Shown here one piece after another: positions 1 through 37,579 of a DNA stretch of 37,579 bases. Positions within the stretch are counted from its first letter, which is position 1; each line of letters opens with the position of its first letter. This stretch comes from Ignavibacteriales bacterium (GTDB lineage Bacteria > Bacteroidota > Ignavibacteria > UBA10030). The notes below the pieces were generated by a model. The model had not been told where the DNA came from. It did not search any database and worked only from the letters and a program-made list of their open reading frames with translations. The DNA lies in the NCBI GenBank assembly GCA_016186715.1, contig JACPLA010000074.1, positions 70,452 through 108,030 of the forward strand. The letters are read 5' to 3'. The position numbers and the translations under genes were made by a program.

Positions 1-462
1 CCGGCGGGTCTCAATTCTCCCGACCTGAAACGAATCCTCGATCTGATCGAATGGGCAATCCCCCACCTCAAAACAACGATCGAAGAAGGAATCCGAATCT
101 ACGATTTTGTCGACGAGAACATCGCTGTCGAAGAGGTGGGTATTCTGCCGATGTACCGGGAGGAAGGATACTATTTCGTGCCCGAGCACCAGGCTTCGTT
201 GCTTCATCTTCTGAAGTACGAAACATCACTCTATTCTGCCGGGAACGAACGCTTTCGGGCCTTGAAAACCAATATCCTCCGCTCTATCCCTCAATCAGCC
301 ATTCAGGAATCACCCGAATCCATCAAGTTGAGGCTCATTGAGGAACACCACGATCTCCCCAACCCTGCAACCTTCCTGTGCGAAACGGAACTTGATTTCC
401 CGTTTTCCGAAACGATCCTCCCTGTTGCCAAACGGAAACTGATGGTCCGCGTTTTTTCCTGA
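1..462 (+). CDS. C-terminal part of an unknown protein (5' truncated by window edge)
   Basis: Frame 1 is open from base 1 (PAGLNSPDLKRILDLIEWAIPHLKTTIEEGIRIYDFVDENI...) to the stop at 460-462; no family recognised. Confidence 0.7.
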   Translation, partial: PAGLNSPDLKRILDLIEWAIPHLKTTIEEGIRIYDFVDENIAVEEVGILPMYREEGYYFVPEHQASLLHLLKYETSLYSAGNERFRALKTNILRSIPQSAIQESPESIKLRLIEEHHDLPNPATFLCETELDFPFSETILPVAKRKLMVRVFS

Positions 463-467
463 TCCAT

Positions 468-1016
468 CTATTCGCGGGATTTCCAGGCGGTCTCCGCTCT
501 CCCTGCAACGTGGTTCGCGTAGCGAGCCATGACAAACAGAAGATCCGAAAGACGATTCACAAAAACCAGCGGATGATTCCCGATCGTCTCGACTTTTCCC
601 AGGGCTGCGACGACTCTCTCGGCTCTCCGGCACACCGTCCGCGCCACATGAAGTTGAGCGGCGACCGGCACCCCGGTTGGAAGAATAAATGTTTTGAGGG
701 GTGAGAGAGACTGTTCGAGGTCGTCGATGAACTTCTCCAGTTCCTCCGCATCGCGGGCACCGATTCGCTCAATCCTGATCGAATCCTCTTCCGTCGGGGT
801 CGCAAGATCAGCCCCAAGCACAAACAAGCGCGCCTGGAGTAACGTGAGAAGCCGGTTGAGCGTCCGATCCGGATCGAGCGTTCGAACCACCCCAAGGTGT
901 GCGTTGAGCTCGTCAATCGTTCCATATGCCTCGATCCTTAAGGCGTCCTTCGGAACCCTCTTGCCTCCAAGGAGCGAAGTCTCTCCCCCATCACCCGTTC
1001 TCGTATAGATCTTCAT
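468..1016 (-). CDS. Cob(I)alamin adenosyltransferase, PduO/ATR type
   Basis: MKIYTRTGDGGETSLLGGKRVPKD...RIEAYGTIDELNAHLG and C-terminal RRAERVV...NRLSDLLFVMARYAN are typical of PduO-type ATR; ORF track start at 1034 is probably 6 codons too early. Confidence 0.93.
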   Translation of the reverse strand: MKIYTRTGDGGETSLLGGKRVPKDALRIEAYGTIDELNAHLGVVRTLDPDRTLNRLLTLLQARLFVLGADLATPTEEDSIRIERIGARDAEELEKFIDDLEQSLSPLKTFILPTGVPVAAQLHVARTVCRRAERVVAALGKVETIGNHPLVFVNRLSDLLFVMARYANHVAGRAETAWKSRE

Positions 1017-1030
1017 GGAAGAGATAACGG

Positions 1031-1921
1031 TCACGCTTTCGATGAATTCTGCTGCTCAAGTTCCTCAAGACGTTTCCGGAGGAACGTGATCTTGTCTTCA
1101 ACAGAGGAATGGATATCGTGAATTTCATTCGCGCGTAGCTCATCGAACTTGACATGGAGTTGTTGGATCATGAGCTCGGATTTCAGATTGACCTGATAGT
1201 CCAATTCAGCCTTCAGGCGGTCCTTCTTCTGAGCGCGATTTTGACTCATCATGATAATGGGCGCTTGAAGCGCGGCAAGGCAGGAAAGCATAAGATTGAG
1301 AAAGATGAAGGGGAACTCGTCGAAAGGTGAAAACCAGAGTTGTACGACGTTCATCGCCATCCACCCAAAAAGAAACACGCCGAAGGCAATAATAAAACTC
1401 CAGCTTCCACCGAACTCCGCAATCTTGTCAGACAACCGCTCCCCAAAGGTCAAACGCTCCTCGATCTCCTCATTCACATTTTTTGAAGCAAGGGATTGCA
1501 CAAGCTCGTTGGTGGCACGAAGCCTCTTTCCCATTTCACTCATCATCGAAATAGCAACGGTGGGGCGATCAAGAAGGAACTGAACAAAATCATCCCTCTT
1601 CATCTCTTGAACACGACACGTTTCCATGGCTCTCGCCGTTGCTGTCCTCGGCAAGCCGTCAATCAAAGCGAGCTCCCCGACAAATTCTCCTTCGTGGAGA
1701 ATGGAAATCTGCATTTCCTTCCGTTCATTCTGAACCGGTACACTGATTTCTATCTTCCCTTCTTCAATGACCACCATCGACGTTCCCACTTCGCCGAACC
1801 GGAACAGAGCCTCCCCCCTGCGAAGCTTCCGCGGCTTCCAGAGATTCGTCAGGACGTTAAAATCGGCTGCAGACAGCTTCTCAAAAATCGGAATCTGCTG
1901 CAGGAATTCCTTTGAGATCAT
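1031..1921 (-). CDS. Cyclic nucleotide-binding domain protein fused to a DUF1003-type membrane domain
   Basis: cNMP-like N-terminus (LRRGEALFRFGEVGTSMVVIEEGKIEI...GEFVGELALIDGLPRTATARA) then two TM helices with the DUF1003-like GERLSDKIAEFGGSWSFIIAF...FIFLNLMLSCLAALQAPIIMMSQNRQ-like segment; MISKEF start preferred over the 2026 start. Confidence 0.85.
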   Translation of the reverse strand: MISKEFLQQIPIFEKLSAADFNVLTNLWKPRKLRRGEALFRFGEVGTSMVVIEEGKIEISVPVQNERKEMQISILHEGEFVGELALIDGLPRTATARAMETCRVQEMKRDDFVQFLLDRPTVAISMMSEMGKRLRATNELVQSLASKNVNEEIEERLTFGERLSDKIAEFGGSWSFIIAFGVFLFGWMAMNVVQLWFSPFDEFPFIFLNLMLSCLAALQAPIIMMSQNRAQKKDRLKAELDYQVNLKSELMIQQLHVKFDELRANEIHDIHSSVEDKITFLRKRLEELEQQNSSKA

Positions 1922-1986
1922 AGCCTCTCGCCTCGCTTGACTGAGAATGAATTCGTCAATGTACAAAACAGGGCAGTAATAAGAAA

Positions 1987-2013
1987 GCCCTGCCTCGGGG
2001 GAGGAGGCAGGGC
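1987..2013 (-). terminator. Rho-independent-like terminator after the M20 peptidase gene
   Basis: GCCCTGCCT / AGGCAGGGC perfect 9-bp stem; on the minus strand followed by TTTCTTATT. Confidence 0.7.
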
Positions 2014-2044
2014 GCCGAGACGACAAAAATCGGCTTCTGCGTGC

Positions 2045-3457
2045 CTATTTCCTCTTTCGTCCTCCGTTCTTCCAGTGATGAGGGAGTTCCTCGTAGAAGT
2101 GGACGGAGGTTCGAATTCCACCGAAAAAGTTGTCAAGGTTAATGTGTTCGTCGGGAGCGTGGGCGTTCTCGTCGGGAAGTCCGAATCCCAGCAATACAGT
2201 ATCAAGCCCGAGGATTTTTTTGAACTGAACCACAATCGGGATCGATCCACCCTCACGCTGATACAGAGGTTTCTTCCCGAATCCCTTTTCGAGCGCGGCA
2301 ACGGCGGCCTGAACACCCGGACTTTCGATGGGCGTGATTGCAGGTTCACCGCCGTGCAGTGCCCGCACCTTCACGTCAACAGTCTTCGGGGCAATCTTCT
2401 GAAGGTGCTTCTCAAACAACCGCGCAACTTTTTGTGAATCCTGGTCGGGAACAATTCTCATGGAAATCTTCGCGAAGCCTTTTGAAGGGAGCACTGTTTT
2501 CGCGCCTTCCTCAATGTACCCTCCCCAGATGCCGTTGCATTCAAGCGTGGGTCTGGCCCAGAGACGCTCCAACGTTGTAAACCCCTTTTCGCCGTACAAC
2601 TGCGCAACGCCAAGGTCCTTCGCATACTTCTTGTCGTTCCAGGGAAGTTTCTTATACGCCGCGCGCTCTGCTTTGGACAAAGGACGAACATCCCTGTAGA
2701 AGCCCTGGACTGTGACTTTTCCGTTCTTGTCGTGCAACGACGCGATGATTTCCGACAACGCCTGGATCGGATTGTGCACAGACCCGCCGAACGACCCGGA
2801 ATGAAGATCGCGGTTCGGGCCGCTCACCTCAACTTCCATATACGCGATTCCGCGCAGGCCGTAGCAAACGGACGGCACTCCCTTGGCAAACATGGACGAA
2901 TCAGAAATGAGGACAAGATCGGCCTTTAAGAGATCCTTGTGCTGCTTGACAAAATCTTCGAGATTCTCGCTGCCGACCTCCTCTTCCCCTTCAATAATCA
3001 TCTTCAAATTAATGGGGAGAGACCCGTGATTCTTCATGTAGGCCTCAATCGCCTTGAGGTGAATGAAAACCTGCCCCTTGTCGTCTGCCGATCCGCGGGC
3101 ATACAGATTTTCACCCCTGATCGTCGCCTCGAAAGGAGGCGAAGTCCAAAGGTTCACGGGGTCGACGGGCTGGACATCATAATGTCCGTAAAACAAAATA
3201 GTCGGCTTCCCCGGTGCTCCTCGCCAGTCACTATACACAATGGGGTGCCCGGGCGTCTCGAAGACCTGGGTATTTTGCATCCCGACCGTCTTCATCTGAT
3301 CTGCCACCCATTGGGCACACCGGCGAACATCGGCATCGTGATTTTTTTGCGAACTCACACTGGGAATCGCCAGGAACTCTTTCAACTCCGAGAGATAGCG
3401 ATCCTTATTCGAATCAACATAGGAAATGACTTGCTGCATGATGGATGACCCTTTCAC
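2045..3457 (-). CDS. M20-family dipeptidase/peptidase
   Basis: FYGHYDVQPVDP, ARGSADDKGQ, IIEGEEEVGS, LHSGSFGG motifs; alternative start at 3439 (MQQVISYVD). Confidence 0.92.
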   Translation of the reverse strand: MKGSSIMQQVISYVDSNKDRYLSELKEFLAIPSVSSQKNHDADVRRCAQWVADQMKTVGMQNTQVFETPGHPIVYSDWRGAPGKPTILFYGHYDVQPVDPVNLWTSPPFEATIRGENLYARGSADDKGQVFIHLKAIEAYMKNHGSLPINLKMIIEGEEEVGSENLEDFVKQHKDLLKADLVLISDSSMFAKGVPSVCYGLRGIAYMEVEVSGPNRDLHSGSFGGSVHNPIQALSEIIASLHDKNGKVTVQGFYRDVRPLSKAERAAYKKLPWNDKKYAKDLGVAQLYGEKGFTTLERLWARPTLECNGIWGGYIEEGAKTVLPSKGFAKISMRIVPDQDSQKVARLFEKHLQKIAPKTVDVKVRALHGGEPAITPIESPGVQAAVAALEKGFGKKPLYQREGGSIPIVVQFKKILGLDTVLLGFGLPDENAHAPDEHINLDNFFGGIRTSVHFYEELPHHWKNGGRKRK

Positions 3458-3614
3458 ATTGGAGATGAAACGCAGGAAAAAATATACCCAGCGATATTCC
3501 CAAAGGCAAGAAATCCCTGCCCAGTTGATTCTGATTTTCGCAGAAATGAGAGCAATCTGTCCTATTATGGCTTACCTTGCTTATGGCACAACATTTGTCT
3601 AAATTTTCCACAAA

Positions 3615-4454
3615 TTGTTTGGTTTTTTGATGGGTTGGATTCTTGACGGACTAAACATACTCTTACCGGCGTTCTATTTCCTTGTTGTTTGGACGTACGG
3701 CAAGGCTTTCTTTGCCGATCTCGCCTGGGCCAAGGCCGTCAAAACGATTCTCCTGGCCTCAACGCTTGCCCTGCATTCCTTGTACCTCATTGTCCGCACT
3801 ATCGAATTTGATCACCCGCCTGTCACAACGGTCTTTGAGATTCTGACCGTCCGGGCGTTCTCGGTCGCCCTTGCTTACCTGCTCATCGAGCTCAGGTCAA
3901 AGGCAAAAGAGACCGGGTATTTCATCATCAATATCGCTTTCTTCTTTCAGTTCATCTCATCGGTTTTCATTCGCGATCTGGTGGAGGTCCCCGAAATCCT
4001 GAAGAGCACCTTCTTCGGACTGCATGTCGGAGCTGCACTACTGGGTTATGCTGCAATTACGCTTTCAGCTGTGTACGGGTTTCTCTACTTGATGTTGTAC
4101 CACGAAATCAAAGCGAGCAAATTTGGGATGATCTACAAGAAACTGCCGACCCTGGAAACGCTTGAGCGAATGAGTTTCACCGCGTTCTCTATGGCATTTG
4201 CCTTCCTGGGGATCGCCATCGTGGTTGGATTCCTCTGGCTTCCCCGGACCTTCCTCGAGGTTTCCTATACGGATCCCAAGCTGGTGGGGACGATCCTTCT
4301 CTGGCTTCTTTATGGGACGGGCATACTGGCAAAACGATTGGGTGAATGGAAGGGACGGAAGGTAATGATCCTTTCCGTCGTCGGGTTCGGAGTGACCATC
4401 TTTTCCATGACTGCCATCAACATCTTCTTCACGGGGTTTCACAAGTTCTACTGA
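3615..4454 (+). CDS. Cytochrome c assembly (CcsA/HemX-like) integral membrane protein
   Basis: Multi-TM protein with HVGAALLGYAAITLSAVYGFLYL; first gene of the heme cluster; TTG start at 3615 or, more likely, ATG at 3630. Confidence 0.82.
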   Translation: MFGFLMGWILDGLNILLPAFYFLVVWTYGKAFFADLAWAKAVKTILLASTLALHSLYLIVRTIEFDHPPVTTVFEILTVRAFSVALAYLLIELRSKAKETGYFIINIAFFFQFISSVFIRDLVEVPEILKSTFFGLHVGAALLGYAAITLSAVYGFLYLMLYHEIKASKFGMIYKKLPTLETLERMSFTAFSMAFAFLGIAIVVGFLWLPRTFLEVSYTDPKLVGTILLWLLYGTGILAKRLGEWKGRKVMILSVVGFGVTIFSMTAINIFFTGFHKFY

Positions 4455-4455
4455 G

Positions 4456-5733
4456 ATGAACCTGTCCTGCATCGGCATATCGCATCACACGGCCCCTCTG
4501 GAATCAAGGGAGCGCGTGTGGTTTTCGCCCGAGGAAATTCGTTCGGCCCTTCCGCTGCTGCAGGAACAGGGAATCCAAGAAGCCGTGCTCTTCTCGACCT
4601 GTAATCGAACAGAACTGTACACCTTCTTCGACGGCAGCGTCGACCAGGCACCGCTGATCGATTTCATCCGGAACCAAAAATCCGCTCCGGACGTCCCGAT
4701 TTCGCAGTTTTTTACACTTCACGGCCGGGAAGCGGTCGACCATCTACTTCGCGTCGCAACAGGTATCGATTCCCTGGTCATCGGAGACGCACAGATTCTT
4801 TCCCAGGTGAAAGAGGGATTGAACCTTGCCCGGGATGCCGGCACCGCAGGGTTTCTCCTTACCAAGCTTTTTCAGGCGGCATTCCACACGGCGAAGCGGG
4901 CACGGGCCAAAACCCGGATCGGCGAAGGAGCGGTATCGGTTAGCTACGCTGCCGTTGAACTTGCTGAAAGGATTTTTGACGACTTCAGCCGGCGAAGTGC
5001 TCTTGTGATCGGCGCAGGTGAAATGGCGCAACTCACAGCCAAATACCTCAAAGGAAGAAATATCGGCAACTTGTTCATCACGAATCGGACCGAGCAACGG
5101 TCCGAACAACTTGCTGCCATGGTTGGCGGCACCGTGCTCCCGTTTAATGTTTTTTCCGATACGCTTGACTCCATGGACATCATCATATCGTCGGTCTCCG
5201 TCGACCAGTACATCTTAACGGCGGACGATATCAAGAAAATCAACAAGCAGAGACACGCAACGGCATTGTTTATTATCGACATCGGCGTTCCCCGAAGCAT
5301 CGACCCCTCCGTCAAAAAGCTTGAAAACGTTTTCTTGTACGATCTTGACAGCCTGAACGGACTTGTCAACGAGAACGAGCAAAAACGAAGGGACGAAGTT
5401 CCTAAGGTGGAGACCATCGTCAGTAAAGAACTGGTTGCCTTTGAGGAGTGGTTTTCGAGCCTGGAAGCAACTCCCACCATTGCTGCGCTCAAAGAGCTGG
5501 TCGAGGAGATTCGAAGGGAAGAAGTTGAAAAAAACATCAACCGGTTTGACCCGAAGGACCGTGAGCTCGTTGAGATTCTTACGAAACGGATTGCCAACAA
5601 GATTCTCCATACCCCCATCGTCAATTTGAAGAACGGTAAAGACGAATCTCACTCAGAACAACTTCGGAAAATCAGCTCGCTTCGCAGATTGTTCGGAATC
5701 GATGAGAAAAGGGATTCTGTGAATGGCCGATAA
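4456..5733 (+). CDS. hemA: Glutamyl-tRNA reductase
   Basis: GISHHTAPLESRERV, FSTCNRTELY, GREAVDHLLRVATGIDSLVIGDAQILSQVKEG, VIGAGEMAQLTAKYL. Confidence 0.97.
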   Translation: MNLSCIGISHHTAPLESRERVWFSPEEIRSALPLLQEQGIQEAVLFSTCNRTELYTFFDGSVDQAPLIDFIRNQKSAPDVPISQFFTLHGREAVDHLLRVATGIDSLVIGDAQILSQVKEGLNLARDAGTAGFLLTKLFQAAFHTAKRARAKTRIGEGAVSVSYAAVELAERIFDDFSRRSALVIGAGEMAQLTAKYLKGRNIGNLFITNRTEQRSEQLAAMVGGTVLPFNVFSDTLDSMDIIISSVSVDQYILTADDIKKINKQRHATALFIIDIGVPRSIDPSVKKLENVFLYDLDSLNGLVNENEQKRRDEVPKVETIVSKELVAFEEWFSSLEATPTIAALKELVEEIRREEVEKNINRFDPKDRELVEILTKRIANKILHTPIVNLKNGKDESHSEQLRKISSLRRLFGIDEKRDSVNGR

Positions 5734-6691
5734 ACATCTTGTGATCGGGACGCGCGGTAGCGACCTCGCCCTCTGGCAAAGCACCCATATAAAGACCCTC
5801 CTGGAAACACATCCCGCCGGCCTCACTGTTGAGCTGAAGACAATCAGAACGACCGGAGACAAAATCCTGGATTCTCCTCTTTCCAAGATCGGCGATAAAG
5901 GACTCTTCACCAAAGAACTGGAACATGCCCTTCTGGACCAAGCCATAGATCTCGCAGTCCACAGCCTCAAAGATATCCCGACTCAGATCCCAGAGGGACT
6001 GGCGATCGGTGCCGTAACTCAACGGGAGGATGTGCGAGACGTTTTTGTTTCACACCCGTCAAAGGGGCATAAGCATCTCAGCGATCTTCCCTCCGGGGCG
6101 GTACTTGCCACAGGAAGTCTTCGGAGGCGGTGTCAGCTTCTTCAAATCCGACCGGACTTCAAGATCGTGGATATTCGCGGGAATCTCGCGACGCGGATGA
6201 AAAAACTTGAGGAATCGGACTGGGATGGAATGTTACTTGCGCGCGCCGGGATGTTGAGGCTTGGATGGGAAAGCAGAATCACGGAAATCCTTCCGCCTGA
6301 AACCGTTCTTCCCGCCGTCGGTCAGGGAGCTCTTGGCATTGAGATTCGTGAAAACGATGAAGCCCTTCGTTCCCTCCTTTCGTTCGTCCACGACCAAGAC
6401 ACAGCCGCGGCCGTGAAGGGTGAACGTGCGCTCCTCAGATGGTTGGAGGGAGGTTGTCAGGTTCCGATCGGCACCTACGGACGAATGGAGGCAGGAGCGT
6501 TCTTCCTGGACGCCATGATTGGAAGCCTGGACGGCAAGCGAGTTGTCCGAGGAAACATCAGCGGCCCCCCCGATGAATCCGAAAAACTGGGTGTGCAACT
6601 CGCGCAACAGCTCTTCTCCAAAGGTGGGAAAACTATTCTCGACGAAATCCGATCGACATTGTCCGACGTTCCGGGGGTCAGTCCTCCATGA
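5723..6691 (+). CDS. hemC: Hydroxymethylbilane synthase (porphobilinogen deaminase)
   Basis: IGTRGSDLALWQ, DKGLFTKELEHALLDQAIDLAVHSLKDIPT, GSLRRRCQLL, LEGGCQVPIG; overlaps the end of hemA. Confidence 0.97.
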   Translation: MADKHLVIGTRGSDLALWQSTHIKTLLETHPAGLTVELKTIRTTGDKILDSPLSKIGDKGLFTKELEHALLDQAIDLAVHSLKDIPTQIPEGLAIGAVTQREDVRDVFVSHPSKGHKHLSDLPSGAVLATGSLRRRCQLLQIRPDFKIVDIRGNLATRMKKLEESDWDGMLLARAGMLRLGWESRITEILPPETVLPAVGQGALGIEIRENDEALRSLLSFVHDQDTAAAVKGERALLRWLEGGCQVPIGTYGRMEAGAFFLDAMIGSLDGKRVVRGNISGPPDESEKLGVQLAQQLFSKGGKTILDEIRSTLSDVPGVSPP

Positions 6692-7464
6692 GCAGCCTTT
6701 CCGGTAAGACCATCCTTTTGACCCGGTCCGAGGAAGCAAATGTGGAACTTGCGCGGCTCTTTGAAAAACATGGCGCCCAAACACTTTCCTTGCCAACGGT
6801 TCATTTTGTTGAGCCTGATTCCTGGGAGCAATGCGACGCCGCCATCACCAACCTTCGCGAATATGACGGCATTCTCTTTACGAGCAAAAACGCCGTGACC
6901 TCATTTTTGACAAGACTCGAGTCGTTTGGCGGTCAGGCGCGATCGCTGCTTGCAAGCCGGGCACTCTACGCGATCGGTGAGAAAACACAAGAAGCTCTCG
7001 AATCGGCCGGTTTCGCGGTCGCAGCATCGCCGGAAATTGCCGCCGCAGACGACCTTACCGAACTGCTTGGCGAGGAGGCAATCAGAGGAAAGCGGTTTCT
7101 TTTTCCAAAAAGCAACATCGCCCGGGCCATTCTTCCAAACGCCTTGCGGGCGCTCAACGCGGTCGTTGATGAAGTAGTAGTCTACAAGAACGAACCGCCC
7201 ACAGGTCAGGATCTCGATCAAGTCCGGGAGGTGTTGCTTCAGCGTCGAGTGGACACCGTGACCTTCTTCAGTCCTTCGGCCGTCAGGAACTTTGTTCAGC
7301 TTCTTGGAACAAGACATTTGGAAAGCACGACGGTAGCCGTCATCGGTCCGACGACGGCACAGGCCGCCGGGGACGTCGGCGTGAGAGTTGATGTTGTCGC
7401 CCCCCGGGCAACGGCTGAAGCCCTCATCGAATCCCTCGAACGGTATTTTCTTTCGCCGACATGA
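6688..7464 (+). CDS. hemD: Uroporphyrinogen-III synthase
   Basis: ILLTRSEEANVELARLFEKHGAQ...DGILFTSKNAVTSFL...TVTFFSPSAVRNFVQLL...VAVIGPTTAQAA; 4-bp overlap with hemC. Confidence 0.92.
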   Translation: MSSLSGKTILLTRSEEANVELARLFEKHGAQTLSLPTVHFVEPDSWEQCDAAITNLREYDGILFTSKNAVTSFLTRLESFGGQARSLLASRALYAIGEKTQEALESAGFAVAASPEIAAADDLTELLGEEAIRGKRFLFPKSNIARAILPNALRALNAVVDEVVVYKNEPPTGQDLDQVREVLLQRRVDTVTFFSPSAVRNFVQLLGTRHLESTTVAVIGPTTAQAAGDVGVRVDVVAPRATAEALIESLERYFLSPT

Positions 7465-8513
7465 CACAATCCGTAACGAACGATCTTTTTCTTCGAGCTT
7501 GCCGCCGTGAACCTGTAAAACGGACACCTGTCTGGATGATGCGGCAAGCAGGCCGTTATTTACCCGAGTATCGGGCCATCCGCGCCAAAACGGATTTTCT
7601 CACACTGTGCAGGACTCCCGAGCTTGTCTCTGAAGTTTCGATTCAACCCGTGGAATTGATCGGGGTCGATGCCTGCATCGTCTTCTCCGATATTCTCGTT
7701 GTTCCCGAGGCAATGGGGATGGAATTAATCGTTGACGAAGGAAAAGGCGGACCGCGCTTTCCACAGCCCGTTCGCTCGCGTGATGATATCGACCGGCTGG
7801 CGGTTCCGGATCCCCATGACAGGCTCAAATACGTGTTAGACGCAGTCGCTTTAACAAAGAAGAACCTGAACGGACGCGTTCCCTTGATTGGATTCGCGGG
7901 TTCGCCCTGGACGCTGGCAACCTACATGGTGGAGGGAAGAGGTTCAAAGAACTTCCGTTATGTCAAAGAACTGATTTACTCAAACCCGAAGGACGCCCAT
8001 CGACTTCTGGAAAAGCTTGCGCGATCGGTGGCGGAATACCTGAATGCGAAACTGGAAGCCGGCGCTCAAGCCGTCCAGATTTTTGACACCTGGGGCGGCA
8101 TCCTTCCTCCGGACGAGTTCAGAGAATTTTCGCTTCATTACATCGAGCACGTTCTCAGTCTCCTGAAAAAAAACGGCGCCCCGGTCATTGTGTTTTGTAA
8201 GGATTCCAATCACTCACTCGAAGCGATTGCCGACCTTGCCCCCGACGTCATCGGACTTGACTGGACCATCGACATCGGAAAGGCCAGGATGCTGGTGGGG
8301 TCGCAAGTTTCCTTACAGGGGAACCTGGACCCAACCATGTTGTACGCCCCGCCGGAGACAATCCGAAGCGGTGTCATTCGGATACTCGAGAAGTACGGCA
8401 AAGGGTCCGGACACATCTTTAATCTCGGACATGGGATTCTGCCCGATGTCCCCGTCGAGCACGCCAAAGAATTCGTGCGAGCGGTCCAAGAAGAGAGCAG
8501 ACGGTTTCATTAA
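7461..8513 (+). CDS. hemE: Uroporphyrinogen decarboxylase
   Basis: PVWMMRQAGRYLPEYR, GFAGSPWTLATYMVEG, IFDTWGG, LQGNLDP, NLGHGILPD; 4-bp overlap with hemD. Confidence 0.98.
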   Translation: MTQSVTNDLFLRACRREPVKRTPVWMMRQAGRYLPEYRAIRAKTDFLTLCRTPELVSEVSIQPVELIGVDACIVFSDILVVPEAMGMELIVDEGKGGPRFPQPVRSRDDIDRLAVPDPHDRLKYVLDAVALTKKNLNGRVPLIGFAGSPWTLATYMVEGRGSKNFRYVKELIYSNPKDAHRLLEKLARSVAEYLNAKLEAGAQAVQIFDTWGGILPPDEFREFSLHYIEHVLSLLKKNGAPVIVFCKDSNHSLEAIADLAPDVIGLDWTIDIGKARMLVGSQVSLQGNLDPTMLYAPPETIRSGVIRILEKYGKGSGHIFNLGHGILPDVPVEHAKEFVRAVQEESRRFH

Positions 8514-8594
8514 CAAGAGCTGTTTGTTCTGGCATAAGTTCTCCGGCCTTCTTACATTTTCTCAAAGTCGTTATCCTTCCACGTTTTTTCGCTG

Positions 8595-9482
8595 ATGATT
8601 TCGAAAACCACTCAGGTCCGACAGTATTTTGAAATCCTCCAGGATTCGACCTGCGCGCGTCTTGAACAGTTGGAGAGCGGTCATCGATTCATTGAGGATC
8701 GCTGGATTCACCACGAGGGCGGCGGCGGGCAGACAAGGATCCTTCAAAATGGCGTTATCTTTGAAAAAGGGGGGGTGAACACTTCAGCAGTTCGCGGAAC
8801 CCTCTCAGATTCCCTTGCCCGCCGTCTGGAAGTCAACCCCCAGCGTTACTCCGCTTCCGGTATTTCTCTCGTCCTTCATCCCGTGAGCCCCATGATCCCT
8901 ACGGTTCATACCAATTTCCGGTATTTCGAGCTCGAGGATGGAGCATGGTGGTTTGGAGGCGGTGCCGACCTGACGCCGTATTACCTTTTTGAAGACGATG
9001 TCCGTCACTTCCATCGTGTTTGGAAGCAAGCATGCGACGCTGTCGATCCCTCCTACCACAAAAAGTTTAAGCAATGGTGTGATGAATATTTCTTTCTTCC
9101 CCACCGCCTCGAGGCACGAGGCGTGGGGGGAATCTTCTTTGACTATCTCAAAGGGGATTTCGAAATCCTCTTTAGGTTTATCAGAACTTGCGGTAATTCC
9201 TTCCTGGAATCGTATGTCCCCATCGTTGAAACGAGACTAAACGAGCCGTGGGGAGAACATGAAAAGGAATGGCAGCTTCTCCGGAGAGGAAGGTATGTCG
9301 AGTTTAATCTTTTGTACGACAGGGGGACGGCGTTTGGACTGGAGTCACGAGGCCGGGTGGAGTCAATCCTCATGTCCCTTCCTCCTGCTGTCCGATGGCG
9401 ATATAACTTCGAACCGTCGGCGGGATCGCGGGAAGATGCCCTGGTTCAGGTTCTTCGCACCCCGCGCGAATGGATCCAATAG
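8595..9482 (+). CDS. hemF: Oxygen-dependent coproporphyrinogen III oxidase
   Basis: GGGQTRILQNGVIFEKGGVNTSAV, PMIPTVHTNFRYFE, WWFGGGADLTPYYLFEDDVRHFH, FNLLYDRGTAFGLESRGRVESILMSLPP. Confidence 0.97.
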   Translation: MISKTTQVRQYFEILQDSTCARLEQLESGHRFIEDRWIHHEGGGGQTRILQNGVIFEKGGVNTSAVRGTLSDSLARRLEVNPQRYSASGISLVLHPVSPMIPTVHTNFRYFELEDGAWWFGGGADLTPYYLFEDDVRHFHRVWKQACDAVDPSYHKKFKQWCDEYFFLPHRLEARGVGGIFFDYLKGDFEILFRFIRTCGNSFLESYVPIVETRLNEPWGEHEKEWQLLRRGRYVEFNLLYDRGTAFGLESRGRVESILMSLPPAVRWRYNFEPSAGSREDALVQVLRTPREWIQ

Positions 9483-9529
9483 ACGATGCGACACGAATGA
9501 AAACGGAAAAACAGACGGAGCGCTCGTAA

Positions 9530-10600
9530 ATGTCGAAGAAAATCGCCGTCGTCACCTTCCAGCTCGGTGGTCCGGATTCCGTTGAAGCCGTTGAACCGTT
9601 TTTGAACAATCTCTTTCTCGACCCGGATATCATCGACTTTCCGGGAGCATTTCTTGCCCGCAAGTTTCTGGCCAAAACCATCGCGTCCCGACGATCGAAA
9701 CCCGTCGGAGAACACTACTTGGAAATCGGCGGAAAATCACCGATCAATGAACTGACCGACAGACAGGTTCGAGCCCTTGAACGCCTGTTGCGTACCAGAA
9801 ATATTGATGCCCGTGTTTTCGTTGCCATGCGGTACTGGCATCCCATGACAGACGAGGTTGTCAAGGCCGTCAAGAAGGGAGGGTATGATCGACTCATCCT
9901 TCTTCCTCTCTATCCTCAATTCTCCAAGGCCACAACGTACTCCAGCTTGAACGAATGGCGACGACAGAGCCTCCGACTCGGTCTCGAAATTCCACACAAC
10001 CTCATTTGCTGCTATCCGAACCATCACTTGTACATCGAGGCCCTTGTTCAGAATATCCACGTTTCCTTTGAGCGATTCAGAGGAGCCCGTCAGGAAGAGG
10101 TGGATCTTTTGTTTAGTGCCCACGGTGTTCCGGTCGATTTCATACGCCGCGGGGATCCCTACAAGCTCCAGGTGGAAGAGACGGTGCGACAGGTACTGAG
10201 GCAGGGAAACTGGAAAAGTCCGGCACTTCTATGTTACCAGAGCAAGGTTGGCCCTTCACGTTGGCTTGAGCCGTCTCTTCATCAGAGTATCCGCAGTCTT
10301 GCTGCAAAAGGGAGAAAACACCTTCTTGTCGTGCCGATCGCGTTCGTGACCGAACACATCGAAACGCTCCACGAGATCAATATCGAAGCCCGTGAAGAGG
10401 CTGTTCATCTGGGTGTTCGCCAATTCGAAATGATGCCGGCGTTGAACGATCATCCGAAGTTCATCGAGTGTCTTGCAGATCTTGTTGAACTGAGGCTGGC
10501 CTCCAATTCCCAGGAATATTCGAAATGCCGTGTTTTTTACGAAGGACAAGAAAAGAAGGACGAACCCCGCTTATGTCCCTGGTATCATTTGAGCTCCTAA
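9530..10600 (+). CDS. hemH: Ferrochelatase
   Basis: VVTFQLGGPDSVEAVEPFLNNLF, AMRYWHP, LPLYPQFSKATTYSS, FSAHGVPVDFI, CYQSKVGPSRWLEPS, VPIAFVTEHIETLHEI. Confidence 0.96.
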   Translation: MSKKIAVVTFQLGGPDSVEAVEPFLNNLFLDPDIIDFPGAFLARKFLAKTIASRRSKPVGEHYLEIGGKSPINELTDRQVRALERLLRTRNIDARVFVAMRYWHPMTDEVVKAVKKGGYDRLILLPLYPQFSKATTYSSLNEWRRQSLRLGLEIPHNLICCYPNHHLYIEALVQNIHVSFERFRGARQEEVDLLFSAHGVPVDFIRRGDPYKLQVEETVRQVLRQGNWKSPALLCYQSKVGPSRWLEPSLHQSIRSLAAKGRKHLLVVPIAFVTEHIETLHEINIEAREEAVHLGVRQFEMMPALNDHPKFIECLADLVELRLASNSQEYSKCRVFYEGQEKKDEPRLCPWYHLSS

Positions 10601-10731
10601 TGTCTCGGCACACAAGTTTCTTGAATAAGTCCGCAAAACAAAAGCAGGCAAAACAAACGGATTCGCCCGAATGTACTGCAAGGATTAATTCAAGGAATTT
10701 CTGGGACTCGACACTAACATCCTCTTGAAGA

Positions 10732-12168
10732 ATGAATCCAAAGAAGGTTGACGTTGTCATTGTCGGGGGCGGGATCTCCGGGTTATGTGCGGCGCATTGG
10801 CTTGCCAAACGGGGCGTTGATGTTCTCCTCCTTGAAAAGGACGCCGAAGTGGGAGGCACAATGAAAACAGTGCGGGAGCAGGGATATCTTGTCGAAACCG
10901 GTCCTAACAGTGCGCTTGAAACGACGTCGCTCTTCCGCGAGCTTGTGACCGATCTTTCGCTCGAATCGGAGTTTCTGTATGCCAATCCCTCCGGCAAGAA
11001 GCGCTACGTACTCCGAGAGGGCCAGCTTCGGGCCCTTCCCCTTTCCCCACCTGCCTTCCTGACCTCACGGCTTTTTTCAGCAAAAGCGAAGCTGAGGGTT
11101 CTCAAAGAACCTTTCATCGGGCGTGCGACACATGAAGAGAGTATTGCAGAATTTGTGATCCGTCGCCTCGGCAGGGAATTTCTGGACTACGCGATCGATC
11201 CCTTCGTTGCCGGCGTGTACGCGGCACGTCCGGAACACCTCAGTGTGCAAGCCGCGTTCCCGAAACTCTATGCGCTGGAAGAGCGGTATGGCGGGCTTGT
11301 CAGGGGAATGATCAAAGGGCGCAAAGAACGCACGAAACGAGGTGAGAAAGGAAAGGACCGTGCAGAGACGTTTTCATTCCGCCACGGCATGCAGGTGCTC
11401 CCGCTTGCGCTGGCCCAATCCCTTGGAGACCGCGTCATTTGCCGCTCGAAGGTAACGTTGGTTCAGGATCTCACGCTTGACACCACGATACCGGTGGATG
11501 AACCGGGTGCGCGTCATTTCCGCGTGGAATTCCTCCTCGGGGATCAAAGCTCCGAGGTTGAAGCGGACGTCGTCATCCTGGCCGTTCCGACGGCGGCTGC
11601 AGCATCGCTGATACAACCGTTTTCAAGAGAAACTGCACAAGATCTCAGGAATATTCACTACCCTCCCGTTGCTTCTGTCTTCCTCGGATATGCTCAAGAT
11701 CAGATTGGACATTCCCTTGACGGATTCGGTTTTCTCGTCCCGTCAAAGGAGAGCCGATCAATCCTTGGAAGCCTCTGGTCGTCCAGTCTCTTTCCTGAAA
11801 GGGCTCCCCGCGGCTATGCAGGGCTGACAACGTTTGTGGGTGGAAGCCGGCAACCAGAACTGGTTGAGAAATCCGAAGGTGTCCTCATCGATCTTGTCGC
11901 AGGCGAACTAGAAACTGCTATGCAAGTTCGAGGAAAACCCGTATATTGGAAGGTGACAAAATGGCCACGGGCGATTCCGCAGTATGAACTGGGCTATCTC
12001 CGCACGATGGACGGCCTCGGCCGTTTTGAGGAGGAGCATCCCGGATTGTTCCTTTCCGGCAACTACCGGGGTGGCATTTCGGTGGGTGATTGTGTCACCA
12101 ATGCCTCGGCGATGGCCGAACGTGTAGGAAAGTACCTCAGTCTGCCGGCGGTTCGTTCGATTGCGTAA
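10732..12168 (+). CDS. hemY: Protoporphyrinogen oxidase, HemY/PPOX type
   Basis: VVIVGGGISGLCAAHWLAKRGVDVLLLEKDAEVGGTMKT, GPNSALET, DPFVAGVYA, LFLSGNYRGGISVGDCV. Confidence 0.93.
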   Translation: MNPKKVDVVIVGGGISGLCAAHWLAKRGVDVLLLEKDAEVGGTMKTVREQGYLVETGPNSALETTSLFRELVTDLSLESEFLYANPSGKKRYVLREGQLRALPLSPPAFLTSRLFSAKAKLRVLKEPFIGRATHEESIAEFVIRRLGREFLDYAIDPFVAGVYAARPEHLSVQAAFPKLYALEERYGGLVRGMIKGRKERTKRGEKGKDRAETFSFRHGMQVLPLALAQSLGDRVICRSKVTLVQDLTLDTTIPVDEPGARHFRVEFLLGDQSSEVEADVVILAVPTAAAASLIQPFSRETAQDLRNIHYPPVASVFLGYAQDQIGHSLDGFGFLVPSKESRSILGSLWSSSLFPERAPRGYAGLTTFVGGSRQPELVEKSEGVLIDLVAGELETAMQVRGKPVYWKVTKWPRAIPQYELGYLRTMDGLGRFEEEHPGLFLSGNYRGGISVGDCVTNASAMAERVGKYLSLPAVRSIA

Positions 12169-12186
12169 ACACCTGGAGGAGTCACC

Positions 12187-12912
12187 ATGGACAACTGTGT
12201 TCATCACTTGATCTTCGTGGTTCTTGTTCTCTCCCTCGTTTTCGTCCCTTCTTCTGCGTATGCCCTGCAACAGGCTGGCGGAACACAGGATCCCGGCCCC
12301 GAGATCATGATGCCGGGCCAGTTCACGCAAGTGCTGAAGGAGGTTTGGACATTCTTGAAGGGAGAGACGGAGAACTACCTGGCCTCCATCGAAAGGAAAG
12401 ATGAGTTTGAAACGGCAGTGGAGTTTGAGAGGAAGGTGACCGATTCGAGGCGTCAGTATCTGGCCAAGGTTATCAAGTACAGTCGTGATCAGAAGCTGGA
12501 TCAGCGTGTTTTCGGAGTTCTCTTTAAGGCAAGCCTCGAGTCCTACGACGCTGATAAACAACTATATACAGTTTCATCTTCGACCGTGGTCGACGCCCCG
12601 TACAATATTCCGACGGTTCAGTGTGTTATTCGCCGCAATTCGTACGTCTACCTTGCCGATTCGATCCGTGCCGGATATCGAACTTCGAGTCTCTACGTCC
12701 GTCTCCCCTCGGGGACAAAGTGGCAGGTGAGCCGCGACCTCGCCAAGGCGGCCAAAACGGAGGAGCCCAGCATCTACTTCCGGGCCAACGTCAAGATTGA
12801 TATCGAGAAGGCGGACTTTAAAGACAAGGCCATTCTCGAATTAGTTCCCGTCGAACTGGCCTTCCTCAATAATGCGTCGGACCAGGTGTACTGGGCGGTC
12901 CCGATTCGATAA
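12187..12912 (+). CDS. Secreted/periplasmic protein of unknown function
   Basis: N-terminal signal-peptide-like hydrophobic segment ending near AYALQQA; SD-like GGAG upstream; no recognised domain. Confidence 0.75.
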   Translation: MDNCVHHLIFVVLVLSLVFVPSSAYALQQAGGTQDPGPEIMMPGQFTQVLKEVWTFLKGETENYLASIERKDEFETAVEFERKVTDSRRQYLAKVIKYSRDQKLDQRVFGVLFKASLESYDADKQLYTVSSSTVVDAPYNIPTVQCVIRRNSYVYLADSIRAGYRTSSLYVRLPSGTKWQVSRDLAKAAKTEEPSIYFRANVKIDIEKADFKDKAILELVPVELAFLNNASDQVYWAVPIR

Positions 12913-12936
12913 CTCCCGCGCGCCTCTAAGACTGAA

Positions 12937-12965
12937 AAGGCCGGTATCACTCCGATGCCGGCCTT
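12937..12965. terminator. Bidirectional terminator between convergent genes
   Basis: AAGGCCGGTATC-actcc-GATGCCGGCCTT, 12-bp stem with one wobble, between convergent CDS ends. Confidence 0.75.
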
Positions 12966-12990
12966 CGTGTTTCCAACTCCAACCCCGGCG

Positions 12991-13548
12991 TCAGATATTC
13001 CCCGGATGAAAATCAGTCTCCCAAATACTTGTAGGATAGAACTGGTTAATCGGCCGGTCACCCTGCATAACGATCTTTACCCAAAGCGACTTGATCGAAG
13101 CAAGATCGGTTGTCACGGCACCCGTACCATCATAATATTTGAAGGAAAAGGTCACAACCCCGTGACCGATATCGACCGGAGTCCCGCTGTTAACTCGGCG
13201 GTACATGATGCGGTCGTCGGGATTGGGTGTTTCACTCATTTCGCTAGTCGGACCAACGTAGTAGTAGATCGTGTCGGGAGTCGTATTCGCGTCACCGGGG
13301 CTGAGATCCCCCAGAAACCTCACACGGTTGGTGTCGGCGAGCTTAAATACGTCTCCGGTAACATTGTACCCTAAGTATCTCAGATCATTCCGAAAAATGT
13401 CCGCCACTGTCGCAGTATTCTGCTTCACGATCGCATGTTGCGCCTTTTCATACAACAATTCATGAAGCTGAATGTTCATCGTAATAACGATGTAAACGAT
13501 TGCACCGCGAACCGCCATCGATGCGATCAGGTCGAGAATCACACCCAT
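12991..13548 (-). CDS. Pilin/pseudopilin-like membrane-anchored protein (putative)
   Basis: Single N-terminal hydrophobic helix (SMAVRGAIVYIVITMNIQL) then a globular domain; 1-nt junction with next gene of the GspE/GspF operon. Confidence 0.6.
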   Translation of the reverse strand: MGVILDLIASMAVRGAIVYIVITMNIQLHELLYEKAQHAIVKQNTATVADIFRNDLRYLGYNVTGDVFKLADTNRVRFLGDLSPGDANTTPDTIYYYVGPTSEMSETPNPDDRIMYRRVNSGTPVDIGHGVVTFSFKYYDGTGAVTTDLASIKSLWVKIVMQGDRPINQFYPTSIWETDFHPGNI

Positions 13549-14156
13549 TAGTTTGTTACCAGAGTGCTAAAGGCGATGGGATTGTGTGGGTTAAGATACG
13601 TGGATTGATGCGCGTAGACAGTAACGCGCTTGAAGTACGTTTGTGTACTCACTTTCGAATCCGGACTGCTGTCTTTCACGTAATACACTTCAACCGTCAG
13701 TCTTAAATTTTGAATCACATTGGTGTCGATGACTCGTTCATATCCATGGTAGTCATCGGCATCATCGAATGCTGCAATGGACTTGAATGGGCTTTGATCC
13801 GCAGCCGGGCATTCTCCCCGTTCTTCCGGGGGAAGGTCATAACGAAGGAGTTTTTCACCACTGGGATCGTGGTTGTGTGATCCCCATACCGCAGATCGCT
13901 CCGTTGAATTTGGTCCAAGCGAAGAGGGGGAGGTAAACTCTGACGGGGCCTGATAGACCGAATCTTTTGAATTGGCGTCGAACTTTTTTCTGGCAATTTC
14001 GGTCAGGAGCGCCTGGGCATAATTGACGGCAAGATCGAACGTTTCGCCCCGTACGATATCCTTTTCCCCCTCAATAATAAGCCGGTTGGCATTCAGGACC
14101 AGCGCCGCAAGTACCACGAGCGTAGCGGCGCTCAGCATGGTTTGCCCAAGATTCAC
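13548..14156 (-). CDS. Pilin/pseudopilin-like membrane-anchored protein (putative)
   Basis: MNLGQTMLSAATLVVLAALVLNANRL N-terminal TM then a globular region; lies immediately downstream of the GspE-like ATPase in the same operon. Confidence 0.6.
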   Translation of the reverse strand: MNLGQTMLSAATLVVLAALVLNANRLIIEGEKDIVRGETFDLAVNYAQALLTEIARKKFDANSKDSVYQAPSEFTSPSSLGPNSTERSAVWGSHNHDPSGEKLLRYDLPPEERGECPAADQSPFKSIAAFDDADDYHGYERVIDTNVIQNLRLTVEVYYVKDSSPDSKVSTQTYFKRVTVYAHQSTYLNPHNPIAFSTLVTN

Positions 14157-14160
14157 GCCT

Positions 14161-15969
14161 TTATTCCTCCTCTACGGTCGCACTAGCAACTTCTTCGAGG
14201 GATGTCACTCCTTGTTTCAACAATTCGAGAGCGGCCTGGCGCAGCGTCCTCATTCCCTGTTTGATTGCCAGATTTCTCACGCGCTCTTCGTCCACCATTC
14301 TGTCCGCCTCCAGGATCACTTTGCGGATGTCCTTGGTAAAATAGAGCGCTTCGTGTATTGCCGTTCGTCCTCTGTATCCTTTCAAGCAGTCCTTACACCC
14401 GATCGGCCGATAGAACCTTGATTGTTTGATTTCTTTTTCTGTCAGTCCGACTTTTTTCAACACTTCCTGATCCGGCTCCGAAATGGGGCTCTTGCATTTC
14501 TCACAGAGTTTCCGCAAAAGCCGTTGCGCCAGAATCATATTAATTGAGTAGGCCAACAAAAAAGGTTCTACCTCCATCTTGTACAGGCGTGAAATGGCGC
14601 TGGGGGCATCATTGGTGTGAAGCGTCGAAAAGGTCAGATGTCCCGTGTTGGCAAGTTTGACGGCAATGTTTGCGGTGATCTGATCACGGATTTCTCCCAC
14701 CATGACGATATCTGGGTCGTGTCGAAGAATAGCTCGGAGAGCTCCTTCGAAGTCCAGCTTGGGGTTCAGCTTCACCTGACGTGCGCCGTCAATAAAGTAC
14801 TCTACGGGATCTTCCACGGTAATGACATTCACCGAAGGATCCATGACAGTCTTCAAAGCGGCCACCAACGTAGTACTTTTGCCGCTGCCGGTTGGCCCCG
14901 TAACAATGACAATCCCGTACGGCTTGCTGATGGCTTTGACAAAACTCTCCCTTGCCACCGGCTCAAATCCGAGGTCATCAATCGAACTTCCGACCTTTGG
15001 TTCCTGGAGAACTCTGATGACGATGGATTCCAGCTTACTCCTCAACTCCTTGCCGACAACGGGAATCACCGACACTCGGAAACGGACGGTCTTCCTGTCA
15101 ATGATGAATTGTGCAAAGCCGTCCTGGGCGGTGTTCCGCTCGAATCGATCCACGTTCATGGCCCGGTCTTTCACAACAGCCGCAACGGCCTCAGCTCTGC
15201 TTTCCGTGTGGGTGTACCAGACGGAGAGTTTTCCATCGACCCGGAAGTGAAACTCCGTGCTTCTCTCGCCGCGTGGTATCACGTGGATATCGCTCGCCCC
15301 CACGCGCACCGCATCCATGAAAATGTTTTCGACAAGATCGACCAATCCGCTCCGGTTGATTTCTTCTTCCAGCACCTGCTCATACAGTTCAGAGTCCTCT
15401 TCTAGCGGGGCAAATTCCGACTCATCGCGAAGAGACGATTCCTTGTCTTTGTAGGTTGATCGGCCGATATTAACCCGCTTCCAAAGCTCTTCGTACTGGT
15501 CATAACTCACGTAAAAGATCTCGAACTTAAGAAAATCGAAGGTGCGGGCGATGAGATGAACGGTCGATTTCGTGGGATCCGGAGTAATGACAAACAAACG
15601 ATCCGGGTTTTCCGGGTCTGTCGTGAACGGGAGTACGTGGTTTTCCACCGCCAGCTCCCGGATCGAGACGGGGAGGTCATTCAATTGCTTTCGAATGAAC
15701 GCCAGCTGGCTGTCCTCCACGGTGTAATTCGCAACGTCAAGGGTCTTGAATGCGTAAAAGTCCGCAACCTCCTGATAGACCTTGTTACGATCAACGTTAA
15801 AATCTTCCACGAGAACTTGAGGAAGCTTTCGCCGGTTCTTTTGGGTCTCTTTGCTCAAGGTATCCAACGCCGTGAGAAGAATATCGGGAGTGATAATTCC
15901 CTTTTCGATCAGGATTTCCCCAAATTCTTTTTTCGGTCTCTTTACGTCCATAGGTCTAGTATTGGTCAA
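14161..15969 (-). CDS. GspE/PilB-family assembly ATPase
   Basis: N-terminal GspE_N-like region; Walker A GPTGSGKSTT, VEDPVEY, RHDPDIVMVGEIRD, HLTFSTLHTND, CEKC...CKDC zinc motif; start could be MDVKRP at 15951. Confidence 0.95.
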   Translation of the reverse strand: MTNTRPMDVKRPKKEFGEILIEKGIITPDILLTALDTLSKETQKNRRKLPQVLVEDFNVDRNKVYQEVADFYAFKTLDVANYTVEDSQLAFIRKQLNDLPVSIRELAVENHVLPFTTDPENPDRLFVITPDPTKSTVHLIARTFDFLKFEIFYVSYDQYEELWKRVNIGRSTYKDKESSLRDESEFAPLEEDSELYEQVLEEEINRSGLVDLVENIFMDAVRVGASDIHVIPRGERSTEFHFRVDGKLSVWYTHTESRAEAVAAVVKDRAMNVDRFERNTAQDGFAQFIIDRKTVRFRVSVIPVVGKELRSKLESIVIRVLQEPKVGSSIDDLGFEPVARESFVKAISKPYGIVIVTGPTGSGKSTTLVAALKTVMDPSVNVITVEDPVEYFIDGARQVKLNPKLDFEGALRAILRHDPDIVMVGEIRDQITANIAVKLANTGHLTFSTLHTNDAPSAISRLYKMEVEPFLLAYSINMILAQRLLRKLCEKCKSPISEPDQEVLKKVGLTEKEIKQSRFYRPIGCKDCLKGYRGRTAIHEALYFTKDIRKVILEADRMVDEERVRNLAIKQGMRTLRQAALELLKQGVTSLEEVASATVEEE

Positions 15970-17299
15970 CCCGAATCGTGGCCGTTTCCGAGGAAAGATA
16001 GGTGAGAAACACGAGCGCCACCATGATGATCATGGAGATGGCAACTTCAATGAAGCTCACGAGATTCTTCATGGAATATTGGTTTTCCATCTGATAGTAA
16101 TCAGCCAGTTGAGTGGAGGTGGCCTTCACGTCGCCCGTTTCGCCCGCCGTCCGGAATCGCGAGATCACCATCTCGGGGAAAAAGATCGTTTGGTCAAGCG
16201 CATGGGCCAACTCCGTTCCGTATTTGAGCATCAACGGAACGGCAACGGTCTTGACCTGTTTGTCAAGATACCTGTTACCGCAAGCCTCACCTGCCAGGCG
16301 AATGGCATCGATGTTCTCTCCGGAACTCGTGTAGACGATTCCAAGCACGCGACAGAAGATCTCAACGCTCGTATTCCGTAAGATACGCCCAACGTAGGGA
16401 ACCCGGATGACGAAGCGATGAAACGCCATCTTTCCCGTCGGAGAAAAAATATAGGCATAGAACCCGGTAATTGCCAGGAGACTTAATGTGATGATCCATC
16501 CGATGTTCTCCTGAACGAACGAACTGAACTCCAACGTCGCCCGCGTGAGCGGAGGCATGGTTGAAGTCATCGGCGCGAGCATTTCGGCCATTTGGGGAAG
16601 CAGATAGACAACGTAGAATGCGATCGCCCCCACAAGGGTCAGCGAAGTCACCGCGGGAAGTATGAGGGAGCTGGTAAGCCCTTTTTTGAAATCCGCCTGA
16701 CGTTCCACGAGCTGAGCGACACTCTGAAAAATCGATGTCATATTTCCGCTCTTGGAGGCGATGCCAAGCATCAATGCCGTATGCTCCCCGAGGACCTTCC
16801 CTTGCCGGGCGAATGCTTCGCGAGAATCAACGCCGTTCTTAAGATCCTGGATAATATCGCGAAGAGCCATCTTGAGGTAATTGTCCCGCACATTGTTCGA
16901 CATAATGCGGAGGACCTCAGTATACGGCATCTTTTGTTCGAGGAGCTTTGCGCTGGTTCCAATAAACGAGACGAGTTCCCCGGTGGAGGCTGCCATCTTG
17001 AACTCAAAAGCCAGACGGACGAACTTGACCTTGAATCCGAGGCGTTCAAGGGCAGAGACAACTTCCTGGCGGGAGTACGCGCTCTGAACCCCCGTAATCT
17101 CTTTGTTCCCCCTCCGAACGCTGTAGTTGTAGTTCCGTTTCTTTTTGAGGGAAACAAGAGAGGACTTATTAAGCTGACAAATGGTCTTGGCTTTTTTCCG
17201 TGCCTGAAGAAACGAGGTCGCATAGATAAAGCGCTGAACCACGCGTCCGGTTTGATCACGTGCCTGTAACCTGTACTCAGATCCCAGTAACTGGGCCAT
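15956..17299 (-). CDS. GspF/PilC-family inner-membrane platform protein with extended N-terminus
   Basis: Two GspF-like repeats with TM helices (FIGTSAKLLEQKMPYTEVLRIMSNN...; VPYVGRILRNTSVEIFCRVLGIVYTSSGENIDAIRLAGE); about 115 aa N-terminal region. Confidence 0.9.
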   Translation of the reverse strand: MAQLLGSEYRLQARDQTGRVVQRFIYATSFLQARKKAKTICQLNKSSLVSLKKKRNYNYSVRRGNKEITGVQSAYSRQEVVSALERLGFKVKFVRLAFEFKMAASTGELVSFIGTSAKLLEQKMPYTEVLRIMSNNVRDNYLKMALRDIIQDLKNGVDSREAFARQGKVLGEHTALMLGIASKSGNMTSIFQSVAQLVERQADFKKGLTSSLILPAVTSLTLVGAIAFYVVYLLPQMAEMLAPMTSTMPPLTRATLEFSSFVQENIGWIITLSLLAITGFYAYIFSPTGKMAFHRFVIRVPYVGRILRNTSVEIFCRVLGIVYTSSGENIDAIRLAGEACGNRYLDKQVKTVAVPLMLKYGTELAHALDQTIFFPEMVISRFRTAGETGDVKATSTQLADYYQMENQYSMKNLVSFIEVAISMIIMVALVFLTYLSSETATIRVDQY

Positions 17300-17459
17300 T
17301 TGATCACTCGCTAATCAACGCGGTTTGAAGGAAGGAGACGCGGCGGGAGGAAGGAGACCGCTCATCCTGGGTCTTATTAATGATACTGGTCCAGTCACCA
17401 TCTCGTTGTGATGGCACTCACAGATCGGTTTGTCCCTCTGTCAAGGCTTTTCAATATAG

Positions 17460-17494
17460 AAAAATCGCCCGGTGCGATCAAGCGCATCAGGCGA
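17460..17494 (-). terminator. Terminator-like hairpin downstream of the 17534-18268 gene
   Basis: Minus strand TCGCCTGATGCG-CTTGAT-CGCACCGGGCGA followed by TTTTTCTATATT. Confidence 0.65.
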
Positions 17495-17533
17495 CTGAGG
17501 ACCGCAACTCCATGAAACAGGTCGATGAAACAT

Positions 17534-18268
17534 CTAGGACGAATCGGAAAGTTCCTCTATTTGTTTTAAGTAGTGCGTGAACAACGCTTCAATTTCATTC
17601 AAACCGTTCTCGATGACATAGGGAAGCGACTCGCCTACAGAGTGCAAGATAACGACGGCATTGACATTCGCGTCTTTGGTTGATGCATTCGAAATTCGTC
17701 CTGAGATCCCCCGATTCACCGCAGAAATGGCCTTGTAGATCTCAGAAAGTCCTTTGAGCTCCCAGTCCGGTTTCCCCCCCCGCCGCATAATAAAGAACTG
17801 AGCTGTCAGGTACATTGTCACAGCACGGTATACGGTTTCGCGGGAAGTTGCGAAGGGGAGGTGAAACTGCACCATGGGACGAAGCTTGTCCATCACCGGA
17901 CAATTACTCGTCACCATGTAGATTCCAATGAGAGCGCTGAGGCCCTTCTGCAACGTTGTCTCTTTGACAAAGGTGCGCTCTTGGGTGTCGACCGTGACCT
18001 TTGTCTTCTCAAAGGAAATCGAATCTTGAAAGGATTCCACCAGGCTTGCAAGGTTCACGGCAACCGGACAATACTCCACGCTGTCATCAAGCGGACAGTT
18101 TTCGCACTGATGATACTTCAGTTTTGTCCATTCAGGCCTCGGTCTGTGTTCCGAAAGGATCAGCTCATAGCTGTCGCTATCCAACTGGACGACGAAATCC
18201 TTTTCCGGGCCGTTTTCGAACTTGAACCGGTAAACCAGCTCAACCGTGTCTGCTTTTTGATCACCCAT
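17534..18268 (-). CDS. Protein of unknown function with CxxC-x8-C motif
   Basis: Intact 244 aa ORF at the end of the receiver-rich operon; YHQCENCPLDDSVEYCPVAVNLASLVESF. Confidence 0.8.
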   Translation of the reverse strand: MGDQKADTVELVYRFKFENGPEKDFVVQLDSDSYELILSEHRPRPEWTKLKYHQCENCPLDDSVEYCPVAVNLASLVESFQDSISFEKTKVTVDTQERTFVKETTLQKGLSALIGIYMVTSNCPVMDKLRPMVQFHLPFATSRETVYRAVTMYLTAQFFIMRRGGKPDWELKGLSEIYKAISAVNRGISGRISNASTKDANVNAVVILHSVGESLPYVIENGLNEIEALFTHYLKQIEELSDSS

Positions 18269-18325
18269 GGGGCGAATGTACTTCCAGTGAATGATAAACC
18301 ATCGGCCTCAAAGCTACAGTTATTC

Positions 18326-19408
18326 TCACTGCTTCAGTGGGATCCTGCATTGAATCATGAGGCCGCCTTTGGTTGATTCTGTCCGAACCTCTGACTTATG
18401 GGCCTCGAGAACTCGTTTGCCGGTCTGTAGAAGAACCTGAGCATTATCGAGTTTGGCGAAACCTGAACCTGTTGCATCTAAAGAGACGCCCATCTGGCTG
18501 GCGATCTTTCCGACGTTGTCTCCAACTTTCGACGCCTCAAGAGTTAATTCAACAGACTCAGTCCCTTTGTCTTTTTTCCCCTGAGCCACGCTGACTCGGA
18601 TGGTCCCGCCCTTCGAACTCAGTTCCACGAGTCCGGTTACCAACAGTACAATCGCTTCTTCGAGTCTTGAGGCATCCACTTCCGTTTTCGGAATTTTTCC
18701 GTCGACTTTGTGGTCAAAGGTGACTCCCCGGGCCTTCGCGTGGGCTGCGACCCGTGCGACCGCCTGTTCGACAATTTTTTCTATCCCCGTCGGTTTCCGG
18801 GCAAGAGCCATCGACTCTGCCTTGAGGAACTTGGGATCCACAGATTTCTTGATCTCCGTGGTAATCGTGGCAGACAGATCGCGAGCCGCCTTCAAAACGG
18901 CAGTCTGATCCTTGGTCAGTTTTCCAAGAGACCCCTTGACAACCATCTCGACGGAGTCGTGAATCCGGATGGCCCGATTCAACACTTCATCGAAGAGGAA
19001 CGCTGCGCTTGTCCGGTTCGCTTCTTCAAGAGCCGCCTCGGATGTGCGAGCCCGTTGGAGAGATCGCATTCTCGTGACTAATTCGGTCGTATCAATCGGC
19101 TTCACAAGGTAGTCTTTCGCTCCCTTTTTGAGGCACTCGATGGCCGTTGAGAAATCAGCAAAGCCGGTGAGCATGATGACGTCGGTCGCAGGATACAGCT
19201 CCGTGATGATGCCGAGGGCCGTGATGCCGTCCATCCGGGGCATGTTAATATCGAGCAAAACCACGTCAAAGCGTGACTGCTTCAGCTTCTCCAGCGCTTC
19301 ATCCCCATCGACAGCATCTTCCGTCTCAAAGCCGCTGGAGGCCAACCTTGTTTTAATCGTCAGCCTCAGCGTGTCTTCATCATCAACAACAAGTACTTTT
19401 CCGACCAT
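18326..19408 (-). CDS. Response regulator with C-terminal degenerate HATPase-like region
   Basis: Intact receiver (VVDDED, VVLLDINMPRMDG, MLTGF, LVKPID); C-terminus resembles a kinase module but lacks clean H, N and G boxes. Confidence 0.88.
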   Translation of the reverse strand: MVGKVLVVDDEDTLRLTIKTRLASSGFETEDAVDGDEALEKLKQSRFDVVLLDINMPRMDGITALGIITELYPATDVIMLTGFADFSTAIECLKKGAKDYLVKPIDTTELVTRMRSLQRARTSEAALEEANRTSAAFLFDEVLNRAIRIHDSVEMVVKGSLGKLTKDQTAVLKAARDLSATITTEIKKSVDPKFLKAESMALARKPTGIEKIVEQAVARVAAHAKARGVTFDHKVDGKIPKTEVDASRLEEAIVLLVTGLVELSSKGGTIRVSVAQGKKDKGTESVELTLEASKVGDNVGKIASQMGVSLDATGSGFAKLDNAQVLLQTGKRVLEAHKSEVRTESTKGGLMIQCRIPLKQ

Positions 19409-19435
19409 ACCGTGTTCATCCTTTTTTTGAGTGGT

Positions 19436-20566
19436 TTATGCTATGGGAAGCGTGAATTGAAATGTTGTCGACTTCCCGGGCTGACTCTCCACTTTGATGC
19501 TTCCCCCGTGAGCCTCCACGATCAGCTTACAAATTGCGAGACCAAGACCGGTCCCTTTTTGCCGAACCCGCTTCGCGGTGGAAGCCTGTTTGTAGCGCTG
19601 AAAAATGTTTGGGATCTCTTCCGCCGGGATGCCCATGCCCGAGTCGGTCACGGACACGACAACGACTTTATGCGCGTCATTCAGTCCGGCTGTTTTTTCG
19701 GTCGCCTGCTTCGCAGCAACTTCCACGTGACCCCCGCTGTTGGAGAATTTGAGAGCATTGCTCAAGAGATTCATAAAGACCTGGCCGACTTTCCCCCCAT
19801 CCGCCTGGACATGAGGAAGGTCCGAGTCGACCTTCAGATCAAGTGAGATTTCCTTCTGACGGAATTGAAAGTCCATCTGTTTTGCAACGCGTTCCACGAG
19901 CTGTGGGAGCGAGACCGATTCTTTGTGGAGCGTGATTTTCCCGGCCTCGAATTTCGAAATATCCAGCAGATTGTTGATCAGTTGCAGCAAACGCTCTGCT
20001 GATTCCTGAGAGGCGCTCAAAAGCGTGAAATGGTCGGGCGTGAGATTTCGATCGCCCCGCTCGAGTTCACGGATGAATTCGATAACGTCCTTGATCCCGG
20101 CAAGCGGGCTTCTCAGATCGTGCACCAGCATCGCCATGAAATCCGCCTTGGTCCGTTCAAGTTCCGCCTCCATTCGCTTCAACTGAACGAGTGTTTTGGT
20201 TCGGACGAGAAGTTCATCCGTGTCGATGGGTTTTGTCAGATATTCGTCCGCGCCCATCATCAGACCGGCCTCAATACTTCCCGGATCTTTCCGTTGGGCC
20301 GTCAGGAAAATCACGGGAATCTTTGCGGTCTCCTGACTTGCCCGCAGATGTTTGAGCGTTTCAAATCCATCCATTTCCGGCATTTGAATATCCAGGAGAA
20401 TAACATCGGGTTGTTTCTCTCTGGCAATGGTGAGACACTCCTTGCCGCTGTTCGCGCGCAACATTTCAACCGGCTTCCGTTTCAGCGCAAATTCCAGAAG
20501 ATCAAGATTATCTTCCGTGTCGTCGACGACGAGAATGACCGGGTCTTTCTTATTTTGTGCATCCAT
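19436..20566 (-). CDS. Receiver-histidine kinase (REC-HisKA-HATPase_c)
   Basis: REC (VVDDTED, VILLDIQMPEMDG, LTKPID), H-box MLVHDLRSPLAGI, N-box QVFMNLLSNALKFS, G-box GTGLGLAICKLIVEAHGG. Confidence 0.95.
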   Translation of the reverse strand: MDAQNKKDPVILVVDDTEDNLDLLEFALKRKPVEMLRANSGKECLTIAREKQPDVILLDIQMPEMDGFETLKHLRASQETAKIPVIFLTAQRKDPGSIEAGLMMGADEYLTKPIDTDELLVRTKTLVQLKRMEAELERTKADFMAMLVHDLRSPLAGIKDVIEFIRELERGDRNLTPDHFTLLSASQESAERLLQLINNLLDISKFEAGKITLHKESVSLPQLVERVAKQMDFQFRQKEISLDLKVDSDLPHVQADGGKVGQVFMNLLSNALKFSNSGGHVEVAAKQATEKTAGLNDAHKVVVVSVTDSGMGIPAEEIPNIFQRYKQASTAKRVRQKGTGLGLAICKLIVEAHGGSIKVESQPGKSTTFQFTLPIA

Positions 20567-20587
20567 ACGATTCGTGGCCCCTGGGAT

Positions 20588-23461
20588 CTAAGCTGATGTG
20601 AGGATTCGTTTGATGGTGCTTGCGATGGCTTCTTTATTGAATTCTTCCTTGTTCAGGACATCTTTAATGTGGGATTGGAGCATATCGCGTTCTTTATCCG
20701 TCAGTTCTTTTCCCGAAAGGATCACAACAGGAATTTTCTTCCATGCTTCGTTTCCCTGGAGACGGCGGACGACCTGAAACCCGTCCATCCCCGGCATCAC
20801 AACGTCGAGGAAGATGACTGCCGGAACGGCCTCTTTGAGGATCTTAATCGCTTCTTCCCCGCTATTGGCCACCCTTGCCTTGAACCCTTCCGTTTCCAGA
20901 AGTTCTTTTAACGCCACTGCGTAGTCCTTGTTGTCATCAACGACAAGAACATATTGATCACGGGAGGTAACGGCAGTTTGGACGCGCTGGAGCAACGCTT
21001 TTGAGTCAACCGGTTTCGGCATGACGTCGATCGCACCGAGCGACATCGCCAGCGGCTTATTGTCAATCATTGAGTGAATAATAACCGGAATATCCTTCAA
21101 TTGTGGATCCCGTTTCATTTCCCGCAAAACCTGCCATCCATCCTTTTGAGGCATCATGATGTCCAAAGTGATCAGCGCCGGCTTGATTTGTTGGGCCAAC
21201 TTCATTCCTTCGTCACCTGAATACGCTACCGTCACATTGTATCCTTCGGGGACAAGATACGAACGCAGAATTTGCAGGGCGTCGGGGTCATCGTCGATGC
21301 ACAGTATCTTTGCCCCCGATTCCGGTCCGAGAGTTGCGACTGCCTGCTTGATGGGAATTGGGGCCGTCGCACTTGGAGTTTCTTTCGGAACCGGTGCGGC
21401 TTTCTTCGACTCCTGCCCTCTCTCCGGCGTGTAGGTTGGCGGAATCGTCAGTGTGAATTTGGAGCCCTTGCCAAATTCGCTTTCGACTGCCAAGTCGCCG
21501 CCCAACATTCTTGCCAGCCTCCGGGAAATGGGTAGCCCCAGGCCTGTTCCTTTGTATTTTCGCGAATGACTACTGTCGATTTGCTGAAATTCCTCAAAGA
21601 CCAGGTGGAGATTTTTTTCCTCGATGCCGATTCCCGAGTCCTTCACGGCAAAAGACACCTCGCCGTTGCGCTCGCGCTTCACCGTCAGCTCGATTTCTCC
21701 CTTCTCGGTAAACTTTACGGCATTGCTCAACAGATTGACAATAATCTGCTTGACTTTCAAAATATCGGTGTTGAGGAGAGGGAGATCGTCTTCAACCGTC
21801 TGCCTCAGACTCAGACTCTTTTGCTTGACAAGCATTTCAACGGTCATCACCGTACTGGAAACGACATTCGCAATTTCATCCGCTTCAACGTTGACCGTCA
21901 TGCGTCCTGCTTCCAGCTTGGAGAAGTCCAGAATATCGTTGATGAGCTGGAGGAGATGTTTTCCGTTCTTCAGCACCTTTTCGAGCGCCATCCGTTGATC
22001 CGGTGTCAGGGGATCTCCAGTGGGGCCGAGCAAGACGGAGCTGAATCCGATGATTGAATTGAGCGGTGTACGAAGCTCATGCGACATACTCGCCAGAAAG
22101 TCGGATTTCACGCGATACGCTTTTTCAAGCTCGCTATTTTTCTTGTTGAGTTCCTCATTCTTGGTTGCGATTTCCCGCGAGAGTTTCTGCGCGGCTTCAT
22201 TATTGCGCGCGTTGGTGAGGGCAACCCCGACCTGAGGGACGGAATTATGAATAATATCCTTTTTCAGTTCGTCGAACGGCTGCATCGAGCCGAGGACCAG
22301 CACGCCGAGCAAACGGTCTTGGAACAGGATGGGCACGGCGACGAGATGCCTCGGAGCAACTTCCACAAGACCGGTATCCACCGTAAACCCTGAATTCGTT
22401 GGAAGATCATTGATCTCCAGCGTTCGGACTTCCTTTGCACATTGGCCGGGGATTCCTTCTCCGATGGCGAAGCGTTTCACTGTTTCCCCGTTTTCGCGAA
22501 GGGCGTACCCGGCGGAAAGCTCCAGCATGTCCGTCTGTCGATTCATGAGATAGAGTGCCCCGATGTTGGCTCCCGCGTGGTGGCAGATCAAATTCAAACT
22601 ATTGATCTCCACATCCTGAATCTCCACGTGACTGTTCAGCGCCGTCACTAGTTCCGAGTAGGCATTCAGTCGCGTGTAGGTGTTCCCCAGCATGACCGAC
22701 ATCTTATTGAAATCCAGGGCAAGTTCGCCCAGTTCATCCGAACGGTTCAGCTCGATGGGTTCGAACTTCCCTTCCATCATTTTTTGCGTCCCCTCTTTCA
22801 GGAGACGGACCGGGTTGGTAATGGATCTTGTCAGAACGAACCCAAGGGCAATCGCGAACACAGCAACGAGGATATTTACAAGGCCGATGAAATTGCCGAT
22901 CGTGCGGCTCAGATTGCTTGCGACGTCAATGCTTCTGGTCTGGGTTGTGGCAAAACGTTGGCGCAAACCGCGCAGCTGATTCAACCCCTTTTCCAGGTAT
23001 TTGTTGGCGGCCTCCACGGCTCCCAGAGCGGCAAACTCTTTTTCAAAGTTTGGATCTTTCCCTCGCGACTCTCCCAGAAGCATTTTCCTGTCCCCCACGT
23101 TCTCCATCCACTCAAAATAGTACCCGCGTACATTCCGAAGCTGATCAATCATGAGGCTGTCGCCAAGGTCTCTCTGTATCGTTGCCGCAATCGCGTCGAA
23201 GTCTTTCCAGAGATTCTGATAGTTTTGCCTTGCCTCATCAGATCCGGTGAGAGCGAAGTCATCGGCCGCGAACGGTGTATCCGTCAGGATGATGTTCAAG
23301 CGCTGTAGATTCGTGAGCATCTTGATGTCGCTGGCCGCGTTCACATAGCTCTTCTCGATTTGGGAGAGAATGTTGAGCGTCAGGATGGTCATCGCGGTCA
23401 AGATGACTAACAGCAGCGCAAAGTTTGCGAAAACCTTCCAGTAGAGTTTTGACTTAAACAT
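20588..23461 (-). CDS. Membrane hybrid histidine kinase (CHASE3-like sensor, HAMP, GAF, HisKA, HATPase_c, REC, REC)
   Basis: Two TM helices flanking a helical sensor; LTRSITNPVRLLKEG HAMP; GAF-like region; MSHELRTPLNSIIGF; NLLSNAVKFTEKG; GTGLGLPISRRL; two receivers (CIDDDPD...LDIMMP; VVDDNKD...LDVVMP). Confidence 0.95.
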   Translation of the reverse strand: MFKSKLYWKVFANFALLLVILTAMTILTLNILSQIEKSYVNAASDIKMLTNLQRLNIILTDTPFAADDFALTGSDEARQNYQNLWKDFDAIAATIQRDLGDSLMIDQLRNVRGYYFEWMENVGDRKMLLGESRGKDPNFEKEFAALGAVEAANKYLEKGLNQLRGLRQRFATTQTRSIDVASNLSRTIGNFIGLVNILVAVFAIALGFVLTRSITNPVRLLKEGTQKMMEGKFEPIELNRSDELGELALDFNKMSVMLGNTYTRLNAYSELVTALNSHVEIQDVEINSLNLICHHAGANIGALYLMNRQTDMLELSAGYALRENGETVKRFAIGEGIPGQCAKEVRTLEINDLPTNSGFTVDTGLVEVAPRHLVAVPILFQDRLLGVLVLGSMQPFDELKKDIIHNSVPQVGVALTNARNNEAAQKLSREIATKNEELNKKNSELEKAYRVKSDFLASMSHELRTPLNSIIGFSSVLLGPTGDPLTPDQRMALEKVLKNGKHLLQLINDILDFSKLEAGRMTVNVEADEIANVVSSTVMTVEMLVKQKSLSLRQTVEDDLPLLNTDILKVKQIIVNLLSNAVKFTEKGEIELTVKRERNGEVSFAVKDSGIGIEEKNLHLVFEEFQQIDSSHSRKYKGTGLGLPISRRLARMLGGDLAVESEFGKGSKFTLTIPPTYTPERGQESKKAAPVPKETPSATAPIPIKQAVATLGPESGAKILCIDDDPDALQILRSYLVPEGYNVTVAYSGDEGMKLAQQIKPALITLDIMMPQKDGWQVLREMKRDPQLKDIPVIIHSMIDNKPLAMSLGAIDVMPKPVDSKALLQRVQTAVTSRDQYVLVVDDNKDYAVALKELLETEGFKARVANSGEEAIKILKEAVPAVIFLDVVMPGMDGFQVVRRLQGNEAWKKIPVVILSGKELTDKERDMLQSHIKDVLNKEEFNKEAIASTIKRILTSA

Positions 23462-23500
23462 TGCCTTCTCCTAGCAAATGCCGTCTAGTTCGTCCATCCC

Positions 23501-23875
23501 TTATTCCTCGAGATATTTGCGAATCAGGGCAAGCAACTCTTCGGGGTCCATTGGCTTGGTGTAGTGGGCTACGCATCCAATCTGCTGAGTCCGCGCTTTG
23601 TCTTCTGGTTTGGCCTGGGCCGTAAATGCAATAACCGGAATCTCCTTCGTTCCTTCGTCGGCCTTCAGGAGGGGAACGGCAGTCCATCCGTCCATCACCG
23701 GCATCTGCATATCCATCAGGATCAAATTCGGGGTGCGTGCTTTCGCCATTTCAACGGCCTGCTCCCCGTTCTCAGCAACAACCAGCTCGATATCCATCTT
23801 GCTCCGCATAAGGACGAACTGCACCAGATCTCTGTTGTCCTCATCGTCCTCGGCCAGCAAAATCACTTTACTCAT
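23501..23875 (-). CDS. Single-domain response regulator
   Basis: LLAEDDEDNRDL, LILMDMQMPVMDGW, AFTAQA, YTKPMD. Confidence 0.95.
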   Translation of the reverse strand: MSKVILLAEDDEDNRDLVQFVLMRSKMDIELVVAENGEQAVEMAKARTPNLILMDMQMPVMDGWTAVPLLKADEGTKEIPVIAFTAQAKPEDKARTQQIGCVAHYTKPMDPEELLALIRKYLEE

Positions 23876-24035
23876 ACCGAATCCTTTCTGAATTATACCT
23901 GAACGCGCGACTCCATTGCCGTTTCCACCAAGTAATCTATTGTTCCAGGCCCTTTTGTTTAGAAACGAGCACTCGTGCCTGCTTCCAACTTCAATTCCGA
24001 TATCCGAAACGCAATATGCCTTTTTGGAAGCGGCA

Positions 24036-25229
24036 CTAGATAGAAGAAAGATACTGTCTGAACACTATCAGCTTTTCATTCATCACTTCGTTGAGACTTT
24101 CAAAATCCACAGGCTTCTCCACATATCCCTCCGTCGGCCGAAGTTCCGACGATTTGAGTTGAACGATCCCACTTTGCTCGCATATCAGGATAAACGGGAT
24201 GTAACTGAATTTTGAATTCGCTCTCAGCACGTGCAGAAATTTTATGCCGCTTAAATGCCCTCCGGAGAATTCCATACTGCAGAGAACAAAGTGAGGATTG
24301 ATTTTTTCGATCTTTTCCAGCGCATGCTCGGGAGACGTCGCTGTCACCACGGCATAGCCGCTGGCTTTCAGCTTCTGAGCCAGATCCTTCGTTTCTTTGT
24401 CCTCAGGGGAAACGAACAAGATCGTCCCTCGGTACTGGTCGGCGACCAAATCAAGCAGAAACTTTGATTCGTACTCCAGATACTCGTCCATGGTGACCTG
24501 ATAGACCTTGCGAAGCCACTCGAGGGTGCGCGAGGAATTTCGGAGGAGTTTCTGCTTCGCCACGACCTCCTTGACGGCGCGACTGTACATGTCGAGTTTC
24601 ACCTCTCGCTTGAGGGTATGCTCGACATCCTCGGGGATTCCGACCGAGACTGCAAGTTCATGCAGCTCGACTAATTCCTGATCTTTCGGCGCCCCGTTCA
24701 TCCAGGCTTTCTCCATGGCACTGCGCAGCTGTTTGATGGCTCCTTTCAGCTGCTGCTGGTTCATCTCCTCCCGGACCTTGCGTTCCGAATCGAGCGCCTT
24801 GGTGAGCATCTCGATCTGCCTCTTCATCTCCTCGAGTTTACTGTCAATATGAGAAGGAGGTGTAACCCTCGGCGCCGGAGGAGTTCCCTGCTTCGGAGTT
24901 ACCGGAGGTTCCTGACGGGCCGGTGGAGCCGCTACAGGTTTTCCCGCCGGAGGAGCTGGCGGGGGTTGGGGGGCGGCCACAGGGGGAGGAGCCGGCGATT
25001 CCCTCTTTCTCTGCTCTTCGAAGTGTGCGATCCGGTCGAGAAACGCGTATGCATATGGATTGCTTGGATCCAGTTTTTGGGCCTTGGACACCTCCTGACG
25101 CGCCTTTTCAAACTCTCCCTCTTTCAGGAATTTGTCAGCAAGCATCAGGCACTGCCTGGCTGCATCTTTATCCTGCTGGAGGACGGCTTTCGTCGCGGTC
25201 CTGGTTGTATTTGCGGCTTTTGGATTCAC
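24036..25229 (-). CDS. TPR-like / Pro-rich linker / degenerate receiver domain protein
   Basis: N-terminal helix repeats (AARQCLMLADKFLKEGEFEKARQEVSKAQKLDPSNPYAYAF), PAPPPVAAPQPPPAPPAGK linker, coiled coil, C-terminal receiver fold YRGTILFVSPEDKET...HFVLCSMEFSGG...EKPVDF lacking the phospho-Asp. Confidence 0.85.
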   Translation of the reverse strand: MNPKAANTTRTATKAVLQQDKDAARQCLMLADKFLKEGEFEKARQEVSKAQKLDPSNPYAYAFLDRIAHFEEQRKRESPAPPPVAAPQPPPAPPAGKPVAAPPARQEPPVTPKQGTPPAPRVTPPSHIDSKLEEMKRQIEMLTKALDSERKVREEMNQQQLKGAIKQLRSAMEKAWMNGAPKDQELVELHELAVSVGIPEDVEHTLKREVKLDMYSRAVKEVVAKQKLLRNSSRTLEWLRKVYQVTMDEYLEYESKFLLDLVADQYRGTILFVSPEDKETKDLAQKLKASGYAVVTATSPEHALEKIEKINPHFVLCSMEFSGGHLSGIKFLHVLRANSKFSYIPFILICEQSGIVQLKSSELRPTEGYVEKPVDFESLNEVMNEKLIVFRQYLSSI

Positions 25230-25516
25230 GCTGCAAAAGAATCAAGAACGCTGCACCGGTTGTGCAAACGTGAGTGGGAGGGCTGGGAGGACGTTCTACG
25301 CTGACTCGGACGAAGATCGGATTCGGCCACCGGATGCCTTCCATCAATGAAACCATCGACGGTCTTTTGAAGCATCAAGACTCTTTTGGCGTTTCGACAA
25401 CGCACCACAATGGAGGCCTCGGTGTTGTTCCCAACATTCAGGGTGAGGCTGCCACCCGTCCTTGAGGAACCGACGGGACGGAGGCTGTTGGAGACACCAA
25501 CCGCAATCTGAAAAGC

Positions 25517-25545
25517 AAAGTAACCACCAATAGCCTAAAAGTCAA
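25517..25545 (-). promoter_or_regulatory. Sigma70-like promoter upstream of the 24036-25229 gene
   Basis: Minus strand TTGACT-N17-TACTTT about 290 nt upstream of the start codon. Confidence 0.4.
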
Positions 25546-25568
25546 GACGTGCGTTTCGAGTAAGCTCT

Positions 25569-25617
25569 TTCTCTCCTGGAATTTATACGAATCGTATCAG
25601 AAGATTCTCGGAGAGAA
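25569..25617. repeat. Nested inverted repeat
   Basis: Outer arms TTCTCTCC / GGAGAGAA (perfect) and inner perfect palindrome ATACGA-A-TCGTAT at 25585-25597. Confidence 0.7.
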
Positions 25618-25787
25618 GGGGCCTTTCGGCTTACAGAGTCACAAAGTGATTCCCGTCAACTTTTCTCCTGGCATCTGCCGCCCAAAATCCTTAACTTGTA
25701 CCACTCCCAGCAATCTCTTTCCTCCCGCTTTTCCGTCAATCCGGTCTTTTTAACGGCTCTACCCAGGCAACACTTTCTGAGCACCTT

Positions 25788-26213
25788 TTGCCCTCTCAAT
25801 CGACCATTTTGCTAGTCCTGGTGGCCATCCTTGTTCTTGGCATGGCATACGTCGCTTTCGAGAATTTCTCTAAGAGCAACGTTGAATCAACACGGGACGC
25901 CATGAAAGATGAAATTGCGTCGTTGACCCGTGAAGCCCTGAACTATTACAATCGACCCAGCCATTTAGGCGGCGGAGGGTTCAGCTTTTACAAATTCAAC
26001 GACGTCAGACGGAAAAAGGTAAACCCAAGAGGAAGAAAACCTGCGAAGGGCGAAACTCTCTGGGAAAGCGAAAACGGGGTCTACACCGTTGTTGCGACCG
26101 CCAAAGATTCATTGGTCGTTGATGGCGTTGGGGACTGTCTCGGAAATGACGGAAAGAACCCGATCTGGGTACGAGTGTCATCAAAACCAACGACCCCTAT
26201 TTTCTCGTCATGA
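25788..26213 (+). CDS. Small pilin-like membrane-anchored protein (putative, TTG start)
   Basis: TTG start, QSTILLVLVAILVLGMAYVAFENF N-terminal TM, Gly-rich segment and small globular C-terminus; resembles the layout of the 13548-14156 product. Confidence 0.55.
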   Translation: MPSQSTILLVLVAILVLGMAYVAFENFSKSNVESTRDAMKDEIASLTREALNYYNRPSHLGGGGFSFYKFNDVRRKKVNPRGRKPAKGETLWESENGVYTVVATAKDSLVVDGVGDCLGNDGKNPIWVRVSSKPTTPIFSS

Positions 26214-26224
26214 ATTGACCCCCC

Positions 26225-27223
26225 TTACTTCATCTCCGTTGCCTGCAACCACCCACGCGGGATTCTGTAGCCAATTTGCAGGCCGTTGATTGTCACAAGC
26301 AATGAGTCCTCAGCGACAACGTTTACCCGGATGTTTTGATCGCTCAGAGTGATGTCATCGCTGTAGATGATCAGATTCAAACGATCCTTTGATCGTTCGA
26401 GGGAGGTCCTCATGGTTGCACCGGGTTGCAAGACCTGCTGCATCTTTGGAATTTCTTTCGTGGGTTTTTGAGACACCGCGATGCGTCGTTGCAATGGCGG
26501 GCTCGGAAATTCCCTCGTGCTCGCAGGGGCAGCGGCTCGCGCAGTTTCTTCGTCCATGCTGGTTTTCCCCGCAGCTGTGCCCACAATCACCCCTTCCACC
26601 CAAACTTGAGATGGTTCCCCCTTCATTCCTTCTCCCGGGACGTCATCCATTGCAATCAGTTCGCGGGACTCCAGCCGAACGGATTCTTTCTTTCTGAGGT
26701 TTTCGGCTTCGGCTCTGTCCTCTGCAGGCCGATCCCTGTGGCCTGAACGGAGCGGAGGAGAAGGAGTTTCTCCTGCCGTTTCAAGGGGCACCGCACCTCT
26801 TTCGTCCGTTGGCTGTTCCCGCTTTTCATTCGCCAAGGGCAGATCCGTTTTCCCGGTCTCCATTGTTGTGCCGATCTCCTTCTCAGAAAGAACAAGGGTG
26901 CTTTCCCCCCACCACCAGCGGTTGTAGATCCCCAGCCCGACCACAATCAACAAAACGGCAGCAACGCTAACAACGTGAGGCCAGGGAATCGGGCCGGTGT
27001 GCGATTGCTGCACGCGAGCTGCAAGCCGTTGCTTCATCTCTTCGCGGCCAAAGCGTTTCACGCCGAAAATCAGATCTTTTTCGTCTTGAACAGCTTTCCG
27101 GCACGAATCGCATTCACGAAGATGCTCATCAAGCGAAACTCGTTCGGAATTCCCCAGGCGGTCCAGGACATACTGTTCCAACAATTCGGGATTCCGGGTC
27201 CAATGTTCCATCTTTTCACTCAT
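26225..27223 (-). CDS. Anti-sigma factor with ZAS-type zinc finger, single TM
   Basis: SLDEHLRECDSCRKA (HxxxCxxC), TM VVSVAAVLLIVVGLGIY, overlaps end of the ECF sigma gene. Confidence 0.88.
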   Translation of the reverse strand: MSEKMEHWTRNPELLEQYVLDRLGNSERVSLDEHLRECDSCRKAVQDEKDLIFGVKRFGREEMKQRLAARVQQSHTGPIPWPHVVSVAAVLLIVVGLGIYNRWWWGESTLVLSEKEIGTTMETGKTDLPLANEKREQPTDERGAVPLETAGETPSPPLRSGHRDRPAEDRAEAENLRKKESVRLESRELIAMDDVPGEGMKGEPSQVWVEGVIVGTAAGKTSMDEETARAAAPASTREFPSPPLQRRIAVSQKPTKEIPKMQQVLQPGATMRTSLERSKDRLNLIIYSDDITLSDQNIRVNVVAEDSLLVTINGLQIGYRIPRGWLQATEMK

Positions 27224-27788
27224 GGTCCATCAAGGATTTTAGAATTCTCTCAAGGTTCTTCTTGCATTGGTATTTCTTCGATTTCGCCGTATCGGCATTT
27301 GCAAATCCCAGACGTGAAGCAATTTCCTCCATCGGCCTCTCTTCCCAGTAAAAGAGCAGAAGAAGTTGCCGGCATAATTCGCCGATCCGGGTCATCGCCT
27401 GCCGAAGAAGCTCATGCTGCTCTTTTTCGATCAAATTGTCCAGCAACAGAGGGTCGTTGGCGGGAGGATCCGCTGTCTCTTGCAGCGCGGTTTCCCGTCG
27501 CATCCGCGCCAGTCGTCTGGACCAAAGGTTGCGAACCGTTGCAAAAACAAACGTGCTTAACTTGGCTGTGTGCTCGAATTTTCCGCTCCGGACACGTTCC
27601 CAGAGAATCACCAGTGCCTCCTGAAGCATGTCCTCGGTGTCATCGGGGGATCCGCTGTTGCGGGTAATGTACGACGCGACCATCGCCCTGGTATCACGAT
27701 ACAGCATCACAAGAGCTTCCTCATCTCCTTTTCGCATTAGGTGAAGAATCTTCGCATCTCTGTTCAAAAACAGCAGGGATGGGGTCAT
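27216..27788 (-). CDS. ECF-family RNA polymerase sigma factor
   Basis: DTEDMLQEALVILWERVRSGKFEHTAKLSTFVFATVRNLWSRRLARMRRE (sigma2) and LLLFYWEERPMEEIASRLGFANADTAKSKKYQCKKNL (sigma4). Confidence 0.94.
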   Translation of the reverse strand: MTPSLLFLNRDAKILHLMRKGDEEALVMLYRDTRAMVASYITRNSGSPDDTEDMLQEALVILWERVRSGKFEHTAKLSTFVFATVRNLWSRRLARMRRETALQETADPPANDPLLLDNLIEKEQHELLRQAMTRIGELCRQLLLLFYWEERPMEEIASRLGFANADTAKSKKYQCKKNLERILKSLMDHE

Positions 27789-27836
27789 TTACCTTTTGAA
27801 TATAAATGACATGAACGGGCAGAAGGTGAAAGAATT

Positions 27837-27865
27837 GGTTCCCGGAAATGTACAAACTGCTATCT
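27837..27865. promoter_or_regulatory. Candidate divergent ECF-type promoter elements
   Basis: GGTTCCCGGAA: GGAACC on minus strand and GGAA-N15-TCT on plus strand, between the sigma gene and the VWA gene. Confidence 0.35.
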
Positions 27866-27894
27866 CATAACACAAACCATAGGAGGGTTCTGCT

Positions 27895-29235
27895 ATGAAA
27901 ACATTTGCCGTTGCGTTGATTGTTGGGCTGCTAGCGGCGGGAATCACACAACCGGCCTGTGCTCACGTGCCCCCGGGCGAAAAGGGGATCGTGGTCGACG
28001 GAAAGGTCAATTGTCCATATGTTCCAAGTTCTGGAGGGACGATCTTCCTCCACCTTTCCATCACAACGCCGAAATTCGACGTTCCGAAGCGAAAACCGTT
28101 GAATCTTTCGATTGTCCTTGACCGGAGCGGGTCGATGGGAGATTCCCGGAAAATCGAATATGCAAAAGCGGCTCTGACCACGCTGGTTCGTCAGCTCACG
28201 CGCGATGACATCCTCTCCATTGTCATTTATGATGATGTCGTTGAAATACTGGTCCCGGCGCGAAAGGTCCGAGACAAGCGGGAAATCCTCCATCTTGTGG
28301 ACGAAGTCTACGCCCGCGGTTGGACGAACCTGGGGGGAGGAATGATCGAGGGATTCAACCAGGTCGAAAAAAACGCAAGTCGGAAATACATTAACCGGGT
28401 TATTCTTCTTTCCGACGGCCTCGCCAACCAGGGCATCACGGAGCCTCGTCAGTTGAATACGATTGCCCGCCGGTATCGTTCTCGCTCCATTTCATTAACG
28501 ACCATGGGGGTGGGGCTGGACTTCAATGAAAATCTGATGGTGGGACTTGCCGAGCACGGGGGTGGAAGCTATTATTTTATCGAGAGTCCTCATTCCATCG
28601 CTCATATTCTTCACAGGGAGTTCGACGCACTTTCGACCGTCCTCGCCCAAAACGCCGTCCTGGAAATCGATCTGGGCAGGAAGGCCCATCTAAAAGACGT
28701 GATCGGACATGAGTGGAAGGAAGAGAACGGACGTTATCAGGTTTCGCTGGGGGATTTATATGCCGACAATACAAGCAGCCTTACTCTAGAGCTCGATGTG
28801 AAGGAGGGTTCAGGAAACATCACGCTGGCCGCCGGCTCTCTTCAGTACGAGACCGACAAGACGTTCCTTCAGGATCGGCCGAGCTTCAGGACGGCAGTTG
28901 AGTACACCTCCGACGCGACGGTCGTGGAGCAAAACCGCGATATGGAAGTTCAGGCGAGGGCCGATATTGCAGTGTCTACGCGAAAAGTAGAGCAAGCGAT
29001 GGAGGCGCTGGACGCCGGGAAAACCGAAGAGGCGGCAAGGGAGCTCGACGACGCACAGCGATTTCTCCAGGCTTCCCCGGCGGCCACGGCAGCGGGCGCA
29101 GGCGAATTTATCCGGGAGCAGAAAGTCCGGCTGGAATCGTTTGAAAAAATTCTCAAAGACAGTTCAAACGATACCCGTCGCGCCAAGAAGTCCATTCAGT
29201 ACGACAACTACCGCATTCAGAAGAACAAAAACTGA
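27895..29235 (+). CDS. Secreted von Willebrand factor type A domain protein
   Basis: Signal peptide, MIDAS DRSGSMGDS, TNLGGG, LLSDGLANQG; strong SD AGGAGGG. Confidence 0.93.
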   Translation: MKTFAVALIVGLLAAGITQPACAHVPPGEKGIVVDGKVNCPYVPSSGGTIFLHLSITTPKFDVPKRKPLNLSIVLDRSGSMGDSRKIEYAKAALTTLVRQLTRDDILSIVIYDDVVEILVPARKVRDKREILHLVDEVYARGWTNLGGGMIEGFNQVEKNASRKYINRVILLSDGLANQGITEPRQLNTIARRYRSRSISLTTMGVGLDFNENLMVGLAEHGGGSYYFIESPHSIAHILHREFDALSTVLAQNAVLEIDLGRKAHLKDVIGHEWKEENGRYQVSLGDLYADNTSSLTLELDVKEGSGNITLAAGSLQYETDKTFLQDRPSFRTAVEYTSDATVVEQNRDMEVQARADIAVSTRKVEQAMEALDAGKTEEAARELDDAQRFLQASPAATAAGAGEFIREQKVRLESFEKILKDSSNDTRRAKKSIQYDNYRIQKNKN

Positions 29236-29253
29236 GGGCGTGAGGTGTAAGAA

Positions 29254-29292
29254 ACACCCCGATGCTTCAACGTCATCGGGGTGTGCGTTTTG
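29254..29292. terminator. Bidirectional terminator between convergent genes
   Basis: ACACCCCGATG-cttcaacgt-CATCGGGGTGT perfect 11-bp stem, followed by GCGTTTTG on plus strand. Confidence 0.8.
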
Positions 29293-29302
29293 TACGTTCG
29301 GA

Positions 29303-30406
29303 TCATCGTGAAGCAAGAGGCAGGGTCACTTTGGCCATCATGCCTCCCGCCCCCGCGCTCGCAAGTGACAGGTTCCCACCGTGGAGTTCACTGAGTTTTT
29401 TCGCCACGACCAGGCCCCAGCCGAAGTGACGGTCATCGGTTAAACGAGAAGAGAGACCGCTGTACGACTGAATGTCGCCGATCTGCTCGCGTGTCATTCC
29501 GTGACCAAAGTCGGTAACAATCATGGCGACACGGTTAGGCTCCGGGAGCGCTGAAACCTGGATTTTCTGTTCCTTCGAGGAAAACTTCATCGCATTATCA
29601 ACCAGCTCGAACATGATTTTTCCGATGTATTCCTGAGAACATGCGACCGGAGCATTGCCGATCATCATGACGAGATCGGGGCTTCGCTCATAGTGATGGG
29701 CCAGATCAAGGGCGATGGGCTCAATCGCCCCCTTCAGATCCGTTGTTCTTAAAGAACGAAGGCTTCTCACCTTCTCCGGTTCGCGTTCAAGAATTTCGAT
29801 CTGCGCAAGGATGGAATAGTTTTCGGCGAGGCGGAGAAGATTTCGTGCCGCCTTCTGGATGGCCCGGCCGAGTTCATGGATTTCGCTTTGGTTCATCTCC
29901 ACGTATTCTCTGGTCAGAGCCTTGGAGAACCCGAGGATTCCCGCGATCGGGGTACGCAGGTCTCCTGGGATGCCCAGAGTCAGAAACGATCTCGGATCGG
30001 ATGACTGTTCTTTCACTCTTCGCCGTTGATCCTCTTGTTTCTTGAATCTGATGCCGATAGCTTCCAACAGCTCCGGGATCGTGAACGGTTTCGTCAGGTA
30101 GTCATCGGCTCCGAGTTCAATTGCATGAACCAACCCTTCCTTATCCGTTTTTCCCGTCATGAGGATGATCGGAATTTCGCTTGTGCGCTGATCTTGCCTG
30201 AGCGCCACCAACGCCTCATAACCATCCACGCTGTCCATCATGACATCGGAGAGGATGAGGTCGGGAACATGCTTGCGGGCCAGTCTGATTCCTTCGGCTC
30301 CGTTCTCGGCCTGGAGAACCTGATGTCCCTCCCCTTCGAGAGCGAACACAATTGCCTCGCGGAACGGGGCTTCATCTTCAATAATCAGAATCTTTTTCAC
30401 TTTCAT
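29303..30406 (-). CDS. Receiver-kinase protein with H-box lacking phosphoacceptor His
   Basis: REC (IIEDEA, LILSDVMMDSVDG, MTGKTD, LTKPFT), dimerisation helix FLTLGIPGDLRTPIAGILGF, N-box MFELVDNAMKFSS, VTDFGHGM, GWGLVVAKKLSELHGG. Confidence 0.9.
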   Translation of the reverse strand: MKVKKILIIEDEAPFREAIVFALEGEGHQVLQAENGAEGIRLARKHVPDLILSDVMMDSVDGYEALVALRQDQRTSEIPIILMTGKTDKEGLVHAIELGADDYLTKPFTIPELLEAIGIRFKKQEDQRRRVKEQSSDPRSFLTLGIPGDLRTPIAGILGFSKALTREYVEMNQSEIHELGRAIQKAARNLLRLAENYSILAQIEILEREPEKVRSLRSLRTTDLKGAIEPIALDLAHHYERSPDLVMMIGNAPVACSQEYIGKIMFELVDNAMKFSSKEQKIQVSALPEPNRVAMIVTDFGHGMTREQIGDIQSYSGLSSRLTDDRHFGWGLVVAKKLSELHGGNLSLASAGAGGMMAKVTLPLASR

Positions 30407-30582
30407 TCGACCTATGGTTCCGAATTTAGCAATCGTTACGGCAAAAGCAAATGCCGAGTATCATGAATCTGATTGTGGACGACGGTTGTTCACCCCAAAT
30501 GAATGAATTCATCGTTTTCAGCGGGAAGGAATGGTTTGCACTTTTGGGCATTTTCTCCGTCCTTGCACTATAGAGACCGCTC

Positions 30583-31338
30583 TTGATGAACCTCATGAAA
30601 TCGCTTCTTCTCCTGTCTGCGTTTGTCACCGGCATGCTGTTTTCCCAATCTGCACAAGAGATTGTCACAAAGTCCGAAAGCCTCCTCAAAGGTGAAACCT
30701 CCAAAGGCAAATTCCGGATGACCATTGTGACCCAAGAGTATACCAGGACTATGGAAATGGACAGTTGGTGGGTTGGGAATGAAAAAGCCCTGATCGTCGT
30801 CACCTCTCCCCGGCGTGAGGCCGGGAACAAGACTCTCAAAGTCGAAAACGAATTGTGGATGTATCTGCGAAATACGGAGACCACAATCAAAGTCCCCCCT
30901 TCCATGATGCTCCAGTCGTGGAACGGCTCCGATTTCACGAATGACGATCTGGTGAGGGAATCCAGTCTTGTCGACGATTATATCCTGAAAACCCTTGGCG
31001 AAGAAAGGGTCGGGTCGGAGACGGCCTGGAAGATTGAACTCCAGCCAAAGCCCACGGCTCCCGTGGTGTGGGGAAGGATCGTCCATTGGATACGGAAGCA
31101 GGATTATCTCCCGGCCCGGACTGAATATTACGATGAAAAGGGAACCCTCGTGCGAACGATGGAATATTCGGATTTCAGAGAATTCGACGGACGAAGAATC
31201 CCGGCGACATGGAGAATGATCAACAATGTAAAGCCGGGCCGCGAAACCAGGTTCGAGTACCTCACTGTCGATTTCAACGTCAAGATCAGCGACCGGATTT
31301 TTTCTTTTCAGGAACTTGAAAAAGGAGGAGGCCGGTGA
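30583..31338 (+). CDS. Outer membrane lipoprotein-sorting (LolA-like) periplasmic protein
   Basis: Signal peptide; MTIVTQEYTRTMEMDSWWVGNEKALIVVTSPRREAGNKTLKVENELWMYLR... and WRMINNVKPGRETRFEYLTVDFNVKISDRIFS resemble the LolA-like sorting-protein family; start could be 30586 or 30595. Confidence 0.85.
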   Translation: MMNLMKSLLLLSAFVTGMLFSQSAQEIVTKSESLLKGETSKGKFRMTIVTQEYTRTMEMDSWWVGNEKALIVVTSPRREAGNKTLKVENELWMYLRNTETTIKVPPSMMLQSWNGSDFTNDDLVRESSLVDDYILKTLGEERVGSETAWKIELQPKPTAPVVWGRIVHWIRKQDYLPARTEYYDEKGTLVRTMEYSDFREFDGRRIPATWRMINNVKPGRETRFEYLTVDFNVKISDRIFSFQELEKGGGR

Positions 31339-32561
31339 GCCTGCTTCTCAAACTCGGCTGGCGAAACATCTGGCGGAACAAGCGCCGGTCGATTATCACT
31401 ATTTTGGCGGTTACGTTCGCCGTTATGCTATCCATTGCGATGCGGGGCATCCAACTCGGGACCTACGACGTCAACATCAGACACGTCGTCGAACTGTTCG
31501 CAGGGTACATTCAAATCCAGGTTCCCGGTTACCAGAAAAACCCAACTCTGCAAAAGAGCTTTTCGCCCACCGATCGTCTTCTCGCTTTCATGAGGAGCGA
31601 CTCCCGGATTGTTGGATCTGCTCCGAGAATTGTCGGCGACGGTCTCGTCAGTCTCCGCGACAAGTCTCAGGGGGCTTTGCTGTTTGGAGTCTCCCCGAAT
31701 GACGAAAGGCTCGCTTCCAAGCTCATGGGCAGGGTGGTTCACGGGAGATTCCTGCTTGAAGGTCAGGACACCGAAGTGGTTGTCGGCGACAAGCTTTTCG
31801 AAAACCTCTCCGCCTCTATCGGCGAACAGATCGTCGTTCTGGCACAGGGGTACGACGGTTCACTGGGTAACCTGAAATTCACCATCGTTGGGACAGTAAA
31901 GACCGGAATGCCGGAATTCGATCAGAGCTCGGTCTTCATGACGCTCCCGGCTGCGCAAGAGCTCCTCGTGATGGACGGAAAGGTCAGCGTGTTGACGCTT
32001 CGACTGCGCGACCTTTCTGAAATTGATCCTGTTAAGGAGTCGCTCCGGGAGCCTCTTGGCGAAGGGCTGGTCGCTCTTTCCTGGAAAGAAGTCCTGCCCG
32101 ACTTTGACCAGAGTATTCAGCTTGACAACGTGAGCGGAATGCTGACGCTTGCCATTCTGATCATTGTCGTGGCATTCGGAATCACCAATACGGTCCTGAT
32201 GTCCGTCACGGAGCGTTTCCGTGAATTCGGGATTATTCTTTCCGTCGGAATGCAGCCGAAGAAGCTTGTCGTGCTTGTCTTCCTCGAAACGATGATAATC
32301 GTCCTCATCGGCCTCATCCTCGGAAATGTGCTTGCGGCGGGGATCAATCTGTACATCATGAACAATCCGATCGTATTTTCAGGAGATTTTGAGCAGATGT
32401 ATGCCGAGTACGGATTCCTTCCGCGCCTTGAATCTACCCTTCGCCTTTCTTCGTTTCTCAACATTTCCCTCTCGGTTCTCGGGATTTCGGTGATTGCAAT
32501 GTTCTATCCGATCGCAAAGGTCATTCGTCTTGAACCTCTGAAAGGTATCCGGCACACGTAA
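31335..32561 (+). CDS. FtsX-type ABC transporter permease (LolC/E-like)
   Basis: N-terminal GWRNIWRNKRRSIITILAVTFAVML, periplasmic MacB_PCD-like domain, FtsX C-terminal TMs; GTGA overlap with upstream stop and GGAGGAG SD. Confidence 0.92.
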   Translation: MSLLLKLGWRNIWRNKRRSIITILAVTFAVMLSIAMRGIQLGTYDVNIRHVVELFAGYIQIQVPGYQKNPTLQKSFSPTDRLLAFMRSDSRIVGSAPRIVGDGLVSLRDKSQGALLFGVSPNDERLASKLMGRVVHGRFLLEGQDTEVVVGDKLFENLSASIGEQIVVLAQGYDGSLGNLKFTIVGTVKTGMPEFDQSSVFMTLPAAQELLVMDGKVSVLTLRLRDLSEIDPVKESLREPLGEGLVALSWKEVLPDFDQSIQLDNVSGMLTLAILIIVVAFGITNTVLMSVTERFREFGIILSVGMQPKKLVVLVFLETMIIVLIGLILGNVLAAGINLYIMNNPIVFSGDFEQMYAEYGFLPRLESTLRLSSFLNISLSVLGISVIAMFYPIAKVIRLEPLKGIRHT

Positions 32562-33775
32562 TGATCTTTAAGCTGGCCTGGAGAAACATCTGGAGAAATA
32601 AGCGGCGTTCGGTCGTCGTGATGACTTCGGTTGCCGTCGGCGTCATCGCCACCTTGTTGATGGACACACTCTCCCGCGGAATGATCTATCAGATGTTGTA
32701 TAACCAGATTGGATCCCACGTGGCCCATCTACAGATCCACAGGCAGGGGTTCAGGGACAATCCGATTATTCAAAACAACATTCCGGATGCTGCAGTTGTT
32801 GAGCGGGCCGTGAGTTCCACTCCGGGGATTTCCCATTACAGCTCCCGCATCCTCACCTACGGGCTTCTCAGCAGCGCAGCCGCCTCCTCCGGAGTTTTCC
32901 TGATCGGAATTGATCCTGACCAGGAGGGTCAGATCACCACAATAAAAGGATCGCTGGCAGCCGGAACTTATCTTTCAGGGGGGCCGAACGAGGCCGTTAT
33001 CGGTCAAAGTTTGGCGGAGAAACTTGGGGTGGGCCTCGGCGACCGGGTGGTTGGTATGGCGTCGGCCCTTGATGGTCACGTCGGCTCGGACGTGTTCAGA
33101 ATCGTCGGCCTGTATGAAACGCTCAGTTCTGAATTCGACAAGTCATTCATCTACATTGCGCGGGACAATGCCCAAGAGATGCTGGGAGTAGGGGATCTTG
33201 TGTCGGAGTTTGCCATTCGTATCAACGACATTAGTCAGCTCCACACGATCCAGGATCGACTGCTGGAGGAACTCGGGGAAGAGTACGAAGTGTTCACCTA
33301 CCCCGAGATTCTTCCGTTTCTCGTCCTCCAGATCGATTTGTATGAACAGTCCATGATCATATTCTATGCCATCATCGGCATTGCGCTCATCTTCGGAATC
33401 ATCAATACCATGCTCATGTCGGTCTTTGAAAGGATCAGGGAGTTCGGAGTTTTGAAGGCGGTCGGCATGAAAGACCGCCGCCTCCTGATGATGATTGTCT
33501 TAGAGGCTTTCTTGCTCGGCATCATCGGGACGGGAATCGGTTTCATTGTCGGGTATCTCATTTATCTCCCTTTGGCTAGAACGGGATTGGATCTCAGCAT
33601 GTTTTCAGAGAGCCTGCGATCCTGGGGAGTCGGCGCTATCATTTATCCGGTTCTCACCTGGAATGTTATTGCCAATGCCTTGCTTATCATTCCCATCTTC
33701 GCAGTGCTTGGTGCTCTCTATCCGGCTTTTCGGGCTGGCCGACTTCAACCGATGGCTGCTATTCGATACGTCTAG
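32561..33775 (+). CDS. FtsX-type ABC transporter permease (LolC/E-like), paralogue of preceding gene
   Basis: FKLAWRNIWRNKRRSVVVMTSVAV..., FGIINTMLMSVFERIREFGVLKAVGMKDRRL; TAATG junction. Confidence 0.92.
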   Translation: MIFKLAWRNIWRNKRRSVVVMTSVAVGVIATLLMDTLSRGMIYQMLYNQIGSHVAHLQIHRQGFRDNPIIQNNIPDAAVVERAVSSTPGISHYSSRILTYGLLSSAAASSGVFLIGIDPDQEGQITTIKGSLAAGTYLSGGPNEAVIGQSLAEKLGVGLGDRVVGMASALDGHVGSDVFRIVGLYETLSSEFDKSFIYIARDNAQEMLGVGDLVSEFAIRINDISQLHTIQDRLLEELGEEYEVFTYPEILPFLVLQIDLYEQSMIIFYAIIGIALIFGIINTMLMSVFERIREFGVLKAVGMKDRRLLMMIVLEAFLLGIIGTGIGFIVGYLIYLPLARTGLDLSMFSESLRSWGVGAIIYPVLTWNVIANALLIIPIFAVLGALYPAFRAGRLQPMAAIRYV

Positions 33776-33784
33776 GTCTCTCTG

Positions 33785-34501
33785 ATGAATCCAACTGACA
33801 CGACAGAACACGAAGAGATCATTCGAACTGAGGATCTCGGAAAGATCTACGAGGAGAACGGAATTCCAGTACACGCTCTCCGGGGTGTCACCACAATCGT
33901 ACACAAGGGGGATTTCCTCGTGATTGCCGGACCCTCGGGATCGGGCAAGACAACCCTGCTGAATCTTATAGGAGCCTTGGACAGGCCATCCCGGGGGAAA
34001 GTGTTTTTTGAGGGAAGGGATCTGAGCAAGAAATCAAAGTCGGAACTCGCCTCGATCCGGCTTCATCGGCTCGGCTTCATTTTCCAGGCCTACAACTTGA
34101 TTCCTGTCTTGACGGCGCTCGAGAACGTTGAATTCACGATGATGCTGCTTGGAGTTTCCGAAGCAGAGAGACGAAAGCAGGCGATGGCCACTCTGCAGGA
34201 GCTCGGCATTGACGAACTGGTCCATAAGCGGCCGAACGAAATGAGTGGGGGTCAGCAGCAAAGGGTTGCCATTGCCCGCGCCATTGTCACGCGTCCGGCC
34301 GTCGTTCTTGCAGACGAACCTACAGCGAACCTCGATTCCACCACCGGAGCATCGCTTCTTGATTTGATGGAACGAATGAACAAGGATAAGAATATCACCT
34401 TTGTTTTCTCCTCTCATGATCCCCAGGTAATCCAACGGGGGCGGCGGTTGATCCTGTTGCATGACGGAACAATCAAATCAGAACAAAGTCGCACCCGTTG
34501 A
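33785..34501 (+). CDS. ABC transporter ATPase (LolD/MacB-like)
   Basis: Walker A GPSGSGKTT, LGFIFQAYNLIPVLTALENV, signature MSGGQQQRVAIARAI, Walker B VVLADEPTANLDS. Confidence 0.95.
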   Translation: MNPTDTTEHEEIIRTEDLGKIYEENGIPVHALRGVTTIVHKGDFLVIAGPSGSGKTTLLNLIGALDRPSRGKVFFEGRDLSKKSKSELASIRLHRLGFIFQAYNLIPVLTALENVEFTMMLLGVSEAERRKQAMATLQELGIDELVHKRPNEMSGGQQQRVAIARAIVTRPAVVLADEPTANLDSTTGASLLDLMERMNKDKNITFVFSSHDPQVIQRGRRLILLHDGTIKSEQSRTR

Positions 34502-35652
34502 AGATCATGCAACTACGGGTTTTCCCGCTTGTTGCATTCGCCGCAGGCATACTCAGCGCTCAGGAGAATTTTCGCTTTTCGGGTTACGCCGTACATTTTC
34601 CGGTCTATCAAAGGATGAATGCCTTCCTTGCCCGACTTGTCACTGCCGAGCAGAACCAATTCGTGGACGTGACGAGGGTGAGGCTTCGGCCCTCGGCAGG
34701 CTTATGGGCCAAGGCATTTCTTATGGTCGAGTATGAATTCAACGCGACGTACACTTCCAGCCCCTTTCTCTTTTCTCCCTCTGCTTCACGGAGCCAGAAG
34801 CAAGTCCTCGACCTGACGTGGAATCCGGTACACCAGGGAAGATGGAACGTGGTCCATTATGTGGATCGTGCTTACGTCAGGCAAAGCTCCCCGTTCGGAG
34901 ATCTTACGATCGGACGACAGCGGATTTCCTGGGGAACGGGTAGAGTTTGGAACCCCACCGATCTGTTCAATCCGATCAATCCGGTTGCATTCAGCAAACT
35001 GGAAAAAGATGGCATCGATGCCGTCATGGCAAAATTCGTTGCGGGAAATCTTACGGATCTCTCTCTGGTTTACAATCCATACGATCGTTTCCGCAAGGCG
35101 CAGTACGGGGGGCGTTTCAGAACGAATTACGAAGGGTTCGATTTCTCGGTGATGGGTGGTCTTTTCGGGGAACGTATTGCCCTTGGAGCGGATTTTGCAG
35201 GGAGTCTCTTCGACACAGGTATTCGGGGAGAGGGAATTATTTCAGGATCGCGAACGCGCTTTGCGGAAAACTTTGCAAAGTACATCCTTGGAATCGATAA
35301 TCAGTTCACGGGGAAGTTATATGCCATGATGGAGTATCACTACAACGGCCAGGGAAAGAATCAGCGGTTTGCCTACGAGTTGAATCGGCTCGTCGACGGG
35401 GAAATCTTGAACCTCGGCAAGCACTACGCCACGGGCCAGATCTCCTACCTGATCCACCCGCTTGTCTTTGTTTCGGTCACCCTCAATCGCAGTTTTACCG
35501 ACGGGAGTGGATTCGTGGGAGGCACAGCGGCGTATTCCGCTTCGGACGAAATCAGTATCGCACTGGGGAGCCAGTACTTCTTTGGGAAACAGTTTGACGA
35601 ATACTGGTACTATCCGTCCACGGTATACGGGAAGATCGATATCTACTTCTAG
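34498..35652 (+). CDS. Outer-membrane beta-barrel protein
   Basis: Signal peptide, alternating amphipathic strands, DLTIGRQRISWGTGRVWNPTDLFNPINP, C-terminal YGKIDIYF beta-signal-like end with terminal Phe; 4-bp overlap with the ATPase gene. Confidence 0.8.
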   Translation: MKIMQLRVFPLVAFAAGILSAQENFRFSGYAVHFPVYQRMNAFLARLVTAEQNQFVDVTRVRLRPSAGLWAKAFLMVEYEFNATYTSSPFLFSPSASRSQKQVLDLTWNPVHQGRWNVVHYVDRAYVRQSSPFGDLTIGRQRISWGTGRVWNPTDLFNPINPVAFSKLEKDGIDAVMAKFVAGNLTDLSLVYNPYDRFRKAQYGGRFRTNYEGFDFSVMGGLFGERIALGADFAGSLFDTGIRGEGIISGSRTRFAENFAKYILGIDNQFTGKLYAMMEYHYNGQGKNQRFAYELNRLVDGEILNLGKHYATGQISYLIHPLVFVSVTLNRSFTDGSGFVGGTAAYSASDEISIALGSQYFFGKQFDEYWYYPSTVYGKIDIYF

Positions 35653-35785
35653 TTTTTCGGTGACAATCCGTGTTCTCTTATTCAACTTATTGAAGGGACG
35701 CAACACTATCGCACCTCCGAGTACCAGGCAAGATACAAGGTTACTTTGTGGGAGCGGCACTGCCACGCCTTTGTCAGAGACCCGC

Positions 35786-36757
35786 TCAAATCTTTTTCAT
35801 CGAATCGTCAGGCGCAGCTACCCGCAGGAATCGGGGGACAACCGAGATCTCGCAGGGGAGAAAACCAATCAATTCTCCGTCGGCTTCGAGAGCGACGTGT
35901 TCCGGCGAACTGATCCTGATTTTCTTCGCTTTCCGGTGTTCTATCCATGAAAGATCGATATGCTTTCCTGTGTAGATCTTCGGGAAATTGATCAGCCGGG
36001 ATGCAACCGACTGATCTTTGATCACAAGAAGATCCAGAAGTCCGTCGTCAACACGGGAAGCCGGGGCGAAGTCCATTCCGCCCCCCGCGTAGCGACCGTT
36101 TGCCGCGGTTACACCAAGGAATCTGCCTGAAATCCAGTCAGTTCCGTCCGCAGAGACAGACATATATCGTGCCCGGTAGGTCAGCGCCGTCAGCGTCGAT
36201 CCAATCCCGAATGCAAGGAATCCTCCCAATCGTTTGAGTGCGGGGGTGACTCTCCGCACCACCATGGCCGCAATTCCGGGCTGGCAGTCGTTAATAAAGA
36301 ACCGATCCAGCTGGTTGCCGTCGCGTGAGTGAAACGACACTTTGCCGAGGTCAATCATGCGGGAAAGATTCCCTGCAACGATGTCAAGTTGTGTCGAAAG
36401 GTTATCGGGAAGATTGAGATTTCTCGCAACGTCCTTTGCCGTGCCGATACAGAGGAAGCCAAGGCGGGCGTGCGCATTGACATGTTTTTCCTTATCAAGG
36501 AAGCCGTTGACGACTTCGTTTATTGTTCCGTCACCGCCGACAGCGACGACGAGGTTCGTTCCGGCGTTGAGAGCTTGACGAGTGATTTCCGTTGCATGAC
36601 CTTGATTCGTCGTCACGTCGAGGACAAATCCCCCCGGAAATTTTTCCTCGATGGCCAGGAGCAGGGACGCCTGAATCCTTCCGGTTTTTCCCGCGGACGC
36701 GGCCGGATTAAGGATGAAATGGGGGAGGGCCGTTCTTTCCCGATGTTTCTTTGCCAT
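35786..36757 (-). CDS. Diacylglycerol kinase-family lipid kinase
   Basis: FILNPAASAGKTGR, VVAVGGDGTINEVVNGFL, LGFLCIGTAKDVARNLNLP, IDLGKV; ORF track start at 36886 overlaps an upstream terminator, MAKKHRE at 36757 preferred. Confidence 0.9.
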   Translation of the reverse strand: MAKKHRERTALPHFILNPAASAGKTGRIQASLLLAIEEKFPGGFVLDVTTNQGHATEITRQALNAGTNLVVAVGGDGTINEVVNGFLDKEKHVNAHARLGFLCIGTAKDVARNLNLPDNLSTQLDIVAGNLSRMIDLGKVSFHSRDGNQLDRFFINDCQPGIAAMVVRRVTPALKRLGGFLAFGIGSTLTALTYRARYMSVSADGTDWISGRFLGVTAANGRYAGGGMDFAPASRVDDGLLDLLVIKDQSVASRLINFPKIYTGKHIDLSWIEHRKAKKIRISSPEHVALEADGELIGFLPCEISVVPRFLRVAAPDDSMKKI

Positions 36758-36831
36758 ACCGAGCCTTTGAACGATGCCGCTCAAAGTAGCTCTTTTCCTC
36801 ACGAGACTCAACGGCGCCTGCCGGCTCGAAA

Positions 36832-36864
36832 GAAAAAAGGCGACATGCTTTTTGCACGTCGCCT
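36832..36864 (-). terminator. Rho-independent terminator of the PUR-family gene
   Basis: Minus strand AGGCGACGTGC-AAAAA-GCATGTCGCCT followed by TTTTTC; 11-bp stem with one wobble. Confidence 0.85.
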
Positions 36865-36882
36865 CTGGTTCGGCAGCCGGCG

Positions 36883-37104
36883 TCAACCCATGGCGGACGC
36901 CGCTTCATCGATCGCTTTACGGAAATCATGCACAGTATCGCCAAAAATGCGGACGGTTGAACGCTGTTTCTTGTTTTCCCCGTCGATCCTGCTTTCCGAA
37001 ATCGAGATGAATTTGTTGCCGTTCTTCGCCTCTTTGACATCGACGAAGTACGTCGTCCGGCCGGCCCGGACCATTGTCGAGTAGATTGCGCCATTCGCTG
37101 CCAT
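36883..37104 (-). CDS. DUF3276/PUR-family nucleic-acid-binding protein
   Basis: YSTMVRAGRTTYFVDVKEAKNGNKFISISESR...FRKAIDEA, small protein typical of the DUF3276 PUR family; SD GGAGGTTCTC upstream. Confidence 0.85.
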   Translation of the reverse strand: MAANGAIYSTMVRAGRTTYFVDVKEAKNGNKFISISESRIDGENKKQRSTVRIFGDTVHDFRKAIDEAASAMG

Positions 37105-37279
37105 GAGAACCTCCGTGAGTTGGAAAGTGATTGTTGGGGGAGTGACTTTTTCATTTTCCCACTGAGAGCCGAGGAGAGATCATTGTTCGCGAGTCTCAAT
37201 CGCGATCGATGTCCTCTGAAGACAATCCCTCAATAGTTGAGGAGCCGTGCTTAAGAACAAACGAAAGCAGGTAACACAA

Positions 37280-37579
37280 CTAAAGAGACTCTTCTTCAAG
37301 GCGGTTCAGGCGGCGCTCCATGGCTTGGACGCTGACCTGGAACATCCTCGAAAGTTGCTCAATACCACTGACTTTTCGAGCCATCGGGGCGAGTAGTTCT
37401 TCCGGCATCAGAAGTTCCGACGCACACTCGTCAGCTTCCCTATCATACAAGATGATTTCAGCGGAATTGCACGCGATTTCAGGTGGGTGATTCAGAAGAA
37501 GGTGACCGATCTCGTGACCCACAGAGAACCTGCGTCTGTGCAGGTGATGATTCCGGTTGATTCCAATCAGCATTTGCTG
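37280..37579 (-). CDS. ImmA/IrrE-type metallopeptidase, C-terminal part (5' truncated)
   Basis: HRRRFSVGHEIGHLLLNH with HExxH and downstream DREADECASELLMPEELL; frame open beyond the window edge. Confidence 0.85.
   Translation of the reverse strand, partial: QQMLIGINRNHHLHRRRFSVGHEIGHLLLNHPPEIACNSAEIILYDREADECASELLMPEELLAPMARKVSGIEQLSRMFQVSVQAMERRLNRLEEESL

Follow-up and report, generated by a model that had tools for sequence, protein, structure and literature searches.

A conserved five-gene operon for a LolA-like carrier, a double-FtsX ABC transporter and an outer-membrane barrel: a likely exporter of hydrophobic molecules separate from the Lol pathway

Five genes on the plus strand were found, at the coordinates given beforehand, in the window, which is the whole stretch of 37,579 nt analysed from an Ignavibacteriales bacterium. 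The original prediction had described them as genes for a LolA-like protein, two FtsX permeases, an ATPase and a beta-barrel, and the family assignments agree in all cases (Table 1). Junctions of the GTGA, TAATG and ATGA types had also been predicted. The first two were recovered, the carrier gene overlapping ftsX1 by 4 nt (GTGA) and ftsX1 overlapping ftsX2 by 1 nt (TAATG). Between ftsX2 and the ATPase gene lolD there is no overlap but a gap of 9 nt, and the 4-nt overlap of lolD with the barrel gene reads TTGA, including the TTG start, rather than strictly ATGA. Median intergenic gaps across related loci are 1-19 nt. The carrier gene also starts with TTG, followed by an ATG 3 nt downstream, and an alternative ATG of the barrel gene is located 9 nt further in, at 34507. 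A promoter and terminator scan performed no better than with shuffled sequences. Carrier and barrel possess Sec-type signal peptides, not lipoboxes; among the related proteins, the lipobox pattern was detected in one of 115 carriers and in none of the barrels. The ATPase reached 223 bits with the LolD model, which is under that model's cut-off of 307.75.

Table 1. Genes of the operon and their products
Product	Position	Strand	Length and characteristics
LolA-like periplasmic carrier	30583..31338	+	251 aa; PF17131 LolA_like 1.3e-55; Sec signal peptide
FtsX1, first MacB/FtsX-type permease	31335..32561	+	408 aa; FtsX + MacB_PCD
FtsX2, second MacB/FtsX-type permease	32561..33775	+	404 aa; FtsX + MacB_PCD
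LolD/MacB-type ABC ATPase	33785..34501	+	238 aa; ABC_tran 1.1e-32
Outer-membrane beta-barrel	34498..35652	+	384 aa; ~18 strands (AlphaFold2)

The neighbourhood search suggested along with the original prediction revealed the barrel gene beside the transporter genes in 77 of 81 related loci with enough sequence. The exact gene order is kept in 64 of these 81 loci, and Proteobacteria and WOR-1 bins have the same gene content in a different order. This content recurs in dozens of genomes from several phyla, more often than a chance arrangement would, and the five genes, barrel included, form a conserved unit. Fodinibius halophilus, Mangrovibacterium marinum and Mariniphaga anaerophila are among the cultured bacteria with the operon.

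The AlphaFold2 model of the carrier (pLDDT 93.8) was compared to the PDB with Foldseek. The best folds, at TM values of 0.73-0.79, were LolA3 of P. gingivalis (9tp6), the closest solved structure, DUF1329 (4z48; E 1.3e-19, TM 0.79), 3buu and 3bk5, the proteins besides LolA3 and DUF1329 being NE2245 and a V. parahaemolyticus protein. Canonical LolA gave TM values of about 0.35-0.47. The same four structures were retrieved by a profile search of the PDB, in which 4z48 scored 97.6 bits. The Pfam match to DUF1329 was below the cut-off, and matches to the NCBIfam LolA3 model were weak, all under the cut-off, and not used for assignment. According to the model, the carrier belongs to the DUF1329/LolA superfamily, and its predicted fold is of the DUF1329/LolA3 type, not that of canonical LolA.

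The two permeases had been regarded as a possible LolC/LolE-like pair. Their best NCBIfam match is indeed lolCE (TIGR02212), but with only 111.6 bits for FtsX1 and 129.5 bits for FtsX2, compared to 328 and 303 bits for the canonical LolC/E pair of the same genome, which itself is under the curated cut-off of 362. In the tree, FtsX1 and FtsX2 form clades of their own (support 100/99 and 99/96, respectively), and LolC/E of E. coli group with the canonical pair of the genome (100/99), apart from the operon permeases. The Hook span comprises 22 residues in all 183 sequences, 95 of FtsX1 and 88 of FtsX2, versus 24-29 residues in 45 canonical sequences. Judged by their sequences, the operon permeases are not LolC/E. 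The Hook of LolC recruits LolA and has been described as essential in E. coli and predicted to be universal in Proteobacteria (PMC10865981). The permeases described here do not have the length of such a Hook, and a shorter, different contact with the carrier may be used. A check of the genome for canonical Lol components, also proposed beforehand, was positive: PF03548 detected a single protein, LolA on contig C21 and not the operon carrier, and the LolC/E pair is encoded on contig C127. Such a pair is present in all 21 genomes of the relatives search. The operon thus exists apart from the Lol pathway by which the cell sorts its lipoproteins. Loss of the barrel in relatives, or an operon being the sole Lol system with a known substrate-specific porin as its barrel, had been named as arguments against the original prediction; neither was observed.

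The AlphaFold2 model of the barrel (pLDDT 91.8) matches folds of the AlgE, MOMP and OprD types, which do not discriminate between lipid and polar cargo. No family was found above the cut-off (Porin_4, 8.7e-5, was below), Omp85 was not matched, and the sequence search of solved structures gave no real match. A conserved loop contains the invariant motif GRQRIxWGxGxVWNPxDLFNP. Genes for an MMPL pump, a LolA_like protein and a barrel are combined at five loci, L097, L103, L109, L112, and L113. At L103, a LolA3-like protein matching 9TP6 at 450 bits is encoded between the MMPL pump and a barrel scoring with DUF1302. In hhalign comparisons, the operon barrel matched the MMPL-linked barrels at 99.9% (E 1e-31; 1e-32 for L097), while FadL and OmpC remained under 2%. 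RND-linked barrels show DUF1302 scores of up to 2e-12 and match DUF1302 of Piscinibacter at 90.7%; for the ABC-linked barrel this match is weak (51%) and extends over the GRQxIxWG motif. By these comparisons, the operon barrel is homologous to the barrels of MMPL/RND-linked loci, and the carrier likewise to the carriers encoded there.

RND (HAE3/MMPL)-DUF1329-DUF1302 systems are known as AmeABCD from Castellaniella defragrans and as PP_0765/PP_0766 with PP_2018/PP_2019 from P. putida. Deletion of ameABCD lowers monoterpene tolerance (PMC6394551); the DUF1302 and DUF1329 proteins of P. putida are required on Tween20, and their mutual binding was predicted (PMC10866462). An inner-membrane pump, a LolA-superfamily carrier of the DUF1329 fold and an outer-membrane barrel, encoded together, are common to these systems and the operon (PMC6394551, PMC10866462), and the operon barrel may be related to DUF1302. 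The motor is different: where these systems use an RND pump, the operon encodes two FtsX permeases and an ATPase. Unlike AmeABCD, the operon has no AmeC-like protein, and its barrel is not a direct DUF1302 match and is shorter than the DUF1302 proteins of Piscinibacter (573-594 aa). In the open-access papers searched, no account of an ABC-type operon of this composition was found. The five-gene machine is probably previously undescribed, as an ABC variant of an already known type.

Among 79 neighbours, 49 contain Pfam TetR_N and seven MarR_2. TetR genes occupy position -1, directly upstream of the operon, in 49 of 101 loci, compared to 4 of 740 at other positions. About half of the related loci, and the operon copy in the window, have no TetR or MarR neighbour. 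These arrangements are best explained by a ligand-type repressor controlling the operon in about half of the relatives. Apart from the regulators, the only recurring flanking families at 115 loci are housekeeping genes of close relatives, and no biosynthetic gene travelling with the operon that could point to the cargo was found. A lipoprotein gene had been reported missing from the operon, which holds true, also between the operon genes at all 115 loci. The products of reading frames inserted there include an ATPase, a protein that binds NAD(P)H and small proteins of a four-helix type, but not lipoproteins. A gene for an XFP phosphoketolase-like protein at a Piscinibacter locus is a single case.

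It appears likely, although not beyond reasonable doubt, that the operon is the ABC-powered counterpart of the AmeABCD type of RND/MMPL-DUF1329-DUF1302 systems, a relay exporter of a hydrophobic or lipid-like molecule. FtsX1 and FtsX2 together with the ATPase, a type VII transporter similar to MacB and LolCDE, would form a complex taking a membrane-partitioned molecule of this kind from the inner membrane at the expense of ATP. The carrier would ferry it through the periplasm, and the 18-stranded barrel would accept it for transfer into or through the outer membrane. For another type VII ABC transporter, YbbAP, extraction of hydrophobic compounds out of the inner membrane has been reported (PMC12646458); its partner is the periplasmic hydrolase TesA, and it has neither carrier nor outer-membrane barrel, both of which are encoded in the operon. 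MacAB-TolC was considered as an identity and rejected, as a family search detected neither a MacA adaptor nor a TolC duct among the five proteins. The dedicated trans-envelope route of the original prediction thus gained support from the conserved unit with its barrel and from the separate Lol system, and the lipid-like cargo offered there as an alternative fits well.

The lipoprotein cargo fared worse. LolCDE, itself of type VII, transports lipoproteins, surface lipoproteins are common in Bacteroidota, and two permeases, an ATPase resembling LolD and a carrier with the LolA fold reproduce the LolCDE-A layout, with lolCE as the best permease match. A second, dedicated Lol-like pathway could therefore be considered, serving a single lipoprotein or a handful of them, destined for the outer membrane or the cell surface, with the barrel in LolB's place. 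The Borrelia cluster BBJ23-BBJ29 was read in this way; it shares a LolA-like carrier, a MacB-like permease, an ATPase and an outer-membrane barrel, but its only permease is a homodimer, its barrel is of the Omp85 type, and TPR chaperones are included (PMC13078400). Such a pathway is nevertheless unlikely for the operon, which beyond the missing LolB differs from canonical Lol in permease clade, Hook length and carrier subfamily, and coexists with it in the genome. Pairing of the same carrier and barrel families with MMPL/RND pumps, the lack of lipoprotein genes between operon genes and the TetR/MarR control also argue against it. Still less is to be said for a bulk or specialised transporter of envelope lipids, such as glycolipids, sulfonolipids or hopanoid-like lipids, building the outer membrane instead of exporting small hydrophobes. 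The carrier fold would suit this function, members of the DUF1329/LolA superfamily distantly resemble the lipid carrier LprG, and hopanoid transporters are found among the MMPL/HAE3 relatives, as discussed in PMC6394551. However, of the 297 genomes sampled from the phylum only 66 encode a closely related carrier, at E 1e-40 or better, which therefore does not serve a core envelope function, and the regulators are of the inducible type. That transporter and carrier act alone, with an ordinary substrate-specific porin co-transcribed by chance, is very improbable: porins and AlgE are the best solved folds of the barrel, but its linkage is nearly constant and survives both shuffled gene order and the MMPL motor.

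Beyond the relay exporter proposed for the operon, a widespread family is conceivable, if not quite probable, in which a fixed DUF1329/LolA3-type carrier and a GRQxxxWG-loop barrel are served by interchangeable motors (double-FtsX ABC, single-FtsX ABC or MMPL/RND), bringing hydrophobes to the surface without a periplasm-spanning tunnel. LolA3 of P. gingivalis would be such a carrier and not a lipoprotein chaperone. Should the exporter proposed for the operon be real, ATP-driven, carrier-based export would be added to the few known hydrophobe routes across the Gram-negative envelope, one carrier-barrel pair could couple to unrelated motors, and many PF17131 annotations as 'outer membrane lipoprotein-sorting protein', the crystallised 'LolA3' included, may be unrelated to lipoproteins. 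LolA3 barely binds LolB (PMC13103446). The TetR-MMPL-LolA_like-hypothetical operon of Bacteroidales has an RND motor; in P. gingivalis, limited hemin strongly induces such an operon (PMC10470040), and hemin or iron control is reported for the Bacteroidales operon only.

All five genes were located in the window at the places originally described. According to family profiles and a structure model, they encode a PF17131 LolA-like protein (lola, the carrier), two permeases with MacB_PCD and FtsX domains (ftsX1, ftsX2), an ABC ATPase (lolD), and a protein modelled as a barrel and lacking a family. The genes are joined by overlaps of 4, 1 and 4 nt and a single 9-nt gap; the final overlap, between lolD and the barrel gene, is formed by a TTG start, with an ATG 9 nt further in. 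The anatomy of the operon is confirmed, and it is conserved. Carrier relatives were detected in 94 of 297 genomes of the phylum, 66 of them at E values of 1e-40 or better as counted from the search table. Open reading frames and family profiles served to annotate the regions around 60 matches and 80 more named loci. After removal of duplicates 115 loci remained, and in 81 of them the sequence extended 5.5 kb or more downstream from the carrier gene. The exact order lola-ftsX1-ftsX2-lolD-barrel was found in 64 of these 81, and the barrel belonged to the unit in 77 (76 directly, and L071 with the barrel on a merged frame); no adjacent barrel was present in four (L065, L139, L153, L167). Records that carry the labels Gammaproteobacteria, Betaproteobacteria, Chromatiales, Piscinibacter and WOR-1 retain the content; there the ATPase gene lies further forward or the two permeases are fused. 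Because gene content persists through rearrangement, these comparisons argue for the five genes being a functional unit. Two loci, L122 and L158, contain three FtsX genes per operon, ftsX1 being duplicated. Among five genomes of the same family in the carrier search, one (G078) gave no match and one (G097) only a weak match, which makes the five-gene system accessory.

Positions of the operon and of features observed near it or in related loci (L-numbers)
Sequence	Positions	Strand	Feature
Window	30583-35652	+	lola-ftsX1-ftsX2-lolD-barrel
Window	35786-36886	-	YegS/diacylglycerol-kinase-like lipid kinase, convergent, directly downstream of barrel
Window	3615-12168		Apparent haem biosynthesis cluster (hemA, C, D, E, F, H, protoporphyrinogen oxidase), judged from translations; ~18 kb from operon
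L066	1-8495		Two different LolA-like ABC systems head to tail: lold-ftsx-ftsx-lola, then lola-ftsx1-ftsx2-lold-barrel
L103	2906-11262		Single run: MMPL pump, LolA3-like carrier, DUF1302-scoring barrel, two ABC-type proteins
L016 (also L003:318-2214)	4096-5991		Second system in the same genome, contig C43: LolD-like, single FtsX, LolA_like, barrel
L060	3932-4792		NAD(P)H-binding (NmrA-like) protein in/near operon
L114	8109-9161		As L060
L182	2217-3083		As L060
L089	9445-9807		Small protein (~86-124 aa) inside operon
L075	7593-7940		As L089
L076	6857-7117		As L089
L080	9334-9699		As L089
L147	1882-2256		As L089

The original prediction was a Lol-like route for a lipoprotein or lipid-like cargo, with the barrel replacing LolB. 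The conserved unit with its barrel is in line with that proposal, but membership in Lol was rejected on four tested features. Both a separate LolA (PF03548, contig C21) and a canonical LolC/E pair (contig C127) were found in the same genome, and such a pair is common to all 21 genomes in the relatives search. With the lolCE model the C127 pair scored 328 and 303 bits, the operon permeases only 112 and 130. In a tree of 51 sequences, LolC and LolE of E. coli grouped with the C127 pair (support 100/99), while FtsX1 (100/99) and FtsX2 (99/96) formed their own clades. The Hook, the LolC segment recruiting LolA (residues 167-179; PMC10865981), is shortened in the operon permeases: the aligned span measures 22 residues in 95/95 FtsX1 and 88/88 FtsX2 sequences, against 24-29 in the 45 canonical sequences compared. 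The AlphaFold2 model of the carrier (pLDDT 93.8) matched P. gingivalis LolA3 (9tp6), a DUF1329 protein (4z48), NE2245 (3buu) and a V. parahaemolyticus protein (3bk5) with TM 0.73-0.79, versus about 0.35-0.47 for canonical LolA structures; the same four came first in a profile search of PDB sequences. P. gingivalis LolA3 binds the LolB of its own species only weakly, and neither the arginine of LolA nor the leucine of LolB is present (PMC13103446). A lipoprotein gene between operon genes was found in none of the 115 loci, and a possible one just downstream in two. A lipoprotein exporter is considered unlikely. The best-supported mechanism, which we hold to be probable, is a relay exporter in which the ABC motor would power export of a hydrophobic or lipid-like molecule; its direction, complexes and cargo are inferred.

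The barrel model (pLDDT 91.8) has about 18 strands, counted from the listed strands, and carries the conserved motif GRQRIxWGxGxVWNPxDLFNP on a 30-residue loop. MOMP, AlgE and OprD-type channels were the matching solved folds, and a sequence search of solved structures revealed no relative. In five loci (L097, L103, L109, L112, L113) the carrier family adjoins an MMPL/RND pump and a barrel. In hhalign comparisons the window's barrel family matched MMPL/RND-linked barrels at 99.9% (E 1e-31; L097 99.9%, E 2e-32; L113 91.6%), FadL and OmpC giving 0.3% and 1.6%. Through these carrier and barrel matches the operon appears connected to RND-DUF1329-DUF1302 systems, in which related carrier and barrel families are combined with an RND pump as motor instead of an ABC motor. 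Several RND-linked barrels passed the DUF1302 cut-off and reached 90.7% with Piscinibacter DUF1302 proteins; the window's barrel family reached 51%, over GRQxIxWG, so that a direct link to DUF1302 is only suggestive. A third arrangement consists of an ATPase, one FtsX permease, the carrier and a barrel; it was seen in further loci and, within the same genome, on contig C43, where the barrel reads as two ORFs in different frames and is broken or misassembled.

The LolA-like protein of L103 scored 450 bits over 246 residues with P. gingivalis LolA3. The L103 run resembles the P. gingivalis operon TetR-MMPL-'outer membrane lipoprotein-sorting'-hypothetical, whose genes rank first among those induced when hemin is scarce (log2 change 7.4-8.1; PMC10470040, also PMC10434189), and by analogy LolA3 may belong to that operon. 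Such a hemin/iron-limitation operon, which the L103 run resembles, is on record for Porphyromonas and for Prevotella.

In 49 of 101 loci the gene immediately upstream is a TetR gene, versus 4 of 740 other flanking positions, a contrast somewhat favoured by a profile built from upstream genes; Pfam detected TetR_N in 49 and MarR_2 in seven of 79 neighbours. The window's copy has neither neighbour. Hydrophobes are what related systems act on: deletion of ameABCD lowers monoterpene tolerance (PMC6394551), and P. putida DUF1302/DUF1329 genes are required on Tween20 (PMC10866462). YbbAP-TesA is a case of hydrophobic compounds being handled by a type VII transporter (PMC12646458). The NmrA-like proteins, observed in three distant loci, are a possible biosynthetic hint. 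The small proteins, which several genomes have as insertions inside the operon, resemble four-helix 23S intervening-sequence proteins.
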